Source: a virus
Length of the DNA: 47,268 nt
Virus record (IMG/VR): IMGVR_UViG_3300044695_005632
Coordinates: 1 to 47,268 of that record
Reading direction: 5' to 3' (one strand)
Position 1 is the stretch's first letter. Every line of letters starts with the position of its first letter. The notes below the pieces were generated by a model. It was not told the DNA's origin. It did not search any database and saw only the letters and a list, made by a program, of their open reading frames with translations. Below are positions 1 through 47,268 of the stretch, one piece after another. Both the position numbers and the translations under genes were made by a program.

Positions 1-140
1 ACGACGTAGTGATCCTGAACCATGAGAAACACCTCCAAGAATGCCGAACGGCTCAGTGGACGATCGCCACCGAAAGAGACCGAACGGCGAGAGTTGTGAG
101 GTGGGTGCTTCTCTCGTCACTGACTATTGCCAACCGCTGA
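1..140 (+). CDS. 3' end of the membrane-protein gene that starts at 47067 (window ends joined)
   Basis: If the last base of the window is joined to base 1, the frame opened at 47067 continues for 46 more codons without a stop and ends in TGA at 138-140. The added segment is charged at first and ends with a hydrophobic stretch (VVRWVLLSSL). It then meets hairpins at 157-192 and the convergent gene at 200-484, as expected for the end of an operon. The continuity is seen in the sequence. That the molecule is circular, or a circularly closed contig, is inferred. An open frame of this length could arise by chance in GC-rich DNA. Confidence 0.55.
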   Translation, partial: DVVILNHEKHLQECRTAQWTIATERDRTARVVRWVLLSSLTIANR

Positions 141-141
141 A
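126..141 (+). repeat. 16-bp direct repeat, left copy
   Basis: The sequence attgccaaccgctgaa recurs at 544-559 as attgccgaccgctgaa, with 15 of 16 bases identical and no similarity beyond the edges. The copy at 126-141 contains the TGA that ends the end-spanning gene. The two copies bracket the only reverse-strand gene on this side of the window (200-484). This may be the scar of an insertion that carried that gene. Confidence 0.5.
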
Positions 142-156
142 AACTGGCCTCGTCAG

Positions 157-192
157 GCACCGCATCACGGTGCGACCCGCCGCAGCGGGTTT
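157..192. terminator. Two tandem hairpins between convergent genes
   Basis: The first hairpin has the stem GCACCG/CGGTGC (157-162 and 168-173) with loop CATCA. The second has the stem ACCCGC/GCGGGT (175-180 and 185-190) with loop CGCA, followed by a short T stretch on the forward strand. They lie between a forward gene ending at 140 and a reverse gene ending at 200. This suits a bidirectional terminator, although the U-tract is short. Confidence 0.5.
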
Positions 193-199
193 CGGCCTG

Positions 200-484
200 T
201 CACGCAAACCACCTCTTCTTCTTGAACCACCCGCACTCCTTGCACTGATCCAAGAAGAGCACGCCCCACTCCAGCAGCCGAAGGTCGTCCTCGGTCGCGT
301 TCTCGACGCCTGAAATCAAGTCCTCGCGCAGCATGCACCACGGCCATAAGGCAGACCACAAGAACAGGCTGGCCTGATTGAGCATCGACCTTTGCGTGAA
401 TATGGCGCTGAGGATTCCGTCCGCGTCCAGCTCGACGCCCATAGAGCACACGCCGACCAGGGCACAGAAAACACAGAGGAACAT
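200..484 (-). CDS. Hypothetical small membrane protein
   Basis: I do not recognise this 94-residue protein. It starts with a hydrophobic segment (MFLCVFCALVGVCSMGV) that could be a signal anchor. A second aromatic hydrophobic stretch follows (SLFLWSALWPWCML), and the C-terminus is basic with a CxxC pair (CKECGWFKKKRW). The start is supported by an AAGGAG ribosome-binding site 6 bases upstream. It is alone on the reverse strand, faces away from the accessory gene at 858 and converges with the end-spanning operon, so it is probably a separately expressed accessory gene such as a superinfection or membrane factor. That role is a guess. A near-identical 16-bp repeat flanks the gene. Confidence 0.65.
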   Translation of the reverse strand: MFLCVFCALVGVCSMGVELDADGILSAIFTQRSMLNQASLFLWSALWPWCMLREDLISGVENATEDDLRLLEWGVLFLDQCKECGWFKKKRWFA

Positions 485-543
485 GCGAAACTCCTTGGTC
501 AGTCAGCCACAGCGAAGTGCTGCCGGCTCTGCTGACACAAGAG

Positions 544-559
544 ATTGCCGACCGCTGAA
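544..559 (+). repeat. 16-bp direct repeat, right copy
   Basis: The sequence attgccgaccgctgaa matches the copy at 126-141 at 15 of 16 positions. It lies 60 bases upstream of the start of the reverse-strand gene and therefore closes the interval around it. Confidence 0.5.
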
Positions 560-716
560 TCCAAGGGGTTTGATAAGAACGATGGGGATGAGGGCGAGGA
601 GGAGGGGACGACCTCGACTCTTAGTAACTCTCGAGATTTCGCCCGGATGGGAACGAATGCGGGCTACGTAACCCCTGTGCCAGCGCGCAGTTACGGCACG
701 TGCGGGCCTAGGGCGG

Positions 717-752
717 CCCCCAGGCCCCCCCAGTCGGCCCCCCCACACCCCC
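717..752 (-). other. G-quadruplex-forming motif
   Basis: On the forward strand the tract reads C5-AGG-C7-AGTCGG-C7-ACA-C5. The reverse strand therefore carries four G-runs of 5 to 7 bases separated by loops of 3, 6 and 3, which fits the canonical G4 rule with room to spare. It lies between the two divergent genes. Reverse-strand transcripts starting upstream of it would carry the G4 in RNA; forward transcription would leave it on the template strand. Confidence 0.6.
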
Positions 753-796
753 ATGTTCCCCTCCTGGTTTTTTTCTCACTTTTGGTGCGACCCCCC

Positions 797-824
797 TTGC
801 GCTCCCTGCTCCGGGCGCTACATT
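797..824 (+). promoter_or_regulatory. Sigma-70-like promoter for the secreted-protein gene
   Basis: A -35 box TTGCGC (797-802) and a -10 box TACATT (819-824) are separated by 16 bases. Transcription would start near 831, leaving a leader of about 27 bases with a GGAGG-type ribosome-binding site before the ATG at 858. It is the most consensus-like promoter I noticed in the window and it faces a gene that ends in its own terminator. Confidence 0.5.
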
Positions 825-857
825 CAGCGCGTTCGGTCCCTTTCACGGAGGATCCCT

Positions 858-1247
858 ATGCGCATCGCGCTTTCTTTGGCCATGGTTCTGGCCCTGTCCG
901 CCGCTGCCCACGCTGGCCCGTTCTCCCGCTCCCGTTCCGTCAGCCGCTCTACCGAGTCGGCTTGCATCAACGGGCAGTGCGGAGAGCAGGTTCAGGTTCG
1001 GCAGAAGACCGTCGTCCGCACTCACGGCACCAGCAGCTCCGCTCAGGCGGCTGCCGAGGCCATGGCTGCTGATGGTGTGATGAGGCACTTCCAGCGCTCC
1101 TCTGCCTGCTACGAGGGCGTTGGCGTCGGTGGCAGCCCGGAGGCCGCTCTGGGCAGCTGCTGCAACAACGGCGGATCCGTGATCGACCAAGGCGTGGCCT
1201 ATGGCCATGGCCGTTGGTTCGCCTGCCGCAGGTACACCCTGCGGTGA
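858..1247 (+). CDS. Secreted planctomycete-type protein (accessory gene)
   Basis: This 129-residue protein begins with a clear signal peptide, MRIALSLAMVLALSAAAHA, with cleavage expected after AHA. The mature part starts with a serine/arginine-rich linker and then a compact domain with SSAQAAAEAMAADG, YEGVGVGGSPEAAL, a CC pair, VIDQGVAYG and a terminal aromatic/basic tail (WFACRRY). I recall this pattern from short secreted planctomycete proteins, so it is the best host clue in the window. The start has an ACGGAGG ribosome-binding site. The gene has its own promoter (797-824) and terminator (1256-1308), the layout of a phage moron expressed from the prophage. Its function is unknown; secretion out of the cytoplasm is likely. 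Confidence 0.75.
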   Translation: MRIALSLAMVLALSAAAHAGPFSRSRSVSRSTESACINGQCGEQVQVRQKTVVRTHGTSSSAQAAAEAMAADGVMRHFQRSSACYEGVGVGGSPEAALGSCCNNGGSVIDQGVAYGHGRWFACRRYTLR

Positions 1248-1255
1248 GCTTCGTG

Positions 1256-1308
1256 CCCCAGCGGTGGGAGGCCCGTCCCACCTCCTGCCGCTGGGGTGCT
1301 TTCTTTCT
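1256..1308 (+). terminator. Rho-independent terminator
   Basis: An outer stem CCCCAGCG/CGCTGGGG encloses an inner stem GTGGGA/TCCCAC with loop GGCCCG and a 7-base bulge. It is followed by TGCTTTCTTTCT. It begins 8 bases after the stop of the secreted-protein gene and ends before the SSB start, so it separates the accessory unit from the early operon. Confidence 0.75.
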
Positions 1309-1328
1309 CTGGGGCAGGGAACACGTTC

Positions 1329-1712
1329 ATGGCAAGCTTCAATCGCGTGGTGTTGGTCGGGAATGTCACCAGGGACGTGGAACTCCGCGTCCTTGGGAGC
1401 GGGACATCGGTGGCCGACATCGGCATGGCGGTCAATGACCGCTACAAGAACAAGTCCGGAGAGTGGGTCGACGAGCCCACCTACGTCGACGTCTCGGCCT
1501 GGGGGCGGACGGCAGAGGTCGCATCGGAGTACCTCCAGAAGGGATCTCCGGTGCTGATCGAGGGTCGCCTCAAGCTGGAGACCTGGGAGAAGGACGGCCA
1601 GAAGCGATCAAAGCTCAAGGTCGTCTGCGAGAAACTCCAGCTGCTCGGCCAGAAGGGCGGCGGTTCTCAGTCCCGATCCAGGGACGACGAAGACGTCGAG
1701 ATTCCGTTCTGA
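1329..1712 (+). CDS. ssb: Single-stranded DNA-binding protein
   Basis: This 127-residue protein is a standard bacterial-type SSB. The OB fold starts at MASFNRVVLVGNVTRDVELR, the core has YVDVSAWGRTAEVASEYLQKG and the strand pattern continues through VLIEGRLKLETW. A short flexible linker follows, then the acidic tip DEDVEIPF used for partner binding. SSB coats ssDNA during replication and recombination and recruits helicases and nucleases through the tip. The start at 1329 is preferred over an in-frame ATG 33 bases upstream because it matches the family N-terminus and follows an AGGGAA ribosome-binding site. It would support the ERF/RecE and helicase functions encoded at 37-41 kb. Confidence 0.95.
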   Translation: MASFNRVVLVGNVTRDVELRVLGSGTSVADIGMAVNDRYKNKSGEWVDEPTYVDVSAWGRTAEVASEYLQKGSPVLIEGRLKLETWEKDGQKRSKLKVVCEKLQLLGQKGGGSQSRSRDDEDVEIPF

Positions 1713-1730
1713 CACTCCGGTCGACGTGTG

Positions 1731-1809
1731 TCCGCATTCGTCCAAGGGCCGTGCACGGCCTCGGCAGGATCCCTTCGGGAGACGTGGGTTCGAATCCCAC
1801 ATGCGGCCA
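1731..1809 (+). tRNA. tRNA-like element, anticodon unresolved (possibly degenerate)
   Basis: A perfect T-arm (GTGGG, loop TTCGAAT, CCCAC at 1784-1800) is followed by ATGCGGCCA. The 5' end TCCGCAT at 1731-1737 pairs with ATGCGG over six bases, giving an acceptor-like stem and a total length close to a tRNA. Between them I cannot fold a normal D-arm plus 7-base anticodon loop. Instead there is a perfect palindrome GGCCGTGCACGGCC (1747-1760) and a small TCCC/GGGA hairpin. It may be a decayed tRNA, an old attachment site, or a tRNA-like regulatory element. A covariance-model scan would decide. Confidence 0.5.
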
Positions 1810-1842
1810 TTTTCATCTTTCTGGAATCTGGGAAGGACGCCC

Positions 1843-3129
1843 ATGACAAAGCGCGACGATCAGGCCAAGGAATACGCGGAGGAGTCCGGCTCTCTTGACG
1901 GCTACCACCCCATGGTGCGTGACTTCATCCTCGGGCAGGGCTGCTTCTCCCAGGATAAGGAGAAGGAAATGCACGAGCACGTCTGGCGCAGGCTCCAGGA
2001 GCGGCTCTCGGTGGCGATGGTCGAGGCCCTGCGGGAGGGGTTCGCCGCGGTCGACAAGAGATGGGACGCGCTCGATCAGCCCGCTGGCGGAGCGGCCAAG
2101 GCGATCGCCAGTCCCTTTGCCGAGGCCGCGGAACGCTCATCGACGGTGAGCAAAACGGGCGAGGGGCAAAGCGGCATGCGCACGGAGCGGATCACGCTTG
2201 AGGTGACGCACAACGCAGCCTTGAGCGCTCGTGAATGGCACATGTGGCGTACGATTTTTGACCCCAGGTACGGCGAATCCGTCCGCGTCGTGAGCGACGA
2301 GGAGCGGGAGGCCGCTCTTCCCGATGTTTCCGACCAGGACGGCGACCGCGTTGCCATCGACTGGCAGGGTCTGACGAAGGTCTTGCAGGCCGAGCGTGAC
2401 GCCGCGAATCGCGAGCGGGATGCGGCTGTGGCTGAGTCCGAGCGTCGGCTGCGTCTGTGCGAAACGATGAAGAGAGACGGGGATTCGGCCCGTTTTCATG
2501 CGGCGGTCGCCCAGGCCCGCGTTGCCGAACTGGAGGAAGCCCGCAAGCGATTTGACACCGCTCTGGAAGAGGCCCGAGACGCCAGCGGGATCAACGATTT
2601 CATTGTCCAGAGAGACGAGGCTTTTGACGAGCGTGACGCCGCGATCCGCGAGCGGGAGGCATGGAAGCTCCTCGCCGACCGCACGAACGAAAGGCTTTCT
2701 GCGGCAGAGGCGCGCGTGGCTGAACTGGAGGCCGCGAGCGGCGGCGGGGAGGGAGAGCCGGTGGCCTTCGGCGTGCGAATGAAGAGCGGCACGTTCAAGG
2801 GATTCCTGTTTCCGTCAAGGGAGAAGGCAAGCAAGTGCGCTGAACTCATCACCGACGAGGTGGTCGCGTTCTTTCAAGAACCTCCGCAGCCGCGCGGGTG
2901 GCTGACGGAGGAGGAGCGGGAGGCGGTTCAGTGGGCGGCAGACGCAGCCTACGACAAGCAGCATCCTGCCGAAGATACGCTGCGGTCTGTCCTCGCCCGC
3001 TCGACGCCGCCGGAGGTGGTACTGCCGTGTTCGTGGAAGACAATCCAAGGCGAGCTCGTCTGCCTGCATCGTGAGGTTATCGCCGCCCTCGCCGCGGCGG
3101 GCGTGTCGGTGAAGGAGGTGGGGAAGTGA
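1843..3129 (+). CDS. Hypothetical coiled-coil protein
   Basis: This 428-residue protein has no recognisable enzymatic motif. Its middle (about residues 175-310) is a long charged heptad-like coiled coil with repeated blocks such as ERDAANRERDAAVAE and EARVAELEAA. The C-terminal third contains GWLTEEEREAVQWAADAAYD, a segment I have seen in uncharacterised proteins linked to planctomycete prophages. The start at 1843 follows a GGGAAGGA ribosome-binding site; the frame is open further upstream only through the tRNA-like element. It leads a tightly overlapping group of small early-type genes up to 4289. Its role is unknown. Confidence 0.75.
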   Translation: MTKRDDQAKEYAEESGSLDGYHPMVRDFILGQGCFSQDKEKEMHEHVWRRLQERLSVAMVEALREGFAAVDKRWDALDQPAGGAAKAIASPFAEAAERSSTVSKTGEGQSGMRTERITLEVTHNAALSAREWHMWRTIFDPRYGESVRVVSDEEREAALPDVSDQDGDRVAIDWQGLTKVLQAERDAANRERDAAVAESERRLRLCETMKRDGDSARFHAAVAQARVAELEEARKRFDTALEEARDASGINDFIVQRDEAFDERDAAIREREAWKLLADRTNERLSAAEARVAELEAASGGGEGEPVAFGVRMKSGTFKGFLFPSREKASKCAELITDEVVAFFQEPPQPRGWLTEEEREAVQWAADAAYDKQHPAEDTLRSVLARSTPPEVVLPCSWKTIQGELVCLHREVIAALAAAGVSVKEVGK

Positions 3130-3233
3130 AACTTTTACTTCGGCTTGTGAGTGCGGCTCTGCTGGTCGTAGGCGCTGTGGCGGTGAGCGTTTGGGTGTGG
3201 GTTGTGTTCATGCTGTCGATGGCAGGGAGATGA
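3126..3233 (+). CDS. Tiny single-pass membrane protein
   Basis: A GTG-started frame of 35 codons overlaps the preceding stop by four bases (GTGA) and ends next to the start of the following gene. The peptide begins VKLLLRL and is almost entirely hydrophobic through VVGAVAVSVWVWVVFML, which predicts one transmembrane helix. Coupling to both neighbours supports it being translated, but it is short and has no recognisable family. Confidence 0.5.
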   Translation: MKLLLRLVSAALLVVGAVAVSVWVWVVFMLSMAGR

Positions 3234-3235
3234 CT

Positions 3236-3748
3236 ATGAGTTGCGACTGGTGCGAACGTCCCGTCGGAGCAAGTCACGCAGTCACGTGCCCGCTGAAGGG
3301 ATATGTAACCGAGCCTCCGGCACCTTTGGCAGGAGGAGCAGGCGATGAGATCGCCAAGCTCCGTGCCGAGATCGCCCGGCTCCGCAAAACCGCCGACGGA
3401 CAGATCCGGTCCCGCGTTGCCGAGGACATCGCCGTCGAGTCAGCCTGGGAGCGATGCGGTATCACGCCGCACTGGCCCGACGACGAGGCAGGAAGCATTG
3501 TCAGTCACGCAGAATCGATGGCGATGGAGATCGCCCGGCTCCGCGAGGAGCGGATTGAAGAGCCTCTTGCGCTCCCGGCGCTAAAACACACGTTCGACCG
3601 CATCATCAACGACGCTCGTCTTGAGTTCCGAAAGACGCCGTGGCTGTTCGGCAAGCCCGCCACCGAGTTGAGCAAACGGGAGCTCCTCGCCCTGGCGATC
3701 CTCCAGGCAAACCCCATCAGTTCGTATGTCTCCAAGGAGGAGTTTTGA
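3236..3748 (+). CDS. Hypothetical protein with N-terminal Cys cluster
   Basis: This 170-residue protein starts MSCDWCERPVGASHAVTC, a cysteine arrangement resembling a small zinc knuckle. A coiled-coil-like stretch follows (DEIAKLRAEIARLRKTADG), then a helical C-terminal region. The ATG at 3236 sits 6 bases after GGGAG. Another ATG at 3230 overlaps the stop of the preceding small gene but has the ribosome-binding site directly against it. It is coupled by a one-base overlap to the MazG-like gene at 3748. Function unknown; the context suggests an early gene. Confidence 0.7.
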   Translation: MSCDWCERPVGASHAVTCPLKGYVTEPPAPLAGGAGDEIAKLRAEIARLRKTADGQIRSRVAEDIAVESAWERCGITPHWPDDEAGSIVSHAESMAMEIARLREERIEEPLALPALKHTFDRIINDARLEFRKTPWLFGKPATELSKRELLALAILQANPISSYVSKEEF

Positions 3749-4059
3749 TGGATGCCAACAAGCTGATCGCGTCGTTTGAGCAGTGGGGTATCGATCGAAA
3801 GATCGTGCTGAACTCCACGCCCAAGGCGCAGTTTCTGAAAACCGTCGAGGAGGTTGGCGAGCTCGCCTCCGCCCTCGCCAAGAACGACAAGCCAGGGATG
3901 GTCGATGCCATTGGAGACATCGTCGTGACCCTCACGATCGTGGCGTCGTGTGCTGGCGTGCCGCTGACGGAGTGCATGCGGGCGGCGTGGGAGCAGATCA
4001 AGGACCGGAAGGGCACGCTGACTCCAGATGGCGTCTTCGTGAAGGAGCCGCAGCAATGA
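3748..4059 (+). CDS. MazG-like nucleotide pyrophosphohydrolase
   Basis: This 103-residue protein matches the all-alpha NTP pyrophosphohydrolase (MazG/dUTPase-2) fold. The metal-binding motif is visible as EEVGE at residues 34-38, followed by DAIGD at 53-57. Such enzymes hydrolyse (d)NTPs to monophosphate and pyrophosphate with magnesium. In phages they are linked to dNTP-pool cleaning or to lowering (p)ppGpp. The substrate here cannot be told from sequence. The ATG overlaps the previous stop (TGATG), and the next gene overlaps its own stop (ATGA), so it is part of a coupled early operon. Confidence 0.85.
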   Translation: MDANKLIASFEQWGIDRKIVLNSTPKAQFLKTVEEVGELASALAKNDKPGMVDAIGDIVVTLTIVASCAGVPLTECMRAAWEQIKDRKGTLTPDGVFVKEPQQ

Positions 4060-4289
4060 GCGACGTGGCCAAGGACGCAAAAGAGTGGCTGGCAGAACAG
4101 CCGCAACGCACGCAGACGCACAGCGAGAACTGCCACAAGTGGCACGCGTCGTGTCTCGTTTCTCGATTGCTGGCCGAGGTCGAGCGCCTAAGGGAAGAAA
4201 AGTCCGCCGACTGGAAGGCTGCCTGCGAGGCCGCCAGGATCGCATCCGAAGAGATCGCGGCCCTCAGGGCCATGCGGGTGGTTCGATAA
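4056..4289 (+). CDS. Hypothetical small helical protein
   Basis: This 77-residue protein overlaps the MazG-like gene by four bases (ATGA). It has a His/Cys group (HSENCHKWHASC) near residues 23-34 and a helical charged C-terminus (LLAEVERLREEK). The histidine and cysteine spacing could bind a metal, but I do not recognise the family. It is the last gene before a hairpin and the start of the virion block. Confidence 0.65.
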   Translation: MSDVAKDAKEWLAEQPQRTQTHSENCHKWHASCLVSRLLAEVERLREEKSADWKAACEAARIASEEIAALRAMRVVR

Positions 4290-4298
4290 GCGGCGCCG

Positions 4299-4318
4299 CC
4301 AGGGCATAAACTCCCTGG
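4299..4318 (+). promoter_or_regulatory. Hairpin overlapping the next ribosome-binding site
   Basis: A perfect six-base stem CCAGGG/CCCTGG with the eight-base loop CATAAACT lies just upstream of the gene at 4327. The last two G of the stem are the first two bases of its GGAGGG ribosome-binding site (4317-4322). Folding of the leader could therefore tune translation of the first gene of the virion block. No T-run follows, so termination is unlikely. Confidence 0.4.
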
Positions 4319-4326
4319 AGGGCAAG

Positions 4327-4524
4327 ATGTCAGTGCCGCGCACCAATCCCGAAGAACTTCGCCGAATCTCCGGCGTTGCTCCGCCGGCCAGGGCCCTGGC
4401 TCCTCTCCAGCCAATGCCGATCGACGTCCCACCTCCGCCGCCTCGGAGGAGACAGCCGCAGTCGATTCTTGACGGCCTGCGGCGCTCGCCGGCGCGAGAA
4501 CAGCCGCAAAGAGGAGCGCGATAA
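4327..4524 (+). CDS. Hypothetical proline/arginine-rich small protein
   Basis: This 65-residue protein is rich in Pro and Arg (IDVPPPPPRRRQPQ) and looks disordered. It starts at an ATG four bases after GGAGGG, and its stop overlaps the next ATG (TAATG). It opens the virion block. Basic proline-rich peptides in this position can be minor virion or packaging-associated proteins, but nothing here shows a function. Confidence 0.6.
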   Translation: MSVPRTNPEELRRISGVAPPARALAPLQPMPIDVPPPPPRRRQPQSILDGLRRSPAREQPQRGAR

Positions 4525-5129
4525 TGCCCGGAGTTGACCCGCGACAGCAGTACGGCAGCGCCATGCGCGGCAGGCCCCAGCAGGACACTGAGGCCATGTT
4601 CGCCGGAGCCAGGGGCCACATCTCTGGCGCGCAGGAGCGGCTCCGAGAGGTCGACTTCGACCCGTCCGCTCCTGTGATGCAAACAGGCGCCCCAAGCGAA
4701 CCAACGATCTCCGGAATCGTCAACGGATTCTCGGCGATCACCCACATGCCGCCCCAGGCCGCAGGGATGCTCGCTTCCGGCGCCGAGGCTGCGGATGTCC
4801 TCAGGGGCATACACTCGTTCGGAAAGTCCGCCTACAAGACGCCAGGGGTGCTCTCAGGGCTGCGCGGCGGCCCCAAGGACACCGCCGATCGGCTGGCCAC
4901 GCTCTCCGGCAGTCAGCCTGCGTACAAGGCCGCAAATACCGCCAGGGGCCTGTCGAAGGGCGTGGCGGAGTTCTCCGGATACGGCGACGGCGTGTACGTC
5001 CCGCAGACAAGCATCCGCCCGCACGAGCAGGAGCAGTGGCAGCGGCAGCGGGCGTCGGCGAACATGCGCGCCGCTGCCAGCAGCGCCCCAAACGCAGTCA
5101 TGGCCATGCTCGGCTACGGGCCTCAATAG
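4524..5129 (+). CDS. Hypothetical virion-block protein
   Basis: This 201-residue protein is rich in Gly and Ala and has no recognisable domain. The sequence alternates polar helical segments with small-residue stretches (APNAVMAMLGYG at the end). Its ATG overlaps the previous stop, and the next gene begins after an AGGAGA ribosome-binding site ten bases downstream. The location upstream of the scaffold and capsid genes and its composition suggest a minor structural or internal protein. That is an inference from position. Confidence 0.65.
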   Translation: MPGVDPRQQYGSAMRGRPQQDTEAMFAGARGHISGAQERLREVDFDPSAPVMQTGAPSEPTISGIVNGFSAITHMPPQAAGMLASGAEAADVLRGIHSFGKSAYKTPGVLSGLRGGPKDTADRLATLSGSQPAYKAANTARGLSKGVAEFSGYGDGVYVPQTSIRPHEQEQWQRQRASANMRAAASSAPNAVMAMLGYGPQ

Positions 5130-5138
5130 GAGACCGGC

Positions 5139-6305
5139 ATGGCGTGGTCTGACTACATCCCGTTCATGGGGTCCGGAGACGACGATCAGGACCGATCCAC
5201 GAGGATCAAGGCCATCGTCCAGGACATACGCAACCGCCACGAGCTGGATGGAGACAGCAGGCCACTGGCAGAGATCGGCCAGGAGCTGGAGAGCGTCTAC
5301 GGAGATGCCGCGAGCGGCCTCGGCGGAGAGCAGGCGACTCCTGGCTGGAGGAATGCCGCCGAATACCAGGCCGCCACGGCGGGCGTGGATGACTTGGATC
5401 GCCAGGGGTGGATGTCTCCTGATCGCTACGAATACATGCAGAACGCAGGCCGCGACATCGACTTCCTTTCGAACGTCGAGAGCGACCCAGAGAAGGCGCT
5501 GTACTACTGGGACCGATCCAACGGCGCCAGGTCCACGAGAGAGTCTCTGTGGGGGCCGAACTACCAGCGGTACTCGCCGTGGTCCATGGGCGCAATGGCG
5601 ACTGTTGGCGACCGCAGGTCCGTGATCGCCAAATACCTGCAGAACATGTCGATCCTTTCGAACGGAGTTCAGGACTGGCTCGGAGGAACGCCCGTCGCCG
5701 ACGCCGCGAAGAACGCGTGGGCGCTGAATCAGCTTCAGCAGAGGGCCAACATCGGCGAGAACCCTGTCGGAACGCTCCCGGATCGCCCTGAAGGGGCGTC
5801 TCCCGACGACCTGTCGCGCGAGTGGCAGGAGAACAGCGAGTATCTGAGGTCACTTCACGACCGCGTGAGCCCTCGATCTGGCCAGTACATCGCCAACAGG
5901 GCGACCGGAATGCAGCTTCCGAGGGTGGCTGGGGATGTCGTGGGCACTGTGGCCTCGATGGCCGACCCAACCCTGCTGGCCGGGCTCACGAAAGTGCCTC
6001 TTTCCGCTGCCAAGGCTGCCGCAACCAGCCCGATTTCGTCGGCGGCGCGGTACGCAACGGCCACCGCAGGGCAGTTATCGAGGGAAGCCAAGCAAGAAGC
6101 AGTGTTCGGCGGCCTTCTTGGCCTGCTTCTGTCCCCATCTGGGTCGCATACGGTGCAGGGATGGAAGGACTACCTGTTCCAGCCGTCTCCGGCCCCTGAT
6201 TCCGCCGCCGAAGACGAGCGCCGGGCTGCCGCGAGCGAGATCCTGTCGCCCCAGTGGATGGAAAAGGCGCCGAAAATCGACCGCATTGGCGACTGGCTCA
6301 GGTAG
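5139..6305 (+). CDS. Putative minor virion protein
   Basis: This 388-residue protein has an acidic N-terminal half with many aromatic residues (ALYYWDRSNGA, WGPNYQRYSPW). It also has two hydrophobic or small-residue stretches (VAGDVVGTVASMADPTLLAGL; AVFGGLLGLLLSP) that could insert into or cross a membrane. Such amphipathic segments are seen in ejected internal virion proteins. No catalytic motif is visible. It starts at an ATG after AGGAGA and precedes the scaffold gene by 65 bases. Confidence 0.65.
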   Translation: MAWSDYIPFMGSGDDDQDRSTRIKAIVQDIRNRHELDGDSRPLAEIGQELESVYGDAASGLGGEQATPGWRNAAEYQAATAGVDDLDRQGWMSPDRYEYMQNAGRDIDFLSNVESDPEKALYYWDRSNGARSTRESLWGPNYQRYSPWSMGAMATVGDRRSVIAKYLQNMSILSNGVQDWLGGTPVADAAKNAWALNQLQQRANIGENPVGTLPDRPEGASPDDLSREWQENSEYLRSLHDRVSPRSGQYIANRATGMQLPRVAGDVVGTVASMADPTLLAGLTKVPLSAAKAAATSPISSAARYATATAGQLSREAKQEAVFGGLLGLLLSPSGSHTVQGWKDYLFQPSPAPDSAAEDERRAAASEILSPQWMEKAPKIDRIGDWLR

Positions 6306-6370
6306 CGCGCCAAAATGTACGCCCGTACACTCCGTGAAACGCGCCATCTGCGCCAACCCTGGAGTGAGTC

Positions 6371-7474
6371 ATGGAAGACAGCACGACGTTCGAAGACGTT
6401 CCCGAAGCAGCAACCGAGGAAAGCGTCTCTTCTGGCGAGCATGCATCACAAGAGCCGTCTTCTTCGCCGCAGGCGACGGCCGCGACACAAGATGTCTGGT
6501 CTTCCTTCCGCTCTCTCCCTGACTTCCAGGGGAAAAGCGATACTGAGATTGCTGGCCGCCTCTATGCGTCGATGCAGCGAGAGCAAGCGGCGTCAAAAGC
6601 TCTCGGGCAGTACCAACAACTGATCCCATACGCCCAGGAGTTCCTCCGCTACCGCGAGGACGGCTCGTGGGACAAGTTTCAGCGCTGGATGCAGCAGCCG
6701 CAGCAGCCGCAGCAGCAGATTCAGCCCCCAGCACCGCAGCAACCGGCCAAGCAGTCGTGGTGGAACCCGCCTGCCGTCAAGGAAAGCTCGCTTCGGTGGA
6801 TGGTGAAGGACGAAAACGGCAGGGAAAGCGTCCATCCAGACGCGCCGATGCACGTCAAGGACGAACTGTACGAATACCAGCGGTATCGCGCTGATTTCGC
6901 GCAGAAGTTCCTCTCAAACCCACAAGAAGCGCTCGGCCCGATGGTCGAAGAGCGCGCAAAGTCGATTGCCCAGGAGATCGTCCAGGCACAGCTGCAAGAG
7001 GTTGGGGAAGTTGGGTACGTCTCCAACCTGGAGCAGGAAAACCGCGACTGGCTCTACAACAAGGACGGCACGCCATCGCGAGAAGGCCTGATGGTCGAGC
7101 GATACATCGCCAAGGCGTCGCAGCTCGGGCTCGCCACTCCGCAGCAGAAATGGGAGTACGCGTGCGACATGGTCGAGCGCGATCTCCTGAACGAAGTGCG
7201 CGAGATGGACGCGCGGCGCCCTCCGCAAGCACCTCCAGCGCCAGCTCCGCAGCCTCAGCAGCAGCCTCCCGTGGAGGCTCGCCAGGATCCCGCCGCGACT
7301 CCTGCGACCCAGACTGCCACAAATCGCGATGCGCGGGACATGAACTATCTGAGAAGGGAGGCAAGCAGGAATCCCAGTCGCTCGACTGGCGCTCCTGACC
7401 CTCGCGCCTCAAGCGGACCATTGACCTTCGAACAGCGCCTGCGCGCGCAGATGTCGCGCGACGGCCTAGCCTGA
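6371..7474 (+). CDS. Putative scaffolding protein
   Basis: This 367-residue protein sits directly upstream of the major capsid gene, the usual place for a scaffold. The N-terminus is acidic and Ser/Thr-rich and the central part is helical and charged. Two disordered Gln/Pro-rich linkers are present (QQPQQPQQQIQPPAPQQP; PPAPAPQPQQQPP), and the C-terminus is basic (LTFEQRLRAQMSRDG), which suits binding to the capsid protein. It has no enzymatic motif. Scaffolds guide assembly of the procapsid and leave before or during DNA packaging. The assignment rests on position and composition. Confidence 0.75.
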   Translation: MEDSTTFEDVPEAATEESVSSGEHASQEPSSSPQATAATQDVWSSFRSLPDFQGKSDTEIAGRLYASMQREQAASKALGQYQQLIPYAQEFLRYREDGSWDKFQRWMQQPQQPQQQIQPPAPQQPAKQSWWNPPAVKESSLRWMVKDENGRESVHPDAPMHVKDELYEYQRYRADFAQKFLSNPQEALGPMVEERAKSIAQEIVQAQLQEVGEVGYVSNLEQENRDWLYNKDGTPSREGLMVERYIAKASQLGLATPQQKWEYACDMVERDLLNEVREMDARRPPQAPPAPAPQPQQQPPVEARQDPAATPATQTATNRDARDMNYLRREASRNPSRSTGAPDPRASSGPLTFEQRLRAQMSRDGLA

Positions 7475-7484
7475 AAGGTAGAAG

Positions 7485-8618
7485 ATGGCGTCGGCAACCG
7501 ACTGGGCACGTACGATCGGAACCACTCTCGTCACGCACCTCCGCGAAGAGGAGCTGACGACCTTCCGAAAGTTCAAGATCTTCGCTCTCCTGGAAGGCAA
7601 CGGCAAGGTTGCCATGAATCAGGGCGGGCGCGGTTTCGACTGGCAGGTCCGTTTCAAGAATCAACCAGTGACGTCGAACACTGGTGAATCTCCTCGCGTC
7701 TTCTCTCGCCACAATCTGTGGCAGCGCGCGTATCTCCCGTACCGCGGCTATACCGTCACCGACCAAGTGACCAAGCGGGAGATGCTGGAAAACCGCGGCG
7801 CGCAAGCGCTCATCGACGTCGCCGGCAAGATGGCGTCGCGCCTCCAGGAGTCGATGGAGCAGCACCTCAGCCGCGAGGTGTACGTCGACGGCAACGCCAC
7901 CGGGAACGAGGATCGGTTCCACGGCCTGGAGTCGATGTTCGCCATCAGCGGATCGGTCGACAAGACCAGCGGCAACAGAAACGCCACCGCCCTCCAGGCG
8001 GACGTCTTCGCCTGGCCGTTGGCCACCTACGCCGGTCTCAGCACCGCGCTCGGCGCGCTCGCGGGCAGCAAGCTGGAGACTGGGTCGTGGCCGTACGTCC
8101 AGGTGGACCCGGAGTACGACTACTACAGCCCTCTGATCGTGAACTACAACACGTCGGGCCTCGGCACGGGCACCTCGACGTGGGCGGGTCAGTGCTTGGA
8201 GGTCATGCGCGAGGGCATCAACCACGCCAAGCGCAACGACACCAAGGAGGCTCAGCTCGACCTGATCGTCCTCCATCGGTCGATGTACATCCAGTTCCTC
8301 AACCGGCTCGACGCTCGCGAGCGGGCTGTCGTGTCGAAGACCAACGGCCTCCGCAGCTATGGATTCGGAGATGTCACGGAGCTCGACGGCGTCGAGGTGA
8401 CGACCGAGTACGCCGTGCCGACCGGCTGCGGGTACGGAATCTCCATCGGCAACATGGAGATGAAGTGCATGGAGAGCCAGCTGATGGTTCCGGAAGGGCC
8501 GTACTTCAATGAGGAGCTGCAAGCGTATCGCTACGCGGTCGGCGTCCTCGCCAACATCAAGATGAAGAGCCCGCGCAATTTCGTGAAGTTCACGAACGTC
8601 ACCGGCAGCGCCGCCTGA
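7485..8618 (+). CDS. Major capsid protein
   Basis: This 377-residue protein has the length and layout of an HK97-fold major capsid protein. An N-terminal helical arm is followed by a long loop region (GRGFDWQVRFKNQPV), a spine-helix region (MASRLQESMEQHLSREVYVDG) and a beta-rich C-terminal half ending in VKFTNVTGSAA. It starts at an ATG after GAAAGGTAG, 10 bases downstream of the putative scaffold, and is followed by a decoration-type protein. This gene order, with terminase and portal nearby, makes the role clear although the sequence is divergent. It would form the icosahedral shell. Confidence 0.85.
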   Translation: MASATDWARTIGTTLVTHLREEELTTFRKFKIFALLEGNGKVAMNQGGRGFDWQVRFKNQPVTSNTGESPRVFSRHNLWQRAYLPYRGYTVTDQVTKREMLENRGAQALIDVAGKMASRLQESMEQHLSREVYVDGNATGNEDRFHGLESMFAISGSVDKTSGNRNATALQADVFAWPLATYAGLSTALGALAGSKLETGSWPYVQVDPEYDYYSPLIVNYNTSGLGTGTSTWAGQCLEVMREGINHAKRNDTKEAQLDLIVLHRSMYIQFLNRLDARERAVVSKTNGLRSYGFGDVTELDGVEVTTEYAVPTGCGYGISIGNMEMKCMESQLMVPEGPYFNEELQAYRYAVGVLANIKMKSPRNFVKFTNVTGSAA

Positions 8619-8663
8619 TACCAAGAACCTACGACACGATAACGGACCAGCAGAAAGGACCAC

Positions 8664-9236
8664 ATGAGCACGCTCACTGCAGACCCGAAGTTCTCTCGCG
8701 GGCAGGTTCTCGGGCTTCTCTGGAAGGCCTACGACGCCGACGTCGGAGACGGCCTGAAGGTCATCGGATCTCGGTCTCTGTTTCTCGACGAGAGCCCGAT
8801 CACGAAGAAGAAGCTCAGCAATCGCACTGTCGAGTGCGTGGCTGTGAAGAACACGTCCGGAGCGGCTCTCGTTCCGGGATCGGTCGTGAAGTTCCGGGCC
8901 CACGACGGCGCCGCGACGACTCCCGAGGACGCCGGCCTGGCGTACATCGGCGGCGTGGCGGCCTCCACCGACGTTCTGGTCGGCGTGGTCGACGAGTACC
9001 TCAGCGCAAACGTCCCGGTCGACGAGGTGTGCTGGGTGGTCGTCTCCGGCCCTGCTGCTGTGTCCAAGGTGACCGGGACCGCCATCCTGGCCAACGGGTC
9101 GGTGAACATCTCGGCGACCACGGCCGGGAGCGCCACCGCTGGCGGCGCCGGAACCCAGGTCGGCTACGCCATCAAGCCAGCAGCGTCGGCGGATACGAGC
9201 GTGCGCGTGCAGGTCGCCACGATCATCCGCGGCTGA
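8664..9236 (+). CDS. Putative capsid decoration protein
   Basis: This 190-residue protein lies directly after the capsid gene. It contains a beta-rich segment typical of head-decoration proteins: VAVKNTSGAALVPGSVVKF, VGVVDEYLSANV and WVVVSGPAAV. The ending is Ala/Gly/Thr-rich (TTAGSATAGGAGTQVGYA). Such proteins bind the outside of the expanded capsid and stabilise it. The start follows AGAAAGGA, and a strong hairpin follows the gene (9260-9296). The call comes from motif style and position. Confidence 0.7.
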   Translation: MSTLTADPKFSRGQVLGLLWKAYDADVGDGLKVIGSRSLFLDESPITKKKLSNRTVECVAVKNTSGAALVPGSVVKFRAHDGAATTPEDAGLAYIGGVAASTDVLVGVVDEYLSANVPVDEVCWVVVSGPAAVSKVTGTAILANGSVNISATTAGSATAGGAGTQVGYAIKPAASADTSVRVQVATIIRG

Positions 9237-9259
9237 TCGTCCTCCTCCAGGGGAATCGT

Positions 9260-9296
9260 CCTGAGCGCCAGGGCCTCACCAGCTCTGGCGCTCAGG
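9260..9296 (+). terminator. Strong hairpin after the capsid/decoration genes
   Basis: A perfect 12-base stem, CCTGAGCGCCAG (9260-9271) with CTGGCGCTCAGG (9285-9296), encloses a 13-base loop. It is followed by CGTTTC, a weak U-tract. It could be a leaky terminator that gives more capsid and decoration transcript than terminase transcript, or an mRNA 3'-end protecting structure. Confidence 0.6.
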
Positions 9297-9340
9297 CGTT
9301 TCACGGGTAGAATGAGCTGGTCCCCTGCAAAGGAGCACCG

Positions 9341-9541
9341 GTGCAAAACCCGCCGATCGTGGACGACAGGACTGCCGGAGGAGTCAGGCAGTACACCGAC
9401 CAGCTCAGGAAGCTCGGCCTGATCGGCGAGATACCGGCCGCCATAGGCCAAGACCGGGAGGCTTCTCCTGACCCGGTTTCGATCCTCCAGGACGGCATGC
9501 CGCCGATGATCCGAACGGTGCAGCAGCCGGATCGAAGATGA
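9341..9541 (+). CDS. Hypothetical small protein
   Basis: This 66-residue protein starts at a GTG five bases after AAAGGAG and overlaps the next gene by four bases (ATGA). It has no recognisable domain; the N-terminal half is helical and polar (GGVRQYTDQLRKLGLIGEIP). Its place just before a possible small terminase gene suggests a packaging-related or head protein, but this is only context. Confidence 0.6.
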   Translation: MQNPPIVDDRTAGGVRQYTDQLRKLGLIGEIPAAIGQDREASPDPVSILQDGMPPMIRTVQQPDRR

Positions 9542-10191
9542 CCGAAGACGCGTGGAAGGTGTGCAGCGAGTGCGGGCAGCAGCTGCCAAACAACCACGAC
9601 AATTTCAAGCGCAAGAAAGACGGTCTCCTGGACACCAGGTGCCTGATATGCCGTCGAGCCATCAATGCCGGCAAGCGCAAGAGGAAGAAGGCCCAGTACC
9701 TCAAGGACGTCGAGGTAGGGGCGGTCAACAACTTCCTTCGCGCCGCCCAGACCGGCGGCCAGAGCATCCCGCACTCCGCAGAGCTGCTTGAGCGGCTCAT
9801 GGAGTACTTCGGAGGAACGAGCGGTTTCTCCGCCCTTCTGGTCAAGCAGTATTTCGACAGCCCTCCTGGCGGCGCCGCAAGGACAAAAATGCTGGAGACG
9901 GTCGTCCGTCTCGTGACAAAGAACACCGACCAGGGTGGGGCCAAGAAGCCGCTCACGCAGTGGACCGAGGACGAGCTTGAGGCTGAGCTCGACGGTCGCC
10001 TGCGAGCACTCGCGTCGGAGTTCCAGGGAAGGATCATCGATGGGACGCTCTCGCAAGAAGCCCCAGGCGCCGCCGCCATTGCCGACCGTCAAGAAGATGA
10101 GCGGGTTCGCGCTCGGCCAGATCAAGGAGATCCAGGCGGAGCTGGCGGACCGGAGGATCGAGGCCCTGCGGCTGTACCGGCCGACTCCTGA
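9538..10191 (+). CDS. Zinc-ribbon protein, possible small terminase subunit
   Basis: This 217-residue frame begins with two cysteine pairs, CSECG at residues 9-13 and CLIC at about 35-38, separated by a basic stretch. A basic helix follows (NAGKRKRKKAQYLKD), then a helical middle. A zinc-ribbon DNA binder directly before the large terminase is a reasonable small terminase, which selects viral DNA for packaging, but no classic TerS domain is visible. The last 50 residues are Pro/Gly/Arg-rich and overlap the large terminase frame by 152 bases, so either the overlap is real or one of the two boundaries differs from this call. Confidence 0.65.
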   Translation: MTEDAWKVCSECGQQLPNNHDNFKRKKDGLLDTRCLICRRAINAGKRKRKKAQYLKDVEVGAVNNFLRAAQTGGQSIPHSAELLERLMEYFGGTSGFSALLVKQYFDSPPGGAARTKMLETVVRLVTKNTDQGGAKKPLTQWTEDELEAELDGRLRALASEFQGRIIDGTLSQEAPGAAAIADRQEDERVRARPDQGDPGGAGGPEDRGPAAVPADS

Positions 10192-11737
10192 GCAGGCCCC
10201 CACGCACTCCTGCCCAGCCAGCGAAGTCCTGGTGATCGGCGGCAATCGATCCGGCAAGTCGCTCTGCACCTTCGTCGAGGATGCGAGGGCGGTCACGGGC
10301 CAGGATCCGTACAAGAAGTACCCGGCCGAGGGCGGCGTCCTGGTGATCGTCGGCCAGCACTGGGGCCACATCGGCAAGGTCGTGTACCCGTACCTGTTCA
10401 AGGCCGGCGCGTTCAAGATGATCCGGGATGCGCAAACCAAGGAGTGGCGCGCGTACGACCCAGACGCCGACAAGGCTCGGAAGGACGAATCCAAGCCCGC
10501 GCCGCCACTCATCCCGCCTCGCCTGATCAAGAGCATGTCCTGGCTGAATAAGGCCGAGAGGCAGATACAGTCCTGCGAGCTGACAACGGGCTGGATCATC
10601 TACTTCTGCTCCAGCCAGTCCGATCCGATCCAGGGCGTGAAGGTCGACCGAGTCCACATCGACGAGGACATCGAGGGGGACGAGAACTGGGTGCCAGAGC
10701 TCCAGGCGCGCCTGTCCGACAACAAGGGCCGGCTGGCCTGGAGCGCCATGCCGCACTCCAAGAACAACGCCCTTCTCGGCCTCCACGAGCGCGCCACCTC
10801 AGAGGCGGAGACGTCCAAGGCCAAGCCCGACATCGTCTGCTTCAAGCTCCGGTTTCTCGACAACCCGCACATCGACAGCGACGAGAAGCGGAAGCGCATC
10901 GAAGGCTGGGCGGCGCTGGGTGAAGAAGTCCTGCGGATGCGCAGCGACGGCGACTTCAACACAGACAGCTTCCTCTGCTACCCCACCTTCCACATGTCGG
11001 TCCACGGGTATGACAGGACATCCTTGCGGAACATGACCGTTCCGGACGAATGGACCAGGTACGCGGTCATCGACCCTGGGCATCAGGTGACGTCAGTCCT
11101 GTTTGCCGCAGTTCCGCCCGACGAGGATATGGTCCTCGTGTACGACCAGCTCTACATTCGCCAGTGCAACGCCCAGATCTTCGGAGAGAAGTTCGCCGCC
11201 AGGGTAGGCCACCAGCAGTTCCACGCCTTCCTGATCGACATGCACGGCGGCCGCATCCGCGACATCGGGTCTGGAAGACTGCCCGTGGACCTCTACACCG
11301 ATCAGCTTCGAAGCCGAGGGGTGCGCAGCCACACGACAGGAAGCAGCTTCCTGGCCGCCTGCGACGACATCCAGGCGAGAATGGTCGCTACCCAGTCCAT
11401 GCTCCACGTGAGGCCATGCGGCACCCCAAGGCTGCGCGTACTGAGGGGCGCTGTCCCGGACCTGGAGCGCGAGCTCAAGCGCTACAGGAAGCAGACCATC
11501 TACGCTGCCGGCATGCATGTCGTCACCGACAAGCCAAACACCAGGGGCGAGGTTCACGCATGTCAGTGCCTGGAATACCTGTGCTCATACAACCCGCGCT
11601 ACCACAAGCCAAAGGTCGAGGTGGGGCCTGACCCGTGGTACGTTGAGTGGGTGCGCAATCGCAAGAAACGCATGGGAATCAAGGACGAATCGTTCGTTTA
11701 CCTAGGCCCTTCCACTGGAGGAAGTCATGGCAGCTGA
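10040..11737 (+). CDS. terL: Terminase large subunit
   Basis: This 565-residue protein is the DNA-packaging motor. The ATPase domain shows a Walker A motif GGNRSGKS at residues 67-74 and a Walker B motif VHIDED near 203-208. The RNase H-like nuclease domain starts with the metal-binding segment AVIDPGHQ near 340 and has a further acidic strand (FLIDMHGG) near 398. TerL docks on the portal, pumps DNA into the procapsid using ATP and cuts the concatemer. The ATG at 10040 follows GGGAAGGA by 7 bases. An in-frame ATG at 10097 is an alternative. Its start lies well inside the preceding zinc-ribbon frame. Confidence 0.92.
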   Translation: MGRSRKKPQAPPPLPTVKKMSGFALGQIKEIQAELADRRIEALRLYRPTPEQAPTHSCPASEVLVIGGNRSGKSLCTFVEDARAVTGQDPYKKYPAEGGVLVIVGQHWGHIGKVVYPYLFKAGAFKMIRDAQTKEWRAYDPDADKARKDESKPAPPLIPPRLIKSMSWLNKAERQIQSCELTTGWIIYFCSSQSDPIQGVKVDRVHIDEDIEGDENWVPELQARLSDNKGRLAWSAMPHSKNNALLGLHERATSEAETSKAKPDIVCFKLRFLDNPHIDSDEKRKRIEGWAALGEEVLRMRSDGDFNTDSFLCYPTFHMSVHGYDRTSLRNMTVPDEWTRYAVIDPGHQVTSVLFAAVPPDEDMVLVYDQLYIRQCNAQIFGEKFAARVGHQQFHAFLIDMHGGRIRDIGSGRLPVDLYTDQLRSRGVRSHTTGSSFLAACDDIQARMVATQSMLHVRPCGTPRLRVLRGAVPDLERELKRYRKQTIYAAGMHVVTDKPNTRGEVHACQCLEYLCSYNPRYHKPKVEVGPDPWYVEWVRNRKKRMGIKDESFVYLGPSTGGSHGS

Positions 11738-12065
11738 AGCCGAAATCTGGTCTCCGCCCGAATGTCAGCTCGGGACGCAGGTGTACTACTACCGCGACCC
11801 GCTGAACCTGGAGAGCCCCTCGCTCGGGTTCATCTGCCGCAAGCCTGGCGCCGTCACGGTGAGCGTGATGGTGTTCTCTCCGTCGGGCGGGCTCGTCGAG
11901 AAGATGAGCGTCCGACACAAGGACGATCCCGGCCTTCGCGAAAACGACGCGTGGCGGCAGTGGGGGTGCTGGGACTTCAGCGACCTGGAGAAGAACATCA
12001 GGAAGATTCTGCCGCTATCGGCATCCCTGATGGCCCAGCACGAGCGTTCGAAGAAGCAGCAGTAG
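11727..12065 (+). CDS. Hypothetical protein between terminase and portal
   Basis: This 112-residue protein has a beta-rich N-terminal half (CQLGTQVYYYRDP, AVTVSVMVFSPSGG) and a helical C-terminus ending in a basic tail. Its ATG lies 11 bases before the end of the terminase gene, and a ribosome-binding site (GGAGGAAG) is present. The place between TerL and portal suggests a packaging or head-assembly accessory protein. I do not recognise a family. Confidence 0.7.
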   Translation: MAAEAEIWSPPECQLGTQVYYYRDPLNLESPSLGFICRKPGAVTVSVMVFSPSGGLVEKMSVRHKDDPGLRENDAWRQWGCWDFSDLEKNIRKILPLSASLMAQHERSKKQQ

Positions 12066-12091
12066 GGAAGCAGTGACGCCAGGAGGGTGAC

Positions 12092-14158
12092 ATGGAGGTC
12101 GGCGACCTTGACGCCAGTTCGTTTGCTCCGGCAAACGTCGGCGAGGATGTGCTTCGGTCAATCGCAAAGGGCTGGCTGAAGAAGCTGGACCTCGCCCAGA
12201 AGCACAAAAAGCCGTTCACCGAAGACGCCCGAGAGGCGATGGACTTCTTCGACGGTCCGCAGAACTGGTTCTGGCGAGACTCGTACTCCAAGTCCGAGTA
12301 CGGATACAACCGAAGCATCACGCCTCCGGGATTCCGGATGCAGGTCAATCGGCTGTTCGAAGCCGTCAAGCTGTTCTCGGCCGTCATCTACCACCGGAAC
12401 CCAGTCCGGACCGTGACGCCGAAAGCGTTTCCGTACCTGACGCCTGATATCGTCGGCATTCAGCCAGAAGACATGGCCGGGATGCAGCAGTACCAGATGG
12501 CCGCACAGGCGACCATGCAGGCAGACGGAGTCCGGAAGGCGGTCGCCGACATGATGTCGCGCCTGCTGAACTTCACCCCAGCCCAGCTCGACCTCAAGAC
12601 GCACTGCCGGCGTGTGGTCGACGAGGCCATCATCAAGGGCGCAGGCGCGTGGTGGACGGAGCTCGTTGAAGACCCTGGTGCCAGCACGAGGTCGGTCGGG
12701 AGCTTCGCTGACTCGATCGACAACCTCCTGCTCGACCCGGACGCCATGGAGATCGAGGACATCTCGTGGTGCGCCAGGCGATGTGTGCATCCGATCGATG
12801 TCGTGGCTGACCAGTACGGCCTCGACAGGAACGAGCTGCGAGCCAACCTCGACGGCCGCGCCAACGTGAAGTCAGACGAGGTTCGCGAGTCTGGCCTGTA
12901 CACAGACGACAGTCGATCTCCCAGGAAGCGCGTCGGCAAGACCAACGACCTCGTCACCTACTGGAAGATCTACTCCAAGACGGGATTTGGCGATCGGCTC
13001 AAGGACGCCCCTGCGGACCAGAGGGGCGTATTCGACTCGCTCGGCCAGAACGTGTACATCGTCGTGGCGGAAGGCGTGGACTACCCGCTGAACGTGTCTC
13101 CTCAGGCCCTCTCCGAGGAGGTCGATCCCGAGACGGGCCTGCCGCCGACGCTCTTCACAGCCACGCAGTGGCCGATCCCGTTCTGGGCCCAGGCCAACGG
13201 ATGGCCGTTCACGATGCTGGCTTTCCACCGGAAGCCCGGATACGTCTGGCCGATCTCGCACGTCAAGCCAGCAATCCCGGAGATGCGGTTCCTCTGCTGG
13301 GCGTTCTCGTTCCTGGCTCAGCGAGTGGCAATCAGCTGCGAGACGCTGGTGGGCGTCAGCAAGGCCGCCGACCAGGACGTCAAGGACCAGATCCTCAGCC
13401 AGTCGCAGGCGGGCTTCAAGATCGTCGAGCTCAGCGAGATGGTCGGCCGCAGCGTGAACGACCTCATCAGCATCTTCCAGATGCCGGACATGTCTCCGGA
13501 AATCTGGAAGGTGATCTCGGCTGTCACGGAGATGCTGGAGAAGCGCCTCGGTCTCACCGAGCTGGTCTATGGGCTCACCAACAAGCAGATGAGGTCCGCC
13601 ACCGAGGCGTCCGTCCGATCGGAACAGATCTCGATTCGTCCCGACGACATGGCGGAGTGCGTCGAGAACTCCATGTCGGAGCTCGCGCGCAAGGAAGCGA
13701 TGGCCTCCCGGTGGCTCCTGACTTCTGGAGACGTCTCCCAGATCCTTGGTCCCATCGGCGCCTTCGCGTGGGATCAGCACGTTGCTTCGATGGACATCCT
13801 TGCGATCGCCAAGGAGTACGACTACAGGATCGAGGCCGGAAGCGCCCGAAAGCCGAACAAGCAGACCCGCATCGAGCAGATGCAGTCGGCGCTCCAGAAC
13901 CTCGGTCCCGTTCTGTCGGGCCTGATCGGATCTGGCGTCGTCGATCCGTTCAATGCCCTCATCCGAGACTGGGCGGAGTCGATGGACCTGGATGCCACTC
14001 CATACCTGGTGCCGCCACCGCCGCCACCCATGCCGCCTCCGATGGCCATGCCGCCAGGGCCAGCCGGAGAAGGCCCTCCGTCCGGAGAGCCGGCGCCGCC
14101 TCCTGATGGCGCTCCCCAGGAAGGCCTCCCGCAGATCCCTCAGGAGCTTATGCCGTGA
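12092..14158 (+). CDS. Portal protein
   Basis: This 688-residue protein matches large podovirus-type portals. The N-terminus has AMDFFDGPQNWFWRD, a segment common near the start of such portals. A long helical stem region follows, then a crown-like helical segment (EKRLGLTELVYGLTNKQM) leading into EASVRSEQISIRPDDMAE. The C-terminus is a low-complexity proline tail (VPPPPPPMPPPMAMPPGP) followed by EGLPQIPQELMP. The portal forms the dodecameric DNA channel at one capsid vertex and binds TerL and the tail. Position two genes after TerL agrees. It starts after AGGAGGGTGAC. Confidence 0.88.
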   Translation: MEVGDLDASSFAPANVGEDVLRSIAKGWLKKLDLAQKHKKPFTEDAREAMDFFDGPQNWFWRDSYSKSEYGYNRSITPPGFRMQVNRLFEAVKLFSAVIYHRNPVRTVTPKAFPYLTPDIVGIQPEDMAGMQQYQMAAQATMQADGVRKAVADMMSRLLNFTPAQLDLKTHCRRVVDEAIIKGAGAWWTELVEDPGASTRSVGSFADSIDNLLLDPDAMEIEDISWCARRCVHPIDVVADQYGLDRNELRANLDGRANVKSDEVRESGLYTDDSRSPRKRVGKTNDLVTYWKIYSKTGFGDRLKDAPADQRGVFDSLGQNVYIVVAEGVDYPLNVSPQALSEEVDPETGLPPTLFTATQWPIPFWAQANGWPFTMLAFHRKPGYVWPISHVKPAIPEMRFLCWAFSFLAQRVAISCETLVGVSKAADQDVKDQILSQSQAGFKIVELSEMVGRSVNDLISIFQMPDMSPEIWKVISAVTEMLEKRLGLTELVYGLTNKQMRSATEASVRSEQISIRPDDMAECVENSMSELARKEAMASRWLLTSGDVSQILGPIGAFAWDQHVASMDILAIAKEYDYRIEAGSARKPNKQTRIEQMQSALQNLGPVLSGLIGSGVVDPFNALIRDWAESMDLDATPYLVPPPPPPMPPPMAMPPGPAGEGPPSGEPAPPPDGAPQEGLPQIPQELMP

Positions 14159-14721
14159 GCCGAAAGACGACAGTTCCGCCAGACGTCGAGTCCCTGGGTC
14201 CGGCCGCCGTCCGACACTACAAGCGGATGATCCGGGACGGCCAGTCCGAGCGATTTGCCGCCATGTGCGCGTCCCAGACGCCACCTGGCACCAGGGGGTC
14301 CGACAGGGCGTTCATGCAGGGGCGGTACAACAACGAGTACATGGGGGAGATGGGGCAGAAGTGGGCCGGAAAGCTGGTGCGCGAGGCCCGCGAGGCGGGC
14401 ATAAACACTTCCGGGCGGTTCTACATGGGAGGCCTCGCCGACAAGAGGGGCCACCGGGACCCTGAGGCGTGGGTAGACAGCGTGTCGGACGTCCGGCGCG
14501 TGGCGAAGGCCAGAAATCTGGAGGTCCACGGGATCATCGACTACGTGCCTCCCGAGCAGCCGCCCCCCAAGCGCATCGACATCGACCAAGGGATTCTCGA
14601 CGAGAACGTCGCCGCAGAGATGAAAAAGAACCCTGGCTCCAAGCGCGAGGACGTTGTCGAGCGCGTCAAGGACCGGATCACCCCGCACTGGAAGAAGAAG
14701 GGCAGGAAGTCATGTCGATGA
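14155..14721 (+). CDS. Hypothetical virion-block protein
   Basis: This 188-residue protein starts at a GTG overlapping the portal stop by four bases (GTGA). It is basic, with MGQKWAGKLVREAREAGINTSGRFYMGGLA in the middle region split by glycines and a strongly basic end (HWKKKGRKSCR). The pattern is reminiscent of small structural proteins that follow portals, but there is no diagnostic motif. The following gene begins inside its last ten bases. Confidence 0.65.
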   Translation: MSRKTTVPPDVESLGPAAVRHYKRMIRDGQSERFAAMCASQTPPGTRGSDRAFMQGRYNNEYMGEMGQKWAGKLVREAREAGINTSGRFYMGGLADKRGHRDPEAWVDSVSDVRRVAKARNLEVHGIIDYVPPEQPPPKRIDIDQGILDENVAAEMKKNPGSKREDVVERVKDRITPHWKKKGRKSCR

Positions 14722-15050
14722 AGATCGAGCACCAGCTGTACGTGACGGACACCTACACCATCACGGCGGACCCGCTGACTTCGGCCAGGGTCTCGTACGC
14801 GGCGGCCGGTGGCGGCATCATGCTTCCCGCCGGCGTTGCCGGCACGCCAACGGTGACCTGGTACGTTTCGGCCACGGCGACGAGCGCGCCGGTGCCGATC
14901 CAGGAGGCGGGCGCAAACGTCACGACCGCGATCAACTCCACGGGCGGGAACAAGGCGTACTACGTTCCAGACGCCCTGTTCGCGTCGGCGTTCGTCATTC
15001 CGGTCCTCAGCACCGGCACCTGCACCGCCACCTTCATGCTGAAGGGGTGA
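14712..15050 (+). CDS. Hypothetical beta-rich structural protein
   Basis: This 112-residue protein is Thr/Ala/Val-rich with alternating strands (YVTDTYTITADPLTSARVSY, TPTVTWYVSATATSAPV, GTCTATFMLKG). It looks like a compact beta sandwich typical of minor head or tail proteins. The ATG follows AGGAAG inside the previous gene. It is followed after three bases by the GTG of the connector-type gene. Confidence 0.65.
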   Translation: MSMKIEHQLYVTDTYTITADPLTSARVSYAAAGGGIMLPAGVAGTPTVTWYVSATATSAPVPIQEAGANVTTAINSTGGNKAYYVPDALFASAFVIPVLSTGTCTATFMLKG

Positions 15051-15053
15051 CCC

Positions 15054-15938
15054 GTGTACTACGCCGCCCAGGATGTCCTGGAGTACCTGATGAACTCCAC
15101 GGGCGGCGGCGCCCAGGAGGCGGAGCACAGGCTCCTTCGGTCCGCCGCCCTGCACGCGCTGCGCGACGTCGCGAATGCACGCGAGTGGAGATGGTACGAG
15201 ACCGAGTCGCCGCTTCCTGCGCCGGTGGCCGGAAGCAACAACAAGATCTACATCCTGCCCGCGGACGTGAAGAGCGTTGACTCCGTCGTCCCTCCCGACC
15301 GAACGGTAGTCACCGAGTTCGTGATCCCTCGCGAGTGGCGAAGGCTGGAGATCTACACGCTCCCCACTCCCGCGCCGCTGTACTGGACCGTCGTCCGATG
15401 CCCCACGAAGCCTGATCGCTGGCAGATGATGTTCGCCGGGAACCCATCCGGCATCGACACGTCGCTCACGTACTACTTCACGTACCGACGCCAGCCGCCT
15501 CCGATCCGATACATGGGCTACGAGCAGTCGTGCCGCGATGGCAGCGTCGCGGAAAACGGAATGGTTCGCCGCTACGGAACCGCCGCCAACTTCCCGGAGG
15601 GGCTTTCCGGCATCTACCCGTACACCGCCGAGGATATCATCGGCCTTTCGGGCAGCCTGATCGGAACACCTCCCTCGGGCGCGAAGACGGTGGTGAGCGA
15701 CAGGCTGGACCTGTCGTCTCACATGTTCACGGCAGTGCTGTCAGGCGCCGAGATGTGGATGGCACGAATGCAGGGAAAGAACGTCGAGGGCGCCACGGCA
15801 GTGTTCCAGAGAGACATGCGCCTGGCGATGGAGGCAGATCAGATCACTCCTGTGTCCGGGCAGCGCAGCTTCGGAGCCCTCTACTCGCCACGCGCCATGG
15901 GCTACTACTCTCCGACCCAGGCTGACACCGGAGTCTGA
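15054..15938 (+). CDS. Putative head-tail connector / tail tubular protein
   Basis: This 294-residue protein has a helical N-terminal part, YAAQDVLEYLMN with AALHALRDVANAREWRWY. That resembles the start of podovirus adaptor proteins of the T7 gp11 / P22 gp4 type. A beta-rich part with many tyrosines and prolines follows (YYFTYRRQPPPIRYMGYE). Such proteins form a ring under the portal to which the tail attaches. The start is a GTG. The gene sits between the portal cluster and the large tail genes, as expected. The assignment is by N-terminal resemblance and order. Confidence 0.65.
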   Translation: MYYAAQDVLEYLMNSTGGGAQEAEHRLLRSAALHALRDVANAREWRWYETESPLPAPVAGSNNKIYILPADVKSVDSVVPPDRTVVTEFVIPREWRRLEIYTLPTPAPLYWTVVRCPTKPDRWQMMFAGNPSGIDTSLTYYFTYRRQPPPIRYMGYEQSCRDGSVAENGMVRRYGTAANFPEGLSGIYPYTAEDIIGLSGSLIGTPPSGAKTVVSDRLDLSSHMFTAVLSGAEMWMARMQGKNVEGATAVFQRDMRLAMEADQITPVSGQRSFGALYSPRAMGYYSPTQADTGV

Positions 15939-15940
15939 GC

Positions 15941-16297
15941 ATGCAGCCGACTCAGTGGTCAGGGATGATCACGAACGCTTCCCCGCACTCCATTCCACAT
16001 GGGGCGTCCGTCGACCAGATGAATCTGTCGACAAGCTCTCCTGGTCAGCTCACGACCCGCGGAGGGATGCGAATCGTGTCCGCGGTGTCCGGAGGAGCGT
16101 TCGACGTCCATGGCTACGTGTCCGGCGGGTACTACTGGGCCATCATCCTCACGTCGACCGGCGGCATCGGTCGGCTGAAGGGCGTTGGATACGGGCAGGC
16201 GACCGGATCTCCCAGCGAGCCATCGCTGGTCGCTACCGGCGCTCAGGCGGCAACGTCGTACACGCAGAAGTGCCTGTCCGCCCTGGAGGACCTCTGA
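15941..16297 (+). CDS. N-terminal segment of the large tail protein (first frame)
   Basis: This 118-residue frame begins MQPTQWSGMITNASPHSIPHGASVDQMN split at the P-H turn. That style (NxSPHxxPxGAxxxQxN) opens podovirus tail tube or stabilisation proteins. It then runs QLTTRGGMRIVSAVSGG and YYWAIILTSTGGIGRLKG, typical first blades of a beta propeller. It stops at TGA 16295-16297, and the next frame, which continues the same kind of protein, starts at once. The two are probably one functional protein, either made by a +1 frameshift at the stop or split by mutation or a sequencing error. Confidence 0.7.
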   Translation: MQPTQWSGMITNASPHSIPHGASVDQMNLSTSSPGQLTTRGGMRIVSAVSGGAFDVHGYVSGGYYWAIILTSTGGIGRLKGVGYGQATGSPSEPSLVATGAQAATSYTQKCLSALEDL

Positions 16298-16301
16298 GGT
16301 G
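16285..16301 (+). other. Possible RF2-like +1 frameshift site or coupled restart
   Basis: A strong Shine-Dalgarno-like GGAGGA (16285-16290) lies just before CTC-TGA (16292-16297). Skipping one base at the TGA places the ribosome in the downstream frame, reading GAG-GTG. This resembles the prfB site, where an internal SD three bases before CUU-UGA promotes +1 shifting. Alternatively the same SD starts the second frame at GTG 16299 with 8-base spacing. The sequence alone cannot separate these, and an indel error is also possible. Confidence 0.4.
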
Positions 16302-19300
16302 ACGCTCCCAGCCTTCTCGACCGCGAAGGGCATCAGCACGGCCACCGGTCCGAACAACGAGCTGATCGTCGTGCAGGGTGGCGTCAGAGGTCGCCGGTGG
16401 ACCGGAGACGAGTCCAAGGACTTCGTGCCGCTCGGAGTCGACGCGCCGGCGTCTGCGCCGACGGTCATCGCTGACCCTGGCGCTCCGGCCGGGTACTACA
16501 TCGCGCGCATCGACGTCACGAAGGGCGGTCACTGCTACAACGCCCCTCCTGCCATCACCATCAACAGCACTCCGGCAATCGGGACCGTGTCGGGAGGCGT
16601 GGCTGCCTCCGCTATTTCATACCTGAACCAGTCTTCCGTCGCCGAGATCCGGGTGCAGAAGTCAGGCAAGTACTACCCTGCCCCGCCGACCATCACGCTC
16701 AGCGACACGTGCGGGACTGGGGCCGTTCTGACCGCCGAACTCGACATCCCTGTGGGAGCTGGATACGACGCCGCCAACGACCCGCTGACCGGGATCACGC
16801 AGTGGGAGATCATCCAGGCTCCTACGTATCTGGATGAAGCGGGCGAAGTCTCGGATCCTCTCATCTGGTATCGGGCTTTTAATGGGACGGCGAACATCTC
16901 CGCCACGAATGGAACGGCGCTAACGAACCCTCGCCCAAACAACTATCAGCTTCCGACCGGCACGAACTGGGACGCCGGGATCACCTGCACCGCCACCGGA
17001 GCCAGCACGGCTAGCTTGGTGGTCAGCGGAGACACGCGCACCGGCCCGGCCGCCAAGATCAAGCTCACGTTCGCGGGCGCACGGTGGGTGTGCAGCCACT
17101 CTCCTGCCGGCGGCCAGTCCCTAAACCACTGGCGCGGGGCCAGGCAGCTCCTGGCGGTGAATCCCGGCAAGTTCGGATCAGGCTACGACCCAAATACCAC
17201 CGTCGTCGTCAGGATCCGGGCCAACACAGGAGGAGCCAACAGCGAGAACGACATCCTGATCTACGGATACCCGACCGGCAACGACAACAACACGCAGGCC
17301 CGCGGGTATCCGATCAAGAGCATCACCATCACCAACCCTGGCTCAGGGTACACGGTTGCGCCCGTCATCAGGATCACCTCCAAGTCCGGGTTCGGCGCCG
17401 TGGCTACGTGCGAAGTTGCCAACGGACAGATCGTGTCCGTGAAGCTCGTGAACAACGGAGCGGGCTACAAGACTCCGCCGACTGTCGAGGCGGTGTCCGG
17501 TGGCGCCGAAGCGTTTCCTGTCGCCCGCCCGCACATGCGCGGCAAGTACCTCTGCTACTACCGGTACATCGACGACACGACCACGGCTTATGGGGGGCCG
17601 TTCCCGAGCAACCTCTCTCCGGCCGCCGTGTTCGACGCCGGAAACGGACTCTCGCGGATTCGATGGACCCTGGCCTTCCCTGACGGACTTGGTCGACCAA
17701 AAGCAGTCGAGCTCTGGAGATCCACGAGCAATCAGGCGCTGACCCTGTACAGGGTTGCGACCTACGCGACATCCTCTGCGCACTACCTGGACGACCTCAC
17801 GGACGACGAACTGCGCGATCCGACGAGGGCTGGGTACGCAGCGATGCCTCTTCTTCTCCCGAACGGAGAGCTGTGCGCAAACCGATTCACGCCACCTCCT
17901 CAGGACAAGGACGTTGTCGTTCGATTCCAGGACCGGTACTGGTACGCCGTGGATACCAGCGGATCCGAGCTGAACACGATCTACTACTCAGAGGTCGACG
18001 AGCCAGAGAGCGTCCCGGACATCAACCAGATCGTCCTGCAGCAGAGCGGGAGAGACGCCGACCGGATCATGGCCCTTGCTCCGCTCAGTGGCGCCCTGAT
18101 GATCTTCCAGGAACGCCACGCATACGCCCTGTCGTTCGCCAGCAATCCAGTCCTCGATGCGCAGGTGCATTCGGTGGCGTTCCGAGGGTGCATGGGGCCG
18201 AAGTGCTGGGATGTCTACGACGGCGTCGTTTTCGCGCTGGACCAGACCGGCGTGTATGCGATCACCGCGGAAGGATCCGTCGAGGACATATCGTCGCCGA
18301 TTTCGAACCTGCTCAAGTCAGAGCTCGACGTCCTCAACAGCGGGCGAAACTTCCTGACGATCGACCAGACGAACCGAGTCGTGCGCGCGTTCGTGTCGTT
18401 CAAAAGCGACAGGCTGGTTCTCGACGAGACGGACGGCCACCCCACACGAGTTCTCTGCTACTCGCTCGGGACCAAAAGCTGGTTCATGGAGAAGTTCCCG
18501 CAGAAGATGAGGGCAGCCACAGCCGGAAAGCTTTCGCTCGCCCAGCGGGCGTTTGCGCCGTGCGACGTGCGGAACATCTACGCGTGCGAATCAGGCCTCG
18601 CCCTGGTGAACGAGGGACCTGCCGACCTCGCGCGCGGAGCCATCACCTCGGTTCGCCTGACGTCCAGGGGCTATGGCTACAAGACGCCGCCAACGGTCAC
18701 TGCGTCTGGAGGAGTGGGTGCCGAGCTTCAGGCGGTCATCAACGACAGCGGGCAGGTTACCGCCGTCGTCATCCGCAATCCTGGTCGCGGATACACCTCC
18801 GGGTCTCTTGCGTTCTCGGCCCCAAACGACCCGACTGCTGTGTCGCCGTCATCGGCGGTGGCGACGTTCACGGCCACCTCCACAACGACGGACACTCCCA
18901 CCTTCATTCCGTACCGAATGAAGACAGGGTGCTACGCGTACGTGGACGACGCAGCAGACCCGAAGGCGGCAGGTGTGCAGCCAAGGCAGGTGCGCGTGGC
19001 CTACAAGCCGCTCGCGGTCGCCAGCCCGATGGCGATGCGCCTGTACTACAACAATGCGGCTGACCCTCGACGCAACCTGGCGACGAGGGTACGAGGCGCA
19101 GGATTCTCGTTCAGCACAATCGACTCTTCGGCCAGGGTCGACCTCGGCGCGAACACCATCTCCCGCGGTTCCGATGATGGGGTCGCAAGCGCCCAGCTGT
19201 CTGGCCGCACGATCGACGACCTGAACACGACCGACAGAAACGTGGCCGTCGAAATCATGGGAGCCCGCACCGGAGGCGATCCGGTCATCGTGTACGGGAT

Positions 19301-19328
19301 CGATGTCTCCGGGACTGGGGGCCGCTGA
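16299..19328 (+). CDS. Large tail protein (second frame)
   Basis: This frame encodes 1009 residues if started at GTG 16299. The upstream part of the open frame overlaps the preceding gene and looks like a shadow. The protein is beta-rich. It has GxGY-type repeat units (ITNPGSGYTVAPVIRIT, LVNNGAGYKTPPTVEAV, LTSRGYGYKTPPTVTA, IRNPGRGYTSGSLAF), which occur in phage tail and adhesin proteins. Between repeat groups is a propeller-like core with NTIYYSEVDEPESVPD and MIFQERHAYALSF, seen in podovirus tail tubes of the T7 gp12 class. It probably forms the tail nozzle or spike and contacts the host. Its stop overlaps the next ATG. Confidence 0.75.
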   Translation: MTLPAFSTAKGISTATGPNNELIVVQGGVRGRRWTGDESKDFVPLGVDAPASAPTVIADPGAPAGYYIARIDVTKGGHCYNAPPAITINSTPAIGTVSGGVAASAISYLNQSSVAEIRVQKSGKYYPAPPTITLSDTCGTGAVLTAELDIPVGAGYDAANDPLTGITQWEIIQAPTYLDEAGEVSDPLIWYRAFNGTANISATNGTALTNPRPNNYQLPTGTNWDAGITCTATGASTASLVVSGDTRTGPAAKIKLTFAGARWVCSHSPAGGQSLNHWRGARQLLAVNPGKFGSGYDPNTTVVVRIRANTGGANSENDILIYGYPTGNDNNTQARGYPIKSITITNPGSGYTVAPVIRITSKSGFGAVATCEVANGQIVSVKLVNNGAGYKTPPTVEAVSGGAEAFPVARPHMRGKYLCYYRYIDDTTTAYGGPFPSNLSPAAVFDAGNGLSRIRWTLAFPDGLGRPKAVELWRSTSNQALTLYRVATYATSSAHYLDDLTDDELRDPTRAGYAAMPLLLPNGELCANRFTPPPQDKDVVVRFQDRYWYAVDTSGSELNTIYYSEVDEPESVPDINQIVLQQSGRDADRIMALAPLSGALMIFQERHAYALSFASNPVLDAQVHSVAFRGCMGPKCWDVYDGVVFALDQTGVYAITAEGSVEDISSPISNLLKSELDVLNSGRNFLTIDQTNRVVRAFVSFKSDRLVLDETDGHPTRVLCYSLGTKSWFMEKFPQKMRAATAGKLSLAQRAFAPCDVRNIYACESGLALVNEGPADLARGAITSVRLTSRGYGYKTPPTVTASGGVGAELQAVINDSGQVTAVVIRNPGRGYTSGSLAFSAPNDPTAVSPSSAVATFTATSTTTDTPTFIPYRMKTGCYAYVDDAADPKAAGVQPRQVRVAYKPLAVASPMAMRLYYNNAADPRRNLATRVRGAGFSFSTIDSSARVDLGANTISRGSDDGVASAQLSGRTIDDLNTTDRNVAVEIMGARTGGDPVIVYGIDVSGTGGR

Positions 19329-20530
19329 TGTTTGACTCTTCTCGCGTCGCAGCGATCCTGCGGTCTTGCGGAATACCCATGCGCCAGGCGGCGGAGCTTG
19401 CCAACGTCCTTGGCGGGAGCCGGCAGAAGCTCAAGACCGGCGGCCGCCTGGAGCAAGACACGACACCGAGCGACCTGCGGGAAGTCACGCCCGAGGCCCG
19501 GCAGCACCACCTCACCAACCTGGACTTCCGCAAGGGCGACCCGGACTATCGGCCCAAGAAGATCGACGACTCCGAGCAGCGCCGAGAGGCGAGGCCGGAT
19601 CCTGCCGTCAAGAAGGCGCAGGCTCCTCAGGAGACGGACGCCAGCTACAACCTCGTCGACGGCGCATACACGAACGTCGTTGCAGACGGGAATGCGGTGG
19701 CGGTCGGGCTCTCCGTGCAGGGGAGCGGACGCGCGATGATGCTCGACCCACCGAGCAACTCGATCATCGGAAAGACCATTCGGTGCGAGGCTGGGGGCGG
19801 AGACACGAACCAGAGCCTGGTTCGGTTCTTCATCGACGAAACAGGGCAGGAGGTGATCTGGAAGCTCCAGCTCAACCTCAAGAGGATCCCTGTCGTCAAG
19901 TCGCTGGAGTACAAGAAGGGTCGCGGCATCCAGTACACGTGGCAGTGGGCTGCGGTGTTTGCCGAGCCGGGAGAGCCAGACCGTCACGACCTGGTTCCGA
20001 CGAAGGCCCAGCCGGTGGTGTCAGACCTTGACCCCAACGTCGCTGGCGACGGGCTGATTGCGAACAAGGTAGAGGTTGCCGTCCTCGATACGGATGGCCT
20101 TCCTGCAGAACGGTTCGCATTTGGGGGTGGCGGCGACGGCAAGGTGCGGCTGTGCAAGACGACAAGCGACTGGCTCAAGGGGACATCTGCGTCGCTGCCG
20201 GTGTATTCGGGCACCCCATTCTCCGAATCGGCCACCGGCGAGGTCATCACCGCATACAACAAGATCGGCAAGGTGCTGCAGGATCAGTGGGTTTTCTGCG
20301 CCAAGGCAGACAACGGCCTGTACTACATGATCGAGGCAGAGAAGTCGCAGGTCTCTTTCGTCTGGAACGTGGAGATCGTCGGAACAACGGTCTCTGGCGT
20401 CACCACCAGCAAGCTTGTCTTCCGACGCAAGAAGGTCTGGACCCAGGCACCAGAGGCAGACACTGACATCGAGCTTGCGCTGACGGAGTGCGTGACTCCT
20501 TACACGACACCAGGCTCTGGCGGGTACTGA
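19328..20530 (+). CDS. Putative tail or tail-associated structural protein
   Basis: This 400-residue protein starts at an ATG overlapping the tail protein stop. The first 100 residues are charged and helical. The rest is beta-rich with NVVADGNAVAVGLSVQGSG, GLYYMIEAEKSQVSFVWN and a terminal TPGSGGY. No enzymatic motif is visible. Its position immediately after the large tail protein and its composition suggest a tail accessory or fiber-attachment protein. Confidence 0.65.
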   Translation: MFDSSRVAAILRSCGIPMRQAAELANVLGGSRQKLKTGGRLEQDTTPSDLREVTPEARQHHLTNLDFRKGDPDYRPKKIDDSEQRREARPDPAVKKAQAPQETDASYNLVDGAYTNVVADGNAVAVGLSVQGSGRAMMLDPPSNSIIGKTIRCEAGGGDTNQSLVRFFIDETGQEVIWKLQLNLKRIPVVKSLEYKKGRGIQYTWQWAAVFAEPGEPDRHDLVPTKAQPVVSDLDPNVAGDGLIANKVEVAVLDTDGLPAERFAFGGGGDGKVRLCKTTSDWLKGTSASLPVYSGTPFSESATGEVITAYNKIGKVLQDQWVFCAKADNGLYYMIEAEKSQVSFVWNVEIVGTTVSGVTTSKLVFRRKKVWTQAPEADTDIELALTECVTPYTTPGSGGY

Positions 20531-20531
20531 C

Positions 20532-20966
20532 GTGTCTGGCCTGATCACCTACAACGGCCAGTTGCTCATCAAGGGCGGAGGCTTGGCTGGAAGCAAGGGG
20601 TGCTGCTGCACTGGCGTCAAGTGCTATTGTTTCACTCAGTATGCCAACTACGGCGCGACGATCGTCTCGCGATTCGTTCGATGCTACCGAATGTACTACT
20701 ACAACCCTGTCCTAGGCACCAACGTCTTCCCTGATGGAGTGCCTGCCGGATGGGGGGACTCTCCTTGCCAGCCCAGTTCGTTTGGTTGGTTCTTCAGGGG
20801 GGAGAACAATAATTTCAACACTCCAGCCTGGCCTCAGGGCTCAACGCCACCAGGGTTTCCTTCATCGGCGGGCTGCGGCGGCGAGAATGGAGCCGGCCAC
20901 AACATCACCCTGATCGACAGCCCCACGCGTGCAACAGCATGCTCCACTGTTCTTCCACCGCCATGA
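20532..20966 (+). CDS. Cys- and aromatic-rich small protein
   Basis: This 144-residue protein begins at GTG 20532, one base after the previous stop. It contains a dense cysteine cluster, GCCCTGVKCYCF, near residues 22-35, then several Tyr/Phe/Asn-rich turns (YRMYYYNPVLG, WFFRGENNNFNTP) and a terminal CGGENGAG segment. It reads like a short extracellular or virion-surface protein, possibly a receptor-binding tip with disulfides. I do not recognise a family. Its base composition is less strongly GC-biased than its neighbours. Confidence 0.6.
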   Translation: MSGLITYNGQLLIKGGGLAGSKGCCCTGVKCYCFTQYANYGATIVSRFVRCYRMYYYNPVLGTNVFPDGVPAGWGDSPCQPSSFGWFFRGENNNFNTPAWPQGSTPPGFPSSAGCGGENGAGHNITLIDSPTRATACSTVLPPP

Positions 20967-21397
20967 TCAGAGTCAATCTTGAAATGGCGGAGATTGCCGC
21001 CCAATCCCGCCCAGAGGGATACATGGACGAGCTTCTCGCAGCCGGAGAGCTGGAGGACGGGTTCGTCGTCTTGCCTGACGACGCCTACGACAGGCTCCTG
21101 AAGCGATTTTCCGGCAAGACGCGCCCTTGTGGGGTCGGCTGCCAGCTGAAGAAGGCCCTGTCCTCGATCGGCATCGAGGCCACAGAAGACTGCCCGTGCA
21201 ACGCCAGGGCCGCGATCGCGGACGCCTGGGGGCCGGACATCTGCCTGCAGTCCGTCCCGACGATCGTCGGCTGGATGCGCGAGGAGGCGCAAATCAGGGG
21301 CCTTTTGTTCAACGACTTCGCCGCCGGCCAGCTCGTCCGGATGGCGTGCTGGAGGGCCAGGAGAAACGCCCGGAAAGTGGCTGCCGAGGGGACATAA
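20963..21397 (+). CDS. Conserved phage hypothetical protein
   Basis: This 144-residue protein overlaps the previous gene by four bases (ATGA). Its second half matches a recurring phage pattern: CGVGCQLKKALSSIGIEA, then CPCNARAAIADAWG, a region with IVGWMREEAQIRGLLF, and a basic C-terminal helix (VRMACWRARRNARK). I recall many uncharacterised phage proteins with this GCxLKKxLxxxGIxxTxxCxC layout, usually in tail or late regions. The cysteines may bind a metal. Function is unknown. Confidence 0.7.
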   Translation: MIRVNLEMAEIAAQSRPEGYMDELLAAGELEDGFVVLPDDAYDRLLKRFSGKTRPCGVGCQLKKALSSIGIEATEDCPCNARAAIADAWGPDICLQSVPTIVGWMREEAQIRGLLFNDFAAGQLVRMACWRARRNARKVAAEGT

Positions 21398-21419
21398 ACC
21401 AAGCAGAAAGGATCCTGCC

Positions 21420-21866
21420 ATGCTCGGCGGACTTCGAATCCCGCAGAACCTTACGACGCTCACTGGCGGCGGAGGGAGCTCCTCCAGCTCCGAATCGACG
21501 TCGTACGACTACTCCGGGCTCCAGAGGCACCTGGAGGCACAGGACGAGGTCGACAAGCTGCGGCAGGCCAAATACCAGGCCCTGTACGGAGGCGACGTGG
21601 CCGGGAGCGTGGCCGCCGGAGGGAGGATCCGCAGCCTCCTCGGTGTCATCAACGCCAATGCTCCGGGCGCAACCGAGAAGAGCCCGTACACGATCGTCGA
21701 TCCGCTGGCGAAGGTGTCGAGCACGAGCTCGCAGAACTCGATGGACAGCCGCGGGCCGCACGTCGAGGGATACCACGACGGGTTCGACGAACGAGGCGCC
21801 GCCGTTGGCGCCGCTCCGGCGATCCCCATGAAGAAGAAGCCGCCTGTCGGCGGTTTCGGCGCATAG
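21420..21866 (+). CDS. Hypothetical low-complexity virion-type protein
   Basis: This 148-residue protein has a Ser/Gly-rich N-terminal stretch (TLTGGGGSSSSSESTSYDY), a short charged helix (LEAQDEVDKLRQAKYQALYG) and a Gly-rich end. It follows AGAAAGGA. With the next four genes it forms a cluster of small Gln/Ala/Gly-rich proteins before the giant proteins, comparable in place to the small internal core proteins of T7-like phages. The role is inferred from place only. Confidence 0.6.
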   Translation: MLGGLRIPQNLTTLTGGGGSSSSSESTSYDYSGLQRHLEAQDEVDKLRQAKYQALYGGDVAGSVAAGGRIRSLLGVINANAPGATEKSPYTIVDPLAKVSSTSSQNSMDSRGPHVEGYHDGFDERGAAVGAAPAIPMKKKPPVGGFGA

Positions 21867-21893
21867 CCAGGAAGTCACAGGAGTGGTGGCGAT

Positions 21894-22133
21894 ATGTACG
21901 GCATGAAGGCATTTGGGTATCAGCCCTTCGGAACGACGGCTCGCCTGCTGCAGTCCGGCAACCCGAACGACGTGGCTGTCGGAGAGAACATGGCCGGAGA
22001 GTACGGGCGAGATCTCGCGAGGGAGGGCCACGAGCAGAGGCTCCAGCAGCAGGAGCAGAACCGGCGGCAGTACGACTCCGAGACTGCACGGAAGAAGGCG
22101 AGCATCCTTTCCGGACTCCTTGGCGGACGATAG
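21894..22133 (+). CDS. Hypothetical small Gln/Arg-rich protein
   Basis: This 79-residue protein contains a polar helical segment (HEQRLQQQEQNRRQYD) and ends in a small glycine-containing tail (LSGLLGGR). It has no known motif. The start is an ATG shortly after CAGGAGTGG. It belongs to the cluster of small helical genes preceding the giant virion proteins. Confidence 0.6.
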   Translation: MYGMKAFGYQPFGTTARLLQSGNPNDVAVGENMAGEYGRDLAREGHEQRLQQQEQNRRQYDSETARKKASILSGLLGGR

Positions 22134-22155
22134 GCCTTCGGCAGGGCGTGAACAC

Positions 22156-22551
22156 ATGGACTTCCAGTACGGAAACTACTCGCAGGCCATCGGCTTCGCT
22201 CCGGGAGGAATCCTGGCCGGGCTGATGCCTGGCCCGTCGCCTGCACAGCAAGCCTCGTACGCGGCAGGAATGTCGGACGTCGCCGGCATGGGCCTGCAAA
22301 GGGCCCAGGAGAACCAGTCCGCCGCCATGGAGCAGATGCAGAACGAGTCGCAGCAGCGCATGGCCGGAAACCAGAACAGGGCCCAGAGGGCATCGAACGA
22401 GTCGGAAGAGCGGATGGGCAGGGGCAGCCTCAACACGCGGCAGAGCGTGTTTGGAATCGGCAACCGATCCCGCTACGCAGCCATGAACAAGAGCAATCGC
22501 ACAAGGATGAAGCAGGGCGTGCTCAACGGCCTCGCCGGAGGTGAGTTCTGA
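22156..22551 (+). CDS. Hypothetical helical virion-type protein
   Basis: This 131-residue protein has an N-terminal hydrophobic/glycine stretch (IGFAPGGILAGLMPGP) followed by a long Gln/Asn/Met-rich helix (ENQSAAMEQMQNESQQRM) and a basic tail. The pattern fits an amphipathic internal virion protein. The start at 22156 is the first ATG after the preceding gene; the longer open frame upstream lies across that gene. Its stop overlaps the next ATG (TGATG). Confidence 0.6.
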   Translation: MDFQYGNYSQAIGFAPGGILAGLMPGPSPAQQASYAAGMSDVAGMGLQRAQENQSAAMEQMQNESQQRMAGNQNRAQRASNESEERMGRGSLNTRQSVFGIGNRSRYAAMNKSNRTRMKQGVLNGLAGGEF

Positions 22552-23153
22552 TGGGCATCGGAGCAGACATCTCCCTGCGAGGTGGGACATTCTCGCCAGG
22601 CGCACCGCACGCCGCTCCGTCTCCGTGGCCCACAAAGCCGCAGCCCGCGGCCACGGGTGGCGTTTCGCCAAGCCACACTCCGGCGCCGATGGCCCCTCAG
22701 TCGCAAGGGTCGTACGGCCGGGCTCCTGGAATGATCGGCGACGATGTCGTTCAGTCGGTATCCAACAACCAGATGGCTCAATCCGCCGGAGCCGGCATGT
22801 CTGCGCTCCAGGGAATGGATCGCGCAGGAATCTCTCGCGGCAAGGGCCAGCGGTCCCGCGCAGACACCGCCCAGGCCATGGCTGACGTGTCTGCGTCCGG
22901 CGCAGCGGCCAGAACCCAAATGGGTGTCTCGTCGGCCAACGCGAAGGCGCAGAGGGCGTACGAAAACTCAATGCGCATGGAGCAGCTCGGCACCGGCAAT
23001 CTTCTTGAAGGCCTCCGGTCCGGGCGTGCGCGCGAACGACTCGCCGAGAGGGGTTGGTCGCAGGACGTGTACGAGGCGCTGGCAAATGGCCAGTTCAACC
23101 TGGACTCCATCCAGCTGGACCTCAGCCCATTCCTGCGTAGCCTGATGGGATGA
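22551..23153 (+). CDS. Hypothetical Ala/Gly-rich virion-type protein
   Basis: This 200-residue protein has a Pro/Gly-rich first third and a long helical region (ADTAQAMADVSASGAAARTQ). A last segment (RERLAERGWSQDVYEALANG) resembles a short helical hairpin. It is coupled to the previous gene by a one-base overlap. Composition and place suggest it acts with the small neighbours as part of the inner core or ejection apparatus. No catalytic motif is visible. Confidence 0.6.
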   Translation: MGIGADISLRGGTFSPGAPHAAPSPWPTKPQPAATGGVSPSHTPAPMAPQSQGSYGRAPGMIGDDVVQSVSNNQMAQSAGAGMSALQGMDRAGISRGKGQRSRADTAQAMADVSASGAAARTQMGVSSANAKAQRAYENSMRMEQLGTGNLLEGLRSGRARERLAERGWSQDVYEALANGQFNLDSIQLDLSPFLRSLMG

Positions 23154-23172
23154 CCAGCACAAGGAGCCGAAC

Positions 23173-23469
23173 ATGGATGTCGAGGTCTGCCTCAAGGACG
23201 TCACGCCTGACGTTATGAAGAAGGTCGTCAAGGCCATGATGGGTCGCCTGGGACGAAAGCCAGGGCAGCCCGTTGACCCGGCCGACGAAAAGCGATCCGA
23301 GAAGGAGCGCACCGACGCCGCCGATCTCCACGAGGAGAAGAAGGGACAGGTCCCGAAGCAAGACGTGACGGAAGACGACGTGCCGTTTGAGGTCGACATC
23401 GAAGGATCCGGCGACGCCAGCGAATCCGACATGGACGAGCCGCCCAAGAAGCAGAAGAAGAAGGGGTAA
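23173..23469 (+). CDS. Hypothetical charged small protein
   Basis: This 98-residue protein has a helical N-terminus (VMKKVVKAMMGRLGRK), an acidic middle (VTEDDVPFEVDIEG) and a lysine tail (PPKKQKKKG). It follows AAGGAGC. It ends three bases before the giant gene at 23473, so the two are likely co-translated. Its function is unknown; it could be a chaperone or small partner of the giant protein. Confidence 0.6.
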   Translation: MDVEVCLKDVTPDVMKKVVKAMMGRLGRKPGQPVDPADEKRSEKERTDAADLHEEKKGQVPKQDVTEDDVPFEVDIEGSGDASESDMDEPPKKQKKKG

Positions 23470-23472
23470 TCG

Positions 23473-26400
23473 ATGGGCCTCACGGACCGCATTCGCAGCT
23501 TGCTCGGCAAGGTGTCGAAGACTCCGCCTGAGGCGAGGTCCGTAGACGCTACGCTGCGAGACAGCGGCGAAAGCACCTCCAGCACCGCCCCCACTCAGCG
23601 GCCGCTGAGGAAGACACTCGCTGACGTCGACAGGCCTGTCGCCAGGCGGGAAGTCGAGACCTCCGCCAACTCGGGCGACGAGAAGGGCGCGTCTCTCCGC
23701 GAGCAGATTCGCCGCACGAAGGAGCGCGAGGCGATCGGGTCCAGCAGGGGCCGGGACCTGGAGGGCCGCGTGGCTGCTCGCGTGGCGTCCGTTTCGGAGG
23801 CCGACGCCGAGACCGACCGGCTGATCTTCAACGCAGCCATTCGCCGAGCTGACGAGTTGCTCGCCATGCGCAACAACGCCGGCGACCCAAACGAGCCCGC
23901 CTACAAGAGGTCGCTCGCGAGAGCCGAGGAGCTGGAGAGGGCGCGGCAGATCTCTGACCCAGGCCGGAGAGCACGCATTCGCTCCCAGTTCGTGGAGAGG
24001 GGGGCGGAGGCCGAGAGCGAGGCGTTTCCAAGCCCCAAGAGCGGGAGGTCTGAGCCCAAGAAGGTGCCGAAGGGCATGGGGTTCTTGGTAGAGGAGGGCC
24101 TTGTCGAGCAGCCATCGGCAGGGGATCGAGCTCGCATTCGCAAAGAATCCTCCAAGCAGACCGAACTGATGCCCGGAAGGCCATCGGCCTTCAAGTACCC
24201 TCGCGGGCGCCACACGCCCGACCAAATGGCAGATCTTGCCATGCGGCTGATCGACGCCGGCGTTCCCGAGCACCGAGCAGCCGACGCCACGTTTGAGCTC
24301 CTCGACGCCATCAGCCAAACGCACACGTACCGAGACCCAGGCTATCTCTCCGATCCCGATTCCGCCGTTCTCAAGCCAGGCGTGCTGCAGCCTGGCGAGC
24401 GGAAGCTCACCGTGCCGTCGGCAACCGAAAGCCTCAACCAAGCGGGAGCGAAGCGAGATCTTCCGCGCCAGATTGTGGGAAGCAGCGAAGACAGTTGGGT
24501 AAACCAGCAGGCCCAGCAACAGCGCGTTTTCGCGGACAACATTGGCTTGACGGACAAGATCGGGCGCCTTTTCGCCAAGGGCTTCACTGCCAAGGAAGTA
24601 CAGCGCGCATTCAAGCGCGACATGGACGCGCTGGGCCTGGACAGCAGGGATCAAGAGCTTCTCGTTGTCTCGGTTCGCGGCACGCTCGGCATCCCGTCTC
24701 GTGCAACCGCAGAAGGCGCCGCAGAGTTTGAGGCTTGGAAGAAAACCAATGGCCTTGGCGACCAGCAGCCAAGCGACTCTGTGCCTGTGTCTCCACTGGC
24801 ATCCGACGACGACGTCGACCAGGCGTTCAATCGCATCCTGGAGAAGTACAACGCCAGGTCTCGCCTGCCATCGCAGGAAGAGATGAACGCCACCCTGGAG
24901 TCGACGCTCCGAGACGACCCCATTCAGGAAGGGCCTGTCAACCAGGGCGGACAGTTTGGGCGGCCCGACAACCCGCTCAAGGGCCTGATGGACGACCCTG
25001 AGGACATGTCGCCCGAGAGCCTCAGCGACTACCAGTACTCCAGCGACTTCCTCAAGACCCTGCAGCAGCTCAGCTCTCGGAACAAGATCACCGGATCGGC
25101 GAGGGCTGTCGGCCCACTTGAGCGGCACGTAGCTGCCGTTCGCGAAGCCATGCAGTTTGGCGACACGAGTCCGGCCGGAAAGCTGAGGAACCTCCTGCTT
25201 TCGCGCATGACCGCCGAGCAGGGCGAATCTGGAACCGCTTCCTATCGAGCGGCCTCCCTGCCAAATCGCTTGCAGCTCAAGCAGCTCGTCGGAAGAGACA
25301 TCGACAAGGCGGTTGCGGACCTGGCGGAGCAGGTCGGCTCCGAGCCGTCACTTGAGGCGATCGCCCCAAAGCTCGCCGAAAGCCTCCAGATGAACATGGA
25401 GGCGACCAAGGGGAGGTTCGTCGAATCGCGACTGAATAGCCCTGGCAGATTCATCGACAATCAGCAGCGCATCAAGACGCTCGCAGAGTCCGGGCAGCGA
25501 TACAACCCGACCGCCCAGCCGTACGAGGACGCCTACCGAGAGCCCGACGGATCGGAGACGCGGTTCCCAACCGTGGACGAGCAGGGGAATCCGCGATACT
25601 TCCCACAGCCAGAGATCTCCGAAGAGCCGTTCTCGTCGTCGGCCCCAGCAGCAAGGAAGTCGATCCGAGAGTCGCTGTCTTCGCTCCTCAATGACGTTCG
25701 GTCCGGGCTCCGGGAGACTTTCTCTGACGCTCCCGAGCGCACGGATGCCGCCCCCCAGGGCCCGCGCCCAGGAGACCCGATCACAGAATCCCGAAAGGGG
25801 CTCTTCATTGACGTCGGAGGTGGCGAGCGCCGCGAGCTTCTCAAGCTGGAGCGGAGAGGAAACACGTCTCAGACCAAGAAGCAACTCCAGGACTGGAAGG
25901 CCTACCTGCCGCTCGACGACGGCCGGTTTCTTGAGTACACGGCCAGCGGCTCCGACGGGACGGTCGCGACGAGAGAAGACATTCAGCGGATGGTCAATTC
26001 CGGATACGAAGTCGCACCCAACAATGCCGCGGGCGTCGAGGCGTTTACTCGCGACGCGTCATTCACGCGCGAAGAGGCTTACAGGTCCGGGCGAATCCTG
26101 CGCGAATACTACTCTGGCGGCGGAAACGCCGCAGATGTGGCGAGCGCAATCGAGTACATCGATCGACTCGACGGGCCTACCGCTCCAGCCGGCCTGAGGG
26201 ACGTCGCATTCGAAGGAATGGGGCTGTCTCAGAAAGAGGCCGTCGAGGCTCTGACAGAGATCCGCAAGAACGTCGACCAAATCAAGGAGGCCGCTGGAGG
26301 CGCTTGGACTCAAAAGGGCGCGAGCGTTGACGGCCCTCCGATCCCGTCTTTCAAGGACACGCCGGAAGGCGTCGAGGTGAGGCGCATCCTGCAGGAGCGG

Positions 26401-29400
26401 CGAGACAGAGGGGATATCGTTGATCCGGCGACAGAAGGACAGGCGGTGCGCGAAGTTCTTCTCCGATCGTTCAATGCCTCTGCCGAGGAGACAGCCGACC
26501 CAGCGAGGGCTACGAGAAACGTGCTGAACCGTCTCGACGCCCAGGGCATTCCGCTCGGCAACGACACGCTCATTCATCAGCTTGCGGCGTTTGCCAACAT
26601 CTCTCCCGACGAAGTGCCTGCTCCTCGCGATGACCTGGAGAAGCTGGAGTACGCGGCGATGCTCAGGCACGCCTACGCCTCTGCGCCACAAGAGTCTGTC
26701 GACAGAGTGCTGGAGCTAGAGGGCAAGGCCGCGAGGTCCTGGAGCCGAGCGTTCGGCGGCGCGTCCCGCAGGGCGTCTCCGATGTCAGAGAACCTTTCCG
26801 AGCCGGCTCCGTCTCCCGACGAGGCTCGCCGCATGCTGGAGGCCGACGCCGAGGCCGAGGGGGATGCCGCCGCCCGAGAGCGGTTCTTCTTGGATGCCAT
26901 GAAGCCGGAGAACCTTGAGGACGGCCGATTCGGAGTTCAGCCGTCCAAGGATCGGCAGGCTCCTCCTCGCCCTACGCCTGGCGCCGCCAGAGAAAAGCAC
27001 CTCAACGCCATCCGCGCCCTCTTCGGGACGGTCGACGAGGTAAACGCCGATGGCTCTGTGTCCACAACGCGAAACCCGGTCCCGCTTGGGTTTCAGGTGG
27101 CCGAAGGTCGGTTCCAGCAGCGCGTGTCTGGCGGCGCATTTGATGCAGTCCGCGCCGTTGATCTCAACGACCCGGAGCTTGCCATTGGAAGCATGCAGTC
27201 TGAGATCGACACTCTCCGCGAGTCGATCGCATCGAAGATGCAGCTCCCGAAGGAGAGGGCTGATCAGATCGCCGGCGACATCCAGCAAGACTACGACAGG
27301 CGCGCCCTCGGCGCTGACGACGGATCCAGGAAAGTGTCGCCCGCGCAGCTTCGCAAGCTGAAGAAGAAGATGTTTGCCGAGACGGAGAAGGCTCTGTCAG
27401 AAGAGCGCCTGGCGATGGCGGACGAGATGATCGCCTCCGGAGAATCCTCTGACCCTGATGTTGCGAAGCTCAAGGGGCTGCAGCAGAAGCTCGCTGACTT
27501 CCAGGAGTCGCTGTCGCGCGTGACAGGCGCCGACTACAAGTCCCGCACCACCGCTCGCGACGCGCAGACGTCTCTGATGGAGAGGCTTTTTGACAGCGCC
27601 GGAGTCGACAGGCAGTCGGAGGCAGGCCTCGGCAACGTCGAGGGGGAGATGCTGCCAGGCCAGCGCGAGCTGGTCAACAAGCAGAACAGGAGAACCGACC
27701 CGTGGAAGGACGGAGATCGGTCGCGCGTGTCCAAGCTTCCCAAAGAACCTATGTCGCGCAGCATGGACCGCGCGGAGTTCGCCGACATCGTGGAGCGCCT
27801 GTATGGCGGGAAGTACGGAGCATCCGACAACATCAAGGCCGTCGCCGCCGAGATGCACCGCCGAGGGATCATTGAGAGCCCAGAGGACTACGAATCCGTT
27901 ATCTACGACTCCCTGGCTCGCAACGGCTCGATCGCCAACTCCTTCTCCGAATCAGCGCTTCGTGACGCCGCCTGGCAGATCACCGACCATCTTGGTCTGA
28001 AGAAGACGGAAGCCCCAGATCGGTTTGCGAATCGCGTCACCGACGAAACGATCGCGAGAGGCAGGGAGCGGCTCGGGCTGAAAGACCAGGCGCCGCCACA
28101 AGCTCCACGCCGGTCGCTGCTGCAGAGACTGCTCGGGCAACAGCCTCCGGAAGCACCACAACCAGAGCCCGCGCAGGACTTCTCCGGGCTGGTCTCAGAG
28201 ATGGAGGCCAGCGTTCCCGAGTGGTCCAGGCGCCTTGCGCCGTTCGACGCCACGAAGCCAAGGCAGGCGTTCGAAGATCTCGGCGACCTCCCAGAGCCCG
28301 CAGGGCCGACGCAGCTCCAGGAGGAGCACGCTCGTCTTTTGCGTCTCGCCACAAGCCTGGAGTCTCAGCTCGGAGGTAACGCGGAGCTTGAGTCTCAGTT
28401 CGGCGATCGAGTGCGCGAACTCGTCAGGAGGATCCGCAACGACGAGATACCTGCCATCGAGGCCGCGAGGCATCGAGTTGGCACCGACGTCAAGGCTCAG
28501 TCTGCGGCCGCGGAGGCCCCAGCAGAGCGACTGACGTCGCGCCTGGCTCCCGAAACGCAGGTCCCTGGGGCTATGTTTAGTCCTATTGTCGACGCTGCCG
28601 AGGATATCCCTGGTCTTCCCGAGGACATCGAAGACCTTATCTCTCAGGGGGCGATGCCGCACTTCACGAGCGCTGCGGAGGCGCGCCGCCTCATAGAAGC
28701 GCAGCGCGGCAACGTCTACGACGCATCCACTCGGTCCGCGAACCTCGCGCAGCTGGATAAAAACTCCGAGGCCATCGAGGCCCTGAAGGCAGAGATGGAC
28801 GAGATTCGCGCCAGCGCTCGGCCCGGATCCGAGAGGCTGCTTGGGCTCGCCAAAAAGGACCTGGACGCGCTTCAGGCACAGCGCAGCAAACTGCAGTCCG
28901 CAGCCGAAGTGCGGGTTGAGCCCGTCGGGCCGTTCGACCCGAGGTCCAGCTTCTTGATCGAGGACGCTGGAGGCGCGAGTCGATTCAGCGCCAGTCGTGC
29001 ATACGGACCTCCAGGTGAGCCGAGCAGCATGACATCTCGCTATTCGGCAGAGATGCCTCGCGCCAGTACCGCCGAGGAGCTGGCGGAGATCGCGGATGAC
29101 CTCGATCATGTCGTGCTCGTGGGGCCTGACCGGCGGTACGCCCGGTCTTACGTGGCAGACATGCTGCGATCGTTCGCCGCCGAGAACGGAGCCGACTTGG
29201 GTGAAATCGACCAGGCGGCGGCGGGCGCTGGCGCCGCCCTCAGAAGCAAGGTGGCGCTCGCGAACCAGGGTGGCGGCGAGATGGATCTGATCAGAAACCT
29301 GGCCGGCAGAATGCCGGTCAGGTTGAACAGAGACGGAGGGGTCGACGTCGACTCCAACGCTCCGCTGGACCAGATGCTCTTCGACGACGTGCGGGATCCG

Positions 29401-30375
29401 AGGCTCAAGGGATTGATCGATTCCCTCCCAGAGGGCACGCCGGAGGACAGATACATCCCGCTGTTGGTGCGCCTCGTCGCGGACAGCCCTCTCGATTCAC
29501 TCAAGTCAGACCATCCGATGATCGCGGCGGCCAGGGCGCTCGCGCCTCGATACGAGGCAACCACCCTGCGAGAGCTGTCTCACGCCATCGGAGGCCACCT
29601 GTCGCAGCAGCTCGGGTCAATTCCCACCCGGCAGCGTATCGTCGGCATCTACAAGGGCCGACCGTCCCTTCGGTCGGCGGATGCTGACGCGGCCATGGAG
29701 ATGGATCTGGCTGCCGAGGACGCCGCAATGAGAGAGACTGCGCGGCCGGTCGGAAGGGCGCAGCCGCAGCCTTCGCCGCAGGCCAGGCAGCCCGCCCCAC
29801 AGCCGGAACCAGCTCGCGCTGACGAGGCGATGGGCGGCATCCAGGACGAGGACGCGCCGGATCCGTACTGGGATCCGCATGTCGCACGAGAGCGGATGGC
29901 GGAGGCTGATCGGCAGATCGCCAAAGCCCGGTGGCTGCCCCCAAAGGCGAGCCAAGCCATGCCGGCAGCGCCAGAGCAGGGCTCGGCTCCGCCTGGTCGA
30001 TCGAGGATTCGCGACCTGATCAGCAGAAACAAGTTCTATCTGGGGGCCGCAGTCGGCGCCGGGCTTGGCTCCTACGCCGCCAGAATGAATGGAGAAGATG
30101 ACTCGTACGCCGCAGGGCAGAGCGACTACATGGACGCCATCTCCGAAATGGCTAGTCGCGCCGCTGCGCAATACGAGGCCGATGAGCTCGCATCCGAGCC
30201 CGAGATGGACACAAATAAAGGGATGGCGCTCGCGCCGGTGGGGGCAGCCGGCGAGGAGATGCTGGCGTCGGCCGGGACGCAAGCGGCCTCGCCGGCCGCC
30301 GTCCTGTCTCGGCTCGCAGATGCCCGAAGGTCCCGATCTCCATACCTGACGACACAGAACCCATTCCCATACTGA
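23473..30375 (+). CDS. Giant 2300-residue putative internal virion / ejection protein
   Basis: This is the largest gene in the window. The product is almost wholly helical and charged with many short helical units separated by Pro/Gly/Ser linkers. Examples are QMADLAMRLIDAGVPEHRAA, GFTAKEVQRAFKRDMDALG and EFADIVERLYGGKYGAS. I see no lysozyme, transglycosylase or protease signature. Near the C-terminus there is one hydrophobic glycine-rich stretch (FYLGAAVGAGLGSYAA) that could cross a membrane. Size, composition and place before two further large proteins fit an internal protein ejected into the host to form a DNA channel, as gp16 does in T7. It could instead be a polyvalent protein. Confidence 0.7.
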   Translation: MGLTDRIRSLLGKVSKTPPEARSVDATLRDSGESTSSTAPTQRPLRKTLADVDRPVARREVETSANSGDEKGASLREQIRRTKEREAIGSSRGRDLEGRVAARVASVSEADAETDRLIFNAAIRRADELLAMRNNAGDPNEPAYKRSLARAEELERARQISDPGRRARIRSQFVERGAEAESEAFPSPKSGRSEPKKVPKGMGFLVEEGLVEQPSAGDRARIRKESSKQTELMPGRPSAFKYPRGRHTPDQMADLAMRLIDAGVPEHRAADATFELLDAISQTHTYRDPGYLSDPDSAVLKPGVLQPGERKLTVPSATESLNQAGAKRDLPRQIVGSSEDSWVNQQAQQQRVFADNIGLTDKIGRLFAKGFTAKEVQRAFKRDMDALGLDSRDQELLVVSVRGTLGIPSRATAEGAAEFEAWKKTNGLGDQQPSDSVPVSPLASDDDVDQAFNRILEKYNARSRLPSQEEMNATLESTLRDDPIQEGPVNQGGQFGRPDNPLKGLMDDPEDMSPESLSDYQYSSDFLKTLQQLSSRNKITGSARAVGPLERHVAAVREAMQFGDTSPAGKLRNLLLSRMTAEQGESGTASYRAASLPNRLQLKQLVGRDIDKAVADLAEQVGSEPSLEAIAPKLAESLQMNMEATKGRFVESRLNSPGRFIDNQQRIKTLAESGQRYNPTAQPYEDAYREPDGSETRFPTVDEQGNPRYFPQPEISEEPFSSSAPAARKSIRESLSSLLNDVRSGLRETFSDAPERTDAAPQGPRPGDPITESRKGLFIDVGGGERRELLKLERRGNTSQTKKQLQDWKAYLPLDDGRFLEYTASGSDGTVATREDIQRMVNSGYEVAPNNAAGVEAFTRDASFTREEAYRSGRILREYYSGGGNAADVASAIEYIDRLDGPTAPAGLRDVAFEGMGLSQKEAVEALTEIRKNVDQIKEAAGGAWTQKGASVDGPPIPSFKDTPEGVEVRRILQERRDRGDIVDPATEGQAVREVLLRSFNASAEETADPARATRNVLNRLDAQGIPLGNDTLIHQLAAFANISPDEVPAPRDDLEKLEYAAMLRHAYASAPQESVDRVLELEGKAARSWSRAFGGASRRASPMSENLSEPAPSPDEARRMLEADAEAEGDAAARERFFLDAMKPENLEDGRFGVQPSKDRQAPPRPTPGAAREKHLNAIRALFGTVDEVNADGSVSTTRNPVPLGFQVAEGRFQQRVSGGAFDAVRAVDLNDPELAIGSMQSEIDTLRESIASKMQLPKERADQIAGDIQQDYDRRALGADDGSRKVSPAQLRKLKKKMFAETEKALSEERLAMADEMIASGESSDPDVAKLKGLQQKLADFQESLSRVTGADYKSRTTARDAQTSLMERLFDSAGVDRQSEAGLGNVEGEMLPGQRELVNKQNRRTDPWKDGDRSRVSKLPKEPMSRSMDRAEFADIVERLYGGKYGASDNIKAVAAEMHRRGIIESPEDYESVIYDSLARNGSIANSFSESALRDAAWQITDHLGLKKTEAPDRFANRVTDETIARGRERLGLKDQAPPQAPRRSLLQRLLGQQPPEAPQPEPAQDFSGLVSEMEASVPEWSRRLAPFDATKPRQAFEDLGDLPEPAGPTQLQEEHARLLRLATSLESQLGGNAELESQFGDRVRELVRRIRNDEIPAIEAARHRVGTDVKAQSAAAEAPAERLTSRLAPETQVPGAMFSPIVDAAEDIPGLPEDIEDLISQGAMPHFTSAAEARRLIEAQRGNVYDASTRSANLAQLDKNSEAIEALKAEMDEIRASARPGSERLLGLAKKDLDALQAQRSKLQSAAEVRVEPVGPFDPRSSFLIEDAGGASRFSASRAYGPPGEPSSMTSRYSAEMPRASTAEELAEIADDLDHVVLVGPDRRYARSYVADMLRSFAAENGADLGEIDQAAAGAGAALRSKVALANQGGGEMDLIRNLAGRMPVRLNRDGGVDVDSNAPLDQMLFDDVRDPRLKGLIDSLPEGTPEDRYIPLLVRLVADSPLDSLKSDHPMIAAARALAPRYEATTLRELSHAIGGHLSQQLGSIPTRQRIVGIYKGRPSLRSADADAAMEMDLAAEDAAMRETARPVGRAQPQPSPQARQPAPQPEPARADEAMGGIQDEDAPDPYWDPHVARERMAEADRQIAKARWLPPKASQAMPAAPEQGSAPPGRSRIRDLISRNKFYLGAAVGAGLGSYAARMNGEDDSYAAGQSDYMDAISEMASRAAAQYEADELASEPEMDTNKGMALAPVGAAGEEMLASAGTQAASPAAVLSRLADARRSRSPYLTTQNPFPY

Positions 30376-30384
30376 CGGTGAAAC

Positions 30385-33207
30385 ATGGCTGAGCCCAATG
30401 AGTTCCTTCGCGCTTACGCAAAAGGCCCTGGCGCCGTGTCGACGCCAACGGCCAGTGGCGTTCGCAATGCGCTGGGGATGCTCTACGGATACGCCAAGCC
30501 GACGATAGACAGCGTCGCTTCGCAGGCCTCTAGCGCAGCCAAGTACGCAGGGTCCGAGATTTCTCGGGCTGCTGGCGTGGTGAGCAGGGACGTGTCCGGC
30601 GCAGTCGACGCTGCCTCCAAGGCGGTGCGCCCGCATCTCCCGCCATTGCTGCCCGGAGAAGAGGACTTCAGGTTCCTCTTGAAGGCCGGAAACAAGATCG
30701 CTCCAGGGTACATCCCACCCCTAGAGGACACTGAGCCGCAGCCCGCCCCTAATCCGAATCCATTCTGGAAAAGCGACGAGTTCCAGCAGATTGACGCTGA
30801 GGCCAACCCCATCAGCTTCCCTGCGGGATCGCAGCAATCTGGACCAAAGCCGAGCGAAATCCGCACCAGGTTGGAGTTTCCGGAGGCCAGCAACAAGCAG
30901 TTCGAAGAGAGCAGGGCCCGCGATGCAGATGCGCGGAAGGCCAGCGGACAGGCGTCACTCAGGCGTCAGTCGTACGAAGCGGCCGCCAAGGCCGGCAAGG
31001 ACAGCCTGCTGAGATTCCCGGATCAACCGCCGCCGGCGCAGGGCGCGGACTCCATGGATCGCCTCAAGGAGCGGTCGGCCGCCAACGGGTTCCCGATCTC
31101 CGATGCTCCGGCGCGAGGATTCGCACTCCCAGGACACGAGCCGAAGAACTTCAGCGTCGACGGTGCCATTGCCGAGCAGGCCATCGGCAGGGACGAGGCG
31201 ATCGCGGCGATGGCGCAGGAGATGGGCGTCGGCCCACAGAATCAGTTTCCCAGCGAGATCGACGAGAAGATCGCCGCAGTCCGCCAGGCGTCCGGCAAGA
31301 GCCCGTCTCCTGTCGACAGCCAGCTGGTCATGCCGAAGACGATCGCCTATCCGCCCCCCCCTGGCGCGCTCATCGACGCAGGGCTAGCTCCGCAGTTCCC
31401 TCCGACTCCCGACGAGATCAGCGCACGGAGCGCGAGAGTCGCCTCCGCCGCCGCGATGCCTCGCCTCGCCGATGGCGCTGTCGTTCCAGGGCTGGGCACC
31501 GGCGTGATTTCCCCCTCGGCTTCGAACCGAGTCGCAACGCTGGCTCGGGATGCGCGCAAGGCGCAGGAGGCCCGCTCTGCGGAGGAGGCGGCAGCCAAGC
31601 TGAAGGCCGACGCCACGGCTCAGCAGGATCGCGCCAAGGCGGAAACTGCGGCCAAGGCGGAAGCTGCGGCCAAGGAGCAGGAGCGCGTCGCCGCCGAGCA
31701 GGAGGAGCAGCGCCGGCGATCGCCCATGGCCGGCATGGGCGGCGTGATGATTTCTCCCGCCGAGAGGATGAACGCCGACACCAACATCTCTGGCCGGTAC
31801 AGCGGCCCAGTCGGATCCCGCAAGGCTCCGATGGCAATGTCGCCGTCCGACGTGAACGACGTCACCGGCATGGAGATGTCTCCGCTGGAGGCGCACGAGG
31901 CTGGCGCCACCCCAGACTACGACCTCCTCGCCGACAAGCTTGGTCTGCCGCGAGACATGCCGGAGGAAGAGCGGCTGGAGCAGGCCCGCGTCTTTTGGGG
32001 CGACCAGGTCAGCCGCAGCAAGAACTCAGTCGTTCGCGAGGCTCAGGGCGGCGGGTTCTACTTCTCGCCTACCGACGAGGCCAAGGACAGGTACAGGCGG
32101 CAAGGGCTCGCGGCCGACGCACGGAGCATCAAGCGCACGTACCCTCGATCGCAGGATGGGGGGCAGGAGCACATCGAGGCGCTCGACCAGGCCGTTGCGG
32201 AGAACGATCCCAAGTCCATCGGAGAGATCCGCAAGCGCCTGTACGACGACAGGCAGACGGCCACAGCTGCGTTCATTCGCGACCGAGGGCGGATGCAGCA
32301 GGTCACGCGCAACATGACCGACCCGCGCCTGGCTCCTGCGATGCTGGCTGAATCGCTCAAGAACGCGCAGACTCCCCAGCAGAAGGCAGACGTTTACAGG
32401 CAGTTCGGAATGGACGAGCAGGCCGAGCTCATCGAGTCTCGCGGTTCTGCGGAGTCGCAGGCCGATAAGAACCGCTCGTCAACCGAGGGAATGCATAGAC
32501 TCGACTACGAAACCGAGAACCGGAAGATCGACGCCGGCGAGCGCGTTGGGGCGCTCCAGGCAAAGGCCACGCAGGCCACCGCGGATGCTACCGCGAGGGG
32601 CAAGGAGCTTGATCGCGCCCAGGAGGACAGGAAGATCGATCTCGCAGAGCGCGCACAGAAAGCCGATGAGAGCAAGGATGAGGCTGACGCGGATGCAAAG
32701 AGAGTTGAGCAGGAGCGCAAGCAGATGGGGCCTGGCGACGCCAGGGAGGCGGCGGCCGATCGAGTCCTCCAGCCCCTGCTGACGGCCGACGAGAGCCAGA
32801 CCGACAAGGCATACCGCGAGCTTCCGGCAATCGTAAGGAAGCACCACCTCAACGTCACCGACATGCTCGCCAAGGAGGGGATCGACCCCACTACTCTGCC
32901 TGGACTTCGCAACTCCAAGGCGGGCTATACCGAAGACGATGCCGCCGAAGAGCTGCTCGCGCAAGCAAACAGACGCGCGGACGCCTCGCAGCACCCCCTG
33001 CTCCGGGTGTGGACCGCGACGCACGCCCAGCAAGTGGCCGCCGAGGCCAAGAAACTTCGCGGATTCACGAGTGCACAAACGCAGTCCAAGCAGTACGAGG
33101 CGTTTGCTGCCGGGATGCGGCGAGTAGGGGTATTCCCGAACTCCCAGGCGTTCATCGACAACGCCCGACAGAACGGCATCAAGATCCCGGCGCAGCAGGG
33201 GAGCTAA
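30385..33207 (+). CDS. Large putative internal virion protein (940 residues)
   Basis: The protein starts with a helical Ala/Ser-rich region (DSVASQASSAAKYAGSEIS) followed by proline-rich linkers. The middle holds a Lys/Ala/Glu-rich coiled coil encoded by an 18-base tandem repeat (AKAETAAKAEAAAKEQER). A second long charged helical stretch lies at about 690-790 (RAQKADESKDEADADAKR). No enzyme motif is visible. It starts ten bases after the giant gene and precedes another 1115-residue protein, so the three likely act together in the virion or in DNA ejection. Confidence 0.65.
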   Translation: MAEPNEFLRAYAKGPGAVSTPTASGVRNALGMLYGYAKPTIDSVASQASSAAKYAGSEISRAAGVVSRDVSGAVDAASKAVRPHLPPLLPGEEDFRFLLKAGNKIAPGYIPPLEDTEPQPAPNPNPFWKSDEFQQIDAEANPISFPAGSQQSGPKPSEIRTRLEFPEASNKQFEESRARDADARKASGQASLRRQSYEAAAKAGKDSLLRFPDQPPPAQGADSMDRLKERSAANGFPISDAPARGFALPGHEPKNFSVDGAIAEQAIGRDEAIAAMAQEMGVGPQNQFPSEIDEKIAAVRQASGKSPSPVDSQLVMPKTIAYPPPPGALIDAGLAPQFPPTPDEISARSARVASAAAMPRLADGAVVPGLGTGVISPSASNRVATLARDARKAQEARSAEEAAAKLKADATAQQDRAKAETAAKAEAAAKEQERVAAEQEEQRRRSPMAGMGGVMISPAERMNADTNISGRYSGPVGSRKAPMAMSPSDVNDVTGMEMSPLEAHEAGATPDYDLLADKLGLPRDMPEEERLEQARVFWGDQVSRSKNSVVREAQGGGFYFSPTDEAKDRYRRQGLAADARSIKRTYPRSQDGGQEHIEALDQAVAENDPKSIGEIRKRLYDDRQTATAAFIRDRGRMQQVTRNMTDPRLAPAMLAESLKNAQTPQQKADVYRQFGMDEQAELIESRGSAESQADKNRSSTEGMHRLDYETENRKIDAGERVGALQAKATQATADATARGKELDRAQEDRKIDLAERAQKADESKDEADADAKRVEQERKQMGPGDAREAAADRVLQPLLTADESQTDKAYRELPAIVRKHHLNVTDMLAKEGIDPTTLPGLRNSKAGYTEDDAAEELLAQANRRADASQHPLLRVWTATHAQQVAAEAKKLRGFTSAQTQSKQYEAFAAGMRRVGVFPNSQAFIDNARQNGIKIPAQQGS
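31633..31674 (+). repeat. 18-bp in-frame tandem repeat
   Basis: The unit gccaaggcggaaactgcg (31633-31650) is repeated as gccaaggcggaagctgcg (31651-31668), with the start of a third copy after it. It encodes AKAETA/AKAEAA units of a coiled coil in the 940-residue protein. The repeat count could vary between relatives. Confidence 0.75.
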
Positions 33208-33223
33208 CTAGCAAGGTCATGCG

Positions 33224-36200
33224 ATGCCAATCTTCGGCGGAAACACCGACTACTCCCCCAAGCGCCCTGCATTCAGCCCGTCCGCAAAGCGCGAGGCGAT
33301 CGAAAACCTCAACCGGTCTGGCGGCGGAACGCTGTCGGACTTGTTCTGGCTGCTCGACACGATTCCTGCAGCTGCGAGAGGGACGGTGTCGGGCATCGCA
33401 ACTGGCGATCCAGGCAAAGGCCTGAGGGCGTTCACTCAGAACTCCGACGATCGCGTCGACGGCCGCGAGATGCTCGGAGATCTCGGCCTCGATCCGACGC
33501 CAGGCCAGAAGACGTGGACGAACTTCGGTGCGGGCATTGCCGCAGAGATGGTCACAGACCCTCTCGCACTGCTCTCTGGCCCCATGAAGGCGCTTACCCA
33601 GGCCGGCAAGATCGCATCGAAGGCCGGACTTCTCCAGAACGCCGGCGAGGCCCTGTCGCGTAAGTACCTGGCTGGCCAGGCCACTGGAGAGGTGGCCGAT
33701 TTGGCCCAAGATGCAGTCGCGAGAATCGGCCGGGATGTCAGCCCGACAGACATCCTCGGGCGACCGCTCGTTGGGCCTCGCGCTGCTCGCAGGTACGGGA
33801 CGCTCGGCGATGTGATCGACTATTCGCAGGACCCTGAGCAGGCCAGCAGAAGCGTCCTTGCTGCGCTCGGCGGCGACTCGTCGTCGCTCGACAGGCTGAG
33901 GTCGTCTCCGCTGGGGCGCGACATCGGAATCGGGCTTCCGCTGATGGACCCGGCCTTCTCCGTGTCTATTCCCGGAGGGGATGGCCTGGCCTCTGCAATG
34001 GACTACCTCGGCGCAGCCGCCAGGTGGAGCGCTCCAGGCCGCGTGTTCAACAAGTTGACCAACCCGCTCGTCGGAGATGCGCTAGGCGCCGACGACCAGA
34101 TGATGACTTCCGGAGCCAACATCGCTCGGCAGCGGGCCGCCGCAGAGGGCCGCCGGGAGGCGACATACCAGGCCGGTCGACTAAGGCTCAGCGAGCCCGA
34201 TGCGTTCTCGGAAGAAGGAAATCGGGCGCTCGGCCGCTCGATCGAGAAGCCCTTCGTGAACGCGCACGAGCAGGCCGACAACGTCTGGCAGTCCTCGCAC
34301 CCTGCCGCCAAGCAGTACATGCAGTGGTGGGAAGAGTACGCCAAGGGGTCTCCCGAGAGGCTGCGGTCTGTTGGCCTGAGAGGCGAGGTGTTCTCGGACC
34401 CGCACGTCTCTGGGTATCTGCCGCGCAGGGCAGAGAGCGCGCTGGAGATGGCCGGAGAATCGAACCCATCGCTTGGCCGCGCCCTCAACACAATGACCAG
34501 CGATCAGATGAGGCGAGCCGAAGAGATGATGGTTCCCGGCGGCAGGGACACGATTGCGTTCGAATTGTCCAAGGACCCATTCGTCGCCGGCGGCAAGCGG
34601 GCTGCCAAGAACGACGCCGAGGCGACGCGCTACATCGCCGAGAAGCTTGAGCTTGAGCCTGGCAGGGAGGGGCAGAGGCAGGCAGAGGCGCTTGCGGGCC
34701 TTCTTCATCGCCTGCCCGATCACATCATCAAGGAGGTTCCTCTCTACGGGCAGCACCCGATCGAGATGATCACCCGGTACGTCGAGGGGCGAGAAGGCGC
34801 CGAGGCGATGCAGGGAGCCCTGCTCGACTCGCTGGCCTATCACGCCAAACAGGGTCCGGCTCCGCTCATCGAGGGCGGAAGGCACATCTCCGTCAAGAAC
34901 GCCATCGAGAAGGTGTCGTCGCAGGCTGCGTCTGACTCGGGATCGATGGAAGGTGCGGCCAGTCAGATCCGCTCGCGCCTTGCCAAGAGGTTCGGGATGA
35001 GCCCGGACTCCGTGGCGCTCGGCGAGTACGCCATCCCTGAAGAAGTGGCCGACCGCCTGGCGAGAGCCAGCGAGGCCTACTCCAAGACCGAAGCATCGAA
35101 GGGGCTTGCCCAGTACATCGACAACTACAACGCCACCTGGAAGGCGTCGATTCTGTCCTGGCCGAGCAAGATGGTTCGCGATTTCTACTCCGGCGCATAC
35201 TCCAACTGGCTGGAGGGAGCTGCATCTTCCAGGGGGGTTGGGTCCGCCTACGGACTTCTGACGGCCGGGCCTCAAAGCAGCTCGTTTCTGTCGGCCCTGA
35301 AGAACACACACCTGTACTCCACTGCCGACGACGACGCCATTGCACGTTTCTGGGCGGACCTTTCTGCAGAGGGTCTTCTCGACACCGGCATGGAACTCGA
35401 CAGGGGCATCTCGGTGTCCGGCGGCAAGGTCCTCAACACCATGCCGGGAGCTGCGCCGGAGGCGTTCGGCTCTGCCATCGCCGAGCTTGGCCCGCAGGCC
35501 GGCAGAAGCTGGAAGCAGTACGCCGTGGACATCGCCCCAAATCCCTTTGCGTCCAGAGAGCAGCTCTCCAGGGGTCCGGTTGCCAGGTTCGGAGCCAAGG
35601 CCGGGAACCTGGTCGACAAGATCAACCGCCTGTCCGGGTACATGGAACTCCTGATGCAGGGCGTCGCCCCGCAGGAGGCGGCCCGCCGGATCAAGAGGGC
35701 GCACGTCGACTACTCGTCCCTGACCGCATTCGAAAAGGGCATCCGCGACAAGTTCATGCCGTTTTACGCCTACACGTCACGGTCCATGGCTGAGGTAGTT
35801 CGCCAGATGGCAGAGCGGCCAGGCGGGCGGTACGGCCAGGGACTTCGCGTCTACGAGCGCATGCAGGAGCGCGACGACGGAGAGTACACGCCCTCGTACC
35901 TGAGGCAGAACTTTGCTGCACCGATCCCGAGCGACTTCCCGCTGCTCGGCACCGACACGCCAGGAATGACCCGCTACCTGACCGACATTGACCTGCCTGG
36001 CTACGACCAGCTGAACATGGTTGTGCCCGGAGACCCGCGCACCACCGTCCAGCGCGGCTTCCAGATGATCCACCCTGCCCTGCGCACTGGCCTTGAGTTT
36101 GGGACCGGCCAAGACGCATTCACGGGCCAGGATCTCCGCAAGGGGTCCAGCGGCCCGCTGACCAAGATCGGCAGGGCAGTGACTGGCGACGACCAGCTGC

Positions 36201-36571
36201 GGCTTCCGGCCGAGATCGAGAAGATCTACGACCTGCTGCCTGGCCTCAGCAGGCCGACTCGCGCGATTTCCCAGGTCGTCGACCCCACGTACGACGTCGA
36301 TCTCCCTTCCAGGCTGACGGCCGCTGCGTTCACGAACCTCACCGGCGCCAAGATCCGAGACGTGACGGACGAGGAGGCCGATCGCGACGCAATCAGAAGG
36401 CTTCGCGATGCCGCCGCTCCGTACACCCGAGACCACACCACCGCCTACATCACGGACTCCATGAAGCCGATGGTTCCGCAGTCCGCATCCAGGTCGCTGG
36501 ACCTCGCCAACCAGATCCAGCAGGAGCGGCTGAAGAAGAAGCAGCGGTCAGGAGATCGACGGCGGCCGTGA
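33224..36571 (+). CDS. Large putative ejected / polyvalent virion protein (1115 residues)
   Basis: The protein has an N-terminal region with DLFWLLDTIPAAARG and FGAGIAAEMVTDPLALLSG, a segment common near the start of large phage internal proteins. Near residue 845 it carries FEKGIRDKFMPFYAYTSRSM, close to the FExxxxxxxxPFYxxxR motif of large polyvalent-type phage proteins. The C-terminus is charged. These proteins are thought to be packed in the virion and delivered with DNA. The gene is the last of the long virion operon, and its 3' end overlaps the convergent integrase gene by 24 bases. Confidence 0.7.
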   Translation: MPIFGGNTDYSPKRPAFSPSAKREAIENLNRSGGGTLSDLFWLLDTIPAAARGTVSGIATGDPGKGLRAFTQNSDDRVDGREMLGDLGLDPTPGQKTWTNFGAGIAAEMVTDPLALLSGPMKALTQAGKIASKAGLLQNAGEALSRKYLAGQATGEVADLAQDAVARIGRDVSPTDILGRPLVGPRAARRYGTLGDVIDYSQDPEQASRSVLAALGGDSSSLDRLRSSPLGRDIGIGLPLMDPAFSVSIPGGDGLASAMDYLGAAARWSAPGRVFNKLTNPLVGDALGADDQMMTSGANIARQRAAAEGRREATYQAGRLRLSEPDAFSEEGNRALGRSIEKPFVNAHEQADNVWQSSHPAAKQYMQWWEEYAKGSPERLRSVGLRGEVFSDPHVSGYLPRRAESALEMAGESNPSLGRALNTMTSDQMRRAEEMMVPGGRDTIAFELSKDPFVAGGKRAAKNDAEATRYIAEKLELEPGREGQRQAEALAGLLHRLPDHIIKEVPLYGQHPIEMITRYVEGREGAEAMQGALLDSLAYHAKQGPAPLIEGGRHISVKNAIEKVSSQAASDSGSMEGAASQIRSRLAKRFGMSPDSVALGEYAIPEEVADRLARASEAYSKTEASKGLAQYIDNYNATWKASILSWPSKMVRDFYSGAYSNWLEGAASSRGVGSAYGLLTAGPQSSSFLSALKNTHLYSTADDDAIARFWADLSAEGLLDTGMELDRGISVSGGKVLNTMPGAAPEAFGSAIAELGPQAGRSWKQYAVDIAPNPFASREQLSRGPVARFGAKAGNLVDKINRLSGYMELLMQGVAPQEAARRIKRAHVDYSSLTAFEKGIRDKFMPFYAYTSRSMAEVVRQMAERPGGRYGQGLRVYERMQERDDGEYTPSYLRQNFAAPIPSDFPLLGTDTPGMTRYLTDIDLPGYDQLNMVVPGDPRTTVQRGFQMIHPALRTGLEFGTGQDAFTGQDLRKGSSGPLTKIGRAVTGDDQLRLPAEIEKIYDLLPGLSRPTRAISQVVDPTYDVDLPSRLTAAAFTNLTGAKIRDVTDEEADRDAIRRLRDAAAPYTRDHTTAYITDSMKPMVPQSASRSLDLANQIQQERLKKKQRSGDRRRP

Positions 36572-37357
36572 TGTGTTGCCTGCGAGCTGGGATTGGTCGA
36601 GGTAATGCCTGGCTGCGAGCCCTGGCGTCTTGTGCGCCAGAAACCACTGCGCTTTTCCGGGATCCTGCATCTCGATGTGGGTCGCCGCGGATCTCCGCAG
36701 CCACCTTCCGCTTCCTGAATTGCCCACCTTGGCGAGAAGCTGCCTCATAAGCCGGAATGAATACCTGCGACAGGCCACCCACCCGAGGATTCTGCCATCC
36801 GGACTGGCGCTCAGCATGGCATTCACGGCGGAAACGCAGTCCTTCGACAGCTGCCGAGTGCAGATGATGCCGGTCTTGCTGGTCACCCAAGACATGACGC
36901 TCCCCCTGAGGTTCGCGCCAGTCCAAGAGAAGATGTCTCCGTAGCGTGCGCCTGTCTCGTAACCAAGGAGAACCCAACAGCGCAGGAAATCTCGGACGTT
37001 GGCTCCGTTCCGAAGACGCTGTCCAGAAAATCCGTCCGCCGCCTTGACGAGCGCGCAGCAATGGGAGATAGTCCACGCCTGCACGGGAGGGAGCGGCGCA
37101 CGAAGGCGCATCACCCCTCTCGGAGGGGAGTCCACAAGGCCCTCCTCCCACGCCCATCTCCATAGCGTCATCGACTGACGCCTCTCGTTGCAGAGAGTGG
37201 TGGGCGAAACGGAATCTTTTCTCGCACGGAGGTGAGAGTTCACGGCATCCGCCGTCAGGCCCGGCAGTCGGGTCGACAGCTTTCTCAACTGCCGCGAATA
37301 CTCGCTGCTGCACAAGCGAGATTCTAGGTACAAGTCGCAAATCTGAGGCACGTTCAT
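36548..37357 (-). CDS. int: Tyrosine recombinase (integrase)
   Basis: This 269-residue protein carries the tyrosine recombinase catalytic layout. It has Arg I in LGYETGARYGDIFSW, a beta-hairpin Lys in SKTG, box II as GRWLRRSAATH, LAHKT with the second His, and the nucleophile Tyr in ARHYLD. The usual first His of box II appears replaced by Arg. It is short and seems to lack a separate arm-binding domain. The start at 37357 follows AAAGGG. The frame stays open upstream, but that part (YRTRTCDPQ) is just a translation of the tRNA fragment. It would integrate the phage at the matching host tRNA. It converges with the last virion gene and faces the recE-like gene. Confidence 0.9.
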   Translation of the reverse strand: MNVPQICDLYLESRLCSSEYSRQLRKLSTRLPGLTADAVNSHLRARKDSVSPTTLCNERRQSMTLWRWAWEEGLVDSPPRGVMRLRAPLPPVQAWTISHCCALVKAADGFSGQRLRNGANVRDFLRCWVLLGYETGARYGDIFSWTGANLRGSVMSWVTSKTGIICTRQLSKDCVSAVNAMLSASPDGRILGWVACRRYSFRLMRQLLAKVGNSGSGRWLRRSAATHIEMQDPGKAQWFLAHKTPGLAARHYLDQSQLAGNTSRPPSIS

Positions 37358-38294
37358 GGACGACCCTTTGACGCAGGGGAATATACCCCGCGAAATGAGC
37401 CCTAGCTCGACAAGCTGGGGGTCACAGGTTCGAGTCCTGTATCGCCCATACGATGGGACCACCACGGTCGAGGAGGCGGAGTCCAACCAGGACTACCACT
37501 CCTCGGCCGGGTGGTCCAAGTCGCAGCTGTGGGACTTCATTTCGCGCGGACCAAGGTATTTCTACCTACGGCACGTCGCGAAATCCATAAAGCCGGAAGA
37601 ATCGGCAGCTCTTTCCCACGGCACCCTGCTTCACAGGTGGTTTGAGGTAGGGGAAAGCTTCTGGGACGAACTCGTCGTCCCGCCAGCCAAGCTCCTGACC
37701 GACACCGGCCGGGTCGGCAAGGCCGCCAAGGAGTGGCTGGCCGAGCACGCCGCCGGCAAGTCTCCGGTTTCTCAATCCGAGCTCGATCAGCTCCGCTGCG
37801 AAGCGGACGCGATCATGGCTCACGCCGCGGCCCGCGACTTGATCGCCGCCAAGCTGGCGAGCGAGGTCAGCATTCGCTGGCTGCACGAAGACGGGACGCT
37901 TCTGCGTTGTCGTCCCGACATGATCTCAGAGGACCTTCTCGGTCCAATCGTCGTTGACCTCAAGACCACACGCGAGGCGGATGTCCTCGGGTCTTGGTGG
38001 CGATCCGTGATGGATTACGGATACCACGCCCAGGATGCGCACTACCAGTGGGGCATGGAGGCGGTGGGCATGGACGCCCGCCCACTGGTTTTTGTCGTCG
38101 TGTCGACCGTCGCCCCTCACGACGTCGCTGTCGTGAACCTTCCATCCGAGCTGGTGGATAGCGGGCGAGCGCGAATGAGGTCGGCCATCGCCGACATCGG
38201 AGTCCGCATGTCCATCGACTGCTGGATGCCGGAGCAGCACGGCGAGGTTGTCGAGCTGCCAGTCCCAGGCCACGTACTCAGGAACTTGCCATGA
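37356..38294 (+). CDS. RecE-like PD-(D/E)XK exonuclease
   Basis: This 312-residue frame encodes a phage recombination exonuclease. The N-terminal motif of the RecE/exoVIII-type domain is YHSSAGWSKSQLWDFISRGP. The catalytic core shows RPDMI, then VVDLKTTRE (the D-x-K strand), and DAHYQWGME for the QxxxY-like helix. It degrades dsDNA ends to make ssDNA for the ERF protein encoded immediately downstream (ATGA overlap). In-frame starts exist only at 37356 (with a GAGG site) and 37395, both upstream of the tRNA-derived attP core, so the first 30 or so residues are encoded by attP. The 37356 ATG overlaps the integrase ATG on the other strand. Confidence 0.8.
   Translation: MDDPLTQGNIPREMSPSSTSWGSQVRVLYRPYDGTTTVEEAESNQDYHSSAGWSKSQLWDFISRGPRYFYLRHVAKSIKPEESAALSHGTLLHRWFEVGESFWDELVVPPAKLLTDTGRVGKAAKEWLAEHAAGKSPVSQSELDQLRCEADAIMAHAAARDLIAAKLASEVSIRWLHEDGTLLRCRPDMISEDLLGPIVVDLKTTREADVLGSWWRSVMDYGYHAQDAHYQWGMEAVGMDARPLVFVVVSTVAPHDVAVVNLPSELVDSGRARMRSAIADIGVRMSIDCWMPEQHGEVVELPVPGHVLRNLP
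37376..37389. promoter_or_regulatory. GGGG-AATATA-CCCC palindrome with a possible int -10 box
   Basis: A four-base stem GGGG/CCCC encloses AATATA. On the reverse strand the loop reads TATATT, a good -10 element 23 bases upstream of the integrase ATG, and an AAAGGG ribosome-binding site lies between them. A matching -35 would fall inside the tRNA-like core and is poor. It lies on the integrase side of the crossover, so it would stay with int after integration. Confidence 0.35.
37402..37448 (+). other. Probable attP core: 3' half of a tRNA
   Basis: The 47 bases fold as an anticodon arm (CTAGC, loop TCGACAA, GCTGG), a variable loop GGGTC, a perfect T-arm (ACAGG, TTCGAGT, CCTGT) and a 3' acceptor strand ATCGCCC plus A. 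No matching 5' half (GGGCGAT and a D-arm) precedes it. A tRNA 3' end beside an integrase gene is the classic attP, letting the host tRNA be rebuilt on integration. By loop position the anticodon would be GAC (Val), but loop base 33 is C rather than T, so the identity of the host tRNA is uncertain. Confidence 0.8.
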
Positions 38295-38962
38295 CAGAGA
38301 CACGGAAGATCTACGTCTACCAGGACCGCTGCCCAGAAGGCACGGCCAAGCTGGCCGGAGCGCTGGCGAAGGCGATCCCGAACATGCAGCCGCTGGTTCG
38401 GAACTGCGTCAGCCACTTCGCCAAGAAGGGGCCGGACGGAAAGATGCAGCCCGACTACGCCGACCTTGCGGCCTGCCACAAGTCCGCAGCCAAGGCCCTT
38501 GCCGACCAGGGCCTCGTCGTAATCCAGACCGTTGCCATCATCGACAATGGCGACACAGTGCTGAACACGCAGCTCATGCACTCCAGCGGCGAGTGGGTAA
38601 GCAGCGTGCTGCCGGTGAAGGCCGCGACGTCAGACCCGCAGAAGATGGCTGCAGCCATCACGTACGCCAGACGGACCGCCTACTGCGCCATCGTTGGCCT
38701 TGCTGCCGACGACGACGATGACGGAGCGCAGGCACAAGAGGCTGCGATCCGCTCCTCCGTCGAGGATGAGGGGCGCATCGAGAAGCTGCTGGCAAAGGCG
38801 ATCGACGAGTCGAAGACCGCCGAGAAGCGAGCCGAGGTCATCGCGAGGGCCGAGAAGGGAGTGAGGGCAAAGCAGCTCACCCCAGAGGCGCACCAGCGCC
38901 TGCAGGCGAGGGCCGAGGCAGCCAACAGCGCGGCCTCAAGAGAAAGGCCGGTGCCAGCATGA
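38291..38962 (+). CDS. erf: ERF-family ssDNA annealing protein
   Basis: This 223-residue protein matches the ERF single-strand annealing family. It has the conserved run of YADLAACHKSAAKALADQG, LVVIQTVAIIDNG, LMHSSGEWVSSVLPV, then ITYARRTAYCAIVGLAAD followed by an acidic stretch. The C-terminal third is charged and helical. ERF proteins form rings that anneal complementary ssDNA, for recombination and circularisation of the injected genome. The gene is coupled to the RecE-like nuclease by a four-base overlap, giving an exonuclease-annealase pair. SSB at 1329 is a likely partner. Confidence 0.88.
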   Translation: MTETRKIYVYQDRCPEGTAKLAGALAKAIPNMQPLVRNCVSHFAKKGPDGKMQPDYADLAACHKSAAKALADQGLVVIQTVAIIDNGDTVLNTQLMHSSGEWVSSVLPVKAATSDPQKMAAAITYARRTAYCAIVGLAADDDDDGAQAQEAAIRSSVEDEGRIEKLLAKAIDESKTAEKRAEVIARAEKGVRAKQLTPEAHQRLQARAEAANSAASRERPVPA

Positions 38963-39240
38963 TGAACCAGGAGCTGGTCGACACGGCCCGGCTTCTGGTT
39001 GCGGCCGTTCAGGACTCGGACGGATTCACCACGGACTACCTGAGGAAGCTGATCATCCATCTCGTACCGCAGCTGCTCGGCGAGATCGAGATCCTGGCCA
39101 ACGTCGCCACCAGTGCCGCAGGCAGGATGCCGGTCTACGTTCCGGAGGCTCCGGCCGAGAAGGAAGAGGCCGAACCAACGCGGAGAAAAGACAGGAAGAA
39201 GGACACCAGCAGCAAGAAGCGCAGGAAGAAAAGGAGGTAG
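38959..39240 (+). CDS. Hypothetical protein with basic tail
   Basis: This 93-residue protein starts at an ATG overlapping the erf stop. It has a helical N-terminal part (LRKLIIHLVPQLLGEIEIL) and a strongly basic C-terminus (RKDRKKDTSSKKRRKKRR) suited to nucleic-acid binding. It sits between erf and a helicase, and the start of the helicase lies two bases after its stop. A role in the recombination complex is plausible but not shown. Confidence 0.65.
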   Translation: MMNQELVDTARLLVAAVQDSDGFTTDYLRKLIIHLVPQLLGEIEILANVATSAAGRMPVYVPEAPAEKEEAEPTRRKDRKKDTSSKKRRKKRR

Positions 39241-39242
39241 CA

Positions 39243-40775
39243 GTGCTGATAAGGGACTATCAGGACCGCGCTATTCGCAGCGCGGTGGGTGCAGCCAAGG
39301 GCGGCGCCAAGAGAATCACGATCTCCAGTCCGGTCGGATCCGGCAAGAGCGTCATCATGGCCGAGCTTGCCCGTATGGCCAAGAGGCCGATCATCCTCAG
39401 TCCGTCGAGGACGCTCCTCTCTCAGCTGCACGGCAACATGGAAGCCTGGCTGGGGGAGCGTGTCGGCGTCGAGCAGGGGGCAGTGAGGGTTCAGGATATT
39501 CTCGGCCTGAAGGAGAGGGTCGCCGTGTGCATGCGGCAGAGCATGCTCTCCCGAGATCGATACAAGCGCCGTGCGTTCGACGGGACCACGCTGGTGATCG
39601 TCGACGAGTGCCACATCGGCAACACGAAGCCGTTCGTCCAGATGATGCGGCACTTTGAGGAGATGGGCGCTGTGGCCGTTGGCCTGTCAGCCACTCCCTA
39701 CAAGGGCAAGGGGAAGCCTCTCCCGTTCTGGGACAGGCCGTGCTTCTCGTATTCGCTGCTGGAGGCAATCAGGGACGGATACCTGATTCGACCGCGAGGC
39801 GTCATCAGCAGGAGTACCTCTATCGACCTGTCGGCCGTCGAGGTCGTGGCGAACGAATGGAGGGAGGACCAGCTCAACGCGGTCCTTGAGGCAGAGCATG
39901 CAGTCCAGGAGATATCCAGCCTGATACTCCAGACATACAAGGGCAAGCCGTCTGCCGTGTACTGCAACAGCGTCTTTCAGGCGAAGCTTCTCGCCGAGGT
40001 GCTGGCCCGGTACGGAGTCAAGCCATCGCTGGTGTTCAGCGACCAGCCCGAGGACGAGCGAGAGGCCAACATGTCGGCCTTCATGGATGGCCAGTCGAAG
40101 GTCATCTGCAACGTCGGGATCCTTGCCTACGGATGGGACCACCCGAAGCTGATCAACATCTACAACGCCGCCCCTACGATGAGTCTCGCTGTCTACGAGC
40201 AGAGGATCGGACGCGGCACACGGCCGCTGAAGGGAACGATTCAGGACGGCATGAACCGAGACGAGAGGCTTGCCGCTATCGCTGCCAGCGACAAGCCGCA
40301 CTTCAACATCTTCGACATCACCGACGCCAGCAACTCCCTCCAGCTTGTCAACGCCCTCGATCTGCTCGATGCCGGCAGCCGACAGGATCCGATCAGGCGG
40401 CAGAGGGGCATGGACGCCATGACGTCCGGCGACACCAAGGAAGAGGCCCCAGGCGAAGACCCAGGCGCCGACATCCTTTCGGTCATGGATACGCAGGACA
40501 AGGTCGACGAGCTCAACCGAAAGCGCCAACGGCTTCTGGTTGGCGTCGACTTCAGCCACAGAGAGCGCGACCTGTTCTCTGCTCCCGGAGCCCCACAGAA
40601 GAAGGAGAGGGGATGGAGAATGATCTACGGTCCGCACGCGGGAAAGCTCATTCGGGACCTCCCGTCGGGCTACCTAAGGGCGGTCGTCGGAAAGGCCGGG
40701 TCGAAGGCGTACGGCAAGACGGCGGCCCTCCACAGCGCCATCAGGGCAGAGATACACCGCAGAGAGGCGGGCTGA
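39243..40775 (+). CDS. SF2 DEAD/DEAH-type helicase
   Basis: This 510-residue protein is a superfamily 2 helicase of the type III restriction/UvrB-like group used by phages. The first RecA domain has Walker A GSGKS at 32-36, the DECH box at about 121-124 and motif III SATP near 149. The second has VCNVGILAYGWDHP-like motif V and QRIGRGTRP (motif VI) near 319. It probably unwinds branched or duplex DNA in replication and recombination. It starts at GTG 39243 after a strong AAAAGGAGG site. The C-terminal 110 residues are not part of the helicase core and may bind partners. Confidence 0.88.
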   Translation: MLIRDYQDRAIRSAVGAAKGGAKRITISSPVGSGKSVIMAELARMAKRPIILSPSRTLLSQLHGNMEAWLGERVGVEQGAVRVQDILGLKERVAVCMRQSMLSRDRYKRRAFDGTTLVIVDECHIGNTKPFVQMMRHFEEMGAVAVGLSATPYKGKGKPLPFWDRPCFSYSLLEAIRDGYLIRPRGVISRSTSIDLSAVEVVANEWREDQLNAVLEAEHAVQEISSLILQTYKGKPSAVYCNSVFQAKLLAEVLARYGVKPSLVFSDQPEDEREANMSAFMDGQSKVICNVGILAYGWDHPKLINIYNAAPTMSLAVYEQRIGRGTRPLKGTIQDGMNRDERLAAIAASDKPHFNIFDITDASNSLQLVNALDLLDAGSRQDPIRRQRGMDAMTSGDTKEEAPGEDPGADILSVMDTQDKVDELNRKRQRLLVGVDFSHRERDLFSAPGAPQKKERGWRMIYGPHAGKLIRDLPSGYLRAVVGKAGSKAYGKTAALHSAIRAEIHRREAG

Positions 40776-41158
40776 CCGCAGACGATGGCTCGTTCTACCA
40801 CCAGTCCGTCGGCCAGATCGGCGTCCTCATGGCCGCAGAGGCGCTTCTCAGGGAGGGATTCCAGGTTTCCTTGCCGCTTGTGGACACAGGATACGACCTG
40901 CTGGCCATCAAGGGTGCGTCTCTGTGGCGAATACAGGTCAAGGCGACGTCTTCTCAAGGCAGGAACAAGAGCCGAGTGCGAGCAAGGAGGGGAGCTGGAA
41001 ACAAGATGACGTACACGGACGACCAATGTGACGCGATCGTGGCCGTGCATACGACACGAAGGGCGATCGCCTGCATGACACTACAGCAGCTCAAGGGCAG
41101 ATCGTGGATCAACTTCGCGGACTGCTCTTGCGCGAACATTTTCAGTGCGCTTCAATAG
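40772..41158 (+). CDS. PD-(D/E)XK nuclease, possible Holliday-junction resolvase
   Basis: The 128-residue product has the core of a resolvase-like nuclease. A helix GQIGVLMAAEALLREGF supplies the first acid, DTGYDLL the second, and WRIQVKATS the QxK strand. The frame has no ATG, GTG or TTG before this helix. A CTG at 40772 overlaps the helicase stop by four bases and follows AGAGAGG, so I place the start there. The only ATG (40829) would cut the core helix. It is coupled to the helicase and probably processes branched DNA. Confidence 0.65.
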   Translation: MTADDGSFYHQSVGQIGVLMAAEALLREGFQVSLPLVDTGYDLLAIKGASLWRIQVKATSSQGRNKSRVRARRGAGNKMTYTDDQCDAIVAVHTTRRAIACMTLQQLKGRSWINFADCSCANIFSALQ

Positions 41159-41330
41159 CGCAACATCAGGCGGCCGGCTTGGGTAGACCTTGCGGCGGCC
41201 GCCGCAGACAGCCTGTACCGCAAGGGATTGTGACGAAACAGGCAGGGGTAGCCCGAAGTCAGATGCCCCAGTCACACGGGCCGCAGTAGGCCCGATAAGA
41301 AGCTGACATGCCATCGTCCGCTGCGGATCG
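41159..41330. other. Gap with a 16-bp palindrome and a hairpin
   Basis: This 172-base stretch breaks an otherwise gapless operon. It contains a perfect 16-base palindrome, TGCGGCGGCCGCCGCA at 41191-41206, and a hairpin CGGGCC/GGCCCG with loop GCAGTA at 41277-41294. No convincing small gene, promoter or T-run is visible. It may hold a regulatory or processing site. Confidence 0.45.
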
Positions 41331-41732
41331 ATGGTCACCCCTACGCGTCCCAACGAGCGTTGGCAGGTGATGGCCAACCTAGCTGGAAGCCCCAGCTGGG
41401 GATGGTCACCCTCCACCCACATGCGAGCCCTCAAGCATTGGCAGGTCATTACCAGCATGGGTTCTGATGACGTTCAGATGCTTCGTGTGACTGATCACCA
41501 AGGAAGGTGCATCGTCGCGCTGTGCCTCACTCCACGGAACCGAGAGAAGCTGGTGCTGGGATCGCTGGAAGCATTCGACGACTGCCGTAACGTCCCGTCG
41601 GTTGTGTGCGACTGTACTTCGCTCGTTCAGGTAACGGACTGCGACACGCTGATGGCAATGTCCGCCTGGCTCATGTCGGCTGCGACATGGCTCCGGCGCC
41701 AGCAGGCCACGGGCACGGAGGATTCCCGATGA
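41331..41732 (+). CDS. Hypothetical protein upstream of hnh-rusA
   Basis: This 133-residue frame ends with a four-base overlap (ATGA) onto the HNH-RusA gene, which supports it being translated. The protein has two related segments (RWQVMANL and HWQVITSM, encoded by near-repeated DNA), a beta-rich middle (VQMLRVTDHQGRCIVALCL) and a Cys-rich stretch (VVCDCTSLVQVTDCD). There is no good ribosome-binding site at 41331. In-frame ATGs at 41370 and 41457 are alternatives with weak GGCAGGT upstream. The family is not recognised. Confidence 0.5.
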   Translation: MVTPTRPNERWQVMANLAGSPSWGWSPSTHMRALKHWQVITSMGSDDVQMLRVTDHQGRCIVALCLTPRNREKLVLGSLEAFDDCRNVPSVVCDCTSLVQVTDCDTLMAMSAWLMSAATWLRRQQATGTEDSR

Positions 41733-42460
41733 ATACGAACGCACTCGATTTCTTCGCGTCAGCGTGGCAGAAGTGCTGGCTGTGCGGCGCCGGGCCATCG
41801 GCGCTTGAGATCCACCATATCTGCGGACGCAGGGGCAAGGATCCTCACGACCCGCGGAACCTGTTCCGGATCTGTGCGCACTGCCACCGGCTGTACCACG
41901 ACGGAAGCAGGACCGAGAGGTACATCGCGATCGAGCACGTCCTGTACGCGAAGCGCTCGTGGGATCCGGAGAACTACGACCCTCAGTACCTCGCCTCGAT
42001 AAGAGGTCGCAAGCACCTTGGTGTCGAGCCGCAGATGCCCGACTGGTGGGATTACGACGTCGACCTCTCTGTGGACAGGAAGCCGGTCCCGCAGCCGCGG
42101 CCGCGCATTACTCGTCGAGGTCCTCCGAGGGCCTACGTTCCTTCGGATCATCCCGTCCACGAGTTCCGCAGCGCCATCGCCAAGGCGGCCCTCAGCGCCG
42201 GAGCGTTTCCGACAACGAAGCCCGTCGTCCTCTCCGTGTCGTTCCTGTTCGCCCGGCCGAAGAGCCACCTTCGCAATGGCGTTCCGAAAGACGGCTCGCC
42301 CCTCGTGCCGCAGGCCGACGTAGACAACCTGGCGAAGTCCGTCATGGACGCGCTGACTGCGGTGGCCTACGCAGACGACAAGCTCGTCATGCGTCTGACC
42401 ACCGAGAAGCGCTACGCAACCGTCGATCGTGTAACCGTCAGGGTGCACCATGCCGAGTGA
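41729..42460 (+). CDS. rusA: HNH nuclease-RusA resolvase fusion
   Basis: This 243-residue protein joins two nuclease modules. Residues 1-70 form an HNH/zinc-finger unit with CWLC (16-19), the IHHICGRR metal-His motif near 28-35, NLFRIC and CAHCHRLYH (49-57). From about 140 to the end it is RusA-like: HPVHEFRSAI, VVLSVSFLFARPKSHL, then QADVDNLAKSVMDAL and YADDKLV, holding the metal-binding Asp residues. RusA resolves Holliday junctions, and HNH modules cut DNA in many phage packaging and recombination systems. A fusion would combine nicking and junction resolution. The ATG overlaps the preceding stop, and the linker is proline-rich. Confidence 0.85.
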   Translation: MNTNALDFFASAWQKCWLCGAGPSALEIHHICGRRGKDPHDPRNLFRICAHCHRLYHDGSRTERYIAIEHVLYAKRSWDPENYDPQYLASIRGRKHLGVEPQMPDWWDYDVDLSVDRKPVPQPRPRITRRGPPRAYVPSDHPVHEFRSAIAKAALSAGAFPTTKPVVLSVSFLFARPKSHLRNGVPKDGSPLVPQADVDNLAKSVMDALTAVAYADDKLVMRLTTEKRYATVDRVTVRVHHAE

Positions 42461-42770
42461 CCACCACTTCCTGATCAATGGATGCCGCTGGTTGTGGAGA
42501 TACACGCGCCTCCGCGGAGGTGCTGCCGGATGGACGTTTATGAAGGACCCAAAGAACCAGTCCATCAACGAGCGAGTGCTGATCGATTCGCGGCTGTCTG
42601 GGCGATCTCGCCTGGAGACGGAGATCCATGAGTTTCTTCATGCGGCAAACCCAACCCACAGCGAAGAGCACGTCACGCAGCAAGGACGAGACCTGGCACG
42701 GATCTTGTGGTGCCTCGGATACCGACTCAAGGAGGGCGCAGCCAATGACAGTAAGTCTGGAGTGGCATGA
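42450..42770 (+). CDS. Small zincin-like protein with HExxH motif
   Basis: This 106-residue protein has a clear HExxH motif, EIHEFLHAANPTHSEEH, with zinc-binding His at 60 and 64 and a possible third ligand among Glu72/Glu73/His74. That is the core of a minimal metallopeptidase. The N-terminal half is a small beta-rich part (FLINGCRWLWRYTRL). Similar small HExxH proteins occur next to recombination genes in phages, with unknown targets. It overlaps the end of hnh-rusA and the start of the next gene. Peptidase activity is inferred from the motif only. Confidence 0.65.
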   Translation: MPSDHHFLINGCRWLWRYTRLRGGAAGWTFMKDPKNQSINERVLIDSRLSGRSRLETEIHEFLHAANPTHSEEHVTQQGRDLARILWCLGYRLKEGAANDSKSGVA

Positions 42771-43242
42771 GGTGCTTATGGCCGCACAGATCGGCCTCCA
42801 GCGCGAGGTCGAGTGCATCAAGCGGCTCAGCAAGGACAGGCGCCCGAACATCAGGCACTCGTGGGATCAGTGCGTCAGGGGCGCTCTTGGAGAGCTCGCC
42901 GCCTGCAAGGCCTTGGGCGTGTTCTGGGACGGCAGCGTGAATACGTACAAGACCAAGCCCGACATCGCTCCGAACATCCAGGTTCGGACCCGGCCGGTAG
43001 ACGACGCCAGAACTACCTACGACCTGATTGTGCGCAAGTCCGACAAGGACACAGACACGTTCGTGCTCGTGACTGGTCAGCGCGAGACATTTGTGGTTCG
43101 CGGATGGATCACCGGCAAGATGGCCAAGCTCCCGGAGTACGTGAAGAACTACGACGGACACGAGGAGGCCTGGTTCGTTCCTCGGACGGCGCTTCGCCCC
43201 ATCTCTGAACTCGCCTCACTCCTTCGCGACGGGAGAAACTAA
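42745..43242 (+). CDS. PD-(D/E)XK-type nuclease
   Basis: This 165-residue protein fits the small phage PD-(D/E)XK nuclease pattern. A helix with RGALGELAACKALGVFWDG carries the first Glu, KPDIAPNIQVRTR gives the Asp and the strand ending QVR, and a beta-rich end follows with TFVLVTGQRETFVVRGW. Such proteins are common in phage recombination clusters and may cleave branched or modified DNA. The ATG follows GGAGGG and lies 26 bases inside the preceding frame. The usual catalytic Lys/Glu pair of the core strand appears as Q and R, so activity is uncertain. Confidence 0.65.
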   Translation: MTVSLEWHEVLMAAQIGLQREVECIKRLSKDRRPNIRHSWDQCVRGALGELAACKALGVFWDGSVNTYKTKPDIAPNIQVRTRPVDDARTTYDLIVRKSDKDTDTFVLVTGQRETFVVRGWITGKMAKLPEYVKNYDGHEEAWFVPRTALRPISELASLLRDGRN

Positions 43243-43643
43243 TGGACAAGAAGCTTGTGTACATCGCCAGTCCGTACACGAAGGGCGACCAAGCCCTCAA
43301 CGTGCGATTTCAGATGCGAATCTGGGATGTCCTGCTGGATCTCGGCGTCGTGCCGGTGGCGCCTCTCTGGAGCCACTTCCAGCACATGCATTCGCCGCGG
43401 ACGTACGACGAATGGGTGGCGTACGACAACGAGATCATCAAGAGGTGCGACGTACTCGTTCGACTCGACGCAAACGAGAGTACGCCCGCCGGTCCGTACA
43501 CGATGAGGGAGAGTCCCGGAGCCGATGCAGAGGTGGCGCTGGCGCTATCTCTCGGCAAGCCGGTGTGCTACAGCATTTTCGAACTGGCGTTCTTGCTCGG
43601 GAAGGTGAGTCAACTGGAGGCGATGTCGTGGAGCGAAAGGTAG
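43242..43643 (+). CDS. Nucleoside 2-deoxyribosyltransferase-like protein
   Basis: This 133-residue protein has the fold signature of the nucleoside 2-deoxyribosyltransferase/DUF4406 group. It begins KLVYIASPYTKGD and has PLWSHFQHMH, then YDNEIIKRCDVLVRLD and a final GADAEVALALSLGKPV containing the usual catalytic-region Glu. The family cleaves or exchanges the glycosidic bond of deoxynucleosides. It starts at an ATG that overlaps the previous stop (TAATG). With the next gene and the MazG-like gene at 3748 it suggests control of the dNTP pool. The exact substrate cannot be told. Confidence 0.75.
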   Translation: MDKKLVYIASPYTKGDQALNVRFQMRIWDVLLDLGVVPVAPLWSHFQHMHSPRTYDEWVAYDNEIIKRCDVLVRLDANESTPAGPYTMRESPGADAEVALALSLGKPVCYSIFELAFLLGKVSQLEAMSWSER

Positions 43644-43996
43644 TGACAAACAGGGGGTGTGAGTACAGCACTGGTGCTGTTCGATCCGCAGACGCAGAGT
43701 GCGTGAGATACGACCTGATCAGTCCCATTGGACTGAGGGCCGTTGCGGAAGCGTGCGCAGAGGGCGCGAGAAAGTATTCGGACTACAACTGGGAAAAGGG
43801 GATGCCGGCGAGCGACATGATCAATCATGCGCTTCGTCACGTCTACGAGTTCCTGGAGGGAGACAGGTCGGAGGATCACCTCGGGCATGCTGCATGGAAC
43901 CTGATGGGGGCCATCCACTCCCTTCGCGTGTGGCCCGAGCTCAATGACGGAAGGTTTCGCGGCGAGGGGTGCTCGGCGCCTTGCAGCAAGGAGTAG
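43628..43996 (+). CDS. dATP/dGTP diphosphohydrolase-like protein (DUF5664)
   Basis: This 122-residue protein matches the DUF5664 / dATP-dGTP diphosphohydrolase pattern. It has TGAVRSADAECVRYDLIS, PIGLRAVAEACAEGARKY, NWEKGMP and a helix with NHALRHVYEFLEGD followed by SEDHLGHAAWN. Relatives convert dATP/dGTP to monophosphates, and some belong to phages with altered adenine in DNA. None of the other required genes for such a modification is visible here. The GTG at 43628 follows GGAGGCG; a second GTG at 43643 overlaps the previous stop and is an alternative. Confidence 0.8.
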   Translation: MERKVVTNRGCEYSTGAVRSADAECVRYDLISPIGLRAVAEACAEGARKYSDYNWEKGMPASDMINHALRHVYEFLEGDRSEDHLGHAAWNLMGAIHSLRVWPELNDGRFRGEGCSAPCSKE

Positions 43997-44001
43997 CCCG
44001 A

Positions 44002-44448
44002 ATGGAGGCAAGGATGCCAGACGACCTCGGGCTAGCCGAAGATCTTGAGTCGCCATGGAGGATGTTCCTCGCAGGCGTGCTCTCCGAAACCGTGTCGAAC
44101 TGTCGGTGGCTGTCAGTCGCCGCCGCCGACAAGGAGAAGTGCCGGACTGCAGCCGTTGGGGACAACTTCGGGCGCCGGCTCGTCTGTTCCGCAGTGGCGT
44201 GGAACTGGGTGTTTTCAAGCCCGAAATGCACCCTCGGGTTCCGGCAGGTGTGCGAGGAGCTCGGCATCGAGGAGGACTACGTCAGGCGCCGAATACTGGC
44301 CGACTGCCGCAATCGGGAGGACATAAACCAGGTGGTCCTCTGCGCGATGAGGGACATCCTGCCGACGGTCTGCCGGCGGGCCTGCCCGACGGACTCCCTG
44401 TGCGAGCAGGTTGACTGGAGCATTCCCGGAAAGGCGAGGGCGCTGTGA
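44002..44448 (+). CDS. Conserved hypothetical phage protein
   Basis: This 148-residue protein ends its structured part with FRQVCEELGIEEDYVRRRIL, a short motif I recall from small phage-encoded proteins of unknown function. Most of the rest is helical (LAGVLSETVSNCRWLSVAAA). The C-terminus is Cys-rich (VCRRACPTDSLCEQ). The ATG at 44002 has AAGGAG eight bases upstream; ATG 44014 with GGAGGCAAGG is an equally good start. It is the last gene before the run of membrane proteins and couples to it by GTGA. Function unknown. Confidence 0.65.
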   Translation: MEARMPDDLGLAEDLESPWRMFLAGVLSETVSNCRWLSVAAADKEKCRTAAVGDNFGRRLVCSAVAWNWVFSSPKCTLGFRQVCEELGIEEDYVRRRILADCRNREDINQVVLCAMRDILPTVCRRACPTDSLCEQVDWSIPGKARAL

Positions 44449-44801
44449 CTGCCGAAGAGCTGACTGCCGCCGTTGGCAAGTTTCTGTCGGACGCCAGGGC
44501 AAAGGCGTCCGGCGGCATCACCGTCGCGGAGTTTGGGCAACTGACCGCCCAGGTTCTGTCGATCGCGGTCGCCGGACTGGAGTCGATCCCGGCCGACGGA
44601 GCGTCCAAGAAGGCCTGGGCGGTGCGGTGCGTTGAGCTGCTGTTCGACAGCTGCGCCGACTCCTGCGTCCCGCTGTTCGCGAAGCCGATCTGGTGGCTCG
44701 CCAGGCCGGCGCTCAGGTCTCTCGTCCTGGCGGCAGCTGGCGGCGCCATGGAGCAGATCCTCGCCATGACCAGGGCCGCCGCCCAGGAGCCGAAGGCATG
44801 A
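44445..44801 (+). CDS. Hypothetical amphipathic/membrane-associated protein
   Basis: This 118-residue protein starts at a GTG overlapping the previous stop. It is helical and Ala/Leu-rich with a region that could associate with a membrane (SCVPLFAKPIWWLARPALRSLVLAAAGGA, split by W-W and P residues). It has several cysteines (VRCVELLFDSCADSCV). It opens a run of five overlapping or adjacent genes with membrane segments around a protease. Role unknown; the layout suggests a lysis or envelope function. Confidence 0.65.
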   Translation: MTAEELTAAVGKFLSDARAKASGGITVAEFGQLTAQVLSIAVAGLESIPADGASKKAWAVRCVELLFDSCADSCVPLFAKPIWWLARPALRSLVLAAAGGAMEQILAMTRAAAQEPKA

Positions 44802-45430
44802 CCACTGGTTTCGTTTTGGCCGCAGCGGCAGCAGCGTATGTCCTCTGGTCCAGGCCGCCGTCGACCTATCAGCCTCAGCCCCTCTCTCCCATTGCTCCGC
44901 CCGGCCTTGCTCCGCTGGGGGCGCCGGAGGCCGGAGGCGGCGGACCGCACCCGTTGACTCTGATCGCGATCCTGATGGCCGGCGCGATGGTGGCTTTCGC
45001 AATTCGCGATTCGCGAAAGGACCCGGCGCCACCTCCGATGCCGAGCCCAATCGCAGGCATCGACCTCGTCGGAAAGTTCGTCGGAGACAGGGCCGCAGAG
45101 GACGCCGCAATCACGGCGGAGCTACTTGACCAGCTCGCCTCTGTCATCGAATGGGATGGCCTGCAAGAGTGGAATGGATCTCCGAAGAGCCCGAGGCTCA
45201 AGACCGGCCAGCAACTGGCAGAACTCCGCTCGGTTGCTCGCGAGTACAGAACCTCAGGCGTCAGCCTCGGAGACCGGCAGCCTCTGGCGCGAGATGAGAT
45301 CGCCGCGTACCTCGACAAGGAAGTCGGCAACGACGGCGGGCCGATCGACATGGCAGGCCGAGCGCGATGGATTCGTGCCTTCAGGGCCATCAGCGCCTCC
45401 GCGAGGTCCGCTTCTGGAGGCAGGCAATGA
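44798..45430 (+). CDS. Membrane protein with two transmembrane segments
   Basis: This 210-residue protein has an N-terminal hydrophobic segment (FVLAAAAAAYVLWS), a proline-rich spacer and a second one at about 53-69 (LTLIAILMAGAMVAFAI). The remaining C-terminal part is soluble, charged and helical (ELLDQLASVIEWDGLQEW). Two short helices plus a soluble domain could fit a holin or spanin-like role or a virion membrane protein; the sequence does not decide. It is coupled at both ends by ATGA overlaps, the downstream one with the protease gene. Confidence 0.65.
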   Translation: MTTGFVLAAAAAAYVLWSRPPSTYQPQPLSPIAPPGLAPLGAPEAGGGGPHPLTLIAILMAGAMVAFAIRDSRKDPAPPPMPSPIAGIDLVGKFVGDRAAEDAAITAELLDQLASVIEWDGLQEWNGSPKSPRLKTGQQLAELRSVAREYRTSGVSLGDRQPLARDEIAAYLDKEVGNDGGPIDMAGRARWIRAFRAISASARSASGGRQ

Positions 45431-46560
45431 CAGCTCGGCAGCGATACGCATGGACCGGATCGGCGATCCTGCTCGTGGTCTGCGCCGCGATCCTCGGCCT
45501 GATCGTCGAGCGAGCGGCCGAGGATCGGTCGCCAGGTCCTCAGGGCAGGTTCGGCTACAACCCAAACCCTGGCGAGTCTCGCCGCGTCATCGAGGACTTC
45601 GGCCCTGACGGCCTGTTCTCTTCGGCCGGCGAGGACGCGATCTCTAAGTCAGAGGGCAGGGACACGTTCCTGTACCGGCCCGCGATGAAGGCGCACCACG
45701 CGCTCTACGGAGAGCCGTGGGTGGTCGGCCGTCAGGGCATAGGAGACTGCGTTTCTTGGGGTTGGTCCCACGCAATCTGGATAGCTCTTTGCTGCGACTG
45801 GGAAACCGGTCGCCTGCCGATGCCTCCGCCTCTCGTGGCCACGGAGAGCATCTACGGCGGATCGAGAGTGGAGGCTAGGTCAAGGGATGGGTCCGGGTCT
45901 TCTGCCGTCGGCGGATGGAGCGACGGCAGCTATGGGGCCGCGGCCGCGAGGTTCGTCCGCAACTGGGGGGTGGCGTTCCGCGAGAACGCAGGCGGCCACG
46001 ACCTGACTCAGTACTCGGCAGACAAGGCGAAAAACTGGGGCGCGTATGGCAACGGCGGGCAGAACGACCAGGGGAAGTTTGACCAGTTCGTCAAGTCGCA
46101 CCCGGCCCAGCATGTCGCCGCAGTCGGGACGTTTGAGGAAGCTGCCGCCGCCATCGAGTCTGGCTTTCCTGTCGCCGTATGCAGCTCGCAGGGGTTTGCG
46201 TCTGTCAGGGACAAGGATGGATTCGCGCAGGCATCCGGGCAATGGCAGCACTGCCAGTGCTTCATAGCGGTCAGGTACAAGAAGAACGGGTCGCCCGACG
46301 ACGCGCTGTTGTGCCTCAATTCTTGGGGCCCGGACTGGATAAGCGGAGGCCGTTGGCCAGACGACATGCCAGAGGGCTCGTACTGGGTGCGCCGGTCGGT
46401 CGTCGAGAGAATGCTCGGAGGCCAGGACACAGACTCGTTTGCCGTTGGTTCCGTCGGAGGATTCAAGTGGCGCCCAGTCAGTCACCGCGAGTGGTTCCAG
46501 CCGGCCAGCCGAGCGCAGTCTCAGCCTTCCGCATTCTCCAGCGCAGCCCTGGCATTCTGA
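45427..46560 (+). CDS. Membrane-anchored papain-like cysteine protease
   Basis: This 377-residue protein has one N-terminal hydrophobic helix (SAILLVVCAAILGLIV, about 12-27), which suggests a signal anchor with the enzyme outside the cytoplasm. The catalytic domain shows a papain-like set: Gln103 and Cys108 in GRQGIGDCVSWGWSHA, His275 in GQWQHCQCFIAV, and Asn298 in CLNSWGPDW. GGWSDGSYGAAAARF and ESGFPVAVCSSQGF fill the rest of the fold. The order Cys-His-Asn is right for family C1-like enzymes. No classical peptidoglycan hydrolase is seen elsewhere, and planctomycete walls hold much protein, so a role in lysis or entry is attractive. That function is inference; the fold assignment is stronger. 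Confidence 0.8.
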   Translation: MTARQRYAWTGSAILLVVCAAILGLIVERAAEDRSPGPQGRFGYNPNPGESRRVIEDFGPDGLFSSAGEDAISKSEGRDTFLYRPAMKAHHALYGEPWVVGRQGIGDCVSWGWSHAIWIALCCDWETGRLPMPPPLVATESIYGGSRVEARSRDGSGSSAVGGWSDGSYGAAAARFVRNWGVAFRENAGGHDLTQYSADKAKNWGAYGNGGQNDQGKFDQFVKSHPAQHVAAVGTFEEAAAAIESGFPVAVCSSQGFASVRDKDGFAQASGQWQHCQCFIAVRYKKNGSPDDALLCLNSWGPDWISGGRWPDDMPEGSYWVRRSVVERMLGGQDTDSFAVGSVGGFKWRPVSHREWFQPASRAQSQPSAFSSAALAF

Positions 46561-46567
46561 GGTACGT

Positions 46568-46840
46568 ATGAAGAACGACACTCGTGACGCTCTGCTTTGC
46601 GTGGCGATCGGCATTGCCATCGGGTGGTGGCTGGGCAGCTCTCCCGAGAGCCCTGTCAATCCGAACTCGCAGAGGCCCGTGCTGTCTGCGGTAGGCCGGC
46701 TGGCGAGAACCGCCGCAAGGCTCGGCCTATGGCTCGCTGTGTCCGCCGAGCCCCCACCGCCGCAGCAGCGGCAACTCGTCCACTCGCCGGCCTACGATGC
46801 CGAGGGGCATCCTGTCCTCGATCACAGGGAGGGCTGGTGA
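46568..46840 (+). CDS. Small single-pass membrane protein
   Basis: This 90-residue protein has one hydrophobic segment near the N-terminus (ALLCVAIGIAIGWWLG), a serine/proline linker and a moderately hydrophobic middle (RLGLWLAVSAEPPP). It starts at an ATG after TGAGG just downstream of the protease stop, and its own stop overlaps the next ATG (TGATG). Such a protein next to an exported enzyme may be a holin or spanin component. The family is not recognised. Confidence 0.65.
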   Translation: MKNDTRDALLCVAIGIAIGWWLGSSPESPVNPNSQRPVLSAVGRLARTAARLGLWLAVSAEPPPPQQRQLVHSPAYDAEGHPVLDHREGW

Positions 46841-47070
46841 TGAAAGCTGTCGGTCAACTCCTGATGCTCTCAGTTTTGGCGCTGCTTGTGGTTGAAAACG
46901 GTGGGTCGCCACTCAGGCCCGGCGATGTGATCACGGTTCACGTTCCGCACCGAGGCACGAAGGACTTCGTGGTCCGCGACATGGGCTGGGGATGGATGCT
47001 TGAAAGCCGCGACGGGCTGGTGTGGAACATGCACGCCCTCGGGCGACATCGATGGAAGAAAGCCAAATGA
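46840..47070 (+). CDS. Small exported/membrane protein with beta domain
   Basis: This 76-residue protein begins with a signal-peptide or membrane helix (QLLMLSVLALLVV). A short beta-rich domain follows (RPGDVITVHVPHRGTKDFVV) and a basic end (RHRWKKAK). It overlaps both neighbours (TGATG upstream, ATGA downstream). The small soluble domain would lie outside the cytoplasm. It could be part of a lysis or envelope-penetration complex; nothing more can be said. Confidence 0.65.
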   Translation: MKAVGQLLMLSVLALLVVENGGSPLRPGDVITVHVPHRGTKDFVVRDMGWGWMLESRDGLVWNMHALGRHRWKKAK

Positions 47071-47268
47071 AGCCCATCGACAGCCGCTGGAAGATCGTCG
47101 CCGGAATCGCCGTTCTTCTGTGGGTCGCCCGTCCCGTTCCAGGGATCATCGCCTACCGGCTTGATTCCCAGGAGTGGATGCTCTGGTGGATGAAGATCAT
47201 CGCGCCGACGCTCGCCGGCGGTGGGCTGACGGTGACCTCGCCGTTTTGGTGGATGCTCCTCGAGGTGC
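47067..47268 (+). CDS. Membrane protein, cut by the window end
   Basis: This frame starts with a four-base overlap (ATGA) on the preceding gene and is open to the end of the window (67 codons). It has two hydrophobic stretches (IVAGIAVLLWVARPVPGII and a later WMLWWMKIIAPTLAGGG), typical of a small holin-like protein. Joined to base 1 it continues in frame to a stop at 140, giving a product of about 113 residues. It closes the putative lysis run. Holin identity is a guess based on size, hydrophobicity and context. Confidence 0.7.
   Translation, partial: MKPIDSRWKIVAGIAVLLWVARPVPGIIAYRLDSQEWMLWWMKIIAPTLAGGGLTVTSPFWWMLLEV

Follow-up and report, generated by a model that had tools for sequence, protein, structure and literature searches.

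The window analysed here, namely the whole 47,268-nt stretch of the IMG/VR virus record IMGVR_UViG_3300044695_005632, ends in a run of coupled genes which we interpret as a tailed-phage lysis cassette, where a papain-like (C1) cysteine protease takes the place of the classical endolysin and cuts envelope protein; on balance, we consider this interpretation probable. The lysis role of the cassette is well supported by inference, the target of the protease is likely to be protein and not a peptidoglycan peptide, and the phage host is probably a planctomycete. The genomes searched yielded no known peptidoglycan-degrading enzyme, which suggests that these viruses may exit by attacking envelope protein. 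The lysis of bacteria by dsDNA phages is understood as the cutting of peptidoglycan, and there is a long-running debate on whether protein or peptidoglycan forms the load-bearing layer of planctomycete envelopes.

The protease and its neighbouring genes

The features of the cassette, all located on the + strand, are the following:

44445..44801, +: 118-aa small protein of the h124 family; GTG start within the stop of the upstream gene; borderline hydrophobic C-terminus; holin-like by position only
44798..45430, +: 210-aa membrane protein of the TM210 family, directly upstream of the protease; one strong transmembrane (TM) segment, then a soluble domain
45427..46560, +: papain-like (C1) cysteine protease, 377 aa (open reading frame, model, alignment and hydropathy scan)
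45733-45735, +: codon of Gln103 (oxyanion)
45748-45750, +: codon of catalytic Cys108
46249-46251, +: codon of catalytic His275
46318-46320, +: codon of catalytic Asn298
46568..46840, +: 90-aa protein of the s90 family (74 homologues); hydrophobic N-terminus; conserved C-terminal HxxGW motif
46840..47070, +: 76-aa protein, matched to no family; N-terminus hydrophobic or resembling a signal; counted in the cassette for its coupling alone (ATGA overlap)
47067..47268, +: further TM protein, 5' part only, cut by the record end

In the alignment of 64 protease relatives, Gln103, Cys108 and His275 were identical in all the sequences and Asn298 was retained in 61 of them. The structure predicted using these 64 sequences reached a pLDDT of 90.1 and a pTM of 0.84 (an input of four sequences gave a pLDDT of 31.6), and the helix 108-126 of the model begins at the catalytic Cys, as in the papain fold. 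The best PDB match of the model was xylellain (E 1.7e-8; structurally aligned at about 12% identity), cathepsins and papains being next, and the family profile matched papain at 3.7e-4. The Pfam family PF00112 (Peptidase_C1) gave no match in the window or in the four family members scanned. As judged from the predicted fold, the protein is a papain-like C1 cysteine peptidase only in the sense of a remote branch within the C1-like folds. The hydropathy scan placed a TM segment at residues 9-27, near the N-terminus, a stretch covered by helix 3-33 of the model. The membrane-anchored papain-like enzyme with a Cys108/His275/Asn298 set, proposed in a first-pass annotation of this DNA, was found at exactly these residues, with Gln103 in addition, and the predicted structure agrees with the proposed fold.

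The same annotation had placed the enzyme among five small, hydrophobic and coupled neighbours. The coupling was borne out, with start/stop overlaps of 4 bases (GTGA/ATGA) at 44445, 44798, 45427, 46840 and 47067 and a gap of only a few bases before the ATG at 46568, but clear hydrophobicity does not extend to all of them, the exception being the 118-aa protein. Only 47 of the 74 h124 homologues found among the first loci exceed the strict TM cut-off, the window's own copy lies below it, and h124 matched no Pfam or PHROGs family. The C-terminal domain of TM210 showed a weak profile similarity (E 4.7e-4, probability 32%) to an exported partner encoded in a second protease clade, described below; with alignments this is suggestive of a relationship between the two proteins, but the single-sequence comparison failed. 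Among the small cassette proteins tested, which include TM and TM/coiled-coil proteins, there was no Pfam or PHROG holin match and no match to a known spanin family. The window's cassette runs past the record end at 47268.

Distribution of the protease and its replacement by a second cassette

Relatives of the protease were detected on at least 550 IMG/VR contigs, and none in GenBank phages, Pfam or PHROGs. Of the first 86 related loci, most keep the gene order around the protease, which amounts to strong synteny in other phages, a check named in the first-pass annotation; a family present in hundreds of contigs with a kept gene order exceeds what chance would give. The protease-bearing phages are a large undescribed group, many of them linked to Planctomycetota. 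According to the hydropathy scan, an N-terminal TM segment is present in 80 of the 83 clade 1 proteases, whereas all 69 members of clade 2 have none. Two further homologies were considered and were unsupported: that of h124 to a 113-aa protein of the soluble clade, and that of TM210 to a 145-aa lipoprotein in locus L086 (profile comparison), which is thus a positional equivalent only.

The cassette travels as a unit among several genome contexts. In one context it is flanked by the S78 prohead protease and major capsid genes; in others it follows the tail genes, next to an integrase, or precedes the terminase. Additionally, the protease is present in apparently resident elements, among them that of Blastopirellula marina DSM 3645 and a chromosomal copy that stands isolated (L085, L086). 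In the phylum of Blastopirellula, 294 genomes were sampled and only 5 have the protease.

The slot between h124 and the capsid gene was compared in 92 loci. The protease was present in 75 of them and a different, 290-aa protein in the remaining 17, and there was no locus with both or with neither. With exactly one of two cassettes in every slot, an essential function is a better fit than an accessory one. In most loci with the 290-aa protein set, an exported Trypsin_2 protease is encoded (PF13365, 8.7e-20), and of 64 loci that have the alternative cassette, 49 encode h124. The soluble-clade and the trypsin cassettes have one small TM/coiled-coil protein in common (probability 98%, E 3.7e-13). 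About six lineages encode thioredoxin-like proteins a short way downstream of the protease, and several have exported thioredoxins; thioredoxin and trypsin genes are absent from this window.

The 290-aa protein itself is not a recognisable homologue of the papain-like protease (hhalign probability 1%; no PDB match). It is of note, as a matter of motif only, that it contains Gln-x5-Cys and Gly-His-Ala-Val, which are papain-like in look.

Search for an endolysin and alternative explanations

In order to find a classical endolysin, the window and 27 related virus records were searched for PF01510, PF00959, PF00877, PF01551, PF01464 and PF05257; none of the 28 records gave a match, and the controls were positive. 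When 254 proteins encoded by the window and by six relatives were scanned with Pfam, structural and replication families were listed and no wall hydrolase; neither CHAP nor NlpC/P60 had a profile match in the records searched, and no lysis candidate besides the cassette was found in the records scanned. These results agree with the first-pass statement that no classic endolysin is recognisable, with the limit that the phages are very divergent, so that an unrecognised hydrolase could escape family searches. Large window proteins were also considered as hidden endolysins. The 1047-aa protein matched virion structural families in PHROGs; its many matches include one, over residues 366-440, with the name 'baseplate hub subunit and tail lysozyme'. 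Capsid, fibre and wedge families match this stretch as well, so that it is a shared non-lytic domain. The 2300-, 940- and 1115-aa proteins gave no usable match.

According to published descriptions, the planctomycete wall is a disulfide-bonded protein sacculus (PMC2754498) that withstands boiling SDS (PMC3422733). Peptidoglycan is nevertheless present in four cultured Planctomycetes, which are disrupted by lysozyme (PMC4432640), so that a pure protease might not suffice. This sensitivity also favours a rather unlikely alternative, in which the cassette does serve lysis but the papain-fold enzyme is a new endolysin family, acting as a peptidoglycan endopeptidase or amidase. The papain-superfamily NlpC/P60 and CHAP enzymes are common peptidoglycan hydrolases (PMC10318531), the position and exclusivity of the cassette would suit an endolysin, and Lysin A proteins and a fragment of a phage 'N acetylmuramidase' are among the weaker fold matches of the model. 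However, the Gln/Cys/His/Asn-Ser-Trp-Gly set and the best structural matches are those of C1 proteases and not of CHAP or NlpC, no separate wall-binding domain was recognised in the protease, and a trypsin-like protease in the alternative cassette, together with the exported thioredoxins of some cassettes, points away from peptidoglycan.

A function outside lysis, either as an envelope-modifying or superinfection-exclusion module or as a host-takeover protease, would be compatible with the membrane location and with the copies in apparently resident elements, but we consider it improbable in view of the one-cassette rule in all 92 slots and of the location among late structural genes in records with no other lysis candidate. 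A virion or assembly protease, acting in head maturation or entry, is very improbable: it is suggested by the context in which prohead protease and major capsid genes flank the cassette, yet the phages of this head-gene context already encode a separate S78 protease just upstream of the cassette (PF04586, 4.8e-33), so that the cassette protease is not the maturation protease there. Moreover, the other two genome contexts and the clade 1 membrane anchor do not fit a virion role.

According to the preferred explanation, lysis by a protease, the small membrane proteins would control when lysis begins and would open the inner membrane or depolarise it. The protease, anchored in clade 1 and apparently soluble in its sister clade, would then act either in the periplasm or at the wall, alongside a partner that is encoded by a neighbouring gene and is a membrane protein or exported, and cleavage of the envelope protein would lead to bursting of the cell. 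The exported thioredoxins of related cassettes may reduce disulfides, and the trypsin-like set that occupies the same slot in other phages may play the same part. Weighing against this explanation are the missing holin and spanin matches, the weak hydrophobicity of h124, the thioredoxin and trypsin genes that this window's truncated cassette does not show, and the few sampled genomes that have the protease. The idea of protease-based lysis in the first-pass annotation gained from the fold, the synteny, the missing endolysin, the trypsin-set replacement and the thioredoxins, with protein as the putative substrate. More tentatively, we regard it as quite possible that a widespread and hitherto unrecognised class of tailed phages lyses its hosts by proteolysis of a protein envelope without any peptidoglycan hydrolase, using interchangeable protease sets (papain-like, or trypsin-like plus a second enzyme), with thioredoxin reducing disulfide cross-links in some lineages.

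If true, this would represent a second chemistry for bacterial lysis, via exclusive and swappable protease cassettes, and an independent readout on the load-bearing layer of planctomycete envelopes. It would also provide candidate enzymes for lysis in a phylum where manipulation is difficult, and an annotation marker for planctomycete phages, which present family libraries miss.

Comparison with known lysis systems and C1 peptidases

As in the holin/endolysin/spanin cassettes, including those with SAR endolysins, small membrane proteins are combined with one enzyme in a mobile unit, and the enzyme has anchored and soluble forms; in contrast, no muralytic enzyme, holin or spanin was recognised here, and proteases, sometimes with thioredoxin, are encoded instead. 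The enzyme gene adjoins small membrane-protein genes and is kept with them as a unit, as in phage lysis cassettes, and would presumably act on the wall. SAR endolysins have an N-terminal anchor that later leaves the membrane; the N-terminal TM segment predicted in most clade 1 proteases might behave in this way. CHAP and NlpC/P60 endolysins share the papain superfamily fold class, but the catalytic set and the nearest structures here are those of C1. PeiW and PeiP (C71) of methanogen phages are also phage cysteine peptidases, and they lyse hosts with a wall other than ordinary murein (PMC4592898). They differ in their Cys-His-Asp set, their transglutaminase-like type and their cleavage of an isopeptide bond in pseudomurein, whereas the present family is C1-like, has Asn as the third catalytic residue in 61 of 64 sequences, occurs in a bacterial setting and had no match to PF12386 (C71) in the Pfam scans. 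With xylellain and the papain-family C1 peptidases (MEROPS C1), the present family shares the fold, the order of the catalytic residues and the NSWG motif, but it lies below Pfam Peptidase_C1 detection, is phage-encoded within a membrane-protein cassette and is N-terminally anchored in one clade.

Protease fold and cassette architecture

The window, 47,268 bases long, covers an IMG/VR virus record in full. The enzyme at the centre of the cassette is encoded by one open reading frame:

45427-46560, + strand: papain-like protease, 377 aa, with codons for Gln103, Cys108, His275 and Asn298

The Cys108/His275/Asn298 set proposed in the first-pass annotation is present at these codons, together with Gln103. 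The protease matched no Pfam or PHROG family, and a PDB search with the single sequence gave no match; using a profile of 64 relatives, papain was matched at E 3.7e-4 over both the Gln/Cys segment and the His/Asn-Ser-Trp-Gly segment. The structure predicted from the 64-relative alignment (pLDDT 90.1, pTM 0.84) has an N-terminal helix (residues 3-33), and the catalytic Cys opens a helix spanning residues 108-126. Xylellain was the top solved-structure match (E 1.7e-8, probability 1.00), followed by cathepsins and plant papains, and among the viral structural matches are several uncultured Caudovirales proteins named "Peptidase C1"; the papain-like fold, for which structure prediction had been named beforehand as a check, is borne out by this model. 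Q103, C108 and H275 are kept in all 64 sequences (down to 22% identity), and at position 298 there are 61 with Asn, the other three having Gln. Given the papain profile match, the predicted fold and the conserved active site, the gene would be expected to encode an active C1-type cysteine peptidase; fold and active site place it among the C1-like peptidases, as a branch missed by the Pfam C1 model.

The cassette, which extends beyond the record end, had been described as coupled throughout; this holds for the start/stop overlaps at 44445, 44798, 45427, 46840 and 47067, but the start at 46568 follows a short gap. The recurrent order among the first loci is h124 (a 118-aa family), TM210 (a 210-aa membrane protein), protease, s90 (a 90-aa family) and s102, with a GlsB-like protein (PF04226, below cut-off) between s90 and s102 in some loci. 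The synteny that the first reading had proposed to look for is conserved in several genome settings:

Genome settings of the cassette
Between the S78 prohead protease and the capsid gene
Downstream of tail genes, upstream of an integrase
L064, L065: downstream of a capsid gene resembling the window's
Blastopirellula marina element: upstream of the terminase
L086: in a planctomycete chromosome, away from any phage structural genes

In L086 (6686-9966, Planctomycetota MAG), small TM proteins, a lipoprotein, an anchorless protease and a thioredoxin lie amid ordinary chromosomal genes, and this cassette is possibly domesticated.

The protease has a membrane segment near its N-terminus in 80 of the 83 members that make up the window's clade; in a second clade (about 290-330 aa) all 69 members lack membrane segments, and an exported protein is encoded upstream of the protease (63 loci). 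The C-terminal domain of this partner shows weak similarity to its counterpart in TM210 (E 4.7e-4, probability 32%). Classical endolysins likewise include lytic enzymes that exist in both an anchored and a soluble version, a parallel to the two clades.

An alternative cassette in the same slot

With the capsid protein as bait, relatives (L264-L267) were found that have the same prohead protease and h124; TM210 and the papain-like protease family are both absent from them, and the following set stands in their place:

Replacement set in L264-L267
Exported protein of 125-131 aa
Protein of 290 aa, resembling papain by motif only
Exported serine protease of the Trypsin_2 family, Cys-rich at its N-terminus (PF13365, 8.7e-20)
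Two small TM proteins

This set occurs on 64 contigs (trypsin gene in 54, h124 in 49, integrase nearby in six). Across all loci compared, the papain-like protease is found in 237, the 290-aa protein in 68 and both in none; among 92 loci running from h124 to the capsid gene, the former is present in 75 and the latter in 17, and no locus lacks both. Some of these loci are overlapping parts of one contig, which makes the locus counts non-independent. Thus the slot is occupied by either of two cassettes, in both of which the only recognisable enzymes are proteases. The trypsin and soluble-clade cassettes share a homologous TM/coiled-coil protein (probability 98%, E 3.7e-13).

In many phages the stretch between prohead protease and cassette encodes a Cys-rich, zinc-ribbon-like protein of 51 aa (L048:4845-5000, L266:2203-2358), reminiscent of phage Mu's Com regulator. 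Either the window or one of the two integrase-context relatives scanned with it encodes a protein of the Mom family (PF25680, 1.3e-51).

Distribution and hosts

A four-sequence alignment detected 393 IMG/VR relatives of the protease, and a broader alignment at least 550. Neither 50,697 GenBank phages searched with three family members nor plasmids searched with one gave a match. The first scan of bacterial genomes found five loci:

Bacterial loci with the protease
Blastopirellula marina DSM 3645 (Pirellulaceae, Planctomycetota)
Two MAGs, planctomycete by label
One unplaced MAG
One genome with an Alphaproteobacteria label

Of 294 sampled genomes from the Blastopirellula phylum, 5 gave a match. 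A planctomycete host group thus has good support in part of the family, and for the window's phage we only infer one.

In B. marina (L085) and a second genome of the phylum (L186), the protease cassette belongs to a prophage-like set of about 25 kb that includes genes for terminase, portal and tail; in both genomes the set is close to the chromosomal gene for a U32 peptidase, and it may be an element passed on vertically and resembling a gene-transfer agent. Another protease copy (G184:C1:873542-874447) reads through two TGA codons and is either broken or recoded. One virus record of 59,584 bases (G016) has two separate protease copies (14086-14973 and 55693-56565).

Proposed lysis role and comparison with known systems

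A classic endolysin had been reported as unrecognisable in the window, and the wider searches agree. When 28 virus records (about 1.2 Mb) were searched in all six frames for Amidase_2, phage lysozyme, NlpC/P60, M23, SLT and CHAP, nothing matched at E values of 0.1 or below; the control genomes did match. Whole-Pfam scans found no wall hydrolase among 85 proteins of two 41-kb soluble-clade phages, 93 of the window and two integrase-context phages, or 76 of two head-context phages; the families recognised were of other kinds, such as terminases, portals, capsids, integrases and methylases. Because gene calls are rough for GC-rich records and several large window proteins lack any match, these phages could encode a hydrolase too divergent for these searches. 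Three giant window proteins, without usable Pfam or PHROG match, are perhaps internal virion proteins:

23473-30375: 2300 aa
30385-33207: 940 aa
33224-36571: 1115 aa

With its predicted fold, active site, synteny, exclusivity and absence of detectable muralytic enzymes, the cassette probably serves lysis, whether the enzyme cuts envelope protein or the peptides of peptidoglycan. The small proteins would permeabilise the membrane, and the protease, in its presumed topology, would reach its putative substrate and bring about release. The Rhodopirellula literature describes a disulfide-bonded protein sacculus (PMC2754498), and planctomycete walls are described as keeping their shape in boiling SDS (PMC3422733); but four cultured species have lysozyme-sensitive peptidoglycan (PMC4432640), which disfavours a purely protein target. 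Exported thioredoxin-like proteins, recognised with Pfam, are encoded a short way downstream of the protease gene in B. marina (L085), L128, L168, L096, L170/L188 and L086, as would suit an envelope containing protein joined by disulfides. In L086 and L188 a Cys-rich, s102-like stretch precedes the thioredoxin domain; the trypsin domain of the alternative cassette likewise follows a similar stretch. On balance, we lean slightly towards lysis by cutting protein.

The first reading knew of no characterised phage lysis system of this kind, and the titles, abstracts and selected passages searched, a partial coverage of the literature, likewise describe none. The cassette would work like a holin/endolysin cassette, but differs in having no recognised holin and no muralytic enzyme. 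Functionally it comes nearest to PeiW/PeiP, the cysteine endoisopeptidase of methanogen phages, which lyses a non-murein wall (PMC4592898); the triad given for that family is Cys-His-Asp, whereas the third position here is Asn298 (61/64).
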